A stretch of 64,000 nt of DNA, taken from Meghimatium bilineatum. Lineage: Eukaryota > Mollusca > Gastropoda > Stylommatophora > Philomycidae. Where the stretch lies: positions 54,700,357 through 54,764,356 of the forward strand of contig CM067322.1 of assembly GCA_034231615.1 (NCBI GenBank), written 5' to 3'. Below, one piece after another: positions 1 to 64,000 of this stretch (within the stretch, counting starts at the first letter, position 1; each line of letters opens with the position of its first letter). The notes beneath the pieces were generated by a model. It made no database searches, was not told the origin of the DNA, and saw only the letters and a list, made by a program, of their open reading frames with translations. The position numbers were made by a program, and so were the translations under genes.

Positions 1-107
1 AGAACCATGGTCCTACTAGATTTCCAGCAAGATGTAGTCCAGAAAATGGAAATGCGTTGTGTCGCCGTTTGTGTTGCGCCAATGGCCCGACACATTCGTC
101 TTCGGTG
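1..107 (-). repeat. SINE-like family D copy (truncated by window edge)
   Basis: The reverse complement of this stretch matches the segments at 46590-46755 and 57145-57315. All share the order 'cgaagacg.atgtgtcgggc', 'attgg(c)gcaa', 'ggcgacacaac' and 'ggactacatc', ending near a tail rich in GAA. The copy enters from the window's left edge, so its 3' tail is not visible. An open frame of about 70 codons crosses it but is not conserved between copies, so I do not call it coding. Confidence 0.6.
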
Positions 108-610
108 GTTAATAATTTGCTTAAATTGCTTAATAAATTGCTTAATTCTTAGTATAAGATTTTTTAAATCACTTTTTTACGATTCCATATCATATAATAG
201 AAATAGCGAAAAGAACGATTAAATATGATCACGGAAAAATCTGGAAAATTCCACAGCTCACTAATAGTCTGGTGGTGTATTATGGGATAACGAAGTAGAG
301 GATTAGTATCATCGTACTCTGATTTCCTAACATATTTTATGTTCATATAAATATAGCAGAACAAAGTCGCTAAGAATATTTATCATAAAATTCCGAAGCA
401 CAAATGTTAATCATTGACAGCTACGAAAAATGTTCATGTGAACCAAAGGTTGCAGTCTTATTTTCGAAACTCATCAACTTAAATGTAAGGATCATGATCT
501 CTGTGAAGATGCCATGAGCTAATGAATGGTATAGAGATTATTGAAGAGGGTAACTTCATACATCGTTTGACTAGAACTCAAACTGATAGAGAATTGAAGA
601 ACGGTTGGCG

Positions 611-652
611 GAGAGTGAGAGAGAGAGAGAGGGAGAGAGAATGAGAAAGAGA
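611..652. repeat. GA-rich low-complexity tract
   Basis: Short imperfect (GA)n run, read directly from the sequence. The surrounding 110-1080 is AT-rich and shows no gene or recognised element apart from a weak resemblance at about 280-345 to the body of family C SINEs (the phrase 'actctgatttcc' is shared with 11165-11390). Confidence 0.7.
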
Positions 653-1124
653 TAAATTATCATTGGTGAATCATAGCAGAACAGAAGTAAGGAAATATGA
701 GCTTCAAGAATAGAGATCCCACAGACCGTCTCAAGAAAAGTCGATGAGGAATGATAATTTTATCCATCCTGCCAAGTTGCATAGGAATTTAGAAGGTATA
801 CATGAAAAGTTATTCTAAAATATACGGCTCAGGGTAGAGGTGTGGGACAGGAAATGAGGAGGAGGCATTATCGATCAATATTAACTCTAGTCAGTGTTTT
901 TTGTTGCTGCAATGTTGTTCCTCTCTTAAAAGACACATATTTCACCCACTGGCTGGTTTATATTATCCGGACATCAAAGTTCATAAAAAGGTTTTCCATA
1001 TTCACCTTGTAACTTGCATGTCTCATTCTGTTATGCCTGTCCTAGACACACACAAGAACATAAGAAATCAATAAGAAAACTTATACATTTTTAATAGCTA
1101 GTCTTCGGTCTTTCCAACCACATT

Positions 1125-1325
1125 GTCATTTATCATTAATAGCCATCTCCGCAACGAAGATTGGCTGTAGCAGACTTCCAACATTCCCTGTCTTTTGTCT
1201 TGGTGGTGCACTCTGCTAGACTATAACCTGTCCATTTAGTGATGTTACTCTCCAACTTATATCTCGGAGTACCTCTTGCTCGCATCCCCTCCATTTTACT
1301 CTTAAGTAAGGTCTTCAACAAGGTC
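1125..1325 (-). pseudogene. LINE 3' end (endonuclease-RT type), fragment
   Basis: The reverse strand encodes the extreme C-terminus of a non-LTR retrotransposon protein. Recognisable blocks are an arginine-rich 'EGMRARGTPRYK' segment, then 'TGYSLAECTT' and a terminal 'ANLRCGDG'. The same ending occurs at 57835-57962 (+) and at the start of the 11945-13215 LINE (-), so this is one LINE family represented three times. Only the last ~60 codons are present, as expected of 5'-truncated insertion. No RT core is visible. It is not expected to be functional. Confidence 0.75.
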
Positions 1326-1514
1326 TTTTAATATGTAAAAATATTTTATTTGCCTGATCTTTATTTCCTTTAATAGTTCTTTTCTGTCTTCATCAAACTA
1401 AGTGGGGAAATATGAACAAACGAATAAACCCCTGTATATCTTGGAGTGAAATGAAACAGACAATTAAGACTAAAAGACCACATAGAAAATCTCAGTGGAA
1501 AAGCAAGTAAACAA

Positions 1515-2170
1515 CATTGTCTATTGTCTATCCCCAGGTGAATAATGGTTGATGGTATTCACACTTGTTAAGCGTAGGGGTGCGAGGTTAAGCTGTCGCT
1601 CCAAGGCCATATGTGTCACCGTCGTTGCATTTAGTATATGTTTGTTCAAGGATATCTTGATGTTTTCTGTCTACCATTTTCTTGGTCATCCTTTGTCTTT
1701 GCGCCCGGATACTTTTTTATATGCTCTTATTGGTATTTGGTTTGGGTTCATTTGCAAAAGGTGATCGAACCATTTTACTTGCTGTCTTACAATATATTCA
1801 ATACATGATATTATACCAACTCTTTTCCTAATTTCTTCATTTCTTATTTTATCTAGTTTAGTAATCATTGAAGCTTTTCTCAGACACTTCATTTCACATG
1901 TTACGGTTTTCCTCTGTTAAATACCATGTTTGACATTGGTAGCAGAACATTGGTATAAAAATTGTAGATATTATCTGTTTTTTTAAATTTCCATCTTGTT
2001 CTTTGTTTGAAGAAGTAATGGTGAAATTTGATAAGTCACTGTGTTTGCTTTCTGGCATCTTGTTTCTATTTATCTGTCTAGTCTACTATTTTCTGGAAAA
2101 AAAAATGATGCCTAGATACTTCAATTCTTTGACTGGTTTAAATCCATTGTTGTTGCAGACTTGCTAATTT
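1515..2170 (-). pseudogene. LINE reverse transcriptase C-terminal region, degraded
   Basis: Reverse-strand frames carry the post-RT region of a LINE. From N to C these are a 'YLG'-like block near 2110, a 'FCYQCQTW'-like block near 1940, then 'EMKCLRKAS..TKLDKIRN' and 'VKWFDHLLQMNPNQIP' (1892-1700), and a C-terminal 'HMALERQL'-like tail near 1600. The frames are interrupted by shifts. The block 'MKCLRKAS..R.D..RNE.I' recurs at 49353-49670, so both belong to one family. No catalytic YADD segment remains here. Inactive remnant. Confidence 0.7.
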
Positions 2171-2269
2171 TTATAACTTCTCCTAAAGAACATAACTATA
2201 ATTTTAAAAAGTTGTCCAATTCCCAACGTAGAGTTTAACCCAACAAGTTATTCTTGTAAGTCGTCTTCT

Positions 2270-2480
2270 GCCTTAATTCACAAACTCCTGTAGATGAACA
2301 GAATGTAGTATAGAATGTGTTGTGTCATAGTTACATCTTAGCTGCAGTATCTTTGTCATTCGGGCTGACACATCCGAATTACGCTCGGCATATGGATCAC
2401 TTATACCGGGGTATTTTTGTCTTTGGAGTTGACAGCCAAATTCAACTGGGCACATGGGTCACATATACCGCATAAGCCAG
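2270..2480 (-). repeat. SINE-like family B copy, degenerate
   Basis: The reverse complement aligns by eye with family B (best copies at 24970-25228 and 36037-36272). Shared blocks are the 'cacatccga' and 'gtgttgtgtcat' stretches and the 'ctcctg.agat..acag.atgta' 3' portion. It is strongly diverged, and the conserved stem-loop cannot be recognised. Confidence 0.5.
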
Positions 2481-2576
2481 TAGATAGGATGTGAACCAGG
2501 ACTATTTAACTGCACCTATTTTGTTATGAGATTTCGGTTTGTCCGTTTGTCGTATGGTTGTGTTCGTTCCCATGGG

Positions 2577-2880
2577 TCATTCATTCATTCATCCATTTTA
2601 CTTTTGCGCTGAAGTTAGCGCATAGGGTAGAGGTCAGATCTCTCCAATTCTGCCTGTTCAAAGCTATTCTGTGCAGTTCCTGAATAGTATGGATATTGAT
2701 TGTTTTACTTTCTCGAAGTATTGTTCTGCTGAGTGTTTGTATTTCACTCAGTAGAAGTGAAATAGCTTCTGGCTCTTTTGCCTGTAGGTATCCATTCAAG
2801 AGATTGGTGGTGTATTCTGTTGATGTCTGCGCGTAGGACATGCCTGATGTAGGACCAAAGGCGTTTTCTGATAACATCTG
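2577..2880 (-). pseudogene. LINE 3' end with (ATGA)n tail
   Basis: On the reverse strand a 98-codon open frame ends with 'LHRIALNRQNWRDL' and 'CANFSAKVKWMNE'. This resembles the C-terminal end of endonuclease-RT LINE proteins, where a conserved W-R pair precedes the stop. It is followed by a short tetranucleotide run (CATT on the plus strand, 2578-2593), typical of a LINE 3' microsatellite tail. It is truncated at its 5' end and the RT is not visible. The family assignment is an inference. Confidence 0.5.
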
Positions 2881-4185
2881 TGATGAAATTTTGATGTGTC
2901 TCTTTCTGATTTTATAATTCGCTTGAATTCACTCCATGGGCCATGGCTGCTATATATTGGGCTTTAGCTTATAATTACTTCACTAAGCTCAGTTATTGGG
3001 TCTAGATATATACTTATTTGTTATCATGCTTGTGCTTCGTGGTTCTGAAGAACCAGAACCTTCGGCTTATGTTACTGAAACAGGAGGTCTTTCCTTTCCA
3101 GGGAGCCATTGCAGAATGATGACCAATCTTATTTTGATGTATTTCAGATCAAGTATAATCTGGACTGTTACACTTTCATGTATATAACAACGATGTACCC
3201 ATCGTCGGACAGTGCAAATATCCACTGTCAATCTCCATAAACATTCTTCAAACGTTCATGAATGCAAATTGGGGTCTCGCTTTCATAATTAAGAAGTTCT
3301 ATGACACATATTTGTTTTAACCGTACTTCTTTGGCAGCCATTTTAAACGGTTACAGTATTGCAATCTTTTGTTAATAAAACAAGTTGGTTATGTTATACA
3401 GCGTAGAAGAGTGTTTGGGAATTCTCGCAAAATTATTGCACACCGATAAAGTATTTACTTAGATTTTAAAAAATCGATAACAAAATGACTATTCCTTCGT
3501 AATAACACTAATTTACGTCACAATCTCATATAGATTCGGCAACAGAGTTGGTACTATTCCTCCAACAAAATTGGTATTGTGATGTCCAATTTATACCCAG
3601 TAATTGCTTTAACACTTGCTGATCTAATAATGTATTCTTATTTTAGTGAATCTTGAAGCGCTCCAAATACAGGCGCCATATTCACAATAATATAGTAAAC
3701 ATAGAAAATATAGTTGAAATAGAAAATCATCTTACATGTAAAATCGCCGAATATCGTCGTGGCAGAACTACATCAACATCGATTTTCTTTGTTTTTCATG
3801 TTTGCAATATCTGATATAACCAGATATGACTACCATCTAAGGTTGAACGAATCGTTACCAGCCATATGAGGTACATTTTAATTTTAAAAATGTCTACACC
3901 ACTCCTTAACATAAAGTAAATTGGAACTGCCCACTCACAGCTCGTATAGAACTTAAAACTAAGAGCTAGGGAAATAATCAGACACCATCTGTTTATCCCC
4001 CTTTTAATCTATTCACATTGGCTATGTCTCCTTTTCCAATATTCACCCAACATCTGCTCACTAACCACCCACTCTTTCACTATCTCCTCACTCATGACCG
4101 GTCTATATACCTCCGACGGTCTCACCTCACTACATATATTCTCGGTCGCTAACTAAATTATCATTTCTTTAATATTTCATTGCGT
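2881..4185. other. AT-rich stretch with no recognised feature
   Basis: I see no open frame of meaningful length, no RNA gene and no repeat with another copy in the window. The last ~170 bases become pyrimidine-rich and grade into the TATC microsatellite. Confidence 0.5.
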
Positions 4186-5400
<1,215 letters not shown>

Positions 5401-5424
5401 ATATCTATCTATATATCTATCTAT

Positions 5425-5770
5425 CACTGAGATACACACACCTATTGATCTGGTATTCCTCGACATTATCTTGCAATATTTCTTGGAAGAGTGAAGTCTA
5501 GTTCGCAGAGTGTTTGCGATAATAAGTCCCCGTGTATGAGCAGTTGTCTGAATTGTTGCTTGTAGTTGGTTGCCTAGATCTTGAGCTAAAGTTGTTACAC
5601 AAGGTTGACTATGTGTGGTGTGGTGATTGGAGTACAATACCCCCCCCCCCATGAATCGTTGGTGCAGAAGTGCTATAGTAGACTGGTGAAAATTCAAATG
5701 TCTGGCAATTTCTCTGGTTGCCATTCCACTGACAACCATACCAGCAGCTTGCCATCGCTCTCATAACGAC
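5425..5770 (-). pseudogene. Tc1/mariner-like transposase N-terminus, fragment
   Basis: The reverse strand encodes a helix-turn-helix block 'SGMATREIARHLNFHQST' followed by 'HQRFM', then 'VTTLAQDL' and 'QLQATIQTTAHTRG' and 'LRTRLH'. This order is that of the paired-like DNA-binding domain of Tc1 transposases (typical protein ~340 residues; about 100 remain). The DDE catalytic domain is absent and a poly-C/poly-G run interrupts the linker. The fragment abuts the microsatellite, whose antisense adds a spurious tail to the open frame. I see no terminal inverted repeats. Dead copy. Confidence 0.7.
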
Positions 5771-6140
5771 AGTCGATGCATGAAAAAAAGCATTAACTTA
5801 CCTTCTTTCGTTAAAAACCTAATAATGCCCTTTATTCTCCTAAACTTTATTAATTCATGTGCCAAATTTCAACCTGTTTTGACTTTTAATAGTGTCAAAA
5901 TATGTTTATTTGTTGTTTTGAACATGAAGCGCAGAAAATGAGAAAGAAACATCACGTCAACAAAACAATGGAATTGCTCGAACTTAGTCACTCCCTCGCG
6001 TTCTGGGGATAAAGTTCTCCCTCACGTACATAAACATTGTAAGCGTGTAAACAAATCAAGTTTCCCATGCTTTTTTAATGGTTTCTAGTATATATATAAT
6101 AGATTATATTAGTGTAAATAAAAATACAATTAACCACTAT
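5771..6140. other. Spacer, no recognised feature
   Basis: AT-rich sequence between the Tc1 fragment and the 18-bp minisatellite. I recognise no gene, promoter or repeat copy. Confidence 0.5.
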
Positions 6141-6145
6141 AGAAA

Positions 6146-7780
6146 CACAAGCAACAGTTCACACACTAGCAACAGCTCACACACGAGCAACAGTTCACAC
6201 ACGAGCAACAGTTCACACACAAGCAACAGTTCACACACAAGCAACAGTTCACACACTAGCAACAGTTCACACACTAGCAACAGCTCACACACAAGCAACA
6301 GTTCACACACGAGCAACAGTTCACACACGAGCAACAGTTCACACACTAGCAACAGTTCACACACTAGCAACAGTTCACACACGAGCAACAGTTCACACAC
6401 GAGCAACAGTTCACACACGAGCAACAGTTCACACACGAGCAACAGTTCACACACTAGCAACAGTTCACACACTAGCAACAGTTCACACACGAGCAACAGT
6501 TCACACACGAGCAACAGTTCACACACAAGCAACAGTTCACACACTAGCAACAGTTCACACACTAGCAACAGCTCACACACAAGCAACAGTTCACACACGA
6601 GCAACAGTTCACACACGAGCAACAGTTCACACACTAGCAACAGTTCACACACTAGCAACAGTTCACACACGAGCAACAGTTCACACACGAGCAACAGTTC
6701 ACACACGAGCAACAGTTCACACACAAGCAACAGTTCACACACTAGCAACAGTTCACACACTAGCAACAGCTCACACACAAGCAACAGTTCACACACAAGC
6801 AACAGTTCACACACAAGCATCAGTTCACACACAAGCAACAGTTCACACACAAGCAAGTTCACACACAAGCAACAGTTCACACACAAGCAACAGTTCACAC
6901 ACGAGCAACAGTTCACACACGAGCAACAATTCACAGACAAGCAACAGTTCACACACAAGCAACAGTTCACACACAAGCAACAGTTCACACACGAGCAACA
7001 ATTCACAGACAAGCAACAGTTCACACACAAGCAACAGTTCACACACTAGCAACAGTTCACACACGAGCAACAATTCACAGACAAGCAACAGTTCACACAC
7101 AAGCAACAGTTCACACACTAGCAACAGTTCACACACGAGCAACAATTCACAGACAAGCAACAGTTCACACACAAGCAACAGTTCACACACAAGCAACAGT
7201 TCACACACAAGCAACAGTTCACACACAAGCAACAGTTCACACACAAGCAACAGTTCACACACAAGCAACAGTTCACACACTAGCAACAGTTCACACACGA
7301 GCAACAATTCACACACAAGCAACAGTTCACACACAAGCAACAGTTCACACACAAGCAACAGTTCACACACAAGCAACAGTTCACACACAAGCAACAGTTC
7401 ACACACAAGCAACAGTTCACACACAAGCAACAGTTCACACACTAGCAACAGTTCACACACGAGCAACAATTCACAGACAAGCAACAGTTCACACACGAGC
7501 AACAGTTCACACACAAGCAACAGTTCACACACAAGCAACAGTTCACACACTAGCAACAGTTCACACACAAGCAACAGTTCACACACTAGCAACAGTTCAC
7601 ACACAAGCAACAATTCACAGACAAGCAACAGTTCACACACAAGCAACAGTTCACACACTAGCAACAGTTGACACACAAGCAACAGTTCACACACAAGCAA
7701 CTTTTCATACACAAGCAACAGTTCACACACTAGCAACAGTTCACACACAAGCAACATTTCACACACTAGCAACAGTTCAA
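6146..7780. repeat. 18-bp minisatellite, about 90 copies
   Basis: The unit is AGCAACAGTTCACACACN, where N is mostly A, G or T (ACAAGC, ACGAGC or ACTAGC at the junction). The period is exactly 18, so frames stay open on both strands and give Ser-Asn-Ser-Ser-His-Thr or Leu-Leu-Leu-Val-Cys-Glu repeats. I regard these as artefacts of the period. Rare unit variants recur at multiples of 18: CAGCTCACAC near 6171, 6281, 6569 and 6768, and CAATTCACAGAC near 6927, 6998, 7071, 7143, 7465 and 7611. This shows amplification of multi-unit blocks. A 15-bp short unit near 6855 shifts the phase. Confidence 0.97.
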
Positions 7781-7789
7781 AAACCAATA

Positions 7790-8435
7790 ACAAACAAAAA
7801 CTCTATATAAACAATACACATCACAGGCGTGACAAATAAAAACATCAAGTAATATAAAACATACATAATAAACAAGGAACCATCTAGGGACAGTACACGC
7901 CACACATATAATAAACAACACTCTATAAAACGACAACACTACATTCATAATAAACAAGAAACACTCTATAAAAAGACGGAACCACATACATAACAAACAA
8001 GAAACAGTTTAAAAAAAAGACTACATACATAACAAACAAAAAACACTAAAAGTATAAAAATCAAGAGCATAATCACTCAAACATAACAAAACACTAAAAG
8101 AATAATAAAGAAGAACATATCGCATACAAACACAAACAAGCACTCACAGCATAGCACAGTATTAGAACATATTGCACACGCATACAGAAAATATTAAGCA
8201 TACTATTAAGCATAAAATTTAACCAAGAACGTAGACTTATCACACGCAAACAAAAAAAAAGACATACTTTAGAAACAGACAACATCACATACATAACACA
8301 CATACATTACGTACATAAACATACGCATACATAGCAAAACTAACAAACATTCACATATCGCGACCGTCGTCAGGTATAGGGTACATGTCAACTAAAACGT
8401 AAACATCAACTAGTTTTCGTTATGTGTGAAATCAT
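7790..8435. repeat. Degenerate A-rich tandem region
   Basis: Loose repeats with phrases such as 'cataataaacaa', 'cactctataaaa' and 'acatacataacaaacaa' recur at irregular spacing of roughly 40-50 bases. The phrase 'cataacaaacat' links it to the 28-bp array that starts near 8640, so it may be a decayed edge of the same tandem family. No gene is seen. Confidence 0.45.
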
Positions 8436-8439
8436 ATAT

Positions 8440-8580
8440 CGGTTGGTCTTAGCTATTTTTGGCATGCGACTCAAAGTAGGTAAATAGCGACCAGTTAAAT
8501 GTTCAAGAATAATCAAAAACGTAACGATCGGGGTCCAATTCATAATTCAGCTGTGCAGCCTGTACAGTCGAGAACCATGC
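8440..8580 (+). repeat. Copy of the fold-back element arm
   Basis: This segment contains 'tagctatttttggcatgcga', which occurs in reverse complement at 14600-14625. It also has 'aacgtaacgat.ggggtcca', which parallels 14835-14860. So a piece related to the 14.2-15.0 kb fold-back sits here between two tandem arrays. No coding potential. Confidence 0.5.
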
Positions 8581-8639
8581 ACATACACATCATACTTAAC
8601 ATACACATACACCACGTACATAAGCGTACACAAACATAA

Positions 8640-10250
8640 CATACTTAAAAAGATGCATATATACCACTAACATAACAAACATACTAATATACCACTAACA
8701 TAACAAACATACGAATATACCACTAACATAACAAACATACAGATACACCACTAATTTAACAAACATACTAATATACCACTAACATAACAAACATACGAAT
8801 ATACCACTAACATAACAAACATACTAATATACCACTAACATAACAAACATACGTATATACCACTAACATAACAAACATACTAATATACCACTAACATAAC
8901 AAACATACGAATATACCACTAACATAACAAACATACTAATATACCACTAACATAACAAACATACTAATATACCACTAACATAACAAACATACTAATATAC
9001 CACTAACATAACAAACATACAGATACACCACTAATTTAACAAACATACTAATATACCACTAACATAACAAACATACTAATATACCACTAACATAACAAAC
9101 ATACTAATATACCACTAACATAACAAACATACAGATACACCACTAATTTAACAAACATACTAATATACCACTAACATAACAAACATACAGATACACCACT
9201 AATTTAACAAACATACTAATATACCACTAACATAACAAACATACGAATATACCACTAACATAACAAACATACTAATATACCACTAACATAACAAACATAC
9301 AGATACACCACTAATTTAACAAACATACTAATATACCACTAACATAACAAACATACTAATATACCACTAACATAACAAACATACTAATATACCACTAACA
9401 TAACAAACATACAGATACACCACTAATTTAACAAACATACTAATATACCACTAACATAACAAACATACAGATACACCACTAATTTAACAAACATACTAAT
9501 ATACCACTAACATAACAAACATACTAATATACCACTAACATAACAAACATACGAATATACCACTAACATAACAAACATACAGATACACCACTAATTTAAC
9601 AAACATACTAATATACCACTAACATAACAAACATACAGATACACCACTAATTTAACAAACATACTAATATACCACTAACATAACAAACATACAGATACAC
9701 CACTAATTTAACAAACATACTAATATACCACTAACATAACAAACATACTAATATATCACTAACATAACAAACATACGAATATACCACTAACATAACAAAC
9801 ATACAGATACACCACTAATTTAACAAACATACTAATATACCACTAACATAACAAACATACAGATACACCACTAATTTAACAAACATACTAATATACCACT
9901 AACATAACAAACATACTAATATACCACTAACATAACAAACATACGAATATACCACTAACATAACAAACATACAGATACACCACTATTTTAACAAACATAC
10001 TAATATACCACTAACATAACAAACATACAGATACACCACTAATTTAACAAACATACTAATATACCACTAACATAACAAACATACTAATATACCACTAACA
10101 TAACAAACATACTAATATACCACTAACATAACAAACATACTAATATACCACTAACATAACAAACATACTAATATACCACTAACATAACAAACATACAGAT
10201 ACACCACTAACATAAGAAACACACATACACCAATAACATAACACACATAC
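8640..10250. repeat. 28-bp minisatellite with two interspersed unit types, about 56 copies
   Basis: Type 1 units read roughly CATACTAATATACCACTAA then CATAACAAA. Type 2 units carry CAGATACACCACTAATTTAA. Type 2 units recur singly, separated by one to several type 1 units. The longest type 1 runs are near 8760-9010 and 10040-10190. A change of T to G (ACTAAT to ACGAAT) marks a subset of type 1. 28 is not a multiple of three, so no long frame survives. Edges at 8585-8640 and 10200-10250 are degenerate. Confidence 0.95.
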
Positions 10251-10359
10251 ACATACTTGATACATCAGGAACTTTCACCTTCTTTATGTCACTATTCCTT
10301 CACAAATAATGTAATAAAAAATGTAACCTTTCGATGAAAGAACGTCATATCCTGGTATT

Positions 10360-10462
10360 TATATCATCATCATCACCATCACCATCACCATCATCATCGT
10401 CATCATCATCATCATCACCATCATCATTACCATCATCACCATCATCATCATCATCATCATGC
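10360..10462. repeat. (ATC)n/(CACCATC)n microsatellite
   Basis: Trinucleotide run read directly. The serine/proline-rich open frame across it is a by-product. The adjoining 10466-11160 holds no recognised gene. It contains a poly-C tract (10750-10766) and the phrase 'aggcctttcggtcgaaacgt' (10962-10981) discussed as a separate finding. Confidence 0.9.
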
Positions 10463-11164
10463 TTGTGGCTCCTAGTCCACTTTGCACCTAATAGATATGT
10501 CATTTCGTCTGCTATTCATTGTTTTCTATTTATATATCGGCTGTTCTTCACATGCATGATGCATCTCTCTACATCCACACTTGTCACTTAGTGTAATGTA
10601 CATCCTCAGCTGCTGCTAAAGGGCCATATGTACGACCTTGGTTATGCTAACTAATCTCGTCCTTTTTCAGATATATATTGATGCTATATACGAACATTTT
10701 CTTCGCTTTTCATATGGACAAGCACGGAAATACAGGGAACGAGGAATCCCCCTCCCCCCCCCCCCCAGGAAATAACAATAAGTCACGTTTTAAAATTGTT
10801 TTGGGGTTGTTTTTGTATATTTCCTATTTCTGTACATTTCATGTGTGTGTGTCTCATGTGATATAATTTCTATCCTTCCGGCCATCGCGCTAGACATGTG
10901 AACGCAAGTTGTGTCGTCTCTACTTGTTTTTGATCTATACGTGTATGTAATCCTTGATATAGGCCTTTCGGTCGAAACGTCGATTTGTGTGTATGCTCCC
11001 ATGTGTGTTTCATGTTATTAGCAATACTTCATTACCCCGTTTCACGATTTACCTGTTGGATTTCAGTTTTGCGCAGTGAATACATATTTTCACTCAATAA
11101 CTTTGTAGCTTTTTCGCTGCATTTCTACACTTTTTCCATCAGTCTCAAAAAGTATTATAAAGGT

Positions 11165-11390
11165 ATAGAGGAGTGATATCTTCCCACTCTGATTTCCCCA
11201 CACGTACTGCATATTTGTCTACAGTACATGCAGAGTACCACTCATAACCCGTACTTGCAGATTTAAAAGATAATTCTCAAGATTCCCTGGAAACACGCAA
11301 ACAAGACGTCACAGTCGGACATTAAACCTGCGACCTCTTGACCACATCGCAAATGTCTTAACCACTCTATCACGGATAACCCTGGGAATT
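11165..11390 (-). repeat. tRNA-derived SINE, family C (degraded)
   Basis: Reading the reverse strand from about 11388, a tRNA-like head shows an A-box-like 'gatagagtggttaag' and, about 30 bases on, a B-box-like 'ggtttaatgtcc'. It is followed by a body with 'gtgacg', 'ccactcataac' and 'actctgatttcc' blocks, written here in plus-strand sense. The same body occurs at 25838-26100 and 54010-54210. Pol III internal promoters of this kind define tRNA-derived SINEs. The cloverleaf is not intact, so this is not a tRNA gene. Confidence 0.65.
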
Positions 11391-11940
11391 CCCTCTGTTT
11401 TTATTCAATAAAAGTGCTTGTCTTGTGTTTGTCTCCTCTGTTGTTTTTTTACCCAATAAATACGTCCATACTTGCGTGTATTTCTCTCTCTCTCTCTCTT
11501 TTATATCAAATAGCTACCTCACCGCCTCCCGCCCTATACTTTCCTTTATATCTATCTACTCATTCTCTCCCTCACAATAATTTTCTTCATATCTCTCTAC
11601 TCGTTCTTTCCCTACTTTTTTCAGTAAATCGAATTGAAATTGAAAATAAAAAGATTTGTCCATCTCCTTTCTTAATCTTATTTGATTGACGAGCTGTCCG
11701 CATCCCATACTCCCCTAATGATGTACTCTGTTCCTTTCTCTTGCAAACTCTCTATTTATCTGTGCTTCTCTCTTATCCACTCTACAACTTTCGCATTGTT
11801 TTAATCACTCAACAAATCTCTCTTTAGCTATGTTGCTTTCTTTGTGTATCTCATGTTATCACATTACTTTCTACCTGTCTATGATTCCTTTGCCTTTGTA
11901 TATGGTCACATCTCTATCTCTCTGAGATAATCGTATCTGT
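11391..11940. other. Pyrimidine-rich stretch, no gene
   Basis: CT-rich sequence with phrases such as 'ctctctactcgttctttccc' loosely repeated at irregular intervals, including a (CT)n run at 11485-11500. Possibly an old, decayed tandem array. Open frames here are short, compositionally biased and unsupported. Confidence 0.4.
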
Positions 11941-11944
11941 ATCA

Positions 11945-13215
11945 TTTTCATTAAGTGCCGTCTCCTCAACGAAGGTTGGCTGCAACGTATCTCCAACGTC
12001 CCCTGTCTCTTGTCTTGGTGTTGCACTCTGCTAGACTGTAACCTGTCCATCGTGTGATGTTACTCTCCCATTTGTATCCCTGCCTACCTCTTGCTCGATT
12101 CATTTGACTTTACCCTTAAGTAAGGTCTTCAATAAGGTGTCACGTCTTTTAAATTGTCCAAAATACTTTATTTGCCTGATCTTTATTTCTCTTAGTAGTT
12201 CTTTCTTCATATTAAGTGTTTTAGTACCTCTTTATTTGTTTTATTCTCTTTCCATGATGTTCTCCCTATTCTTCTATATACCCACATCTCAAAGGCATCA
12301 ACTCTGTCTTCTAATTGTTTATTTAGTGTCCATGTTTCTGAGCCATGCATTAAGAAAAAAATAGACGTAGCATTTTATAATTCTTATTTTTAACTTTTAT
12401 GTAATTTGTTTAGATGTTAATATTTTCCTCATGTCATTGAAGGTACTTTAAGCCATTCCTATTCTCCTTTTAACTTCTGTTTCATATCTGCCATCATTTG
12501 TGACTATGTGTCCAAGATATTGGTAATATTTTACTTGTTGTAGTTTCTCTCCATGTATGTTTATGTTTACCTTTTGTTCTTCTGTGTCTTTGATGATTAT
12601 CATGGTTTTTGTTTTTTGGATATTTATATATTTTGTATTTTGGGTATTTTTTCCATATTTATTACTTGATTTATTGACTTGACTTAGTGTAGTCTTTGTA
12701 GTTCATGTTCACTTTCTGCCAAAAGAAAAGTGTCATCTGCATATCTAAGGTTGTTTATTGTTTTCCCACTGATCTTGAGTCCTAGTATTTCTTCTATATT
12801 TTTAAAGATATTCTCTGTGTAGATATTAAATAGGCTTGGTGATAAAATGCATCCTTGTCTTACCCCTCTTCTTATTTCTATGTATGGTGAGTAGCTATTT
12901 TCACACCTTATTGATGCAGTCAGTATATATTTCTAATCAATTTGATGTCTTTTCCATTTAAATCTATTTCTTGAAGACATTTGATTAATTTTTCATGTAA
13001 AAGGCCTTGGTGTAGTCTATGAAGGAAATATAGATACTTTTTTGGACTTCTATATATTTATCTATCACTAGTCGGATACTCAGTATAGCTTATCTGGTTC
13101 CTTTGTTTACCCTAAAACTTAATTTTCTTCACAGAGCTCCATGTCTATCTTGTTCTTAATTCTTTCATGTATTATCTTGAGGAATATTTTAGTTAAATGA
13201 CTCATTAGACTTCAT
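11945..13215 (-). pseudogene. Degraded LINE: RT core to 3' end
   Basis: On the reverse strand, in order from 13215 down, I can read blocks of a non-LTR reverse transcriptase: 'LTKIFLKIIHERIKNKID', 'CFIDYTKAF'-like motif A (near 13010), 'KQGCILSPSLFNIYTENI' (near 12850), 'INNLRYADDTFLLAESEH' (catalytic YADD, near 12740), and then the C-terminal 'TGYSLAECTT'-type ending near 11990 with 'CGDGT' just before the stop. Frameshifts and stops occur throughout. The endonuclease half is absent, so the copy is 5'-truncated. It is the fullest member of the family also seen at 1125-1325 and 57835-57962. Confidence 0.85.
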
Positions 13216-14060
13216 AAGAAGTTACTGCTTACCCACAAAATCGTATTTATCTCCGCTAACTCACCTAATGGTATCTATATGCGATTACTTACATAGTCTC
13301 ATCTATATTTACTTACCCACATAGTCTTATCTTTATTCGCTTGCTCACATAATCTTATATATTTCAACTTACCCACATAATCATATATATCTGCACGTAT
13401 CCATACAATATAATATATTTTCACTTACCCACATACGTTGTCTATCTCCCCTACCTCGACAATCTTATCTATCTCCATGTAATCTTACCTATCTCTGCTA
13501 TCTCACATACTCGTATTTATCTCCACCTACCCACATAAGACGATCTGTATCCGCTTACCCACATAATCATATATATCTCCACTTACCGACATCATCTTAC
13601 CTTTCTCCACTTACCTACATAATATTATCTGCCTCCACTTCCTCACATACAATTATATATCTCCATATACTCACATAATTTTATCTATCTCCACTAATTT
13701 ACATAATCTTATCTATCTTCACGTATTCACATAAGCTGTTCTATGGCAGCTTAACCACATAATCGTATATTTTACCGCTAACTCACATAATCATATATAT
13801 CTCCACTTATCCATATAAGATTATCCACTTACCCACATAATCGTATTTAATACCCGCTTACTTACAGTCTAACACTTGCCCACATAATCATATATATCTT
13901 AACTTATCCACATAATCGTATGTACCTGCGTTTACTCACATAAGGGTATCTTTCTGTGTTAACCCACATAATCATAATCTCCATTTACCCACATAATCGT
14001 ATTTACCTCCGCTTATATAATCTTATCTCCGCTTACTCACAGTTTTATCTGAAGTTATTG
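13216..14060. repeat. Degenerate ~28-36 bp tandem array
   Basis: Imperfect repetition of 'cttacccacataatc' followed by 'tatctatctcca' runs through the whole segment, with unit length varying because of small indels. Similar wording appears in the sharp 27-bp array at 17190-17562 ('tactcacatagttgtatcca'), which suggests a shared ancestral unit. No coding potential. Confidence 0.8.
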
Positions 14061-14179
14061 CTCTGTATTCACAGAATAGAATTACTGTTTTTTACAGGCA
14101 TATCGCAGAAGACGAATACGATAGACTAACTGAGACATCGGCAGTATATATTCTGTTCACTCTAAGAATGAAGTGGGTC

Positions 14180-15025
14180 TGCATCTATTTACCATTCACC
14201 GTTATAATTTTATTCAAGACAAAATAAGCCGAGACAAAACATGCAATACCAAACGCTATTTTATGCACCCCCACATTACTCAGCAACAACAGGTGATTTT
14301 TAAACAGCTGATGACATGTAAAAATAATATTATTTAAAAAAATTTAAAAACAATATTTAAACAACATTTTAAAAAATATTTAAAAACAAAATTTAAAAAC
14401 AATATTATTGGGCATTTAACAATCGATTAATGCGTTCTGAGAATAACAATCAATCAATCAGAAACACTTACCCACTTCATTCATAGAGTGAACAGAGTTT
14501 TATAGAATACCACTTCGTTAAATTAAGTTATACCCAATTCGTTTCGTATTTTGATTATTGTTTGCCTTTTAGTTGGTTACTATTTATATACTTGTAATCG
14601 CATGCCAAAAATAGCTAAACGATTCCAAGTATATAAAGTGTCCGTCACTGTGTCTCGTTGTTAGGTTGATTCCTGACTTATTTCGGTAACACTTGTACCT
14701 ATTTTTTGTTCATTTTGAAATTTTCCCTGTGTTATTCCAACCACCTATTTCCTGTTCAGGGTTGTTACCCAACACTGGAACATTTATCCCTATATAAATA
14801 GTAACCGATTCCAATAATAAGGCAAACAGTAATCAAACGACGTAACGAACTGGGTCCAACTTAATTTAGCGAACATGTCTTCTACTGGTGCCCAGTTATG
14901 GATAGTCTGACAGCCATTCGCCAGAGAGAAAAAAAATAGCGTTTGGTATTGCATGTTTTGTCTCGGCTTATTCTTTCTTGTGTAAAAATATAACGGTGAA
15001 TGGTAAATAGATGAAGACATTGTAT
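14180..15025. repeat. Fold-back element (interrupted inverted repeat)
   Basis: Two pairs of inverted arms face each other. 14183-14266 pairs with 14925-15020 (shared core, in the right arm's sense: 'ggtattgcatgttttgtctc'). 14515-14590 pairs with 14785-14872 (core 'ttgattattgtttgcc' against its complement). The left arm carries an extra ~250 bases of A/T-rich 'aaaatatttaaaaac' sequence. The right arm has ~55 unmatched bases. The central loop (about 14590-14785) includes 'ccaagtatataaagtg', a TATA-like string. Arms are diverged by indels and substitutions. No transposase is visible. Confidence 0.7.
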
Positions 15026-15262
15026 CTTTATCCTTTTGTGGCAGACTCCTAGATGGCGGAAAATGTATCATCACTGCAGATTAGTTTACAGATCTGACAG
15101 AAAAAATGATGAACTATGCGTCTCCTTTCTTAACATGATAGATTAAGTATTAAAGATGGCTGCACATCTGGCGTACACTTGTGCACTGTGTGATGTATGC
15201 CCCGAGAGCCGCTGCGACAATGCTTCGATATACCGACGTAATTTAAACTACATCCTCTACAT
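15026..15262. other. Spacer between fold-back and MITE, no recognised feature
   Basis: No open frame, RNA gene or repeat copy that I can support. Confidence 0.4.
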
Positions 15263-15600
15263 CAGTCGTACTCAATCTGTTTTGGCTCGTGGCCCCCTTT
15301 TGCGTGGCCCCCTTTTGGAACAAATGCTTTTCCATAGCTCCTCTAGTAGAGAAGGATATTTGATTCTCTGCAAAATTAACCGAAATATTTTAAGCTGTAT
15401 AGCTATAATTCCTGTTGTTTAACCATTCAAATGGTTGCCTTTCTGTGCCCCCTTTCGGACGGCTCTGTTGGCCAGCCCCTCCCCCCCCCACAGTAATTTC
15501 ATTATTTTTTTCTATGCCAGAACAGGTTTGCCCCCCCCCCCCATCAGCTGGTCTCCATGGTCTCAAGAGGGGTAACACAAGCCCACTTTGAGAATATCTG
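15263..15600. mobile_element. hAT-like MITE
   Basis: A 338-bp non-coding element bounded by imperfect terminal inverted repeats: the left end begins CAGTCGTACTCAATCTG and the reverse-complemented right end begins CAGATATTCTCAAAGTG. Flanking octamers are CTCTACAT on the left (15255-15262) and CACTACAT on the right (15601-15608), 7 of 8 identical, as expected of an 8-bp hAT target-site duplication. The interior has 'ggcccccttt' repeats and poly-C tracts. No transposase frame. CAG-starting ends followed by 'ttctca' are common for this superfamily. Confidence 0.7.
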
Positions 15601-15732
15601 CACTACATTATCTACTCCTAACAAATAAACTACTGGAGTCATCAGAGTTCATGTTCTTAGATATTTACTGTGTAAAACTGAACTTATAATGTTGAGTTTA
15701 GCAACATTACATCTGGGTTCCAGGGTCTTGAA

Positions 15733-15975
15733 GGGGAGCAAAGAATAGTGACACCTGCCAGTGACACCTTCGTAAGAGGAGACTGAGGATGTGTTGGGGC
15801 TGAGTTCGCTGTCCCATCTCACAGAGAATTAAGTAACCTGGGATGAAGTTTCTGACTGAAAGGCGCAGCTATTTAAGCCACGCTGCAAACCATTACACAA
15901 CTAATTTAGTTCTCCAGACTACATCCTGCTAATCTGCAGGAATTTAAAAAAGAATGCAGGAGAAGAAACATTAAT
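15733..15975 (+). repeat. SINE-like family B copy
   Basis: Starts with 'ggggagcaaagaatag', contains 'gaaaggcgcag', 'ccagactacatcctgctaat' and 'ctgcaggaatttaa', and ends in a purine tail 'gcaggagaagaaa'. The order and spacing match the copies at 24970-25228 and 36037-36272. Several indels show that it is an older copy, and the central stem-loop is disrupted. Confidence 0.75.
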
Positions 15976-16790
15976 TCATAACACATCCATATTCCTAAAC
16001 ATATAACACGTTAATCTGGTAGGGATATTGATTCATCAGGAAACTTCCAACGAGTTATACACTTAATGTCAATGAATATAGAAATGTCTGAGATTTTCAG
16101 TCCAGAATTATTTTCACCTTCCTATAGTCCTTTCACCTTCGACTGTTGCCCGCATAACAAATAATCGATATCCACTCTTCAAATGGTCCTTGTTGTATCT
16201 TGCACATTTTCTCCCATTACTCTTTTAGAAATTTATCTATGTATTATTATACTCTCCCTGCACTGTGTTCTCCTCTTCAGCACAATGACCTGACATAAAT
16301 GATCTCTGCAAATTGTTTCGCCTCCAAGATCGTAGTTTTGCTGACGTTCTTCCTTGTTATTGTATCCTCCGTTTCCATTATTCTTCACCAGCTGTTCTTC
16401 TTATCTTCGATCCATGTCTTCTCCAGTCAAGCGCCTGCCTAGTTTTGTCCTCATGTCGCTTCCTGAGGGTGTGTCCTATCGATTTCCATTTCCTTTCTTT
16501 GATCTTGATCTCCACTGTGAGCTGATGTGTTCTCTCCTATAACTCACTGTTTACTATTACCTCTGGCCATTGGATGCAGCATAAATAATGGATACATATT
16601 GATAGAATTTTGCAGTGTTGATTTTATCAGCAACATAACAGTAGACTATAGTTACAATGAATATAAGGTATACTGCGTGAAACGTAACAATAATCGTACT
16701 TACGTAAAACGCATGTTTATAAAACGTCTCACTTAGACACACGGACTATCACTAAAACTAGGGGGTAATGATGTGTAAACAAGGAAGCAT
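15976..16790. other. Unannotated stretch
   Basis: Open frames of 60-70 codons near 16313-16736 occur on both strands and overlap one another, so they carry no evidence of being genes. I see no splice context, repeat partner or RNA gene. Confidence 0.4.
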
Positions 16791-16799
16791 ACAAATTAC

Positions 16800-16900
16800 A
16801 ATACACAAAACGTATTCAACATTTCGACCAAAAGGCCTTTATCAAGATACACACAAAACATTAAAAGACAACGAACGGAAATGATCACAACACACACATA
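16800..16900 (-). repeat. Interspersed 'GGCCTTTTGGTCGAAA' repeat
   Basis: In reverse complement this reads 'aaaggccttttggtcgaaat' followed by 'gttgaatacgtttt'. The same phrase, with changes, appears at 10962-10981 (+), 19318-19340 (-) and less clearly 61580-61605 (-), in each case flanked by 'aca' or 'aac'-rich DNA. It therefore behaves as an interspersed repeat end. Its parent element is not identified. Confidence 0.5.
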
Positions 16901-17189
16901 ATTTATATTCGTTATATAAATAATTTCTATAGACTGATAGGAGCTAACTATTTACAGCTATAGATTACCATATCGCAATCATTATCATCTCAACTTACAC
17001 ACATATACTTTTCTAGCTCTGCAAAGCCACATTGTCCTATACATCTTCACTCATCCGCATTGATTAATCTTTCTCTACTTGCTCCAAATATTTTATCTGT
17101 TTCCCCTTACACGTAATGATTTATTCATATTTCACTACTCATGATAACCTTCTATATTTTCCATTACTCACGATGTCGTATTGTCTACT

Positions 17190-17562
17190 CACATAGTTGT
17201 ATCCATCTCTTCTCATATAGTTGTATCAATCTCTTCTACTCATATAGTTGTATCCATCTCTTCTACTCATATAGTTGTATCCATCTCTTCTACTCACATA
17301 GTTGTATCCATCTCTTCTACTCACATAGTTGTATCCATCTCTTCTACTCACATAGTTGTATCCATCTCTTCTACTCACATAGTTGTATCCATCTCTTCTC
17401 ATATAGTTGTATCCATCTCTTCTACTCATATAGTTGTATCCATCTCTTCTACTCACATAGTTGTATCCATCTCTTCTACTCACATAGTTGTATCCATCTC
17501 TTCTACTCACATAGTTGTGTCCATCTCTTCTACTCACATAGTTGTATCCATCTCCTCCTATT
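17190..17562. repeat. 27-bp minisatellite, about 14 copies
   Basis: Unit ACTCACATAGTTGTATCCAT then CTCTTCT, with CATATAG/CACATAG variants. Two units are 3 bp shorter (near 17206 and 17395). Being a multiple of three, the array keeps frames open on both strands (Cys-Ile-His-Leu-Phe-Tyr-Ser repeats). This is not a protein signal. Upstream 16960-17190 holds degenerate versions of the same wording. Confidence 0.95.
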
Positions 17563-17571
17563 GAGATGTAT

Positions 17572-17790
17572 ATATATATCTATCCATCCATCCATCCGTC
17601 CGTCCGTCCGTCCGTCCGTCCACCCATCCACCCACCCATCCATCCATCCATCCATCCATCCATCCATTTATCTACCTATCTATCTATCTATCTATGTCTG
17701 TCTGTTTAATATATGTAGTTATCTATCTATTTATCTGTCTACAATATATCTAATCTATCTATCTAATTATCTCTATTTCTATCTATGTTT
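17572..17790. repeat. Tetranucleotide microsatellite (ATCC, GTCC, TATC)
   Basis: Consecutive (ATCC)n, (GTCC)n, (ACCC/ATCC)n and (TATC)n blocks with a TGTC interruption near 17697-17704, read directly. Confidence 0.95.
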
Positions 17791-18868
17791 AGCTCCACAG
17801 ACTATACCAACGTTAAATGTTAACTTATATTTCCCCATGAAACATTCCACGCATGCGCTGTGCAAAATCTACCAGGACACTGACGCAACCCCCCCTCCCG
17901 ATAGAGATCCCATCGACATACTGGGCAGTCCCAGTGGGCGTGGACACGGGAAATAGCTGTACACCATTCTTGGCATACAAAACCAAAAAAGATTAGGCAA
18001 ATAACGGCGACCTCTCCAACCCTCTACTTCCCGTCTACCCATCATACATCCCTACTTCCTTGTACATCTGACTCACAGAATTTACGCCAGAGCTGAGTTG
18101 AAACGCGTGCATCTGCAAGCCATATTGATTCGCCAGTACCTTCTCCGCCAAACTACAAACATAGCACACATTTCAATATGTAAAAGTAGCACTCAATCAC
18201 ACTCCTACCCGCCACCCCTCCAATCGGTCTTCCACAATATATCCCACACTAAGATAACCAGTCTGATTGCCTGAAATAAGGCTTCCATAGACCGGAAGCG
18301 AAAAAAGTCTGCCCACATTTCTGACCTCAACTATGCATTGAAATTTGTATAAACGGGAGAAATTATATATATATATATATCTGCCAGTTTGTCCACACAC
18401 GTATATATGCATTATGCCAATGTATGGAATGATAGAAATTTCTTTCTGTTTTGGATGTAGTTATTCGATGGATATTATAGCTAAAAAACCTAACAGCTCA
18501 TGGTTTTATCTGCTTGAATTAGAAGCACAAAAGAATATTTTAGAGGTACTTTAAAAGTTTCAAGTCTCATTTTCAACACCATGTTCGCCACAATATTCTA
18601 AAAAAACATATTCTAAGCAGGCTCGTAGATAAGGGAGGGTTTGCGTAGTTCAGACCACCGCATTACTAAATCTGAACATCTTTTAGTACTATCAACTTAA
18701 TCAAAAGTTCCGTCAAATCCCATACATCATTGGTTCCCGAAACTAGCTTCAAAAATAGATAAAACCTCCTCCTTAATGTAATCCTATCTACGGCCCTGCC
18801 AGGAAACTAAGAAATGAAGTGTATGTGTTAAGCTACTGTAGCTTTTTCATTCCGCCAACTAAGATGAT
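17791..18868. other. Unannotated stretch
   Basis: No gene, RNA or multi-copy element recognised. There is a short (TA)n run at 18365-18380. Confidence 0.4.
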
Positions 18869-19165
18869 TGTTTGTTTGAGAACGCCAAGAATTGCGAGCG
18901 GATAGCTCTTACTTCATATGTACAGTGGGGTGGTTTTTCTGAGATTTATTTCATATCTAGGTGACAAGGTTTCGGCTTCGTGCAATGCCTATTGCAGAAG
19001 CCTTCTACTCAGAGGGGGGTATATAATTGTATAGATTACATGCTACTAAGCTTCCACAAGAGAACCTCAATATAACGGCATGTCATCTACTAAGGTTTCC
19101 TGTTTCATGGGTGGTTTATTTCGTGGGTCATTGGTGAGACCCACAGAGAAATCCGTATGCGTTAG
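18869..19165 (+). repeat. Family A element, 3' half
   Basis: Matches the 3' part of the long family A copy at 43875-44886. Shared blocks are 'gagaa..ccaagaattgcgag', 'cagtggggtggtttttc', 'cctcaatataacggcatgtc', 'atctactaaggtttcctg' and the terminal 'gagacccacag' with 'atgcgt'. The 5' half (GGTTGGTTGCTGATCC) is missing. Non-coding. Confidence 0.75.
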
Positions 19166-19289
19166 AAACATGATATGACACGTATCTATTTGTTACAATT
19201 TGTAAAGTTTGTAAATTTTAAGATTCCAATATATGAAACTTTGGAAAGGTTATTATGACTTTTTTTTACTAATCACTGGTAACACTCAT

Positions 19290-19400
19290 AATAATACAAC
19301 ACATTGACGCTTAGATCAAAAGGCCTTTATCGAGAACACAACATAACATAAGACGAGTAAGAAACGGCACTGTCCACGTTTACAGATTAATATATATATG
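19290..19400 (-). repeat. Interspersed 'GGCCTTTTGATC' repeat copy
   Basis: The reverse complement contains 'tcgataaaggccttttgatc' and then 'gtcaatgtgttgtattatta'. This is the same family as 16800-16900. The flanking sequence shows no coding frame. Confidence 0.45.
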
Positions 19401-19669
19401 GGATAAATCCGGAAGTCTGGAAGAGCATGAATGATCAAAAAACAGGAAGAATTGAGACGAAATAAAATCAAAATGGGAAATTACAGAATATCACGAGATA
19501 TTGATTACGCAATGCAATCAAAAAATTGACAGAACACTATATCTGCATGTGTGAATGACTGCTGCTAATTCAAAAGAGATCCAGATAACCAAATTGAAAA
19601 TATAAACATCAAATTATATCGTGGTTTCTGTTTCTTCTATTTACTTCTGTTATCTGATTACAATATATT

Positions 19670-20184
19670 CCTTTAAGTATATGCTGCTTCAATCTCTTTA
19701 TTCTTACCAATCAGGTGATGATGTACTATTCCATTCTATTCATTCTGGCCAATGAGTTGACGATCTCTCACTTGAATCTCTTCATTGTGACCTAATAAAC
19801 AATCAGTTACTTTAATCTTTTCGTTCTGACATATATAAATGCACTCTTACTTCAATCTTCTCATTCTGACAAATGTATAAACGGCATGTTACTCCAACCT
19901 CTTCATTCCAGCCACTGTAAAGACTATCTATTACTTCTGTTACTCCAACCTGTTCATTCCAATCACTGTATAGACTATCTATTACTTCTGTTACTCCAAC
20001 CTGTTCATTCCAATCACTGTATAGACTATCTATTACTTCTGTTACTCCAACCTGTTCATTCCAATCACTGTATAAACTATCTATTACTTCTGTTACTCCA
20101 ACCTGTTCATTCCAATCACTGTATAGACTATCTATTACTTCTGTTACTCCAACCTGTTCATTCCAATCACTGTATAGACTATCT
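19670..20184. repeat. 51-bp minisatellite, left segment
   Basis: Sharp copies run from about 19888 to 20184. Key parts of the unit are CTATTACTTCTGTTACTCCA, ACCTGTTCATTCCAATCAC and TGTATAGACTAT. From 19670 to 19888 the copies become progressively degenerate ('cttgaatctcttcattgtga'), as typical of array edges. The array resumes at 23425 after the LINE insertion. The period of 51 is a multiple of three and produces spurious 17-residue protein repeats on the reverse strand. Confidence 0.95.
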
Positions 20185-20253
20185 GTATGGACCAAGATAA
20201 AACTCAGGAGAGAGAGTGTGGTTGACGATTAGCGCAACTCTTCCACACTATAA

Positions 20254-20892
20254 ACCAACTTCAGCGCTAGTCATTTCTCAACCCATTTACTTAGTGAAAC
20301 GCGGCTTGCAGATGAGGGTCAGTTGACAGAGAGAGGTGGAGGGTATACATTCTTCTGGATAGGACGTAAAAACACAGAGAGGCGTGAATCAGGTGTTGGT
20401 TTTGCTATAAAATCATCTCTGGTGCAGAAACTTCCAGGTCTGCCTCGAGGAATTAGCGATCGCTTGATGTCGTTGCGATTGAAAGTGAGCAAAAATAACT
20501 TTGCCACATTACTTTCTGCATATGCGCCGACAATGACAAATCCTGATGAGGAAAAGGATAAATTCTATGAAGAGTTAGATGCCGCTATATCTGGTACACC
20601 GAGAACTGATAAACTCATTATCCTGGGTGATTTCAATGCCCGAGTTGGCAAAGACTCCCAGACATGGCAAGGTGTTCTTGGACGTCATGGGATCGGTAAA
20701 TGTAACAGCAATGGTTCCCTTCTTTTAAAGCTATGTTCTGTGCACGAACTCACTATCACCAACACTATGTTTCGTTTGCCAACGCGCAAAAAGACCTCTT
20801 GGATGCATCCACGCTCCAAGCATAGACTATATCATAACCAGAAAAAGGGACATCAAAGATGTTTGTGTCACAAAAGCAATGTGTGGAGCTGA
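20254..20892 (+). pseudogene. LINE APE-type endonuclease domain, 5'-truncated and frameshifted
   Basis: The frame is open from 20254. Homology begins at 'LSETRLADEG' (about 20290), the block holding the catalytic Glu of apurinic-like LINE endonucleases. It continues through 'ISDRLMSLRL', 'SAYAPTM', 'LGDFNARVG' (Asp/Asn of the GDFN motif, about 20628) and 'LTNT.FRLPTR'-like and 'TSWMHPRSKH' blocks. At about 20817-20825 the coding continues in another frame ('DYIITRKR', then 'WTDHRL', the Asp-His catalytic pair), so one small indel separates endonuclease from RT. The N-terminal ~60 residues, with the first catalytic Asn motif, are missing. The protein would normally nick target DNA to prime reverse transcription. 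This copy is unlikely to do so. Confidence 0.85.
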
Positions 20893-23344
20893 ATGCTGGA
20901 CTGATCACCGGCTTATAGTATCCAAACTAAATTTCACCATTGCAAGAAAAAGACGTCCACAGGGACAAAAGATAGAAAAACGCCTAAACACTGATCGGTT
21001 GAGTAACCACGATATAAAAAATAATCTCTCCAAGGATCTCGACGTAGCCTTGGGAGACTTAGATCTTCTTAATACCACATCTGAAGATAGCTGGGCTTCG
21101 TTTAAAGGAATTATTTACGCCAAAGCGAAGGAACATTTGGGAGTGAAGGTACATAAACACCAAGACTGGTTTGATGATAATAATTTTGAGATAACATCCT
21201 TGTTGGAAGAGAAACACAAAGCTTTCAAGAAACTACAAGGGGCAGCATCTTCACCGTCCAAGAAAGTAGCCTATAACAAGATCCGTAACACTTGTCAAAA
21301 GAAGCTTAGAGAGATAAAGGATAAATGGCTAAGTCGAAAAGCTGAAGAAATTCAAATGTTTGCAGACAGAAAGGACTATAAGCGATTCTATGAGGCTTTA
21401 AGAACTATCTATGGTTCACACTCATCGGGATCACCACCTCTATTAAATGCCGATTCGTCGAAGCTTCTCACTGATAAAAATGACATCTTAAATCGTTGGG
21501 CTGAACATTTTGAAGAAATCCTAAACAAACCATCAGTAATAAATGAAGAAGTCATAAACAGAATACCACAACTTAGGATAAGAGAAGAACTCGATATACC
21601 CCCAAGCAGTCAAGAGGTTATTATAGCGATTAAACAAATGTCAAATGATAAAGCTCCAGGTTTGGATGCCTTACCTGCTGAAATTTATAAAAATGGCGGA
21701 CCACTGCTGATTAAAAAACTAACTGACATTTTTGGTATTTTCTGGAACTCAGGTACATTGCCTCAAGATCTAAAAGATGCTTCTATAGTGCACCTATATA
21801 AAGGCAAAGGTACCAAACAGTCTTGCGATAATCATAGGGGCATATCACTTTTGTCTATAGCTGGTAAAATTCTCGCTCGTGTCATACTCAACAGATTAAA
21901 TAATTCTCTACTAAACGAGCTACTCCCAGAGAGTCAGTGCGGTTTTCGTGCAGGTCGTGGTACAGTTGATATGATATTTTCTGCACGACAAATTCAGGAA
22001 AAGTCACAAGAGCAACATAGTGAACTCTTAGCAACATTTGTGGACTTAACTAAAGCATTCGATACCGTTAACAGAGAAGGACTGTGGAAGGTGCTTACAA
22101 AGTTCGGATGCCCCCCAAAACTTGTCACTGTGATACGACAATTTCATGACGGTATGATGGCTAGTGTTATCTGCGACGGAGGAGTATCTCCTGCATTCCC
22201 TGTCACAAATGGTGTAAAGCAGGGATGTGTGCTGGCCCCTACTCTTTTCAGCCTGTTATTTACAGCCATGTTAACGGAAACACACCATAGTAATGAAACA
22301 GCAGGCATAATGATCAATTACAGAACGGATGGTGGTCTTTTCAATTTACGTCGTCTAAAAGCAAACACGAAAACTAAATCTAGTACTGTTAGAGAATTAC
22401 TTTATGCTGACGACTGTGCATTGTATGCTGACTCTGTCGTAAACATGCAGAGCACCATAGACCGCTTCTCAAAGGCCTGCAACAACTTTGGTCTCACTAT
22501 TAACACCCAAAAAACAGAAGTCATGCACCAAGCAACATCAAATAGCCAACATACTGCTACTTCCATCATCGTCAATCAGGAAAAACTGCAGGTAGTCGAC
22601 AATTTTACTTACCTTGGGAGCACTCTCTCTCGCGATGTCAACATTGATGTGGAAATTAACAATAGACTGGCAAAAGCTAGTGCTGTATTTGGCAGATTAC
22701 GCAAAAATGTATGGGACAGAAGAGGTATAAGAACAACCACCAAACTACAAGTATATCATGCTGCTGTTATACCAACCTTACTATACGCCTGCGAAACGTG
22801 GACAGTGTATGCTAGACATGCAAGAAAGTTAAATCATTTCCATCTTACCTGCCTACGTAAATTACTAAACATCCATTGGTGGGACAAAGTACCAGACTAC
22901 GAGGTGTTGGAAAAATCAACATCAATAAGCATCCACACAATACTTATGAAGGCGCAGGCACGCTGGGCAGGCCATCTTGTGCGTATGGAGAACTCTCGTT
23001 TGCCAAAACAAATATATTATGGAGAACTCAAGGCAGGATTTCGAAAAGCTGGTGGACAGAAAAAGCGTTTCAAAGACACGCTCAAGTCATCCTTGAAACA
23101 TCTTAACATTGACGTAGGCGCTTGGGAGAGCCTCGCTCAGGATAGAACAGCATGGCGTTACAGCATTAGAACGGGAGCACTAGCGGCAGAAGAATTCAGA
23201 CAAGAAACTGCAAGACAGAAGCGGACACGTAGAAAAGAAAAAGCATCTCAACCTCACACAGATACCTTCTATTGTTGTCAACTCTGTAAAAGAACATTTT
23301 GTGCGCGCATTGGACTTGCTAGTCATTTAAAAACTCACTATTAA
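20879..23344 (+). CDS. LINE reverse transcriptase ORF, 821 codons, with C-terminal C2H2 finger
   Basis: This is the longest non-repetitive frame in the window. From the first ATG: endonuclease end with 'TDHRLI' (residues ~10-15); linker; RT domain with 'PGLDALPAEIYKNGG' (~260), 'NHRGISLLS' (~320), 'QCGFRAGRGTVDMIF' (~360), motif A 'FVDLTKAFDTV' (~386), 'GVKQGCVLAPTLFSLLF' (~444) and catalytic 'LLYADDCALYAD' (YADD at 509-512). Then come 'FTYLGSTLSRD' (~578), 'LLYACETW' (~638), 'HLTCLRKLLNIHWWDKVPD' (~660), an 'RWAGHLVRM' block (~695), a basic tail, and a C-X2-C-X12-H-X3-H finger (~800-820) just before the stop. The real translation start lies upstream in the endonuclease, and the ATG at 20879 is only the first in this frame. 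It copies the element's RNA at a nicked target. It has no RNase H. No internal stop, so the copy is relatively young. Confidence 0.9.
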   Translation: MCGAECWTDHRLIVSKLNFTIARKRRPQGQKIEKRLNTDRLSNHDIKNNLSKDLDVALGDLDLLNTTSEDSWASFKGIIYAKAKEHLGVKVHKHQDWFDDNNFEITSLLEEKHKAFKKLQGAASSPSKKVAYNKIRNTCQKKLREIKDKWLSRKAEEIQMFADRKDYKRFYEALRTIYGSHSSGSPPLLNADSSKLLTDKNDILNRWAEHFEEILNKPSVINEEVINRIPQLRIREELDIPPSSQEVIIAIKQMSNDKAPGLDALPAEIYKNGGPLLIKKLTDIFGIFWNSGTLPQDLKDASIVHLYKGKGTKQSCDNHRGISLLSIAGKILARVILNRLNNSLLNELLPESQCGFRAGRGTVDMIFSARQIQEKSQEQHSELLATFVDLTKAFDTVNREGLWKVLTKFGCPPKLVTVIRQFHDGMMASVICDGGVSPAFPVTNGVKQGCVLAPTLFSLLFTAMLTETHHSNETAGIMINYRTDGGLFNLRRLKANTKTKSSTVRELLYADDCALYADSVVNMQSTIDRFSKACNNFGLTINTQKTEVMHQATSNSQHTATSIIVNQEKLQVVDNFTYLGSTLSRDVNIDVEINNRLAKASAVFGRLRKNVWDRRGIRTTTKLQVYHAAVIPTLLYACETWTVYARHARKLNHFHLTCLRKLLNIHWWDKVPDYEVLEKSTSISIHTILMKAQARWAGHLVRMENSRLPKQIYYGELKAGFRKAGGQKKRFKDTLKSSLKHLNIDVGAWESLAQDRTAWRYSIRTGALAAEEFRQETARQKRTRRKEKASQPHTDTFYCCQLCKRTFCARIGLASHLKTHY

Positions 23345-23424
23345 CTTTATTATTTTATTATTTATTGTTATTATTATTATGGTTGAGTTTTTGGTCATCG
23401 TCGATCACGACGGACGAACATCAT

Positions 23425-24545
23425 AGACTATCTATTACTTCTGTTACTCCAACCTGTTCATTCCAATCACTGTATAAACTATCTATTACTTCGGTTACTT
23501 CAACCTCTTCATTCAAATCACTGTATAGACTATCTATTACTCCTGTTACTCCAACCTCTTCATTCAAATCACTATATAGACTATCTATTACTTCTGTTAC
23601 TCCAACCTGTTCATTCCAATCACTGTATAGACTATCTATTACTTCTGTTAATCCAACCTAATCATTCCAATCACTGTATAGACTATCTATTACTTCTGTT
23701 ACTTCAACCTCTTCATTCCAATCACTATATAGACTATCTATTACTTCTGTTACTCCAACCTCTTCATTCCAATCACTGTATAGACTATCTATTACTTCTG
23801 TTCCTCCAACCTGTTCATTCCAATCACTATATAGACTATCTATTACTTCTGTTACTCCAACCTGTTCATTCAAATCACTGTACAGACTATCTATTACTTC
23901 TGTTACTCCAACCTGTTCATTCCAGTCACTGTACAGACTATTTATTACTTCTGTTACTCCAACCTGTTCATTCCAATCACTGTATAGACTATCTATTACT
24001 TCTGATACTCCAACCTCTTCATTCCAATCACTGTATAGACTATCTATTACTTCTGTTCCTCCAACCTCTTCATTCCAATCACTGTACAGACTATCTATTA
24101 CTTCTGTTACTCCAACCTGTTCATTCCAATCACTGTATAGACTATCTATTACTTCTGTTACACCAACCTGTTCATTCCAATCACTATATAGACTATCTAT
24201 TACTTCTGTTACTCCAACCTCTTCATTCCAATCACTGTATAGACTATCTATTACTTCTGTTCCTCCAACCTGTTCATTCCAATCACTGTACAGACTATCT
24301 ATTACTTCTGTTCCTCCAACCTCTTCATTCCAATCACTATATAGACTATCTATTACTTCTGTTATTCCAACCTCTTCATTCCAATCACTGTATAGACTAT
24401 CTATTAATTCTGTTACTTCAACCTGTTCATTCCATTCACTGTATAGACTATCTATTACTTCAGTATCTTCATTCCAGCCACTGAATATACGATATGTTAT
24501 TTCAATCTATTCATTTCGACGAATTTGTAGATCAATTATCATTTC
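23425..24545. repeat. 51-bp minisatellite, right segment, about 20 copies
   Basis: Continues the unit seen at 19888-20184 with variants CCTCTTCATTC/CCTGTTCATTC, TTACTCC/TTCCTCC and TGTATAG/TATATAG/TGTACAG. The same variant combinations recur at several-unit spacing, indicating local block duplications. The last copies (24465-24545) decay. Confidence 0.95.
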
Positions 24546-24552
24546 CATTTCA

Positions 24553-24815
24553 TAGGGGAATCAAAGAATAGAAACACTGTACCCAGCCATGTATATCGTA
24601 TGCTACAACTAAGGAGTTATTGTGTAAGTACGGATTTCTTTTCCACACCATAGAGTGTCAAAGTTACTAAGCAAATATGCTGAAGTTATATGTGTTTGTC
24701 CGAAATGATCAGATATCTCATCCAGGCTGGAAACTACAAAATAACAACTTCCGTATCCAGACTACAACATGATAATCTGCATTAGTTTGATAACCACCAC
24801 AGAAGCAGATAATTA
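24553..24815 (+). repeat. SINE-like family B copy, heavily diverged
   Basis: Has 'ggggaatcaaagaatagaaa' in place of 'ggggagcaaagaatagcaac', then 'ctaaggagttat', 'tccagactacaacatgataa', 'tctgcattagtttgataac' and 'cacagaag' in the right order. It sits about 150 bases before a well-preserved copy in the same orientation. Confidence 0.6.
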
Positions 24816-24969
24816 TTCAAGATTCTAGCCCTAATATCAGCATAGACAAAGGAACAATTCTATCCAATCTACCCTGTTCCTATATTCTCCTTCCTGGTTC
24901 TTTAATGTAATGGCAATATAACTAAGAACTCATACAATTTCTCCACCCTTGTGTTGCCGGGGCCCGAAA

Positions 24970-25228
24970 GGGGAGCAAAGAATAGCAACACTGTTTACCT
25001 TCCACGTATGTCATAAAGGGCGTCTAAGGAGGTTATGGGATGGAGTTAGCTGTACCATCCCATATAGGGTCAGTGACCAAAAGCCTTGCTGAAGTCGGAT
25101 GTGTGAGGCCGAAAGGCGCAGATATCGCAGCAATGCTGTAAACCATGACACAACGCATTCCGTTCTCCGGACTACATCCTGCTAATCTGCAGAAGTTTGA
25201 GAACTAACGCAGAAGAAGAAGAAGATAC
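24970..25228 (+). repeat. SINE-like family B copy, well preserved
   Basis: Reference copy in this window. Order of blocks: 'ggggagcaaagaatagcaac', 'tgtttaccttccacgta', 'ctaaggaggttatgggatgg', 'ctgtaccatcccatat', 'gtcggatgtgtgaggccgaa', 'aggcgcagatatcgcagcaa', 'gacacaacgcattccgt', 'ctacatcctgctaatctgca', then the tail 'taacgcagaagaagaagaag'. 'atgggatgg' and 'ccatcccat' form a stem. I do not see a clear A/B box, so origin from tRNA is not supported. The tail matches the RNase H LINE at 36880-38240. Confidence 0.85.
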
Positions 25229-25375
25229 AATTGCTCTTCTTCAAGCTGATCTAGATTTTACTTGTCTCTCCTTTGTACTCCACGCCAATATTTTCTCTTA
25301 CCATGCAGTCTTCTGTCTCCTTCATGGCGTTTTAAATACATCTCCATTTCCTAGACTTGAATCGTTGGCTTACAG

Positions 25376-25478
25376 CAGAGGTTCCCATACTTGTCCCGCT
25401 GACAACACACCCCCCCCCGCCCACTTTGATATCACATCACGCACCTAAGGGAGTGCGGCTCCAGTTTTTAAACCACTG
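25376..25478. mobile_element. 103-bp hAT-like MITE with perfect 8-bp TSD
   Basis: GCTTACAG occurs immediately left (25368-25375) and right (25479-25486). Ends are CAGAGGTTCCCATACTTG and, reverse-complemented, CAGTGGTTTAAAAACTGG, matching the CAG.GGTT type of hAT termini. The interior is short and C-rich and has no coding capacity. The short length means it depends on a transposase encoded elsewhere. Confidence 0.85.
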
Positions 25479-25837
25479 GCTTACAGAATCCTGACGAGAT
25501 TTCACCCAAATAACTTCGTCGCTTTTAATCTTATCTCTCTTGTTTAATATCACAAATAAATTGTTCACAACGGTTTCCAACTCATCATATCTTGAACAAT
25601 TAATATAAGCACAACGTGGGAAAGCAGGGCACCGACTTGTATTATCTATATAACAAAGGGTAATATTGTGAACAATTGTGAATAACATTTATGTAGAGCA
25701 ATGATTCTCGACACGGGATATATGCTTCCACCTGATGATTACATTTATTTTGATAGGGCGTACAATATGATAAATGAAAATTTAGGGAAGAGGAGCCATC
25801 TATAGGGGCCACATAAAAGAAGCATTAAACATCGAAA

Positions 25838-26100
25838 AAAAAGGGTTTAAAAGCCGTAGAAGATTGACTTCACTGTATTCGGTATCCCATATGTACTCCG
25901 TCCCTATAAAAAAAGCGACACGCCGCCTGCCGAGAGAACCACTCATAGCACGTAACTCCGTAGCTTCAAGTGATAATCCACAGGGATCTCCGAAAAAATT
26001 CACCTTATAAACAAGACGACACGAGCCGGATTCGAACCCGTGACCTCCTAGAAACAAGGCGAACAGCCTACGTCTCTCCAAGATGGCATGAGCAGGACAC
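25838..26100 (-). repeat. tRNA-derived SINE, family C
   Basis: On the reverse strand the head near 26100-26030 has 'catcttggagagacgtaggc' as a diverged A-box region and a perfect B box GGTTCGAATCC (plus strand 26030-26040, 'ggattcgaacc'). The body carries 'ccactcatagcacgtaactc' and 'cttcaagtgat' with 'gatctccgaaaaaat' (plus sense), shared with 54010-54210. The B box is the pol III promoter hallmark. The adjacent sequence does not fold as a tRNA. Confidence 0.8.
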
Positions 26101-26660
26101 TTGCCATCATTAACAACAATATTTACAGGTTACAAAATAATGACGTTGTTATTCTAACATCTATTACATTCATTTTGAAGGTGTCCATTTGAAGTACCCT
26201 CGTATTTCTAATATTGTTTAGTTCTCAAACTCCCACTGGATCTCTCTTGTAACAGAAGAATGTTTTCTACTAGATTCCTAGCAGAACAGGATCCCAATGA
26301 CCTAACATACCGGACGTATTAATTGTAACTACTACGTTCTGTGTTTTATCACCTCCACTGAACGTTGAACGTCTGTAGACATACCACTAGTAGACATACC
26401 GTAGGAAAGAACTGGCTTCCTTACTTTTCACTGGATACCACGTTGAAACTTAGCCTATCAAGCATGCTTAACCTTTCCGCCAACGAAGGCATATCTATCG
26501 GCATAGCCACAAACGCCAAATATGATCTATTTAAATACAGGAAATAATGTGGTGGCTGGATTATCGGAACCGCGATGTCCACTATTTTTTAGAGTTAAAG
26601 GTTCTGATATAACCAAACTGAACTAACATCATGTTTAAATGGATTCCTACCTCATCATTC
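26101..26660. other. Unannotated stretch
   Basis: No recognised gene or repeat. A 60-codon frame at 26365-26547 lacks any supporting feature. Confidence 0.4.
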
Positions 26661-26663
26661 GAG

Positions 26664-27320
26664 ATGATGTTCGTCTGTCGTAATCGACGATGACCAAAAT
26701 CTCAACCATAATAATAATAACAATAAGTTATAAAAAATAATAAAGTTAACTGTGCGTTTTTAAGTGACTAACAAATTCAATGCTCGCACAAAATGTTCTT
26801 GTTCAGAATTGACAACTGTAGAGGGTGTCTATGTGAGGTTGAGATGTTTTTTTCTTTTCTATGTGCCCGCTTCTGTCTTGCAGTATCTTGCTTGGTCTCT
26901 TCCGCCGCTAGTGCTCCCGTTCTAATGTTGTAACGCCATGCTGTTCTACCCTGAGCGAGGCTCTCCCAAGCGCCTACGTTAATATTAAGATGTTTCAGTG
27001 ATGACTTGTGCGTGTCTTTGAAGTGCTTTTTCTATCCACCAGCTTTTCGAATTTCTGCTTTGAGTGCTCCATAATATATTTGTTTTGGCAGACGCACAAG
27101 ATGACCTGCGCAGCGTGCTTGCGCCTTCATAAGTGGTGTGTAGATGCTTATTGAGGTTGATTTTTCCAAGACCTGGTAGTCTGGTACTTTGTGCCACCAA
27201 TGGATGTTTAGTAATTTACAAAGGCAGGTAAGATGGAAATGATTTAATTTTCTTGCATGTCTAGCATACACTGTCCGCGTTTCACTAGTGTATAGTAGGG
27301 TTGGTATAACAGCCGCATCT
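26664..27320 (-). pseudogene. Second copy of the RTE-like LINE, 3' end only
   Basis: The reverse strand matches the last ~650 bases of the 20185-23424 element: 'YARHARKLNHFHLTCL', 'LLNIHWWHKVPDYQVLEKST' and 'LPKQIYYGALKA' blocks, then the same AT-rich 3' UTR with 'gatgaccaaaatctcaacca' (plus sense) and the same CATCAT end at 26664. It begins abruptly near 27320 inside the post-RT region, so it is 5'-truncated. Small deletions (for example the residues before 'LPKQ') and a stop in place of the second finger cysteine make it non-functional. Confidence 0.9.
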
Positions 27321-28120
27321 TTAGAGATACATCTTACTTAACCAACAGAAAAGAACTCGACACTTTAATTTGATTCACTTTACTGAAGTTTCCCTATGTA
27401 TATATATAATTTTACGCTCTCCATAGAATATCGCCCTGCCTGCTAAGAGTATCGTTCACAGAACTTAACTCCGTATCTCAATAAGTAGGAAATAATCGTA
27501 ATGGACGTTTGAAAAAAATATACGCGGAACGTTCATATATTGCGCCAACAATTGAGTGGGTCTGAAAACGTTTGATTGTTGTTGTGATAGGAGAGTCTGG
27601 AAAAAGTTGATGTTATCAATGCTGTTTATATACATGAAATATTTTTTTAACTTGAAGTATATTTCTATAAATGTGAAACACATTGTGTAGTTTCTTTTTA
27701 GTATTTTTTTTTTCAAACACAAATAATTAGGCATGGGAAAGGTTAATAATTGTTATCACAATTATAAGGGGGGGGGGGTTGTTCTTAAATTATTGACTGT
27801 TGTTGACACAGGTTGGAGGAAGATGTAAAATTGACCGAAAATTTGTTTACTTAATTTATGCACATCCCCCATACAATCAATACTCAGAATTCGAAAGATC
27901 ATGAATACAGAAATATATTGTAACCACTTCATTTACGAGATCTTGAAACAATGAATACAAAATGAGTAAGGCATGTACAACGTTAGTGTACACTAATCTA
28001 CATTGGTTATAACACCATCTTTGTATGAAGTATGAGTATGTATGTGATATCAGTGCACATAGACTTATACACACCCCATATCATGTAACAAATAAGACGC
28101 AGTAACCGAACAATGCGTTT
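27321..28120. other. Unannotated stretch
   Basis: AT-rich. The phrase 'agaacttaactccgtatctcaa' near 27460 resembles the family C body ('cacgtaactccgtagcttca'), so a badly decayed SINE may occupy 27410-27490. A poly-G tract lies at 27769-27778. No gene. Confidence 0.4.
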
Positions 28121-28124
28121 AAAA

Positions 28125-28490
28125 AAAACATTATTCAGCTAACGGGATTTAAACCAGTTCCGCTTAGATGGTACCCTCTCGCCTCGTAACTTGAGTCAAC
28201 ACGTTTTCGGTCTTCGACCGCACCGAATACCTAAAAGAGATATAATTTATACAGAACTTTCAACGTGTATATTCTCAAGCTACTATGAGTATGATTGACA
28301 CACAAACAACAGCAACATACATACACTTCGCAAGTATACCTATGTAAATTCCATGAGAACCACTCACATTCGTCATTAGTGCGATCCATAAAGTCTCAGT
28401 ACTTCCAATGAAAGATTATACCTACTCATAAACATAAATACTTCATAGACATACACACGGTTGCTTCAGGTGTGATGCGAATAATGAAAA
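28125..28490 (-). repeat. SINE-like family E copy 1
   Basis: Plus-sense blocks 'acgggatttaaacca', 'gcctcgtaacttgagtcaac', 'cgaccgcaccgaatacct', 'cacacaaacaacagcaaca', 'agtctcagtacttcc' and 'ggttgcttcaggtgtgat' occur in the same order as at 41480-41890. Read on the reverse strand, the first of these blocks would be the tRNA-like head (B-box-like 'ggtttaaatcc' region). This copy has no coding frame. Confidence 0.65.
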
Positions 28491-30490
28491 ATCAATACTT
28501 TTATATAAAAATCAAAAATAGCATAGTAATACACAGTTAAACGTGTTTCATTGACAACTATGTTTACAATGTACAATGCAAATTTAGAAAAATCTTTTAA
28601 AATATTCCACCGGCAGGGATGTAGCACAGTCATCTAGAAATATAAACGGTCTTGCTACAGTTTTTCAAAAAGAGGCGGATTTCATGAGGCGCTGCCAGGA
28701 CATACAGTCCATTAAACGTTTTTCACAAGTTCAGATAGAAAATGTATGCGATTCATGTATACCAAGTCCCTCTCCTGAATTTAACTGCGTGATAATCTCA
28801 AGTAGCATCACTTATCTATTTGTATCTGGAATTTTTCGTGCTTTCATTGGCTGGCGATACAAATAACTGCCAAAGCGACTAATAATACGAGTATCAGCCA
28901 AAGAGAATGACGCTGTCTTAGATGAGCACATAGGGCTGTTCCTTGAAGAAATGTGTATGTACTATAACGAAAATCATGGCTATGTTTGCCATCAACTGAC
29001 TCTTTTCATGACGTTGTATCATGAACTTATCTATATGACCGTGGTCGTAGATAAGATTTTAGTATGAAATGGATTCTTTTACCTCAAAATAAAACTAATC
29101 CCATCTTTTATATTTTGATTTCTGTTTATTGCATGTGTGTTTTTTGGCTGTGTGTGGGAGGAAGAATCAAGTAACGTGTATTGGGGAGAGGATTTGCTCC
29201 CTCTTTCAAGGTTTTCCTTGTATTAGATGTCATCATCTATTTTTCTGTGAAATTTGGTTAAACATTAAACCCACCCCCCCCCCCCCCAATCTATTTTACT
29301 ACTACTGGCTTGGAAATCGCTAGTTGTCAAATACATCAAATTACATGTTTAATTCTGAAAAAACTAGACGTTATGAGCGAAAATATTCAGTCTGTCGTTA
29401 TTTTAGGACATACGATGGAGGAATTGATAGCAATGACTACATTTCTTTATCAGAACTCACAACCTCCACTTTTAACAGATTCTAAAAATCAGGATTCTAT
29501 TGAAAAATACGATCGTATTTTTTCATGTTCTGTAATCTGAAAATCCAAGTAATCTGTGGTTAGAAGCAGTTTGTCTAGCTCGACAATTTCCAAGAAAGAA
29601 AACGTCTTTACACTGCAGATAATACATTTTTAAATATGTTTTAGAAAATGTTTTCTTGGAAAATTGGATGTCAATAAATTATGTCAAAATTTTTGATCAA
29701 TAATATGTCAACGCTATTTTAGTCCATTTGTGACTCCTCCTCTCCTTTTTCTACAAAATTTAAAATTTCTGACCCTTTCCATTCTACTCGCCGCTTAATT
29801 GTGTTTAAAAAAAAAAAAAAATTCTTTAAAACAAAAATTTGCAGAGAACATCATTAGCGAAAAAAACGTCCAATTAAAAAAAATTATTCAAATTCAAAAA
29901 TTCAAATTTAAAAAAACTTCGAATTCAAGTGTAGATATAAGAAACTATTCTCGACGCTGCCATAAAACCATAAATTGCTGAAGAATTCGCTCGTTATTCT
30001 TGTTTAAAAATAAAAATTTACTCCCGATGTTTAACCAGCCACGAGGAAGTAGAGTACCAGGGCGTATACTCTAGGAAGTTTGAGAAATAACGCAGTCACT
30101 GCTACTGAGCAAGTTTGAAGTCGGCGTTATTCAGATGGTTTCTGGTCAGCTAATTACTAAGCAGCTGAGCACTTATGGGAAAACCGCACGCTATGAATGA
30201 TTCTGGTTCATAAATCAGCTGACCTTGAATTACATTATCTTATTCAATCAGTTGTTTGCTACTATGAATGTTCATTTTTCGCTAACTTATCAAGTCATAT
30301 TAACTTAACAAAAATATCCTGGACTCAACTTCTTACGCATTTATCCTCAAACTCGTGTCTATTAGTACAATGTTCTCCAGAGATGTTGATGGTATTGAAA
30401 TAGAATTTACATAACTGCTATGATATTTTCGGCTTTCATACCGACACATCCGAATTCATTTGGCATATATGTGTCAATTAATCTTCCACA
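28491..30490. other. Unannotated 2-kb stretch
   Basis: No gene recognised. It contains a poly-C tract at 29271-29287 and A-runs at 29807-29820. 30090-30150 has 'aagtttgagaaataacgcag', resembling the family B tail, but too little to call a copy. Small open frames (60-76 codons) lack support. Confidence 0.4.
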
Positions 30491-31304
30491 GCAAGGGTTC
30501 TCAACCTTGTCTGACGACGAGCACCGTCCACGTGTAATACTAAGTGTGCAAGCAAAATAACATATAATAGTATTAAAAGGACATTGAAAGTGAGCGTACA
30601 AACTTGCATTTAAACATCTTTTTTTTTACACTGTACATATTCCTCCCCAGTTCCCATGTCCCATAGTCGTAGATTGTGACAATATTTGTTTCCGTTTGCA
30701 CAAAAAAGTTTGAATTGAAAAAGGAACTCATGACCGTTAGTGCTCAACAGCATTTTTATCTAGTCCGAGGAGTCCCCCTTTGGCGTCTCTTATGACACCC
30801 ATGACAAATTACAGCCGTATCATTCTTTGCTCATCTATCAAACCCCGGCGGCAGACAAGATATAACAACGCTGGGAAGTGATTACTATCTCTTCTATTTC
30901 ACAAAGCAAACCAATTTCTTCTATCGATATACGAACAGCAGCTGGTACTTGTCTGTTAATTTACCCAATTAAATTCAGGTGATCTGCCGTTTGGAAGCAG
31001 ATGGTCTTTCATTGTGTATACATTCTTTAATTTTTTAATAGTAAGAATTGATATTCAAACATGAGCAGTAAATGTTTCATCTTTAAGTGCTAGTATAGAA
31101 TTGACATTCCATTTTTCAAACATAGCCACTCCCGTAAAATAATGGGGGGGGGGGATGCTCAAATCCTCCGTTATAAAAAAAGAGCAAACATTTAATATAA
31201 GCAAAACAGGGAATACAATTTCTAATAATGCTTTTTTCTTCCCGAAAAATCATTTAAAACCCCACAAAAAAGGTATGATTGTATATTTAATGATAACATT
31301 CACC

Positions 31305-31490
31305 CCTATCTATCTATCTATATGTCTGTCTGTCTGCCTGCCTGTCTGTTTGTCTGTCTGTCTATCTATCTATATGTCTGTTCTGTCTGTGTTTGGTTGT
31401 CTGTCCTGTCTGTAGGTCTGTCTGCTTGTCTGTCTGTCTGTCTCTCTGTCAGTCGGTCTCTCTGTGTGTCTGTCTACCGATATATACATC
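31305..31490. repeat. TATC/TGTC microsatellite, imperfect
   Basis: Alternating TATC and TGTC/TGCC units with interruptions (for example 'gtttggttgt' near 31391), read directly. Open frames here are repeat translations. Confidence 0.9.
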
Positions 31491-32105
31491 TTATCCATCT
31501 ATATATTTATCGGGCTTGTCTTTGTGACGACTTTTGCAGAATGTTGTCCTCACTACTAAAATGTAAGTCTCTCGATTCTGTGATTTCAGAATCATCCCCA
31601 GGGATGTGATACCAAGGCTCTTGCAGTGGCATGATCAGAAGGTATTCGATATAATGTGCCTATGCCTTGATATGCCTCGTGTTCTCCACGTCAGAACTTT
31701 TCCTTCAATATTAATCTTTATAAGACTGTGTCTTTTTATATGTCTAAAATATGTTGACTTGCGTTTTTTTAAAATATTATTGATGAGTCATCCTTTTTTT
31801 GTTCAGGTCTTTATCGACGCCTGTTGGTTCGTCCTTCTATCTACGATAGTCTTAAGACAATGTTATAATAAATCATTTCAAATGCCGAATTTTTTTTCTA
31901 GTGTGGATGCCATTACCCACGTCTCACAGAATATGTCACCACCGGAAAAAATATAGCATCTTAACAGTTTATAACTGTGTATTCTGTTTACCAGTACTAT
32001 ATATGTTTCATCGGTATGAGTTTTTTTTTTATAAGGCCTTTCCTAATCTCTTTCTGATGTCATCTGAATAATATAAATAGGTAGCGTCGAGAATTTCTTA
32101 GACAA
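31491..32105. other. Unannotated stretch
   Basis: A 116-codon frame (31606-31956) runs through AT-rich DNA. It has no domain, repeat or neighbour that supports it, and I do not recognise it. No other feature. Confidence 0.4.
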
Positions 32106-32109
32106 AAGG

Positions 32110-32255
32110 CAGTAGACGGGATTTGAATCAGGTTCGTTCATTTGGTGTGATATGCTGTATGGTTGGATAGGAAAACGTATTGATTCAAATTGCCAGGCAA
32201 ATATGTGCCAGATTGTTCAAATTCCGTCTGCTACCATCTGATTTGATCTCTGATG
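32110..32255. repeat. Two family E SINE heads in head-to-head inverted arrangement
   Basis: Left part 'gacgggatttgaatcagg' matches the minus-oriented E head at 28138 and 41560. The right part 'ttgattcaaattgccaggca' to 'gttcaaattccgtctgctac' matches the plus-oriented E head at 42840-42900. The outer ends form an imperfect inverted repeat (gtagacgggatttgaa against its complement). Confidence 0.5.
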
Positions 32256-32817
32256 AAAAAATATCCTTTGATGCTAATGGTTTACCCGAGATATTCAGTT
32301 GTGGACATTGTCTAGTTGCTCTTGGTCAATTATGAGTTTATTAAATATTATATTGAGTCCATTTGTTGGTATGCATTATTATTGTCGTCTTTGCATTGAG
32401 GAAATAATTTTAAGCCTCGATATGTTATTTAATTGATACACTCATTTGCTTTAGACATGTGGGAATTTTTGATATTAGGACGGTGTCTGGGTAATTTCTG
32501 AAATTGAATGGAATCCAATATTAGTAGGACGAAACAAATCGTAATGCCGGTCGTCTGTGATATTTTTCCTGATTTTTCCGCCTATATGTTAAGCAGGTGT
32601 GATGAGAAGATACTTCTCTTTCGGACATCTTTTTGGATCCGAACAAGTAATATATTTGTCTCTCGAGGCGGACAGATGTCTATTAGTTAGTTAATTGTGC
32701 GTTGTATCATTACCACTGTACTCCAGACACGTCCATATGTGTTGCGATCTCCACGTGACAGCATCCACAATTACACGCTTACTGACAGTGTCAGTTCTTT
32801 GTTGGTTGACAGTCTCT

Positions 32818-32905
32818 TAAACCAACAGTAACCCTCAGTAAACCAACCGTAACCCTCAGTAAACCAACAGTAACCCTCAGTAAACCAACTGTAACCCTCA
32901 TTTTG
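32818..32905. repeat. 21-bp minisatellite, 4 copies
   Basis: Unit AAACCAACAGTAACCCTCAGT with CGT/TGT substitutions, four tandem copies, read directly. The flanks 32256-32817 and 32906-33060 show nothing recognised. Confidence 0.85.
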
Positions 32906-33062
32906 GAAAAAAAGCAACATTTCACTTCAGTTCCCTTATTCTGAACATGGAGAAGGAATCATCACCCTCATTAACGTCATTTTCTTGTGTTGTATCCTCA
33001 CAAGATTCTCTTCATGAAAATCAAGAGGAATTGAGTTAAAAATATTTGCATAATCCATAGCT

Positions 33063-33950
33063 TTACCACTCAACACAGTAAGTCAGCTGATTAGCTCTCT
33101 TGTTGCCCTGAACGCTCACATACCCAGGCACGACAATGAACGTAACACATTCCAACTTGGACTTTTCAACTTTCTCAAGCCACTGTTGCCGAACGAAACT
33201 CATTGTAATTTTTATGGTCATGCTCAAGTAGTCAATTAGGATGAAGACATGAATTGCCTTTTGTGTATTCACCCAGTTCACAGACTTGGTCTCCCCCATA
33301 ATCTCCATAATCTTACTAGAAGGTTATAGTATATAGTCGCATATAGTCAAATATTATCATCACCATGTGACATATTCTTTCCAGAATGTAGTCTTTCCTA
33401 TGGATTTCTTGAATTCTCCGCGTCTTGAGCAAGTTGTCCTCAAAATGGCGAGTGAGAATATATGTGTTTCTTCAGTGTCAGTCGGATGTTCCTCCTGAAA
33501 GCAACGGCAAACTACAGTAGTTTAGAGCCACGAAATTCTCTAGTCACATATAGTCACAGAAAATGCGCCACTCTTGTCTGTGATGATCTTTCCTACATAC
33601 TTACGCGCATGTCTACCAACTGAACCATCCGTGTATATAATATATGCCTGTTGTCCCTAGTACAGCATTTTAATGTGCATTAAGGAAGCCCACTTTTCTC
33701 ATGATGTTATATAATTTGTGATGTGTTACAGTCAATAGCCTTTGAGTAGTATATGAAACGTGTGTAAATGTATGTGATGAACACTCTATTATATTTCTCA
33801 TATTGAAGATCTGATCCCTAGTATCGCCGTGTTGTCCAAAACATGCATGGACTATATTGGTTTCTCTGTCCATAGGTGTCCGTATGTTGTTCCATTTTTG
33901 CCATGATAATTTTGACAAATATCTTGTTGGCATGACTAATTAGTGCAATT
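33063..33950 (-). pseudogene. LINE RNase H domain remnant
   Basis: On the reverse strand, near 33640-33595, the frame reads 'IYTDGSVGRHARKYV' (first catalytic Asp of RNase H). Near 33145-33080 it reads 'VPGYVSVQGNKRANQL' (last block, with the catalytic Asp replaced by Asn in 'RANQL'). Between and upstream, frames are broken. A 87-codon open piece (33933-33670) precedes the domain and probably belongs to the RT-RNase H linker. Same subfamily as 49740-50400. RNase H of such LINEs removes RNA from the hybrid during integration. This one is inactive. Confidence 0.7.
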
Positions 33951-33997
33951 GTTCTGTAATGCGTGTAAAGTTTCAAGCGTCCTTTTATCCGGAAGTA

Positions 33998-33999
<2 letters not shown>

Positions 34000-34081
<82 letters not shown>
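34000..34081. repeat. (TA)n microsatellite, ~80 bp
   Basis: Pure dinucleotide run read directly, able to extrude a cruciform. Confidence 0.97.
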
Positions 34082-34083
<2 letters not shown>

Positions 34084-34104
34084 TTCATGTTTTTGGCCAT
34101 ATTT

Positions 34105-34460
34105 AGCTCCGCTCTAAGTTAAAACAGAGAGCATGATAGACCCTGACACGGGTTCTCCTCCTGCTTGCATCAATTCAGCAATCAATTTGACGCACTTTGG
34201 TGACTTGCCACTTATCAAGTTTTTAGTGCTCAACATACTTCTCCTATGATGGACTCTGCTTCAAGTTATGTGCATCTACATATATCCTTATGTCTTATCA
34301 TATGTAAACAAAATTCATTTGTATCATATGAAAGAAATTTTTCATATAGTTCACAAATACTCAAAAACATTGGGACTAAATATCAGCCTTGACAAAACTA
34401 ATGTGCTGAAATGGAACATCATTCATGAAAACCCTTGGAAATAGATGATGACACGATGAA
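34105..34460. pseudogene. Two small LINE RT scraps in opposite orientation
   Basis: Minus strand 34200-34115 reads 'KLIAELMQAGGEPVSGSI', resembling the 'AEL.KAGGEP' block at the start of LINE RT domains. Plus strand 34320-34450 reads 'FSYSSQILK' and, after a shift, 'LGLNISLDKTNVL', resembling the post-YADD 'FGL.I...KTEV' block. Both are short and degenerate, and their opposite orientation suggests rearrangement or separate insertions. Confidence 0.4.
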
Positions 34461-34492
34461 AGTGATTTACTTTACCTTGTTCCATTGTTAAT

Positions 34493-35105
34493 GGTTGGTT
34501 GCTGATCCAGCGGTCAATGTGCTCATGTCCTTTGACCTAATGCCATTAAATGGCATTATATTGCTGGGAAGTCTGTGGATTTTCGGTCAACCCCGGGATA
34601 GAGCCAGAGAATAACTATCACACCTCCAGGAAGGTAGGTTTCAACCTATGCACTGCCCCGAGCCACTGCAACCAAGATAGGGTTCACTGTGCTTATTCCC
34701 CGCCACCAATTGACTACTGGTTATGCCGAACTTCTCTATTGCTCCAGACATGCAACCAAATGTTTAAGTCAAAAGGATTGTCACGTCCTGAGTCACTGTG
34801 CCTCTATGATGGGTCTCATCCATAGGAAAAAGCAGTGCTGTCAGTTTCTTCCTCCCCAGTGCTGCACAGTACATCTCTGGCTCCCTCCCAACCACAGAGG
34901 GCGCATACATATATATTCAGGTAAACATGAAACATATTTCAACAACAAAATAAAAAGCATAAATGTATAGATGACGTGCCGTGAAGCTTCTATAAGAAGA
35001 TAACCTCAATATAACGACATGTCATCCACTAAGGTTTTCTGTTGTATGGGTGGTTTGTCTAGTGGGCCATTGGCGAGACCCACAGACGCAACCACATGCG
35101 TTTCT
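34493..35105 (+). mobile_element. Family A element, short form, with 9-bp TSD
   Basis: Begins GGTTGGTTGCTGATCCAGCG and ends with 'gagacccacag' followed by 'cacatgcgtttct'. ATTGTTAAT flanks both sides (34484-34492 and 35106-35114), a perfect 9-bp target-site duplication. Internal blocks: 'ctaatgccattaaatggcat', 'tgctgggaagtctgtggatt', 'ccccgccaccaattgactac', 'ggttatgccgaacttctcta', 'attgtcacgtcctgagtcac', 'tcctccccagtgctgcacag' and 'caacaacaaaataaaa'. No terminal inverted repeats and no conserved frame (the ~90-codon frames differ between copies). Compared with 43875-44886 it lacks ~400 internal bases. It shares its internal short-form junction with 51496-52114. Confidence 0.85.
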
Positions 35106-35114
35106 ATTGTTAAT

Positions 35115-35815
35115 AAAACAGGAGGAAATGAAAACGACCTAAAAGCTAGGATTTACAAAGCCAGAACAACATTTCAACCTTTTTTAAACAATTGAGAACG
35201 AAAGATATAAACCTACACGCCTACAATTATAATCTTTTTTATAGATACGAAGACATGTTTTCTGTATGCCTAAGAAACCTGAAAATAAAACGCTAAAACA
35301 TAAACTACATACATGTGTTACATACATGAATAACTGCTTAAGAATACTAAACATTTGGTGTCAGAATTGGATGAGAATTGAAGAAATATAGAGATAAATA
35401 GACCAAGATGTGATGGAAGCAAGATTAAGGAAAGAAATTAGAGATGGGACACACAAAAACCAGCAGAAGTTATAGCTAGAATAATAATATGAAACCAACA
35501 AGGAAAATGGAAATAAAAAAACATAGGAACACATGCAAAAGAGAGACCATGAAGAAGTCGATGCACATGTGAATCGCTTGGACTGTAGATGAACAAAATT
35601 CACGAACATAAACAAATAGAAAATCCGCTTTCGTAGCCTATGCATCCGAATGTGTAAAAACATTACGTGACTCAAAATATTGAGTGATTGAAAAACCCCA
35701 TCCTACTAAAGTTTTATATAGTAAGTAAAATAAAGTTAATCCATATCATTTATAAATGCCGCAGGGATATGATATGTTAGCGATCTCACATTTCATTGAC
35801 TCTGCTATATGAGGG
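35115..35815. other. Unannotated stretch
   Basis: AT- and A-rich. No repeat partner or gene is recognised. A minus-strand frame at 35361-35675 is compositionally hydrophobic and serine-rich but unsupported. Confidence 0.4.
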
Positions 35816-35819
35816 TGGT

Positions 35820-35995
35820 AGTCATCTCCTCTCTCTCGCGCCTTTTACTTCCCGGATTAATCCGGTACCGAATTAAAGCTCAGTCGACCCGGGAACCGCT
35901 GCGATCTGGAAAACAGTTTTGCCTTAACTGAATGAACCCATGACCACTCATATGCGAAGCCAATGGGCTTAACCACTGCATTACTCGGCCCCAAA
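35820..35995 (-). repeat. tRNA-derived SINE, family G
   Basis: On the reverse strand, starting at about 35992, the head reads 'ggggccgagtaatgcagtgg' then 'ttaagccc' (A-box region) and, about 35 bases later, 'gtcatgggttcattcag', a B box close to GGTTCATTC. The body continues with 'cagcggttcccgggtcgact' and 'taatccgggaagtaaaaggc', and ends in a GA-rich stretch. Spacing of the boxes fits a tRNA ancestor. The arms do not pair well enough for a functional tRNA. A (TA)n run at 36000-36018 lies outside the head. Confidence 0.7.
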
Positions 35996-36036
35996 ATTGT
36001 ATATATATATATATATACATGCAGATAAATTCTGCC

Positions 36037-36272
36037 TTAAGAACACTGTTTACCTTCCACTCATGTCGTAAAAGGCGACTAAGGAGGTTATGGGATGGGG
36101 TTGGCTGTCCCATCCCATATAGGATCAGTGACCCAAAGCCATGCTGAAGTCGGATGTGTCAGGCCGAAAGGCGCAGATATCACAGCAATGTTGTAAAGCA
36201 TGACACAACGCATTCCGTTATCCGGATTACATCCTGCAAATCTGTAGAAATTTGAGAACGAACGCAGAAGAA
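36037..36272 (+). repeat. SINE-like family B copy, 5'-truncated
   Basis: Starts at 'aacactgtttaccttccact', lacking the ggggagcaaag head, and continues collinearly with 24970-25228. It holds the cleanest stem-loop: ATGGGATGGG (36090-36099) and CCCATCCCAT (36109-36118) separated by nine bases. It ends 'gaacgaacgcagaagaag'. Confidence 0.8.
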
Positions 36273-36589
36273 GCTGTTTGTTTTTATATGATGTTAATGT
36301 ATGTCCACCTCTTAATGTATATATATATATATATATATGTTGTGTATGATTTGTGTGTCTACTAGGAACTATAATAACTGTACAACTATTTCTGTGTTTA
36401 TATTGATCAACTTAGAACCATATTTCACATTTGTGACAGGAACTTCTTTGAATGATACAGTAACAATAGCGTTCACGATATATCCACACTTCACTGGCAA
36501 GATAATACATTGTTTGAACGAAACGATGTACTTCTCAAAACATTCTTCTGATTTATCCTCAAGATCCAAGACTCAGAGACTAGGGAGAG

Positions 36590-36880
36590 CAAAGAAGAGT
36601 TGAGAAAGAAATAGAGAAATAGATGCTGAGATAGAACTAGAAATAGAACTAAAAATAGAGACACATTCAGGGAAATAACAGCAGAGATAGAGATACTGAC
36701 AGGTAGACACTAGAAATGTAGGATAAGCAGTGCGATAAAAGAGTAGGAAAAAAAGGTACTTTGGGACAGAAACAGAGATGTATAAGTTGACAAACAGAAA
36801 GACAAGATAGACAATGACACTGGAAAAACATAAACAGACAGACAGACAGAAATACAGACAGACAGACAAATGGAAATATT
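36590..36880. repeat. Purine-rich low-complexity, grading to (CAGA)n
   Basis: 'agaaatagagaaatagatgc'-type phrases repeat loosely, ending in (CAGA)n at 36833-36868. CAGA repeats resume at 38244, just beyond the LINE pseudogene, so the LINE sits inside this tract. Confidence 0.75.
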
Positions 36881-38240
36881 CTCCGAAAAGTCTACATGGT
36901 TACAGTCAGACCTGTAGTAGAATATGGAATGACAGCCTGGGCATCAGCATCAAAAACAAATACTGATAGCCTATCTAAAGTACAAAATGCAGGATTTCGA
37001 CATATCTCTGGAGGGATGAAAACCACTCCAATCCATGCAATGGAAAAACATGTAAACATCCTCCCACTGGATGACAGAAGAGAAGAAAGAGTGCTTGTTC
37101 AAAGGGAAAAAATTAAGCGCATGCCAAACCATCCGATGTATGTGCAAATTTCTAGATCAACAATAAGCAGGTTGAAGAGAACCAGCTTCTGTCACATCTC
37201 TAAAGATATCCATGAACAACATAAAGAAATCCTCACAAACCTCCCAAATGAAATTGAAACACTAACGGACTTTGAAGAGCCAGGCAATAGTCTCCAGAAT
37301 GTCTCCATAATAACACAGGTTCCTGGAATAGTTAATAAGGAATACCAAACTCCACCTCAACTAAAAGCATTGACACTGGAGATGATAGAAATAAAATACA
37401 ATCCCAAGGATTGGACACATGTCTACACAGATGGATCGGCAGAAGGAGCAGTAAGGAATGGAGAAGGTGGAATTTTTATAAGACTCAAAGATGGGAAGAC
37501 AATATCAGAATCTTTTCCAACCGGAAATACTCCTCTAATTTTAGAGCAGAAGCAGTTGCACTCCATCAAGCACTGAAAGCCTTCACTGAACCAGGACTGC
37601 CAAGACCAAAGAAGATAGCCATATTCACAGATTGCAGATCCCTACTGGAATCAATCCAGAGCAACAGAAACTAAAGCCTTCTGTACAACATCAGACATGA
37701 GCTAAGACTGATCCAAAAATCAACAGCTATTGCCCTTCAGTGGATACCATCACACTGTGGAATCATGGGAAATGAGAAAGCGGATGCTCTGTCAAAGGCA
37801 GGAAGCGAAATGGAGCAACACAGACACCCACTGTCTTACGGAGAAGTAAAAACAATAATCCGCAACACATACTCAGCAAAGTGGAAGAAAGAAATGGAAG
37901 GGGAATACGAACATGATGCAATACATCTCCTCCAGAGATATCAACAGACCACAATATTTCGCCTTAGAACAGGCCGCTGCAGACTGTTGGGTCACCTTTG
38001 TCGATTAAGGATCTCATACACAGATTAATGTCCATGTGGATCCGGAACCCAGACTCCAGAACACATACTTCAGGACTCCCCAACATACAAAGAGCAGAGA
38101 CAGCAGACCTGGCCAGAGGATACAGACTTGAGGCAAAAGCTATGGGGCAGCCGCTCTGACCTGGAGAAGACAGTGGACTTTGTCTTGACGACAGGTCTGA
38201 CGGTATAGCATGACCACATGCTGAACGCAGAAGAAGAAGA
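36880..38240 (+). pseudogene. RNase H-encoding LINE, 3' half
   Basis: Frame 1 (36896-37540) reads 'RPVVEYGMTAWASASKTNTD', 'LSKVQNAGFRHISGGMKTTP' and a linker, then RNase H 'VYTDGSAEGAVRNGEGG' (Asp, ~37430). A frameshift near 37545 moves to 'NFRAEAVALHQALKAF' (Glu), 'KIAIFTDCRSLLESI' (Asp), a TAA at 37672, then 'IPSHCGIMGNEKADALSKAG' (Asp). All four catalytic acids are present, though split between frames. A second TAA (38026) precedes 'CPCGSGTQTPEHILQD', a zinc-knuckle-like tail, and the frame ends 'FVLTTGLTV' near 38209. The 3' UTR ends 'gctgaacgcagaagaagaag'. The RT core is missing (5' truncation). Relatives: 48825-49075, 60430-60660. Confidence 0.85.
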
Positions 38241-38242
38241 AG

Positions 38243-38555
<313 letters not shown>

Positions 38556-39059
38556 CAGTTAGGCAGGTAGGCAAGTACGTAGGTAAATAGGGAGACTTGT
38601 GCTCGGATGAATGAATGATAGATCAATAATCCTCACCTATCTCGCGTGTAAACCTATGAATGCATGTCTTTGCCGAAGACGGATATGTCAGGGTGTACCG
38701 TTTGCAAAGTTAGGTATGCAATTCTAAGTATATAATTATTGACCAATGGAATATTCGGGAATAATCAAGAAAATGATCGAATGAAGGTCTTATTAATACA
38801 GAGAACACGGCTTCTACTGCCGATCGGTCGCGGATAATCCACCCTCTGGAAATTGAAGAAACGATCCGGAAGCCACTCATCTTTAAATGTATCATCAAAA
38901 GACATATTCTTTCCTTTCGCTATATACCAATTTATGCCTCGCAGGGGTTGAAACGTTCTCTAAAGACGGTCTTTGTATATGCTTCATATATTTTAGTTTT
39001 TGTTGACTATTTTATTTGTGTAATTCATCTGTTTGATGATATGTCCCTGGATACGCATC

Positions 39060-40560
39060 CATCATGTCTGTATAGTTATGCCTCTTGAGGGGCATCATCT
39101 GATGGTATTCTGGAAGCATATGAAAACCACTTAATCTGTTGCCTTCTGATGAAAACCAGGACTGGCATTGCGTATTTTAGTCTTCTAATGTTTTCATTTC
39201 TGTTTTACTCTTATTTTGTCTCAGAATTCTACGTAGAAAGTTTTCTGTTCTGCTGTAGCAAGTTTTATTTTTGGCTTTTGTTATTAGTGTTCAAGTTTAA
39301 TGTTGGTAGCATAATGATGGTATTGTGATTGTTTTATATAGTGCTGTTTTTGAAAAAAGGAGACATCTTCCCTAAGATCTGGTATGCTATGTTGGATTTC
39401 TTTAGTGTATTTTCCATTTAATCATATAATGATTCCAAGAAAGGTGAATTCTTTCACCTGTTTAAGTTGTTTGTCAACGATGCAAAATAGCAATGTGAAT
39501 TTCTGTTGTTGTTTTTTTTTTTGCGATTAACATTACTTTGGCGTTTTTGTGCGTGTTTTTTTTTGGTTTTGTGTGTGTGTGTGGTTAGTTTCATGTTCTA
39601 GACCGGACATGTTGTTTGGAGTCTATTTATAGGTTCTTGTAGTTGTTCTTCTGATATTGATATTTATTGCTTGATCTCTTGCAAAAAGAAGTTCGCTCAG
39701 GATGTTGTCTTCTTCATTCGTGCTAGAAATTTTACATATGCACTTTATATATATATATGTGTGTGTCTGTGTCCGTGCGCGTGTACGTCCGCGTGTGCGT
39801 GCGCGTGAGTGTGAGTGTGTGCGTGTGCGTGAGCGGGCGCGTGTGCGTGCGCGCATGTGTGTGTGTGCGTATTTGTGTGTTTGTGTGTGTTGTGTGTGTG
39901 TAAAATGAATAGCAAGGGAGATATCGTTCTAACTGCACATTGGTTACCTATGTTATTACTGCACAAGTTGATTAAGTGTTGGGACCACCATATTTTGTTA
40001 TTATTTTCCGTAGTTGTTGTCTGTCTACCGCGTTCTCCTTTTCTTACAAACGGGACATATTCTTGGTTTTTTTCCCCCGGTAATGTCGGCCAGTTGTGTG
40101 GGTTTTAAAATGGCATCTGTACAGTTCTTATTCTTACGGAAACATTTTTGAAATGTTTTTAAGTTGTGGTTCGATGAATGTTCGTAATCTTCTTTCTAGA
40201 ATTCTGTTGTAGATTTTTCTAGTTTGGCATAAAAGTTAAATAGCTCTGTATTTTATACAATCTCGTCTAGTGCCTTTTATCTTCCAAATACGTATTACAG
40301 CAACGTTTTCCCCCCGGTTATCTGATGTTGTTTCTTGTGTATTTCATATTATATTAAACAACCTATGTAAGCATGTTATCCCTATATCTGCAGCTGCATT
40401 GATTAATTCGACTCGTACGTTATTGAATACTGGCCCTTTGCTTGATGTTTATTTCGCATTTTATATTTGTGCTAGTATCTTTGGTTCTAATTTTTCTATT
40501 AAGAGACAGAGTAAAATGTATAAATCTCACATTGTTTCAAAACGGATACAGGTAACACAC
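39060..40560 (-). pseudogene. Degraded LINE RT, interrupted by a TG/GCGTG tract
   Basis: Reverse-strand blocks in order from 40440: 'GPVFNNVRVELINAAADIGI', 'LHRLFNII' with 'NTQETTSDNR', 'AVIRIWKIKGTRRDCIKYR' (40300-40240), 'KIYNRILERR'-like (40215), 'RKNKNCTDAI' (40130), then after the TG-rich tract 'LSELLFARDQAI' (39690, the FADD box with one Asp changed to Arg) and 'EFTFLGIII' (39440). Numerous stops and shifts. Loss of the catalytic Asp in this copy confirms it is dead. The (TG)n/(GCGTG) tract (39754-39900) lies between motif blocks and probably expanded after insertion. Confidence 0.8.
39754..39900. repeat. (TG)n with CG-containing variants
   Basis: Alternating purine-pyrimidine tract (GTGTGCGTGCGC type), a potential Z-DNA former, sitting inside the LINE remnant. 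The Arg/Val/Cys-rich open frames are by-products. Confidence 0.9.
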
Positions 40561-41160
40561 TGAGAAGGAAAACATTTAGTGAACGGAGTAGTTTCATTTG
40601 TTCCACCCCTTCAACTGGTCAATAAAAATACACTTTTAAATAGACAGAAAACACGCATAGTTCCAACTGTTACATGGTCAACGAAAAGTGAACACATTTA
40701 AATAGAGAGAATAGTCTCATTTGTTCCACTTTTATCTGATCACTGGGAAAAATTTTTATAATGGACAGAATGTCTAATCTGATCCAACTTTTATCTGACC
40801 ACTGAAACTACAAGAATTTGATTGTAAAGTTACATGCATATCACATTACTCGTACCCTAATTCTAAGGCCCTACTGAGACCCTCTCTCTTAAGGTCTCAC
40901 GAGCAGCATCTAATCAGCCCAGGCAATCAATCGCTTCCTCAGCTATATAGTCTCATATCGCATACACTCCGGTTGTGCCAGACAAGTATTATGGATTATT
41001 TTTGCTTATAGCTCATTTCCGAATGCTGCTCTCAGTTGAAACACAATATACTTATGTATGCATCTAATAATCAAAGAGCGAGAGAGTATCTGGCAACAAG
41101 GTTATAGTCACAGTAACAAAGATCAACAGTGCCATGATTAATGATAATTAGTGATTTATT
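40561..41160. other. Unannotated stretch with weak ~60-70 bp repetition
   Basis: Phrases such as 'gtctcatttgttccac' and 'ttttatctgatcactg' recur two to four times between 40585 and 40810 at spacings of about 60-75 bases, suggesting a short decayed tandem array. Beyond 40815 nothing is recognised. Confidence 0.4.
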
Positions 41161-41162
41161 CG

Positions 41163-41345
41163 CTTATGGCGCATGGCCGAGAGGTTAGAACGTTGGTCTC
41201 ACATGTGTGAGGTCCAGAGTTTCATCCCCGGTAAGAACCGATGTTTTTTTCTGTCGGAGGGTGTATTAAAAAACTCACCCTGTATATGACGTGGCGACAG
41301 CAAGTGCATGCGGCCTTTATTACACAGCAAAATCCCTTCCCTGTG
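41163..41345 (+). repeat. tRNA-derived SINE, family F (Leu/Ser-like head)
   Basis: The head reads 'ggcgcatggccgagaggtta' (A-box region resembling tRNA-Leu/Ser D arms) and, about 30 bases later, 'agagtttcatccccgg' (diverged B box). It is followed by a body with 'aaaaactcaccctgtata', 'acgtggcgacagcaagtg' and 'tgcggcctttattacac'. Acceptor-stem pairing is not present, so I do not call a tRNA gene. Only one copy is visible in the window. Confidence 0.6.
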
Positions 41346-41479
41346 GTTCCCTAACGGTAAAAATGCGGTATTGACAATTTTTGTTTTTGACAGTGATTTG
41401 TTGTAAAAAAATCAAATTAAAATAATGAAATCGAACAAAATGTAATATGAACAATATTTAAAGGGATAACTTACACATT

Positions 41480-41890
41480 GTGGCTAATAAGGATTATATC
41501 AAGAAATATAAAGACATTGAAGATTTATTATTGAAGAACAATCACAATGCAGCAAACAGGATTAGAATCAGGTCAGATCAGATGGCACCAATTTGCCTCG
41601 CAAATTGAGTTAACATGTTTTTGGAAATCGACCACACTGCATACCTAAAGAAAGTTGCGATTTTAGTCAAGAGTCAAGACAACCAACATGTATTTTCCCA
41701 ATCTTTTCGTAAATATTGACAGGTCACTGGACACACAGACAACAACAACAACGCACATTGAACAAGTATTTAAATAAATTCCCCGTTAACCACAAACATT
41801 TTAAGTGCCAGAAGGCCTCAGTACTACAACAACAAATTAAGCCTACTTGTAAACATAAATAACACATAAACATGGTTGCTTCAAATGTGA
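41480..41890 (-). repeat. SINE-like family E copy 2
   Basis: Plus-sense blocks: 'caggattagaatcaggtcag', 'gcctcgcaaattgagttaac', 'cgaccacactgcatacctaa', 'agaaagttgcgattttagtc', 'cagacaacaacaacaacgca', 'ccagaaggcctcagtac', 'aaacataaataacacataaa' and 'catggttgcttcaaatgtga'. Inverted relative to 42160-42915, with which it shares every block. The tRNA-like head is at its left end in plus coordinates. Confidence 0.75.
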
Positions 41891-41893
41891 CAT

Positions 41894-42155
41894 ACGTAAG
41901 TGCATAATCTAATATAGATGAATCGATTACATATTACATGTGGCATGAGTAAGTGCATAATCTAATATAGATGAATCGATTACATATTACATGTGACATG
42001 AGTAAGTGCATAATCTAATATAGATGAATCGATTACATATTACATGTGACACAAGTAAGTGCATAATCTAATATAGATGAATCGATTACATATTACATGT
42101 GGCATGAGTAAGTGCATAATCTAATATAGATGAATCGATTACATATTACATAGAA
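41894..42155. repeat. 53-bp minisatellite, 5 copies, between inverted SINEs
   Basis: Units start at 41896, 41949, 42002, 42055 and 42108 (exact 53-bp spacing). Each begins GTAAGTGCATAATCTAATAT, continues 'agatgaatcgattacatatt' and ends in 'acatgtgacatga' or close variants. The 'atgtgaca' portion matches the end of the adjoining family E element, so the unit likely arose across the element's 3' junction. Confidence 0.9.
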
Positions 42156-42159
42156 AAAT

Positions 42160-42915
42160 CATATGCGTCTATATTATATTATTCATTTACCCATGTCACA
42201 TCTGAAGTAGCATTGTTTATGTGTTGTTTACGTTTAAATGTAGGCATAATTGGATCTGATACTAATGAGGCCTTCTGGCGATCATTAATGTTTGTAGTCC
42301 TCGAGGAATGGACATACTCGTGCAGTGTGTGTGTTATTGTTGTATGTGTGTTGATGCATCAGTCAATATTCACATTAGCTTGAGAATATACACGTTGGAA
42401 GTCTTGATACAAATCTAAACTTTCTTTAGGTGGTTGATGATCCAGCGGTCCATGGGCTCATGCTCTTTGAACCAACTTTCTTTAGATGGATGCTGATCCA
42501 TCGGCCCATGGGCTCGTACTTCTTGAACCAACTTTATTTAGATGGTTGCTGATCCAGCTGTCCATGGACTCATGCTCTTTGACCCAAATTTCTTTAAATG
42601 GTTGCTGATCCAGCTGTCCATGGACTCATGCTCTTTGACCCAAATTTCTTTAAATGTTTGCTGATCCAGTGGTCCATGGGCTCATGCTCTTAACCAAACT
42701 TTCTTTAGGTGGTTGATGATCTAGCGGTCTAAGGACTCATGCTCTTTGTCCCAACTTTCTTTACATGGTTTCTGATCCAGCGGTGCATGGACTCATGCTC
42801 TTTGACCAAACTTTATGTAGATGTGCGGTGTTATCTGCGACATGCTGACTCAAGTTGCCAGCGAGTCTGTGTCATCTTAGCGCACCTGGTCCAAATCCTG
42901 TTTCCTTCATTATGA
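42160..42915 (+). repeat. SINE-like family E copy 3, split by a minisatellite
   Basis: Part 1 (42170-42432): 'atgtcacatctgaagtagca', 'tgaggccttctgg', 'ttattgttgtatgtgtgttg' and 'agaatatacacgttgg', ending 'aactttctttaggt'. Part 2 (42810-42915): 'aactttatgtagatgtgcgg', 'tgactcaagttgccagcgag' and 'ggtccaaatcctgtttcctt' (B-box-like end). The unbroken relative at 41480-41890 is collinear across this point, so the 42433-42809 material was inserted and amplified there. Confidence 0.75.
42418..42828. repeat. 56-bp chimeric minisatellite, 7 copies
   Basis: Each unit consists of 'aactttctttag' (family E sequence) followed by 'gatggttgctgatccagcgg', 'tccatgggctcatgctcttt' and 'gaacc' (the 5' end of family A elements, compare 34493 and 43879). 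Starts near 42418, 42474, 42530 and onwards every 55-56 bases, with 1-8 substitutions between units. The last unit runs back into family E sequence. Confidence 0.9.
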
Positions 42916-43870
42916 GTTTTCCTTAAAAAACATAAACATCACACGAATAGAAATATAAAATAGAAATATAATAAACAACTTACAACGCTCTCACCAAGAG
43001 TAATATTAATGGGAGACATATATGTATTTGTGTGTTGGACATGCGATTATATACATAGTACAGAGGCGTCTGTTTTTCTTGCAATTATCATTTCTTCATC
43101 TGTATGATACTGGTTAGAATTAACTAGTGTGTGTTCATAAACGTAATCCACATTGTCATATATGTAAACGCTATTATAATATTGTTGACCATCACCTCTT
43201 CAAATGTAAAGCGTTGAATGATATCAGAAAAAAAGTCTCCTTCCCCAAGGATAACACAAATGAGCATACTATATGAAACAACGTATGTATGCCGTCACGA
43301 GTTTCTTCTTCATTGGACTAGTGCCTTTTATGCTTTTGCCCTCTGACGTAATGGCATGCAGTGGTATGTGTGTTTGGCAGTTATTCTCGCTACTTAAATC
43401 TAAATGCAAGAGTAGTTTCACAGCATCTACATAGTACTTACAGCAAGATACAAGAGCCCCCTCCTTCTTCCCCCCCCCCGAATACATCAGTATGTTTGAT
43501 AGATAGGGAAAAGATTGTACCAAGAAGTTAAAAAATGCACATTGCAGTGAGTTCCAAATAAGTCTTGAGATTGACACAGCGTAAACACCACTTCCTTTTG
43601 ACATTTGAATGACAATATATGTTGTGACTGTCATATCTCAACATTTGTGGTTTAATTCCTGGTTCGATCAATCGTACAGTTTTCTCAGTCGTTAACAGGT
43701 AAGTGGAACTTTGACAACGTTTTTTTACTTTCTCGGAACTGCCTGTGAAAACATTTCTTCTGTGTAATTGTTTAATATTTTCCAAGAATTTAACACATTA
43801 TGTAATGGCTGTAATTACTTATTGTCTACATTATATTTCCTGAAACTGTAGAATCTTGCCCGAGGGAGCT
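42916..43870. other. Unannotated stretch
   Basis: AT-rich. Two overlapping minus-strand frames (43269-43634 and 43528-43785) are in different phases, have no recognisable domain and no codon or repeat support. A poly-C tract lies at 43470-43479. Confidence 0.4.
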
Positions 43871-43874
43871 TGAT

Positions 43875-44886
43875 GGTTGGTTGGTTGCTGATCCAGCGGT
43901 CCATGGGCTCATGCCCTTTTACCTAATGCCATAAAATGGCATTATATTGCTGGGAAGTCTGTGGATTTTCGGTCCACCTCAGGACAGATCCAGAGAATAA
44001 CTATCACACCTCCAGTAAGGTAGGTTTCAACCTATGCACTGCTCCTAGCCACTGAAGTCAAGATAGGGTTCAATGTGCTCATTCCCCGCCACCAATGGAC
44101 TACTGGTTATGTCGATCTTCTCTATTGCTCTAGGCATGCAACCAAATGTTCAAGTTAAAAGGATTGTCACGTCTTGAGTCACTGTGCCTCTATGATGGGT
44201 CTCAGCCATAGGAAAAAACAGTACTATCAGTTTCCTCCTCCCCAGTGCTGCACAGTACATCTCTGGTTCCCTCCCAACCACAGAGGGAGCATATATATTC
44301 ATATATACATACATATATACATATACATATACACATATATATGGGCCAACCAGTTCATCATTCTTCCGTCAGCTTTGGCAGTCTGACAGGATGTGACATT
44401 CCTTGGATACAGCCGCACTCGAATGTCTCTCTTCAGAGACTAAACATAAACCATCCTACCACAACCATGCCCAATGACTGACTACAAGCATCATACGCGC
44501 TTGGGTGGCACATCGGTTGGTGGGCTGGGAAAGACTTGCGCTTTTGTCAGAATGGTTACGGGCTGTCATGCTCTACATGCTCATAGCTGCTTGTTTAATT
44601 TTGTTTGTTTGAGAATCCCAGGAATTGCGAGCCATTAGCTCTTACTTCCAATATGCAGTGGGGTGGTTTTTCGTAGCATTCTTTCATACCCATGAGACTT
44701 CAGATTTCGACTTAGTGCAATTCCTATTAAAGGAGCCTTCTACTTCGAGGTGTCTATAATTGTATAGATGACATGCTACAAAGCTTCCATAAGAGAGTCT
44801 CAATATAACGGCATGTCATCTACTAAGGTTTTCTGTTGCATGTCAAGTGAGACATTGGTGAGACCCACAGATGCAATCGCATGCGT
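43875..44886 (+). mobile_element. Family A element, long form
   Basis: Begins GGTTGGTTGGTTGCTGATCC, follows the same order as 34493-35105 up to 'aaccacagagggagc', then runs through ~500 bases absent from the short forms: a TA-rich stretch, 'gggccaaccagttcatcatt', 'gcagtggggtggtttttcg' and 'ccttctacttcgaggtgt'. It rejoins at 'tgtatagatgacatgctaca', 'cctaagg'-type sequence, 'gagacccacagatgcaat' and 'cgcatgcgt'. I could not identify a clear target-site duplication. The long-form 3' half also occurs alone at 18869-19165. Non-coding. Confidence 0.75.
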
Positions 44887-46186
44887 ATGCTCACAGCTAA
44901 ATGGGTTACTTCATTAACACCATCACTATCATAATCATCTCTCTCATTCTACCAGAAATATCTAATCTGCAGAACAGTAGTAACGTAGCGCCGGCGATGA
45001 CCAGGATGCCATTTTTGTTATAATTAAATTGCACTGTACATCTAAATATTGTTTTGTTTTGTCCCAATTATTACTCGACCTGTTAAATTAATAGACCGAG
45101 TTGTGCTGTTTTTTTACATTTCTTTTTACTCTAATAATGATTATTTTTATGTGCGGTTTATGCACTCGTTGAATCCGATTTTAAAGTCCGTGCCTGATAG
45201 TACTAGACATTCAGTCTGTCTGTCTGCATCCAGACATTTAAAGCATCATTCATGAATAAAGTGATCTCATTGTTCGAATGAACAAAGAAAAGTCCCAATA
45301 AAAGATCACATGAGCAAATGTGGATAAAGTGTGAACTGATTAATTAATGTTTTAGATGTAAGTTTTGATGGAAATACCAGCGGACTAAGAATACATATGT
45401 ATCGGGTTAGCAATCAATAATAGAATGGAGGAAACTAATCTACGTCTATACCTGTTGGCCACGTTGGCTGTTAATTATTGAACATCCAGTCACTAGATAC
45501 ACGCAGCCAGATCGTGGAGGACAGGACTGGGAGGGTTTGGAGGCTGATAGAGCCATCAAGCTATTTTTCATATACAATTCTATGGTCTATACTGGCAAGC
45601 ATACATGCATGTATCAATTTGAGGAACGGTTAATCGAGTGATTTTACTGGGTGGATGTATTGATTTGGCTCGAGAGCCGACCTTATTTTCCTTGTTAAAT
45701 AGTTCTATGTTAATGCAATTTGACATGACATCGTGTGAGTCATTGAACATAAACCATATTGTCAGATACATGAGTTCAGCTCTGGCCGCATGTGGTGTAC
45801 TGATTGTACTGTATCATTACATCAGAGATATTGATCTAATATCGGAATGGAAATCAAAATACAAATGCCTACACTTGTCATATGAAGGCTTTCAAAGCTG
45901 TGTAGCATTCAATGTTAATGCACGCAGGGCCACAGACATATTATTGTTCGAACATTTTTCCCCCAGACAAATAGTACATTGCCATCGTCAGATCACTGTT
46001 ATAGAGGCTCTGACAACCATTAATGAAAACAACAGTTCTAGGATTGATGTTGCCGGCTGTTCAATCATCCTAATGAAACTGTTGACCACCACATTTTTTA
46101 GTGTCCAGCGATGGATGACTTCAGGAAAATGCTTCTCCCTCCAAGACCAGATAAATGGAATACATTATATAGAAAAAATAACAACA
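44887..46186. other. Unannotated stretch with a 228-codon open frame
   Basis: The plus-strand frame 45638-46324 starts with ATG and has no stop for 228 codons, but I recognise no domain. Its last ~45 codons run through an antisense family A end (46187-46255), which argues against a conserved protein. It has no evident signal peptide, repeat or motif. Treat as chance or as an unknown exon fragment. Confidence 0.3.
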
Positions 46187-46255
46187 CATGCATATATCAC
46201 ACAATGGCATTGCTTCAAAGGCCATGAGCCCAAAGACCGCTGGATTAGTAACCAA
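46187..46255 (-). repeat. Family A element, 5' end only
   Basis: The reverse complement reads GGTTGGTTACTAATCCAGCG, 'gtctttgggctcatgg' and 'cctttgaagcaatgccattg'. This is the first ~70 bases of family A. Nothing of the rest follows. Confidence 0.7.
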
Positions 46256-46589
46256 CCAAGCAACTTCATTTCAGAAAACATCTATTTAAAAACAGTGGAT
46301 TTGGAATCTACCCGTATGGAATAATGATTTGAATAACTTCCCCTAAATTCCAATGATTTCACAATAGAATATGATAAGTCTATTGCTCGTAAGTATACAG
46401 AATAAGAAAACTATAACCTGATTGTAAAATCTAGTCAAGATACAATTTATTTCTTAAAGGACATCAACAAGCAGGGGCACAATGAGCCACATTAATACAC
46501 ACACACACGCAATGAGAAGTCCGTTTAGTCTTCAGGGCAGTAATATTTCGGCCACTTCTACATTAAAATAAGCTACACATTTATACAGA

Positions 46590-46755
46590 TTTCTTCTTCT
46601 TCAGCGTTCACACTTTCGCTGGATCTCCCTTATATCGGGACCTTGGTCCTACTAGATTTCCAGCAGAATGTAGTCCAGAGTGGAAATGAGTTGTCATCGT
46701 CTTATTTGTGACAATGGCCCGACACATTCGTCTTCGGTGGGCTACAGATTTGGTT
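46590..46755 (-). repeat. SINE-like family D copy
   Basis: Plus sense: 'ttcttcttcttcagcgttca' (the complement of the 3' tail), 'ggtcctactagatttccagc', 'agaatgtagtccaga', 'caatggcccgacacattcgt' and 'cttcggtgggct'. Collinear with 1-107 and, inverted, with 57145-57315. The tail 'gaacgctgaagaagaagaa' resembles that of family B and of the RNase H LINE. Confidence 0.75.
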
Positions 46756-47480
46756 TCTTATCCGTTGTCACCTGGGTCACTTGAACACCTCTATCAACTG
46801 ACACTTAATTATTAAGAGAAATGCAGGAATTTTATTTAAAGTTTGAAAATGTATTATAACATCAATTTGATATAACTTGTCAAAAATATAAAAATGAACA
46901 GATTTCACAGAAGAGGCAACTTACGAATAGTTGTTTTACTACTCATAACTTGAGAGTCAAACCCTGAATTTAAAATGCAGTTTTACAAACTATTCAACAT
47001 ATTAAACAAGAAAAACTTATTCACACAATCATGCAAAACATCATCGGAAGGTAACATGCATCAGCCCCAAATACAGCAAACATCAGTGAAGTAAAATCTA
47101 TGCTAAAAACCAGTCCTTTTTTTTCTAAAAAAAAACGTTGCTTATACGCTTAGTGTGCGAAAAAAAATGGAATATATTTTTAATTGTAACACTCTTCTTC
47201 CCGAAATAACACACACACACACACATATACGCAAGCACGCACACACAGACACACACAAATTTCATGACTTCGAAAATTGTTATTCAAATTTTGATATATG
47301 ATACATTAAAAAGTTTCACAATTGACTAGAAAGCAGTCTATTTTCCCTTTAACTCATCTGTGTGAACACAAAGTTTTGAAATGTATTATCTGGAATCTAG
47401 ATTCTACATCTATTGGAAATTTCTAGGCATAATATTCTCGAAGGTTGCCATTACTTTCGGTAAGGAACAACCGCTAATCG
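46756..47480. other. Unannotated stretch
   Basis: AT-rich with a short (AC)n tract at 47210-47224 and a related tract to 47257. No gene or repeat partner. Confidence 0.4.
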
Positions 47481-47862
47481 AACACCGTAAAGAGAACACA
47501 TTCATCCTAGTCGGCCATTTTGGCAGAAGCCGAAATAATTTGTATCATGAAAGGAAAAAAAAGAGAAACTCAGATATTGTAAACACATTGAAGATTCCAG
47601 AGTATTGGTTACTAAACACAATAACAGAAAGAAAACTACACATGTTTGGTCATATAAAGAGACACAACTGTTTAGTAAGACAAATAATGGAGGGCAGAGC
47701 ACCTGGGCGGAGGAGGTAACACAGACCAAGAGACGATGGACTGACGACATTAAAGATAACATGAATACGTCGTTGGAAAATGCAAGCCGCATCGCCCAAG
47801 ACAGAGCAGGGTTCATGGAATTCATTGGGAAGACAAATTTATGGAGAGAATACGTCACATAA
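47480..47862 (+). pseudogene. LINE C-terminal fragment
   Basis: 'NTITERKLHMFGHIKRH' and 'RQIMEGRAPGRRR' (to 47719), then after a frameshift near 47715 'RRWTDDIKDNMN', 'ASRIAQDRAGFMEFI' and 'LWREYVT' before a stop at 47862. This GH...R, 'IMEGRAPGRRRRGR'-type and W-TDDI series is the usual C-terminal region of endonuclease-RT LINE proteins. One frameshift and 5' truncation. Inactive. Confidence 0.8.
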
Positions 47863-48820
47863 CAGATTCTATATAGTGTTTATTCGAAGTCGCAGCAAAA
47901 CAAACTCTACATTTCTACTTTAGCATTCACAATACATATATGCTCTTGAGAAGGCAAACTCTTTTCCTATTTAAACATGAGTTCTTGTCCACACAGCGTC
48001 ATGCACTTTGGTTGATGAATCTGATCATTGGCGACCTTGTGTATACTGTGATTTGCAAGCCAATGAAAAGCACATGAAAGTTGGCTCAGCAAATATAAAT
48101 GACGTTCCGATTCCACGCGAACAATTATTCAGGAAAACAACTTCGGTAAATGGCTAAGCAGAAACTAGATACTAGTATTGTTTGAAAATGTGTTAAAATA
48201 TATTGGACAGCCGAGATTTTTACGGCTAATTTCTACTGGAGGAGCACTATTCGTATGTTGCCGCTATGGACAATACGAGACATGTGGCTAAATTGTGATT
48301 CATTCTTCCAAATTGATGCACTTGATCGTGTTTTTCTTTTTCTGCCGACACAAAGTAGTCATACATTAATCAATGACAACCACTGGAATAGTAAAATGTG
48401 CCACTTTATAGGAATGAAACCTGATTAGCTAGGAAGACTAGGCTGACGAAAAATGACTAAAGACAAGGTGAAATTGTCCAGTTTTTGTCATAGGTGAAAT
48501 CATATATTTATAAAAGGGAGACTAGTTTTGTTATCAATTTTATTACTAGTGAATAAATGGGAAATGTCAGCTATAAATCCAGCACCCGATATTAACAGAG
48601 TATACATGTAACGTGATTCATTGTCCTTAATTGTTAACACACAAAAAAGGATACACAAAAAAAAAGATTAGATGGCATTTCGAGTGTTTTACGGTAGAAT
48701 CGTTATTTTCATGAAGAGGAAATTTTAGCTTGATACTCAGAACCAAAACAACCAAAGAAAAATATGCGGGGATAAAGCGTATCAGAGAAAACTAAATGGA
48801 AACTATAGACTATCAAGATA
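47863..48820. other. Unannotated stretch
   Basis: No gene, RNA or repeat recognised in this AT-rich DNA. Confidence 0.4.
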
Positions 48821-48824
48821 ACAT

Positions 48825-49075
48825 TAAAAAAAGTTGAAAAAGAAATAAACAAGTCACAATATATTCGATTGAGAATGGTCCACTACCGTCTAAAAACACA
48901 CACCAATTCGCCATCAGCTGTTTCTACAGTCTGCATCTCTGGAGGAACAATGCAGACACTAGAACACATACATTAGGATTATTCAAGTTTTACTGCTGAC
49001 ATAAGGACAATCTGGCTCACATGAACTTCTCCTGCAAAACAAAGTGTGGATAACTCACACCGACTTAAAATAAAT
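48825..49075 (+). pseudogene. RNase H LINE C-terminus, degraded fragment
   Basis: Reads 'KKVEKEINKSQYIRLRMVHY' and 'RLKTHTNS', then 'GGTMQTLEHIH' and a broken tail. This parallels 'IFRLRTGRCRLLGHLCR' and 'CGSGTQTPEHILQD' in the 36880-38240 element. Stops and lost cysteines show decay. Confidence 0.55.
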
Positions 49076-49239
49076 CGCTCCATATATGATCAATATTGAA
49101 CTGGACGTTTAATAATTGATGTCAAACGAAAAACGGTATACATTTTCAGCAGATGTTTAAGATGAATACGCAAAAAGATGACGAACGGACAATGCAAATC
49201 AGGAGGATAAATATGAAACTAGTTAATGAAATGAACTAT

Positions 49240-49700
49240 CTATTGTCTTTCCCCAGGTGGTTTGTGATCTACTTTCCGTGGTCTTCCTCTGCCTTTGTAC
49301 CCTGATCTCATTTGGTTATATGCTTGTACGGATAACTTTTCGTGATGCACTATCATAATGTGGCCAACCACTTGATTTGTTCTCTCTCTATATAATCTGT
49401 ACACGATATTATACCTATTCTTTCCCTGATATATTCATTCCGCAATCTGTCAAACCTGGTGACCCGGGAAGCTTTCCTCAGGCATTTCATCTCACATGTC
49501 ACTATCTTTCTGTAATGTGAAGATGAGAGAGACCAGGTGTGGCACTGGTAACACAGTGTTTGTAGGAATATACTGTAGATTATTTGCCTCTTAACTTCCA
49601 TCTCGATCTTGGGGTGAAGAAGTAGTGGTGACAGGTGGTATGTTACTGCATTTGCCTTTTGACATCTCATCTCTATTTCTCTATCGAGTCTTCCATTTTC
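49240..49700 (-). pseudogene. LINE RT C-terminal region, fragment
   Basis: Reverse strand from 49670: 'HPKIEMEVKRQIIYSIFLQT', 'LCYQCHTWSLSSSHYRKI', 'TCEMKCLRKASRVTRFDRLR', 'IGIISCTDYIEREQIKWL', then a frameshift into a 'GRGRPRK'-like block near 49285. Collinear with 1515-2170, with better preservation. The plus-sense 3' boundary wording 'ctattgtctttccccaggtg' matches 'ctattgtctatccccaggtg' at 1519, so both copies share one 3' end. Confidence 0.8.
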
Positions 49701-49739
49701 TGTAATGAAAATGAATATCTAGAGTAACAATATAGCAAC

Positions 49740-50400
49740 AATTTTTGATGTTTTTAGGAACGGGTAGCTTACGCACACTTTGTGTCGACAGCAAATGACA
49801 ATCGTGGGAAGCGTCATTATCATCATGACACCTGGACATGTCAATGGGATTCCGCTCTCATATTCATAATGTGGTAACTGACTAGCACAGCGTTGCAATC
49901 TTGCATCCCACATTCTAGCCGTAGATATAGAAGACGACAAGCACGCCAGATCATTCGATTGATGAAGCTTCTTGATTTCACTCAAACTATCAGCACGGAG
50001 CATCGGACATCCACTGGCCACTGTGGCAAGTCTATCCGCACTTTAATGTTTCCTAACATCCACGTATCCAGGTACAAAAATGAAGGTAACTTTCTTCAGC
50101 ACTGGCTTCATAATGGACTCCAGTCCATAGACGTCGTAGAAAGTCCAACTGAATTTTTCGAAGCATACTCAAAGAATCAGTAAGAAAGTAGACATCTGTA
50201 GCACTCTGAGACTTCAGTAATATCATTTACCTGGTCACCATCATGACCTCCACCATCATACTACTAGTAATTGTATAGAAAGAAAACATTTCTTTCCTAA
50301 TACAATTTTCTCTGCATTGAGTCGTGAATGCCACAGCTCTGCCCACGTGCAGAATCACGAATCCATCAGTGTAGCCACAAAAATCCGAAGAATTTTAACT
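49740..50400 (-). pseudogene. LINE RNase H domain remnant, second copy
   Basis: Reverse strand near 50390-50330 reads 'GYTDGFVILHVGRAVAFTTQ' (RNase H first Asp). Near 50095-50030 it reads 'VTFIFVPGYVDVRKH', a stop, and 'SADRLAT' (final block, catalytic Asp kept). The C-terminal tail continues 'ADSLSEIKKLH' to 'ARLQRCAS..PHYEYES'. Same subfamily as 33063-33950. It lies directly upstream (in minus sense) of the 49240-49700 LINE end, but that family shows no RNase H, so two independent insertions are likely. Confidence 0.7.
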
Positions 50401-51119
50401 GATTAGATCCTGAACCTCTGAATCTATATGCTCTGGAATGTCCATGTCACATTTCCTTGAATTTTGATGACCACTTCAATGGAAAATGTTAGTAGATTTA
50501 GTCAAGATAAAAGAAACATGCTCTGTCAGCAGAGCACACCAATAGGAACATCTCCCATGGTGGAATGTGAAGGTTCAGAGTGAATGGTTGAGTATTAGGA
50601 TAGATATGTATGTGGAAGAAAGCAAGAAAGACCAGAAACCTACCACAAGAGTTGATCCTGAACTTGAGAAAATCCGTGATGAAAGATATATGTGTTGAAA
50701 ACCATCGAAAATGAAACAAAATCAGTGAGATGGAGGAATATATGACATAAATGCGAGAGAGAAGTCAATGAAGATGTGTTTGTGTCTGCATTAACCATGA
50801 CAGGTCAACAAGATGAAAAAGTATCACAGAATTCACAACTATAAACTCATATGACAGAGAACATACGAGAATGATGGTACTGCTTTCCACACACACTATT
50901 TAAGCAATGTGGACAAAATATGTATTAGTATATATGATAATTAAAACAAAAATAATTAAAAGGTGTGCAGTCCTAAATACTGAGGAGGCTTTTCCTGTTA
51001 CGCGCGTTGGCCGGGGAGGGGGATTCGATCTGCCCTAAAACATTACAAAAACACTGCGCCAGAACCTAATGACATAGGATATAAAAACATTCGGACGTTT
51101 TAAATTGACGAGATCGAAG
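50401..51119. other. Unannotated stretch
   Basis: Purine-rich on the plus strand, with no recognised gene or repeat. Confidence 0.4.
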
Positions 51120-51483
51120 CACTAACATGATTAGCAAGCTGTAGGAAGATGAGATGGAAGAACCAACATGATTGGAAAGCTGCAGATGTCAAGAATGAAG
51201 AACTAACATGATTGGCAAGCTGTAGGAAGATGAGATGGAAGAACCAACATGATTGGAAAGCTGCAGATGTCAAGAATGAAGAACTAACATGATTGGCAAG
51301 CTGTAGGAAGATGAGATTGAAGAACCAACATGATTGGAAAGCTGCAGGATGTCAAGAATGAAGAACTAACATGATTGGCAAGCTGTAAGACGACGGAATT
51401 GAAGACCTAATATGATTGGAAAGATGTAGGATGACGTGCTCAAAGACATACCTTGATTTGCATTCTGTATAATTACACGATAT
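51120..51483. repeat. ~40/80-bp minisatellite, left segment
   Basis: Alternating half-units 'catgattggcaagctgtagg' + 'aagatgagatggaagaacca' and 'catgattggaaagctgcaga' + 'tgtcaagaatgaagaacta', forming ~80-bp dimers repeated about four times. The array resumes at 52115 after the family A insertion. Confidence 0.85.
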
Positions 51484-51495
51484 AAGAACTAACAT

Positions 51496-52114
51496 TCGCA
51501 TGCGTTTCCATCTGTGGGTCTCACCAATGGCCCACTGGACAAACGACCCATCCAACAGAAAACCGTAATAGATGACATGCCGTTATTGTGTTTATCTTCT
51601 TATAGAAGATTCATGGCACGTCATCTATACAATTATGCTTGTCGTGATTTTATTTTGTTGTTGCAATGCTATTTTATTCTTTATTATTGTTATATATGTA
51701 TGCACCCTCTGTGGTTGGGGGGGAGTCAGAGATGTACTGCGCAGCACTGAGGAGGAGTAAACTGACGACACTGTCTTTTCCAAAGGTTGAGGCCCATCAT
51801 AGAGGCACAGTGACTGAGGACGTGACAATCCTTTTGACTTGAACATTTTGTTTCATGCCTAGAGCAATAGAGAAGTTCGGCATAACCAGTAGTCAATTGG
51901 TGGCGGGGAATGAGCATAATGAACCCTATTTTGGCTGCAGTGGCTCGGGGCATTGCATTGGTTGAAACCTACCCTCCTGGTGGTATGCTAGATATTATCT
52001 GGTTCTGACCCGAAGTGGGCCTAAAATCAACAGATTTCCTAACAATATAATGCCATTTTAATGACATTAGGTCAAAGGGCATGAATCCAAGAACCGCTAG
52101 ATCAGCAACCAACC
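51496..52114 (-). mobile_element. Family A element, short form, inside a minisatellite, with 12-bp TSD
   Basis: The reverse complement begins GGTTGGTTGCTGATCTAGCG and ends 'gagacccacagatggaaacg' + 'catgcga'. AAGAACTAACAT occurs at 51484-51495 and 52115-52126. The 619-bp body is collinear with 34493-35105, including the short-form internal segment ('caacaacaaaataaaa', 'tgtatagatgacgtgcc'). The duplicated 12-mer also forms part of the array unit, so a duplication and pre-existing repeat copies are not separable by eye. The ends agree with the copy at 34493, whose 9-bp duplication is independent. Confidence 0.85.
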
Positions 52115-52260
52115 AAGAACTAACATGATTAGCAAGTAGTAGAATGATGAGATTCCTGAAGTAACATGATTGATAAGCTGGAGGATGACACGAATTAAAA
52201 ACTAACAGGATTGGTAATCTATAAGATGACGATATTGGTGAACTAATATGTCTATGTAAC
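52115..52260. repeat. ~40-bp minisatellite, right segment (diverged)
   Basis: 'aactaacatgattagcaagt', 'agaatgatgagattcctgaa', 'gtaacatgattgataagctg' and 'aactaacaggattggtaat': further, more diverged copies of the unit at 51120-51440. Confidence 0.75.
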
Positions 52261-53304
52261 AGCAGCTTGAAAAAAAAGGTATTGCCTGCGAAGATTTGTT
52301 CCACATCTGTCAGACATGAATACCTAAACCTAAGAAGGATCAAATTTTGAGGGATATCAAATAATAGCGACGCAGAATATTGTTGGCAAATTGCTGGTAC
52401 AGATAAATACAAACAAATTAATAGGATGCTTGCTTGAACTGTCGCATTTTCTTCCGCCTAAACCTGGTGGATATCGTCAAAACAGAGAAACATGGTGGAA
52501 TTAACATTCTTGGGAGATCTATGGAAGTTTCCATGCACTCAATGTATTTCAAGTTTTGTGACATCTAAGAATTAAACTATTTTATTTTACTGTGCAGTTG
52601 AAACAATGCCCGTAAATGAGACAACTATTATTTATTAAATTGGCCATGTTGAAGCATTAAGGAATACACAATTTTTTATTTTTAGTTTTAGAATTGATCT
52701 AGTTGATCATTATTGACTACAATAATTATCAATAGAACTAAATAAACGTTGTTCAGTTAAATTGGAATGCAAGTTCATGGTATGATCTAGAAAATGAAAA
52801 AAAAGATTACCGAATAAACTTGTCGTAGAAAATGTTTGCATAAAATAGCGACCAAATACATGCTGTTGATGACTTGATATTAATGCGTGAATTGCTGTCG
52901 AGGCATACAAAATTGTTATGCCAAAATGCTACTAATTAAAATTAAAATAAATATCACAATATATATAATTATATTTGACTGATCATAATATTGATTTCAC
53001 TTTTCTTTATAATGACGTACTATTCATCAAAATCTGTACTAAATTAAGAAAACTATTTTCTTCATCCATCAGGGCAGAAAACAAGAACACAAATTACCTA
53101 AACATCTATTTTTTTTCAATTGAACAGTTACGTACTTTCGGATGTAGTGGTGACTGTATTAACAGAACTGGGACAAATCTTATCTGATTTATGGTTGTAA
53201 ATCTCTGATATAACATAATTGGACTAACGTTCACGGTTGAAAGAAGCCTACCTCACCATAAGAGATATATTTTACTTAACTGAACCAAAAGAAAATCAAT
53301 TCAA
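52261..53304. other. Unannotated stretch
   Basis: AT-rich, no supported gene. Small frames (66-70 codons) have no recognisable content. Confidence 0.4.
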
Positions 53305-53735
53305 CAATCAGTGTTGTAACATCTCATGGGTGAATATATTCATCCCATACACAACAGTGTTATAACCTCTCATGGGTGAATATATTCATCCCATACACAA
53401 CAGTGTTATAACCTCTCATGGGTGAATATATTCATCCCATACACAACAGTGTTATAACCTCTCATGGGTGAATATATTCATCCCATACACAACAGTGTTA
53501 TAACCTCTCATGGGTGAATATATTCATCCCATACACAACAGTGTTATAACCTCTCATGGGTGAATATATTCATCCCATACACAACAGTGTTATAACCTCT
53601 CATGGGTGAATATATTCATCCCATACACAACAGTGTTGTAACCTCTCATGGGTGAATATATTCATCCCATACACAACAGTTTTGTAAACTCTCATGGGTG
53701 AATATATTCATCCCGTACACAACAGTGTTATCTGC
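53305..53735. repeat. 46-bp minisatellite with a palindromic core, 9 copies
   Basis: The unit runs AACAGTGTTATAACCTCTC, ATGGGTGAATATATTCATCC, CATACAC, with starts every 46 bases (for example 53355 and 53401). Each unit contains ATGGGTGAATA facing TATTCATCCCAT, an inverted repeat with one unpaired base. First and last copies carry TTGTAAC instead of TTATAAC. Confidence 0.95.
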
Positions 53736-54009
53736 AAGATTTAAAAAGATCGCAAGGAATCCGTTTTATCCATTTGTATTCCTCAGTCTTGAGCCTTTTA
53801 GAAACTTGGATGTAGTTACATAATCTATGTATAAATCATTTGATCTACATTTCTTTAGATATCATACATAATGCATTTTAAACATTGACATTTCCAATGT
53901 AGATTTACATATAAACAATGCAATGGAGTGTTGTATGCAAATATTAAGTGGTGAATGTAACAATGTACCGCAATTTAATATTGGGAAATCAAATAATGTC
54001 AAGAAATAC
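53736..54009. other. Spacer, nothing recognised
   Basis: AT-rich. No feature supported. Confidence 0.4.
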
Positions 54010-54210
54010 ATTTAATCAAAAGGGTTCAAAAGACGTAGAGGATTGCCTTCACTGTACTCAGTTTCCCATATGTACTAGGCCATTCTCAACGAAGCAGCAC
54101 GCTGCCTGACGATAGTACCACTCATAGCACGTAACTCCGTAGCTTCAAGTGATACTCCACATGGATCTCCGAAAAAATCCATCTTGTACACAAGACGACA
54201 CAACATCATA
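54010..54210 (-). repeat. tRNA-derived SINE family C body (head lost)
   Basis: Plus-sense blocks 'aaaagggttcaaaagacgta', 'gaggattgccttcactgtac', 'ccactcatagcacgtaactc', 'cgtagcttcaagtgatac', 'gatctccgaaaaaatcca' and 'acaagacgacac' are collinear with 25838-26025. The B-box end is missing: the match stops at 'gacgacaca'. Confidence 0.8.
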
Positions 54211-55335
54211 TTGTACATTTCAGAAATTTGTTTTGTCATCGTACATCAAAAAAAAAGGTTGATAGCGTAGGTATTTAGGACGTGGTGATCAATCCAGCAC
54301 TTTTTTGGCTGTTATTTTCTAGACAATATAAATACGTTCAGTAGATTGCTTTTGCTATGCCAACGATTTGGGTGCTCAATTGTCTTCAGCGAGATTTTTA
54401 ACCTGCTAGCTTGGACGTCCTTAGGCACCTTCACACCAAATATTTAAAATTTATTTTCAAAAGCAGTAAAAACATTGCTTCATTTGTTATTTGTCCTGAT
54501 ATCAAGAGGCCTGTAGTTTACTCGCAATACTAAGTCAATAGCTTCTTAACATTGATTAAATAATTCATAGCTGAAAGTTATCATAAAAGTTATCATGAAA
54601 GTTATCATGTGCATGATATTACAGTTCAACATTTTTTTAAATATTCTTAGACAACACTTTTACTTCTTGTCGCATTGTCAGTGCAGCGTGAATGGCTAAC
54701 TTATTTTCTTAGTGATAGAAAATGCTGGATATTTTCAATTGTGATAATAACTCATGTGTCATGGAAGCCGACGTTATTATTTAAGCCAGAAAATAGTGTT
54801 TCTCAACGTGGGATATGTAATCCCAGAGATCTGCAGGTGGCCGCAATAAAACCTATTGTAATTGAGGGGTCAAAGACTCATTTAGGGAGAACCATAGAAA
54901 GGTAATTAATTGAATTATAGATAGCATGATAAAAATGGTTAAACTGTAAAAAATAAACCCGGTGATGTGCAAAGAAAGTGAAATACCTTTTTTTTTAAGG
55001 TTCCTGGATCGGTCAGTTCATGTTTCGTAGCCAACATAAAAGTTGGAAAAACACTGGTTCTCATATATGACGATGATGCAATAATCCCTTTAGCTGTGAG
55101 CAGATAACTCTTAACAGCTGTTAACATTTATAGCAAAAGCACAGGTTCTTCCCATATAACTGAGGTGACAATCAGACACATATACGGTCTCAAAGTCATG
55201 GATGTATAAGGGGATTTTAGGAATACATTCCAGTGCGCAAGTATCCCAGGATTACTAAGTCCTGCCATTAGCAGAGAACATACCGTTGGGTCAACTAAAC
55301 ATCACTCTTCTGTCAGATATGGTGACCCATCTGCA
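54211..55335. other. Unannotated stretch
   Basis: No gene. Near 54797-54905 a segment 'agtgtttctcaacgtgggat' to 'ggagaaccatagaaagg' has hAT-MITE-like flavour, but I could not pair ends and duplications convincingly. Confidence 0.35.
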
Positions 55336-55339
55336 GTGA

Positions 55340-55850
55340 GTGCACATTTAGCATTGCCTATTCACCGAGGAGTCGGCCATAAAGTAAAATGTGCAATGTC
55401 CCCTATTCACCCAGGAGTATGCCATAAACTACAAATCCGCAATGTCCCCTATTCAACTAAGAGTCTGTCATAAAGAACACATGTGCAATGTCCCCTATTA
55501 AACTATGAGTCTGTCATAAAGGACAAATGTCCAATGTCCCCTATTCAACTAAGAGTCTGTCATAAAGGACAATTGTGCAATGTCCCCTATTCAACAAGGC
55601 GGCTGCAAGGATAAATGTTCAATGTCCCCTATTCAACAAGGCGTCTGCAAGGATAAATGTGCATTGCCCCCTTTTCAACACGGTGTCTGCAAGGATAAAT
55701 GTGCAATGCCCCCTTTTCAACACGGTGTCTGCAAGGATAAATGTGCAATGCCCCCTTTTCAATAAGGTGTCTGCAAGGATAAATGTGCAATGCCCCCTTT
55801 TCAACAAGGTGTCTGCAAGGATAAATGTTCAATGTTCACTGAAAATCATC
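55340..55850. repeat. Minisatellite switching from 46-bp to 42-bp period
   Basis: The left part has units around 'gagtctgtcataaaggacaa' + 'atgtgcaatgtcccctattc' spaced 46 (55461, 55507, 55553). The right part has units around 'ggtgtctgcaaggataaatg' + 'tgcaatgcccccttttcaac' spaced 42. The 42-bp period keeps several frames open on both strands, and I do not treat them as coding. Confidence 0.9.
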
Positions 55851-56805
55851 TCTTCTTCACTAATGGGGATTATCTAATTGAGAACAAAAGTAAGAAATTG
55901 AAGAAAGGTGTAATCATAATTATTTATGTTAGAGATGACATGATGTAGGCATATCCCCAAACTTTAGTTTGAGTTCTCATTTATACATGTCTTTATGTTT
56001 TTATTCATACATCATATGTGTATATAAGAGCTGGGATTTTATAGGTTTATTTCGTTTTTCAGAGCTCAGCATTTTTCAAAATTTTGAGTGGTAACTTCGA
56101 GTAGGAAAATATGTGGAATCTACTAAATTCACAATTATATACTGTACATTTACAAGGATTATAATTTATGCTGAACTTCTTTTACATATCATATTACCTT
56201 TCCTACTTCAGAATAATGTACAAAAAATGTTAGTACTCCTTATTCTGCCTGGAATTCTACAGATATCGATGTAAATGAAACAATATGTGTAACAGTTATT
56301 ATAAATAAGCCTTTAAGATTTTCCGTTCCCGAGTATTATTTATTTAGATAGAATATATTTTTCATATCCGTGTTTGGAAAAGACAATTTAGTCGAAACAT
56401 TGATTCACTGTTTCTTTACTGTTGTCAAACACACCACACATTTATTCTAATTTTGTTTGATCACAATCAATTCTGCATTGGCAACCATGAGAAGAATTAG
56501 AAATGCAATCATGGTACAGGGAGAACACTCATAAAAATGGGGAAATATCCGGTATTTCAGTCACACTTGAATAACTTAACTATGCACTGTCCCGGATCAG
56601 TTACGTCATGTGCAATTGAAAGTGTGTTTTGTAGCGATTCTTGACATAGAAAATGAAAACAAAATATGCCTTCGTAATGTGAGTGGCAAGCTCATGGGTT
56701 GGGGGATGGGGGGTGTTTTAACCCTCCACTTCCCCTTTAAAAATCAGAACATAACTTTGAGTACTAGGAATTTAGCCAAAAAGCGTGTACCATCTCTACC
56801 CTCCT
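55851..56805. other. Unannotated stretch
   Basis: AT-rich. No supported gene or repeat partner. A G-rich run lies at 56699-56713. Confidence 0.4.
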
Positions 56806-57067
56806 ACTTCTTCTTCTTCTGCGTTCGTTCTCAAACTCCTGCAGATCAGCAGGATGTAGTCCAGATAACGGAATGCGTTGTGTCAAAGTTTCCAGCATTG
56901 CTGCGAGATCTGCGCCTTTCGGTCTGATACATCCGATTTCAGCATGGCTTTGGGTCACTGACCCTATATGTGATGGGAGAGCTAACTCCATCCCATAACG
57001 TCCTTAGTCGCCTCGTACGACATGCATGGAAGGTAAACAGTGTTGCCATTCTTTGCTCCCCTTTCGG
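56806..57067 (-). repeat. SINE-like family B copy
   Basis: Plus sense: 'cttcttcttcttctgcgttc' (complement of the tail), 'caggatgtagtccagataac', 'gcgcctttcggtctgataca', 'tgatgggagagctaactcca' with 'tcccataacgtccttag' (stem-loop region, diverged), and ends 'gccattctttgctccccttt'. Full length and collinear with 24970-25228. It lies tail-out next to a family D copy of opposite orientation. Confidence 0.85.
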
Positions 57068-57144
57068 GCATCGACAATACACGGGCGTCTGCCCTCCTGA
57101 AAAACAATATATTCCAAAATTGCGTAAATTAAAGTTTTTCGTAC

Positions 57145-57315
57145 TAAAATTCTGCCAAAGACGGATGTGTCGGGCTATTGGCGCAAATAAAACGGCGACA
57201 CAACACAATTCCATTCTCTGGACTACATCCTTCTGGAAATCTAATGGTCCTGCTACAAGAGAAATTCAGCGGGAGTTTGTGAATGTACGCTAAAGAAGAC
57301 GAAGAAGAAGAACTA
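57145..57315 (+). repeat. SINE-like family D copy
   Basis: 'attctgccaaagacggatgt', 'gtcgggctattggcgcaaat', 'acggcgacacaacacaattc', 'ctctggactacatccttctg' and 'gaaatctaatggtcctgcta', with tail 'gtacgctaaagaagacgaag'. Matches 46590-46755 and 1-107 inverted. Shares 'ggactacatcc' and the GAA tail with family B, so families B and D may have a common 3' module. Confidence 0.8.
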
Positions 57316-57520
57316 AAACGGGGAACGTTTTGTTATGTTAACATTCCCCCCTCCCTTTTTTTCTCTCATTCTCTTTATTGAAGACGTACCTACGTCCATG
57401 GAGAGTAGTAACAAGCAGCTTGTTAGAATTCATGACTTATCATGACGTAATTACCTCTAAACAAACATCTTTCATTTTGTCGTAAGCGTTATCTACGTAA
57501 TAATTGAACAGTAGCTAGAT

Positions 57521-57811
57521 CGGAGGTTCTCAATATGAAGCACACGACACCCCCCCCCCCCTTCCTTTACTAGGTGGCTCAGCAATATGCATGGGATGGG
57601 GGTCACAGAGAAATAATATAGAAACTTGGGGGGAGGGCAACACGTGCCCGTACTACCTAAAGGTGACTGTTTGATCAATATCTATTGAGATATATATATA
57701 GTAACAAGTCTTGAAAAAAGTTCGCACGATGTACATTTGGGGGGAGTGGTGGCATGAATCGGATGAAAATTTGTAAAGTGGCCACGAGCCTGGAAAGTTA
57801 GAGAACCAGTG
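57521..57811. mobile_element. hAT-like MITE, diverged
   Basis: Left end CGGAGGTTCTCAATATGAAG and reverse-complemented right end CACTGGTTCTCTAACTTTCC. The interior is C-rich then G-rich ('ggggagtggtggcatgaatc') with 'ggccacgagcc' close to the right end. No transposase. A matching 8-bp duplication could not be seen, so boundaries are tentative. Confidence 0.5.
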
Positions 57812-57834
57812 ATCTAAAATATAAGTTCATAATA

Positions 57835-57962
57835 TAATAATATAATGAACAGGTTACAGTCTAGCAGAGTGCACCACCCAGACAAGAGACAATAGATGTT
57901 GGAGATACGTTGCAGCCAACCTTTGTTGCGGAGACGGCACTTGATGATGATGATGATCTAAA
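57835..57962 (+). pseudogene. LINE 3' end with (TGA)n tail
   Basis: Reads 'TGYSLAECTTQTRDNRCWRY' then 'VAANLCCGDGT' and stop, immediately followed by TGATGATGATGATG. This is the same terminus as 1125-1325 and 11945-13215 (-). Only ~40 codons are present: a severely 5'-truncated insertion, with trinucleotide tail. Confidence 0.85.
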
Positions 57963-58199
57963 ATAATACTTCTGAATTGTCTCTGAATTCGTAAGCTGAA
58001 ACAGGCGTGAGCTAATGATTCATAGAGAATACACAATAACATGTAGAATGTCTTACACTGCTCGAATGTTGTCGGGATCCGAGAGAAGAATAAAGAATGG
58101 TTACATTGTAATTGTCCATATATGTTGTAAGAATTGGCTAATGAATTTTCGCATAATTATGGCTACTTCACTCGTACGTCATATTGATCCGAAACCCAT

Positions 58200-58335
58200 A
58201 CCGAAGTAGGATTTGTAGGATTTAATGACCAGATATCACAGCCAAGCTGTTAATCACGACATAATGCATTCCACTTTCTGGAAGATACCATGATAACAGA
58301 CAGAAGTTAGAGAATGAAAAATTAAGAAGAATGTT
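58200..58335 (+). repeat. SINE-like family B 3' part, diverged
   Basis: 'ccgaagtaggatttgtagga', 'ccagatatcacagccaagct', 'gacataatgcattccacttt' and 'acagacagaagttagagaat', with tail 'aattaagaagaatg', follow the order of the family B 3' half. Low identity. Confidence 0.5.
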
Positions 58336-58915
58336 TTCTATGAATACATGGATGTTTCTGTTACGTGCCTGTACATTACCAGCGCCGTGAGATTTATAAC
58401 TCTTCTGTCTAGTCCCTCTTTCTTGCAATGTTTGCAGTACTTGATGAAATCTGAGCGCATTAGACGTGTCGACCTGTTTCCTGTCTCTCCTCATATAACA
58501 TACTCAGAGCCAGGGCATGCGTAGTGAAGAACTGAATTGTCCCACGTCGAGATATTATTGGAAGCGGGCAGCGGTTTCGATCCTGAAGCACTTGAATGGC
58601 ACGTTGTTTGACTTTGAAGACAGTAGTGTCTGTGTCAAGAAGGTTGGTTCCTTGTCTCCGCTTTAACTCCCCAAGCACTGGAGGAGTAAAACTCATACGT
58701 TATTTGCTAGATTCCAACAAAGAATACTAGTGTGTAAGGTGATAACTGGATCACAGTACCATAAATGTGTACATGACTTTCTCGATTTAGCTGCTGATTC
58801 AAGAACACAAGGTCTCAATTTGATAAGAAGCAAGTCCGCCCTGATATAACCACTAGAGACTCCGTCACTGTTGAAACGGGTATTCTTCAGCTTAGCGAGT
58901 CTTTAATCTTCTACA
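58336..58915. other. Unannotated stretch
   Basis: A minus-strand frame (58460-58696) of 78 codons is not recognised. No other feature supported. Confidence 0.35.
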
Positions 58916-58919
58916 TTGT

Positions 58920-59165
58920 ATCACGAAATATGAAAAGGAAAGAACACTTCGGGCAATCCACAAGCGCAAGAAGCGGAAGGACAGATCCGAAGGTTCTCCT
59001 ACCCCTAACCTTCAGCACTCCTGCATGCACTGCAATAGAACTTTCCGTGCACGAATCGGACTCATCGGAAATCTGCGGAGTCTTCCGCTTGCGAAGGAGG
59101 AGCATTATCATCATCATCACCACCACCATCATCATCATCAATCTTCTACATATCAAACAAATAAA
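58920..59165 (+). pseudogene. LINE 3' end encoding a decayed C2H2 finger, with (CAT)n tail
   Basis: The frame reads 'EKERTLRAIHKRKKRKDRSE', 'GSPTPNLQHSCMHCNRTFRA' and 'RIGLIGNLRS', then runs into (ATC/CAC)n at 59104-59142. It matches the terminal basic stretch and C-X2-C-X12 finger of endonuclease-RT LINE proteins, but both zinc histidines are replaced (Asn in 'GLIGN', Leu after 'RS'). This is a different LINE lineage from 20185-23424. The rest of the element is truncated away. Confidence 0.8.
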
Positions 59166-59394
59166 TGGATTTCTCTCCAAACACATCGTCAACACTTACT
59201 TCACTCCATGGACTGTTTCTACGAGGCGAGGTAACTCATTGATTTATTGACTTCCTCGTCGGTTGGTCTAGGGGTAGATTTCGAAAAAAATGTAAATAAA
59301 TGTAGATAATCAAAGTCCCATACATAAAATGAGCATAATTTCGTATGTTTGTTTCCTTCTTTGCGTTCGTCATCACTCACTCTTGTTCTCTCTT

Positions 59395-59500
59395 GTAGCA
59401 GGACAATGGTCATATTATATTGATTTCCTGCGGTATGAAGTCCAGTGAACGGCGATGTGCTGTATTGCTGTTTTAATTCTACCATAGACCCAACGCACTC
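59395..59500 (-). repeat. SINE-like family D copy, degenerate
   Basis: Plus sense 'cttgtagcaggacaatggtc', 'ttgatttcctgcggtatgaa', 'gtccagtgaacggcgatgtg' and 'ctgtattgctgttttaattc' parallels the D order (tag.accat, atttcc.gc..atgtagtcca). Weak. Confidence 0.4.
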
Positions 59501-60425
59501 GAAGAGTGCTCAGCTAGCTTTCTAGTGTCGTAATCCGAGGGCATCATGTTAGTATTGAGAAGTAATGGTATATAGCAATTCTGAAGTTTGTTGTATTTAT
59601 GGTTGCTTAGCAACAGAGTTGTCTTGACGATGTCAGTTAAAGATTATGTACAGGATGCAGATGATATACTTGATAAAGTATACGCTCTGTGGCAGAATGT
59701 GAGATACCAAGGTTGATGGCAGAAAGTGTACCCTCTCTGAAATGATGATTCGCAGATAATATATAAACAACATCTGACTGAGACTGATTTTGCATACTCT
59801 TGTATGGCTGCTGGAACAAAGAGCTGACCATTCATGAAAATTCTCAATGCGCAATGACGTTTTCTAATCAAGAATCAGGTCGGTGCTTTCTCTAGACACA
59901 CTTTGCATGAACAAGTTGTCTTAGTCTGACACACATGTTCTCATACTAGTAGTGTTCAGTCTTTAGTTTCAGCTTAAATTGTCCATGCCAGGTTCCTCCC
60001 AGTTCTGTGTCTTCCTGTTCAGTGCAATGGACGGGTTTTTTTTTTACTTTGGGCATATCTTTGCATCGAGGGAAGAGCTGTTTGATAAAGATGTGTCGAT
60101 AGCTTACTCTAGTAGTCATAGTTTTTACAATTGTTTTCAATGAGCCAATTTCTCATGCGGTTTCTGATCAAACACTTGCTAGTCAGAAACAGTTTATATT
60201 CAACTACTCTCTAGGCTAAACACAGTTTCACAACTCAACACCTTTACTCTACTTAGTGTTGTGCCTTCAGATTCGTACCGAAGTGGATGATTTCTCTTGC
60301 CAACAACCTAGTACATAGACATGGCCTTTTAGAGAGGTGTTAAGAAAAGCAAGATATAGCTGACTATTTCTTTAACTATATTCGATTATTGTCACATTTG
60401 TCTTCTACTTTCGTTCACTTGAAAC
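59501..60425. other. Unannotated stretch
   Basis: Several overlapping minus-strand frames between 59633 and 59871 contradict one another and have no recognisable content. No repeat partner identified. Confidence 0.35.
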
Positions 60426-60429
60426 ATGC

Positions 60430-60660
60430 CTATATCTGTAATTCTGTCTCCTGAATAAAACTCACCGTCTTTTGTAGTTCATACAGTGTCCAATAGAACT
60501 TTGATTCCAGTGTTGTTTCCTCTGGCCAATATGTCTGCCTCAGCGTTTCATGCTCAGAACACTCTTGAAGTATATGTTTGGCACTCTGTGCTACCTGTCC
60601 ACATGTACACATGGCCGTGTTGCCAATCTTGAACTTTGACGACATGAATTCGCCAATTCA
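60430..60660 (-). pseudogene. RNase H LINE C-terminus
   Basis: The reverse strand encodes 'IGNTAMCTCGQVAQSAKHIL', 'QECSEHETLRQTYWPEETTL' and 'ELQKTVSFIQETELQI' then stop. It is collinear with 'CPCGSGTQTPEHILQD...TWPEDTDL...LEKTVDFVLTTGLTV' at 38030-38209. The C-X-C...H...C knuckle (Cys, Cys, His, Cys) is complete in this copy. 5'-truncated. Confidence 0.8.
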
Positions 60661-61074
60661 TGACTAAGTGTCGAGTACCGCTCTGTCAGATCAGTAACGT
60701 CAATTTAAAAATAACGTATTTCGTCGTCAATGTTCAACACCTCTGTAAAGTTGCATGCCACGTAGTAAGGGTGGTAGCGAGAAAGTACCAAACATCGTTC
60801 TTGTATCAAGATGGATAGAAACTAAAGAGATATATTTTGAAGTATGCAATGACATACATGATATAAGAACAAGAATATACCAGAGAAGAGTAATATGGAG
60901 CAACCAGAGGAGAATAGTAAATCAACACAGAGTGGGATCGGTAAACCTCTAGACGCAGAGATATATCTTGAGGATCAGATCTGAGCACTTGTGGACAGAT
61001 GGTTCGATAATGAGAAAGGATAACCTGTTGATTAACTATGTAATATAAGCAGTTTTTAGAACATTAAGATACTG
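60661..61074. other. Unannotated stretch
   Basis: No supported gene. The phrase 'cttgtggacagatggttcga' near 60990 loosely recalls an RNase H 'TDGS' box but lacks supporting neighbours. Confidence 0.35.
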
Positions 61075-61190
61075 GAGAACAGTACTAGAACAGTACATAA
61101 ATATCGATGTCAAGATAACTAGAACAGTACATAAATATCGATGTCAAGATAACTAGAACAGTACATATATCGATGTCAAGATAACTAAAC
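61075..61190. repeat. ~34-bp minisatellite, 3+ copies
   Basis: 'actagaacagtacataaata' + 'tcgatgtcaagata', with the last copy 4 bp shorter (catatatcg). Read directly. Confidence 0.85.
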
Positions 61191-61539
61191 AGTTTACATT
61201 TTACTCCCTCTTCCTCTCCTCCTTGCCTGAATAATGAAGACAGACTCTAATTATAGGCCTACAGGCAAGTAAACGGTAGGACAAATGGAAAGTGAAAATT
61301 CCAGTCTAATTGTAATGTAATATTCCTCGGTGCTTCAAAATAGTGCGTACAATCTTATACACGAATAATCATTGTACCCTGTGTGCTAAGTCTGAATCAC
61401 ACTGTGTCGAAAAGTGATACAAGAAAACAATCGATAAGTGAGACGGATGTGAAACTATATGACAATAGTTCTTGTGTAAAACACAAAGTCCATCAGCGTT
61501 ACTATGAACGCACATACTATCAGACTATAGGATAGGGGT

Positions 61540-61690
61540 ATAAAGAAATACAAATAACAGTATACAAAACAGTTTCAACGATTCAACATTCGTGTCGTTT
61601 TCAAGAAAATACAAAGATAAACATGAAACAATCAGTAAAAATAATGGCACTGTCACAGAAGTATTAGACGCCCGACATGTAACAGCAGAA
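61540..61690 (-). repeat. Possible copy of the 'GAAACG' interspersed repeat
   Basis: Plus-sense 'aaacagtttcaacgattcaa' + 'cattcgtgtcgttttcaaga' and 'aataatggcactgtcac' resemble 19310-19400 ('aggcctttatcgagaacaca', 'aaacggcactgtccac'). Diverged. Assignment is tentative. Confidence 0.35.
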
Positions 61691-61920
61691 ACATCCAAGG
61701 TAATATTGACGTACGTATACACAATTATTGTCAACAAGTTGCGCATTAAAAATAAATATGGGGAATGAGAAAGAAATAAAACAGCTATGCCTGAAATAAC
61801 ATGGACGACAGCACAACAAAGACCTTACCCACCAAATCTAAATAAATGAAGGTATACAGATGTGCGAAGGCAAGAAGGATGAATTGTTACAATTATCTCA
61901 AGAAAATAGACAACAGTAGC

Positions 61921-61921
61921 A

Positions 61922-61956
<35 letters not shown>
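61921..61956. repeat. (TAG)n microsatellite
   Basis: Twelve tandem AGT/TAG units, read directly. Confidence 0.95.
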
Positions 61957-61957
<1 letters not shown>

Positions 61958-62159
61958 ATGTCAATTGAATAATAGAGTTATCATATCTCGTTTCATACTA
62001 CAAACTTACTGTTGCACATAGTTTTCTGCTTTACACTTCTCTCATCCATTTGCTTGTCGTAACTCTTTGCCATTATTCAAACTTCTTTGCCTTTGTCGCG
62101 TATGTAATAATGATAACTTTCGTGATAAATACAACGACATTTCTTTCGTAGACGCTTAT

Positions 62160-62900
62160 ACCCTAACAGTGACCATTCATCGGCTTTGTTTCGTGTTCGT
62201 AAATTATCTCACGAAGATCCCTTGAACAATACTCAGTGTACTTCCTCTTCTGATAGAGTAATCGTATCTTCACTTTTCATACATATAGCTCTACTGTCCG
62301 TAGAATCTTGTTCAAACATTATTTCATTCGGTGGGATCCTAAAGATCTTGCCATTTTCTATGACTTTCCTCTGTTTGCATATAGGCTTGACAAAAATCTA
62401 AATGATATCTTGGTCCACACAGTCATCTCAGAGCTTATGTTTCAAACCATTTTGTCACGGTTCGTTACGGACGCTGGCGTTGTTACACAAGTCCCTGTGT
62501 AGTTCATATCTACTCCGTTTAATTTCATAAGACTAGTTTAACCATCAATGCAGCCTTCAGATGTGAAGTAAGTCACGCCATTCACGTTATCATTTATAAA
62601 CGTTATGACAAGAAATATATTGGTGAAACAGGCAATTAAATGGGTGACCGTTTTTGCCATCTTCATACAATTAATCACATAACACCTACTCCTGTCGCTT
62701 ACATTTAAATGGCGCTGATCATTGTGTTACCCGTGATATTCATGTCACTGCTGTAATATCTTGATATAATTAGGTATGCGCTAGGGAATTGCTATGTATT
62801 GCAGTTTGATACCCTTAAACCCATTTGGTCTTAATATCGATCATTGATTTAGATTTGGGAGTGTAAGCCCGTTGTTGTGTGGTCGTACATGTTGTTTTTC
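62160..62900 (+). pseudogene. Penelope-like element: RT end and GIY-YIG endonuclease remnant
   Basis: From 62340: 'FPLFAYRLDKNLNDILVHTV' (the conserved region after the Penelope RT). After stops, near 62540-62640, come 'TINAAFRCEVSHAIHVIIYK' and 'RYDKKYIGETGN' (GIY-YIG type: Tyr-Ile-Gly-Glu-Thr-Gly), then 'GDRFCHLHTINHIT' with 'TPVAY' and, after a frameshift near 62700, 'HLNGADHCVTRDIHVTAVI'. A late 'LDLGV'-like end lies near 62855. The order fits the linker and GIY-YIG nuclease of Penelope-like retroelements. Multiple frameshifts and stops, with most of the RT missing. Confidence 0.7.
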
Positions 62901-63131
62901 GGTGCAGCAGTTTAATAACGGATACTGCTTTTAAAAGGCAGGTAAAGATCTAAAGTGATCATCCCCTGCTCAATCTGTCCGTGAACAGTTGTGGGTCGCA
63001 GAATGATTATCAGTCATTTGTGAACCCACAGACATAAAGGTCATAACTCTAGCCGAGTTTTAAAAAAGTTAAAGAAACACATGGCTATCATTACTTGTGA
63101 TAAATTACCTCTCTGTTGCCTGAGTCTTAAC

Positions 63132-63300
63132 AAGGGTAGCAAAGAATAACGACAATGTTTACCTTCCATGTATTCTTCTTCTTCGGCGTTCGCTCTCTGA
63201 TAACCAACACGAATGTTAATGTGATTTCCGCCGAGAAGTTGAACTACGTTGTGCTGCTAGTTCCACAACAGAGATGTGCTATTTGCACATCGAAAAATAC
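63132..63300. repeat. Family B head interrupted by an inverted SINE-like tail
   Basis: 63132-63170 is a plus-oriented family B head ('gggtagcaaagaataacgac', 'tgtttaccttccatgta'). At 63171 it breaks into 'ttcttcttcttcggcgttcg', a minus-oriented GAA tail with 'gttcgctctctgataacc', so a second SINE-like element inserted in reverse within family B. The rest of the inserted element (63200-63460) has no other copy here. Confidence 0.6.
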
Positions 63301-63639
63301 AGTACATCCGTAGCCCCGCCCATCTGACTTCCAGCGTTTTCGTCATGCCTTTAATTCGGGTAGTGGGTTTCCCTACTCTATGACAGCCTTCTCATCTGTC
63401 GCCAGACGACGGATGTGTATTGACTCTGTGCCATGACGATTTTCCACCCATTGTGTCTTTGGACTCTTCAGACCAAAACATGTCATTGGGTGGCAGTCTC
63501 TTCCGAAATGGGGGTTAGGGATTTAGGTGTGGGTCGACTACATCAATCTCGGACGAGATGTTCCACTGTCTATGCACTCGTCTCGCGTAATTAGATGTAT
63601 TGTGTTTGTGCTCGCTGATTACTGAACGCTTTCTCTTAA

Positions 63640-64000
63640 CAAGCATGATTCCGGTATAGGAAAACATTTACGGCAGGTTCAGACCGGATGCATTCGCCCT
63701 CTTAGCTAAGTTGTCATTTACCGACATCGTGAATTCCTCATCCCAATCTGAGTCTCTATACATTATTTAAGGGCACCGAAGACTTAAAAATGTTTCTGGT
63801 CCTGATCAAAACTCTCACCGCAAGCATGATTCCGGTATAGAAAAGCATCGATGGTAGAGTTGGTTCCGGGCTCGTTCGACCTTTCAGTCGAGGTATCACT
63901 CACCAACATCGTGAACTCCTCGTCCAACTCGGAGTATCTACACATTTTTTTCGGAGCACCTAGGATTAGAAGTTTGTTCACGAGCTGAACAAAAACCTTA
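63640..64000. repeat. 181-bp tandem repeat, two units, continuing past the window
   Basis: CAAGCATGATTCCGGTATAG starts at 63640 and again at 63821. Between the units, blocks 'cgacatcgtgaattcctc'/'caacatcgtgaactcctc' and 'gagtctctatacatt'/'gagtatctacacatt' align. The unit ends 'ctgatcaaaactctcacc' and 'ctgaacaaaaaccttа' are similar, so another unit probably begins at the edge. Minus-strand frames are open in the right unit (65 codons) but not in the left, so a coding origin is uncertain. Confidence 0.75.

Follow-up and report, generated by a model that had tools for sequence, protein, structure and literature searches.

A minisatellite of Meghimatium bilineatum probably started by the target-site duplications of a truncated retroposon insertion, and its counterparts across the genome

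In the genome of Meghimatium bilineatum, severely 5'-truncated retroposon insertions have very probably started minisatellites, with their own target-site duplications (TSDs) serving as the short direct repeats. Our starting point was a seven-unit array in a 64,000-nt stretch of contig CM067322.1 (the window, i.e. the whole stretch of DNA analysed), in which every unit consists of a short stretch of the surrounding repeat followed by the end of a mobile element. Paralogous copies of the surrounding repeat show the empty site, comparable arrays with different TSDs recur across the genome, and the units within arrays carry private variants in common.

Tandem Repeats Finder reported the array at 42418-42823 with a period of 56 (7.3 copies, 83% matches, score 546), and its units start at 42418, 42474, 42530, 42586, 42642 (the 55-bp unit), 42697 and 42753, the register past the 55-bp unit having been set by eye. 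Each unit joins 12 nt of family E (AACTTTCTTTAG) to about 44 nt that match the end of family A, aligning to A ends near 43882 and 34496 and, on the minus strand, to 52111 and 46254. Seven units of about 56 bp composed of 12 nt of E and about 44 nt of an A end, with matching ends of family A near 34493 and 43879, had already been described in a first-pass annotation of this DNA, and Tandem Repeats Finder and the alignments bore out both points. The same annotation had let the array run to 42828; the last 12-mer stops at 42820, and positions 42821-42828 are E flank already. Mean unit identity is 85.5%, which puts the window array among the more diverged of the arrays that we compared. As a driver of amplification, the DNA secondary structure of the unit appeared weak (z -1.37; 20 of 200 shuffles equally good). 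The E copy that hosts the array is itself one arm of a palindrome (window 41480-42431), in which two E arms form an inverted repeat (68% over 781 nt) around a central tandem array of five 53-bp copies at 41885-42151.

The window array holds eight 12-mers for seven units (n+1), the outermost one being followed by E again. When the E sequences on the left and right were matched to a common E query, the two matches overlapped at query positions 105-118, i.e. at the 12-mer and 2 further nt. Four E copies cross the insertion point uninterrupted (41500-41760 and 28123-28317 in the window, and one each at L056 and L052); the first of these, which also supplied the query, is the copy that had been said to be unbroken at the same point, and it does carry the 12-mer. 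All of them except the query itself are 63-68% identical to it, a comparison among old paralogues, and through them the short repeat is found once at the ancestral site, for the window array only. Given that the E sequence beyond the array starts again with these 12 nt and that four E copies are unbroken there, the 12 nt of E is a TSD, and we read the array unit as one insertion plus one TSD. That the 12-mer might be native to family A, which the first-pass annotation had named as grounds for giving up its own account, was tested and rejected, since A, B and array copies elsewhere carry other sequences at this place; the second such ground, an array older than both elements, is excluded for E only, by the E homology on both sides.

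The account given in that annotation was that of an amplified junction of family A nested in family E, a chance result of the nesting of transposable elements. An A-like piece that went into an E copy and was then amplified is the half of this account that we retain, and the unit does hold sequence of both families. The other half, in which the junction of two nested elements is what became repeated, is in our judgement very improbable: a TSD-sized overlap with E was found on both sides, the E part behaves as a TSD, the transposable-element host being incidental, the linkers elsewhere differ, and the inserted domain is also present in family B.

Table 1. Positions in the window of the array, its flanking and uninterrupted E sequences, and copies of families A and B.
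Feature	Positions	Strand	Basis or remark
Seven tandem units (56, 56, 56, 56, 55, 56, 56 bp)	42418..42808	- (inferred element sense)	Sequence, Tandem Repeats Finder, alignment
Eighth, outermost copy of the TSD (AACTTTATGTAG), then E again	42809..42820	.	Sequence, E alignment, flank test
Left-hand E sequence, up to and including the first TSD copy	42323..42429	+	BLAST match 42323-42431 to E query 1-118
E right of the insertion, from the last TSD copy	42809..42929	+	Match to E query 105-233
Uninterrupted E copy with the 12-mer (paralogous empty site; query for E comparison)	41500..41760	-	E alignments
Long family A copy, about 608 nt, with terminal domain	34493..35100	-	Sequence
Oppositely oriented long copy of family A; by eye, TSD ATGTTAGTTCT on both sides	51497..52115	+	Sequence
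Family A copy, far end running into an (AT/AC)n tract	43879..44290	-	Alignment
Family B terminal domain, different body, same 45-nt end	46204..46262	+	Element continues to lower coordinates

The inserted 44-nt piece is best read as the 3' end of a retroposon, common to families A and B, its retroposon nature and orientation being suggested by features of the copies themselves. The piece matches the ends of three long A copies in the window, at 34493, 43879 and 52116, and two of these copies have TSDs of 11-13 nt by eye (e.g. TTC(C/T)ATTGTTAAT, at 34480-34492 and 35102-35114, around the copy at 34493-35100), and with TSDs of their own at two long copies we take A to be an element of about 608 nt. 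Family B shares the 45-nt end with A and occurs at 46262-46204 in the window and at L035, L045, L052, L053, L055 and L060; its copies end at varying distances from the common end, and those at L053 and L045 have TSD-like flanks by eye. A (TTGG)n run lies at the end common to A and B. A common end, variable other ends, a tail run and TSDs are features of non-LTR retroposons, in which the common end is the 3' end, and A, B and the short copies of about 45 nt (minis) display a constant end with a tail, variable truncation and TSDs of variable sequence. The piece had been called the 5' end of family A, a label that we do not keep for a domain which A and B have in common and which resembles a retroposon's tail end. 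In this probable orientation, a 49-nt RNA is predicted to form a pair of neighbouring hairpins with the tail after them (-17.9 kcal/mol), a fold only moderately better than chance (z -1.94; 8 of 200 shuffles as good), and the minis start 2 nt before the first stem. A tRNA-derived SINE head for A gained no support: ARAGORN found no tRNA in the window, a search that a degenerate head would escape, and Rfam returned nothing near gathering score over 34300-35300, where a degenerate pol III head would likewise be missed. By eye, no partner LINE with a reverse transcriptase on this 3' end was seen among the top 45 frames of at least 130 codons. An open frame of 871 codons (window 20729-23341) has, by eye, the look of a non-LTR reverse transcriptase, and is followed by a 51-bp array at 23423-24461.

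Arrays of the same end recur throughout the genome, which comprises 1.61 Gb in 32 contigs, with the window on contig 25. The query was a doubled consensus of the window's own unit, which favours the window's truncation point and unit length, and 40 of 1817 candidates were scored, so that these counts are lower bounds. At least 102 matches were obtained, which clustered by eye into the window and at least 37 other places. Two or more adjacent copies of the end are present at 36 of these 37 (at the exception, L045, there is a B copy and, apart from it, a single mini), and the array is thus not a single example. The number of units per array ranges from 2 to at least 23 (L034, which runs past the fetched end), unit spacing from 49 to 70 nt, and mean unit identity from 76% to 100% across arrays. 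Linker sequence is locus-specific in most arrays, and in a few loci only the tail lies between copies. Short unamplified minis exist as well: twenty random 10-kb stretches (one of them, L046, with about 5 kb of masked bases) contained six copies of the terminal domain, in these small numbers four B-like copies and two minis, both of which end at GACCCA. By eye, one of the two (L059:4015) has a clear 15-nt TSD with one indel and the other (L062) no clear TSD, while the single unamplified mini at L045:872-915 has a TSD of 11 nt. Three arrays (L015, L031 and L014) have unit lengths divisible by three (57 and 63 nt) and have two or more reading frames that stay open over hundreds of codons, which makes them a trap for gene prediction. 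The window also has dense tandem arrays of widely differing period (4, 18 and 56 bp) at 4195-10256, together with a strong strand asymmetry, the GC skew being about -0.48 over 4001-12000.

The outer flanks of 36 arrays, with the window included and L034 and L045 left out, were tested for TSDs by comparing the 32 nt that precede the first GCTGATCC, which take in the tail, with the last copy's end plus the right flank; mismatched left and right pairings served as the null, and its 99th percentile as the threshold. Twenty of the 36 arrays scored above this threshold, where about 0.4 would be expected, and the window array scored 8.5, a value reached by 0.0103 of the null. Matched stretches were 9-16 nt long, and 11-13 nt in 15 of the 20 passing arrays, lengths that may include one or more bases of chance agreement. 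In 12 of these 20 arrays the offset of the match start from GACCCA was 0 or 1, and in the others it ranged from -7 to +6; for one passing array (L011) the best match lay in simple sequence, out of register. The 16 arrays that failed at the 99% level count against our reading; they comprise six in which a long A is the last copy (L021, L024, L027, L036, L040, L044) and ten others, perhaps old (L016, L019, L020, L028, L035, L037, L038, L039, L041, L042). In a gapped version, scores of at least 9 were reached by 27 of 36 comparisons of the first inner linker with the right flank (null 11/1296), and by 16 of 37 comparisons of the left with the right flank (null 20/1332).

These flanks also bear on the idea that the array is an internal tandem repeat of a longer relative of A or B that moved as a block. 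Many mobile elements carry internal tandem repeats, and similar arrays are indeed dispersed across the genome, but the linkers differ between loci, the outer flanks match each other in the 20 arrays above, and a comparison of 400-nt flanks (E 1e-4) found no pair of loci with both flanks in common on the same strand. We therefore rejected an array carried inside a mobile element on account of its locus-specific linkers, which equal the host flanks in most arrays tested, and give a block move next to no credence. Single common flanks are frequent and look like dispersed repeats; examples are the A body, which lies next to six loci, and a stretch of 284 nt that L015 and L027 have in common on the left.

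To date amplification relative to insertion, seven loci (L017, L021, L024, L027, L036, L040, L044) were set apart by anatomy before divergence was measured, and the 30 arrays compared include the ten flank-test failures without a long A, as well as L034. Divergence of the 36-nt core had a mean of 0.077 and a median of 0.056 within the 30 arrays, and was 0.145 between arrays. Substitutions common to all units numbered 1.0 per array, against a null mean of 0.088 and a maximum of 0.33 in 2000 draws; at least one private substitution common to all units was present in 20 of the 30 arrays and none in 10. Since their units have private substitutions in common, we conclude that the 30 arrays were amplified after insertion, and, taken together, they fit expansion from one founder unit.

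The same data speak to repeated insertion, in which each unit would be a separate retroposon insertion into a regenerated target, as in the double-insertion model. This model predicts the TSD that is seen between units, and multimers may have formed at insertion where minis are joined by the tail (L017) or a mini is joined to a long A (L021, L024, L036, L040, L044). We nevertheless consider it unlikely, as the observed rate of private substitutions was never reached in the null draws, variants common to all units in two thirds of the arrays (20/30) argue against double insertion, divergence between units of one array is roughly half of that between copies in different arrays, and many identical events would be required to build arrays that reach at least 23 units with a single truncation point. 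Taken together, the units of the 30 arrays do not behave as independent insertions, and double insertion could have made the first dimer in some arrays. The seven set-apart loci have a mean divergence of 0.137, near the between-array value, with individually low values at L017 (0.056), L027 (0.067) and L024 (0.083); it is possible that some of their parts come from different RNAs and that multimers formed at insertion.

Joins without a TSD are clearest at two of these loci. At L017, two minis are joined by the tail only and the TSD lies outside both, and at L040 a mini is joined through its tail to a long A, beyond which the left flank recurs, with a score of 12 at 586 nt against 11 for the 99th percentile of the null, and by eye as a 12-nt match (AGCAAGTTAATG) directly at the end of A. 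We suggest that these two loci may be template-jump products of a single insertion. Bibillo and Eickbush, in 2004, are said to have described end-to-end template jumping by the R2 reverse transcriptase, a process that by analogy would account for mini-to-long-A and mini-to-mini joins with no TSD between them. L024 has a clear outer TSD (score 13; by eye ATGTATTTCTAGT); a clean template jump was dropped for this locus, as its two copies have the tail variant TTGGTTGA and a core variant in common, and local duplication may be as likely as a template jump. The gapped flank comparison gave no significant outer TSD at L021, L027, L036 and L044. Less clear tail-joined composites are L021, L024, L036 and L044.

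The course of events that we propose would begin with the RNA of a non-LTR (target-primed) retroposon that has two small hairpins and a (CCAA)n tail at its end. A severely 5'-truncated copy of about 45 nt would have inserted into an E repeat, presumably by target priming, and made a 12-bp TSD, whose two copies, 44 bp apart, could act as the short direct repeats from which a minisatellite starts. The insert together with one TSD would then be duplicated by slippage or by unequal exchange between the TSDs, and the array may have grown to seven through later exchange between whole units, with their longer homology. The same course of events would have been followed at many other sites. Only tentatively do we entertain the further idea that the domain of about 45 nt is the smallest mobile unit within its retroposon system, with uniform 45-nt copies placed genome-wide as ready-made minisatellite seeds; the 5' end of the minis would then lie at the base of the 3'-terminal double hairpin, where reverse transcriptase perhaps protects or stalls.

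A scheme of this kind is known from Haber and Louis, in which short direct repeats around one motif give a first duplication by slippage or unequal exchange and longer homology then sustains growth (as outlined in PMC6947457, PMC3389668). Both cases have short direct repeats flanking a single motif that becomes the repeat unit; here, in contrast to the scheme as outlined there, the repeats would be the insertion's own TSDs, mostly 11-13 bp, and a uniform founder of about 45 nt recurs. Among human tandem repeats derived from transposable elements, 300 of 7,276 are reported to be flanked by direct repeats of 5-20 bp and 136 to have a partial Alu beside a full one, with only 6% assigned to established mechanisms, in a survey in which neither TSD nor target site occurs as a term (PMC3389668). 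McGurk and Barbash (2018; via PMC9659126, PMC12628747) put forward double insertion of transposable elements as a substrate for satellite DNA, which, as relayed there, also places a TSD between tandem copies but mainly concerns DNA transposons reinserted at one site; here, unlike in double insertion, most copies arose by amplification, given the private variants common to units. RTE elements of Lepidoptera are described with 3' ends that bear short tandem-repeat tails, with TSDs of 6-12 bp and with abundant 5'-truncated copies (PMC2887409). Tails, TSDs and 5' truncation are thus in common, a likeness only and no family assignment, whereas the tails there are microsatellites and the available part of that account contains no amplification of a 3' domain with its TSD. 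In the limpet Patella, the satellite PcH-Sat is reported to come from a Nin-SINE (PMC11121367), an instance of a SINE-derived tandem repeat, with no kinship to A and B implied. The open-licence literature consulted yielded no case in which TSDs link arrays of a single uniform short retroposon end, which is weak evidence of novelty. The process is of a known kind, though exceptionally clean and often repeated here, and it is a useful variant on account of its uniform founder, its TSDs and its recurrence within a single genome.

The starts of minisatellites are poorly explained, and here one genome offers some thirty arrays of differing age and length, with 2 to at least 23 units and a mean unit identity of about 82% to 100%. 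All began from almost the same founder of 45 nt, and in many a TSD particular to the array can be recognised, so that these natural replicates allow comparisons of rate, of spacing and of TSD length. If the repeated truncation point is upheld by an unbiased survey, it would pose a testable question on reverse transcription across 3' hairpins, and if the seed reading is true, the birth of a minisatellite from a known founder would be replicated naturally dozens of times in this genome. The recurrence of such arrays elsewhere in the genome, many with a landing-site sequence of their own, suggests that small repeat arrays have repeatedly been born by small retroposon insertion.
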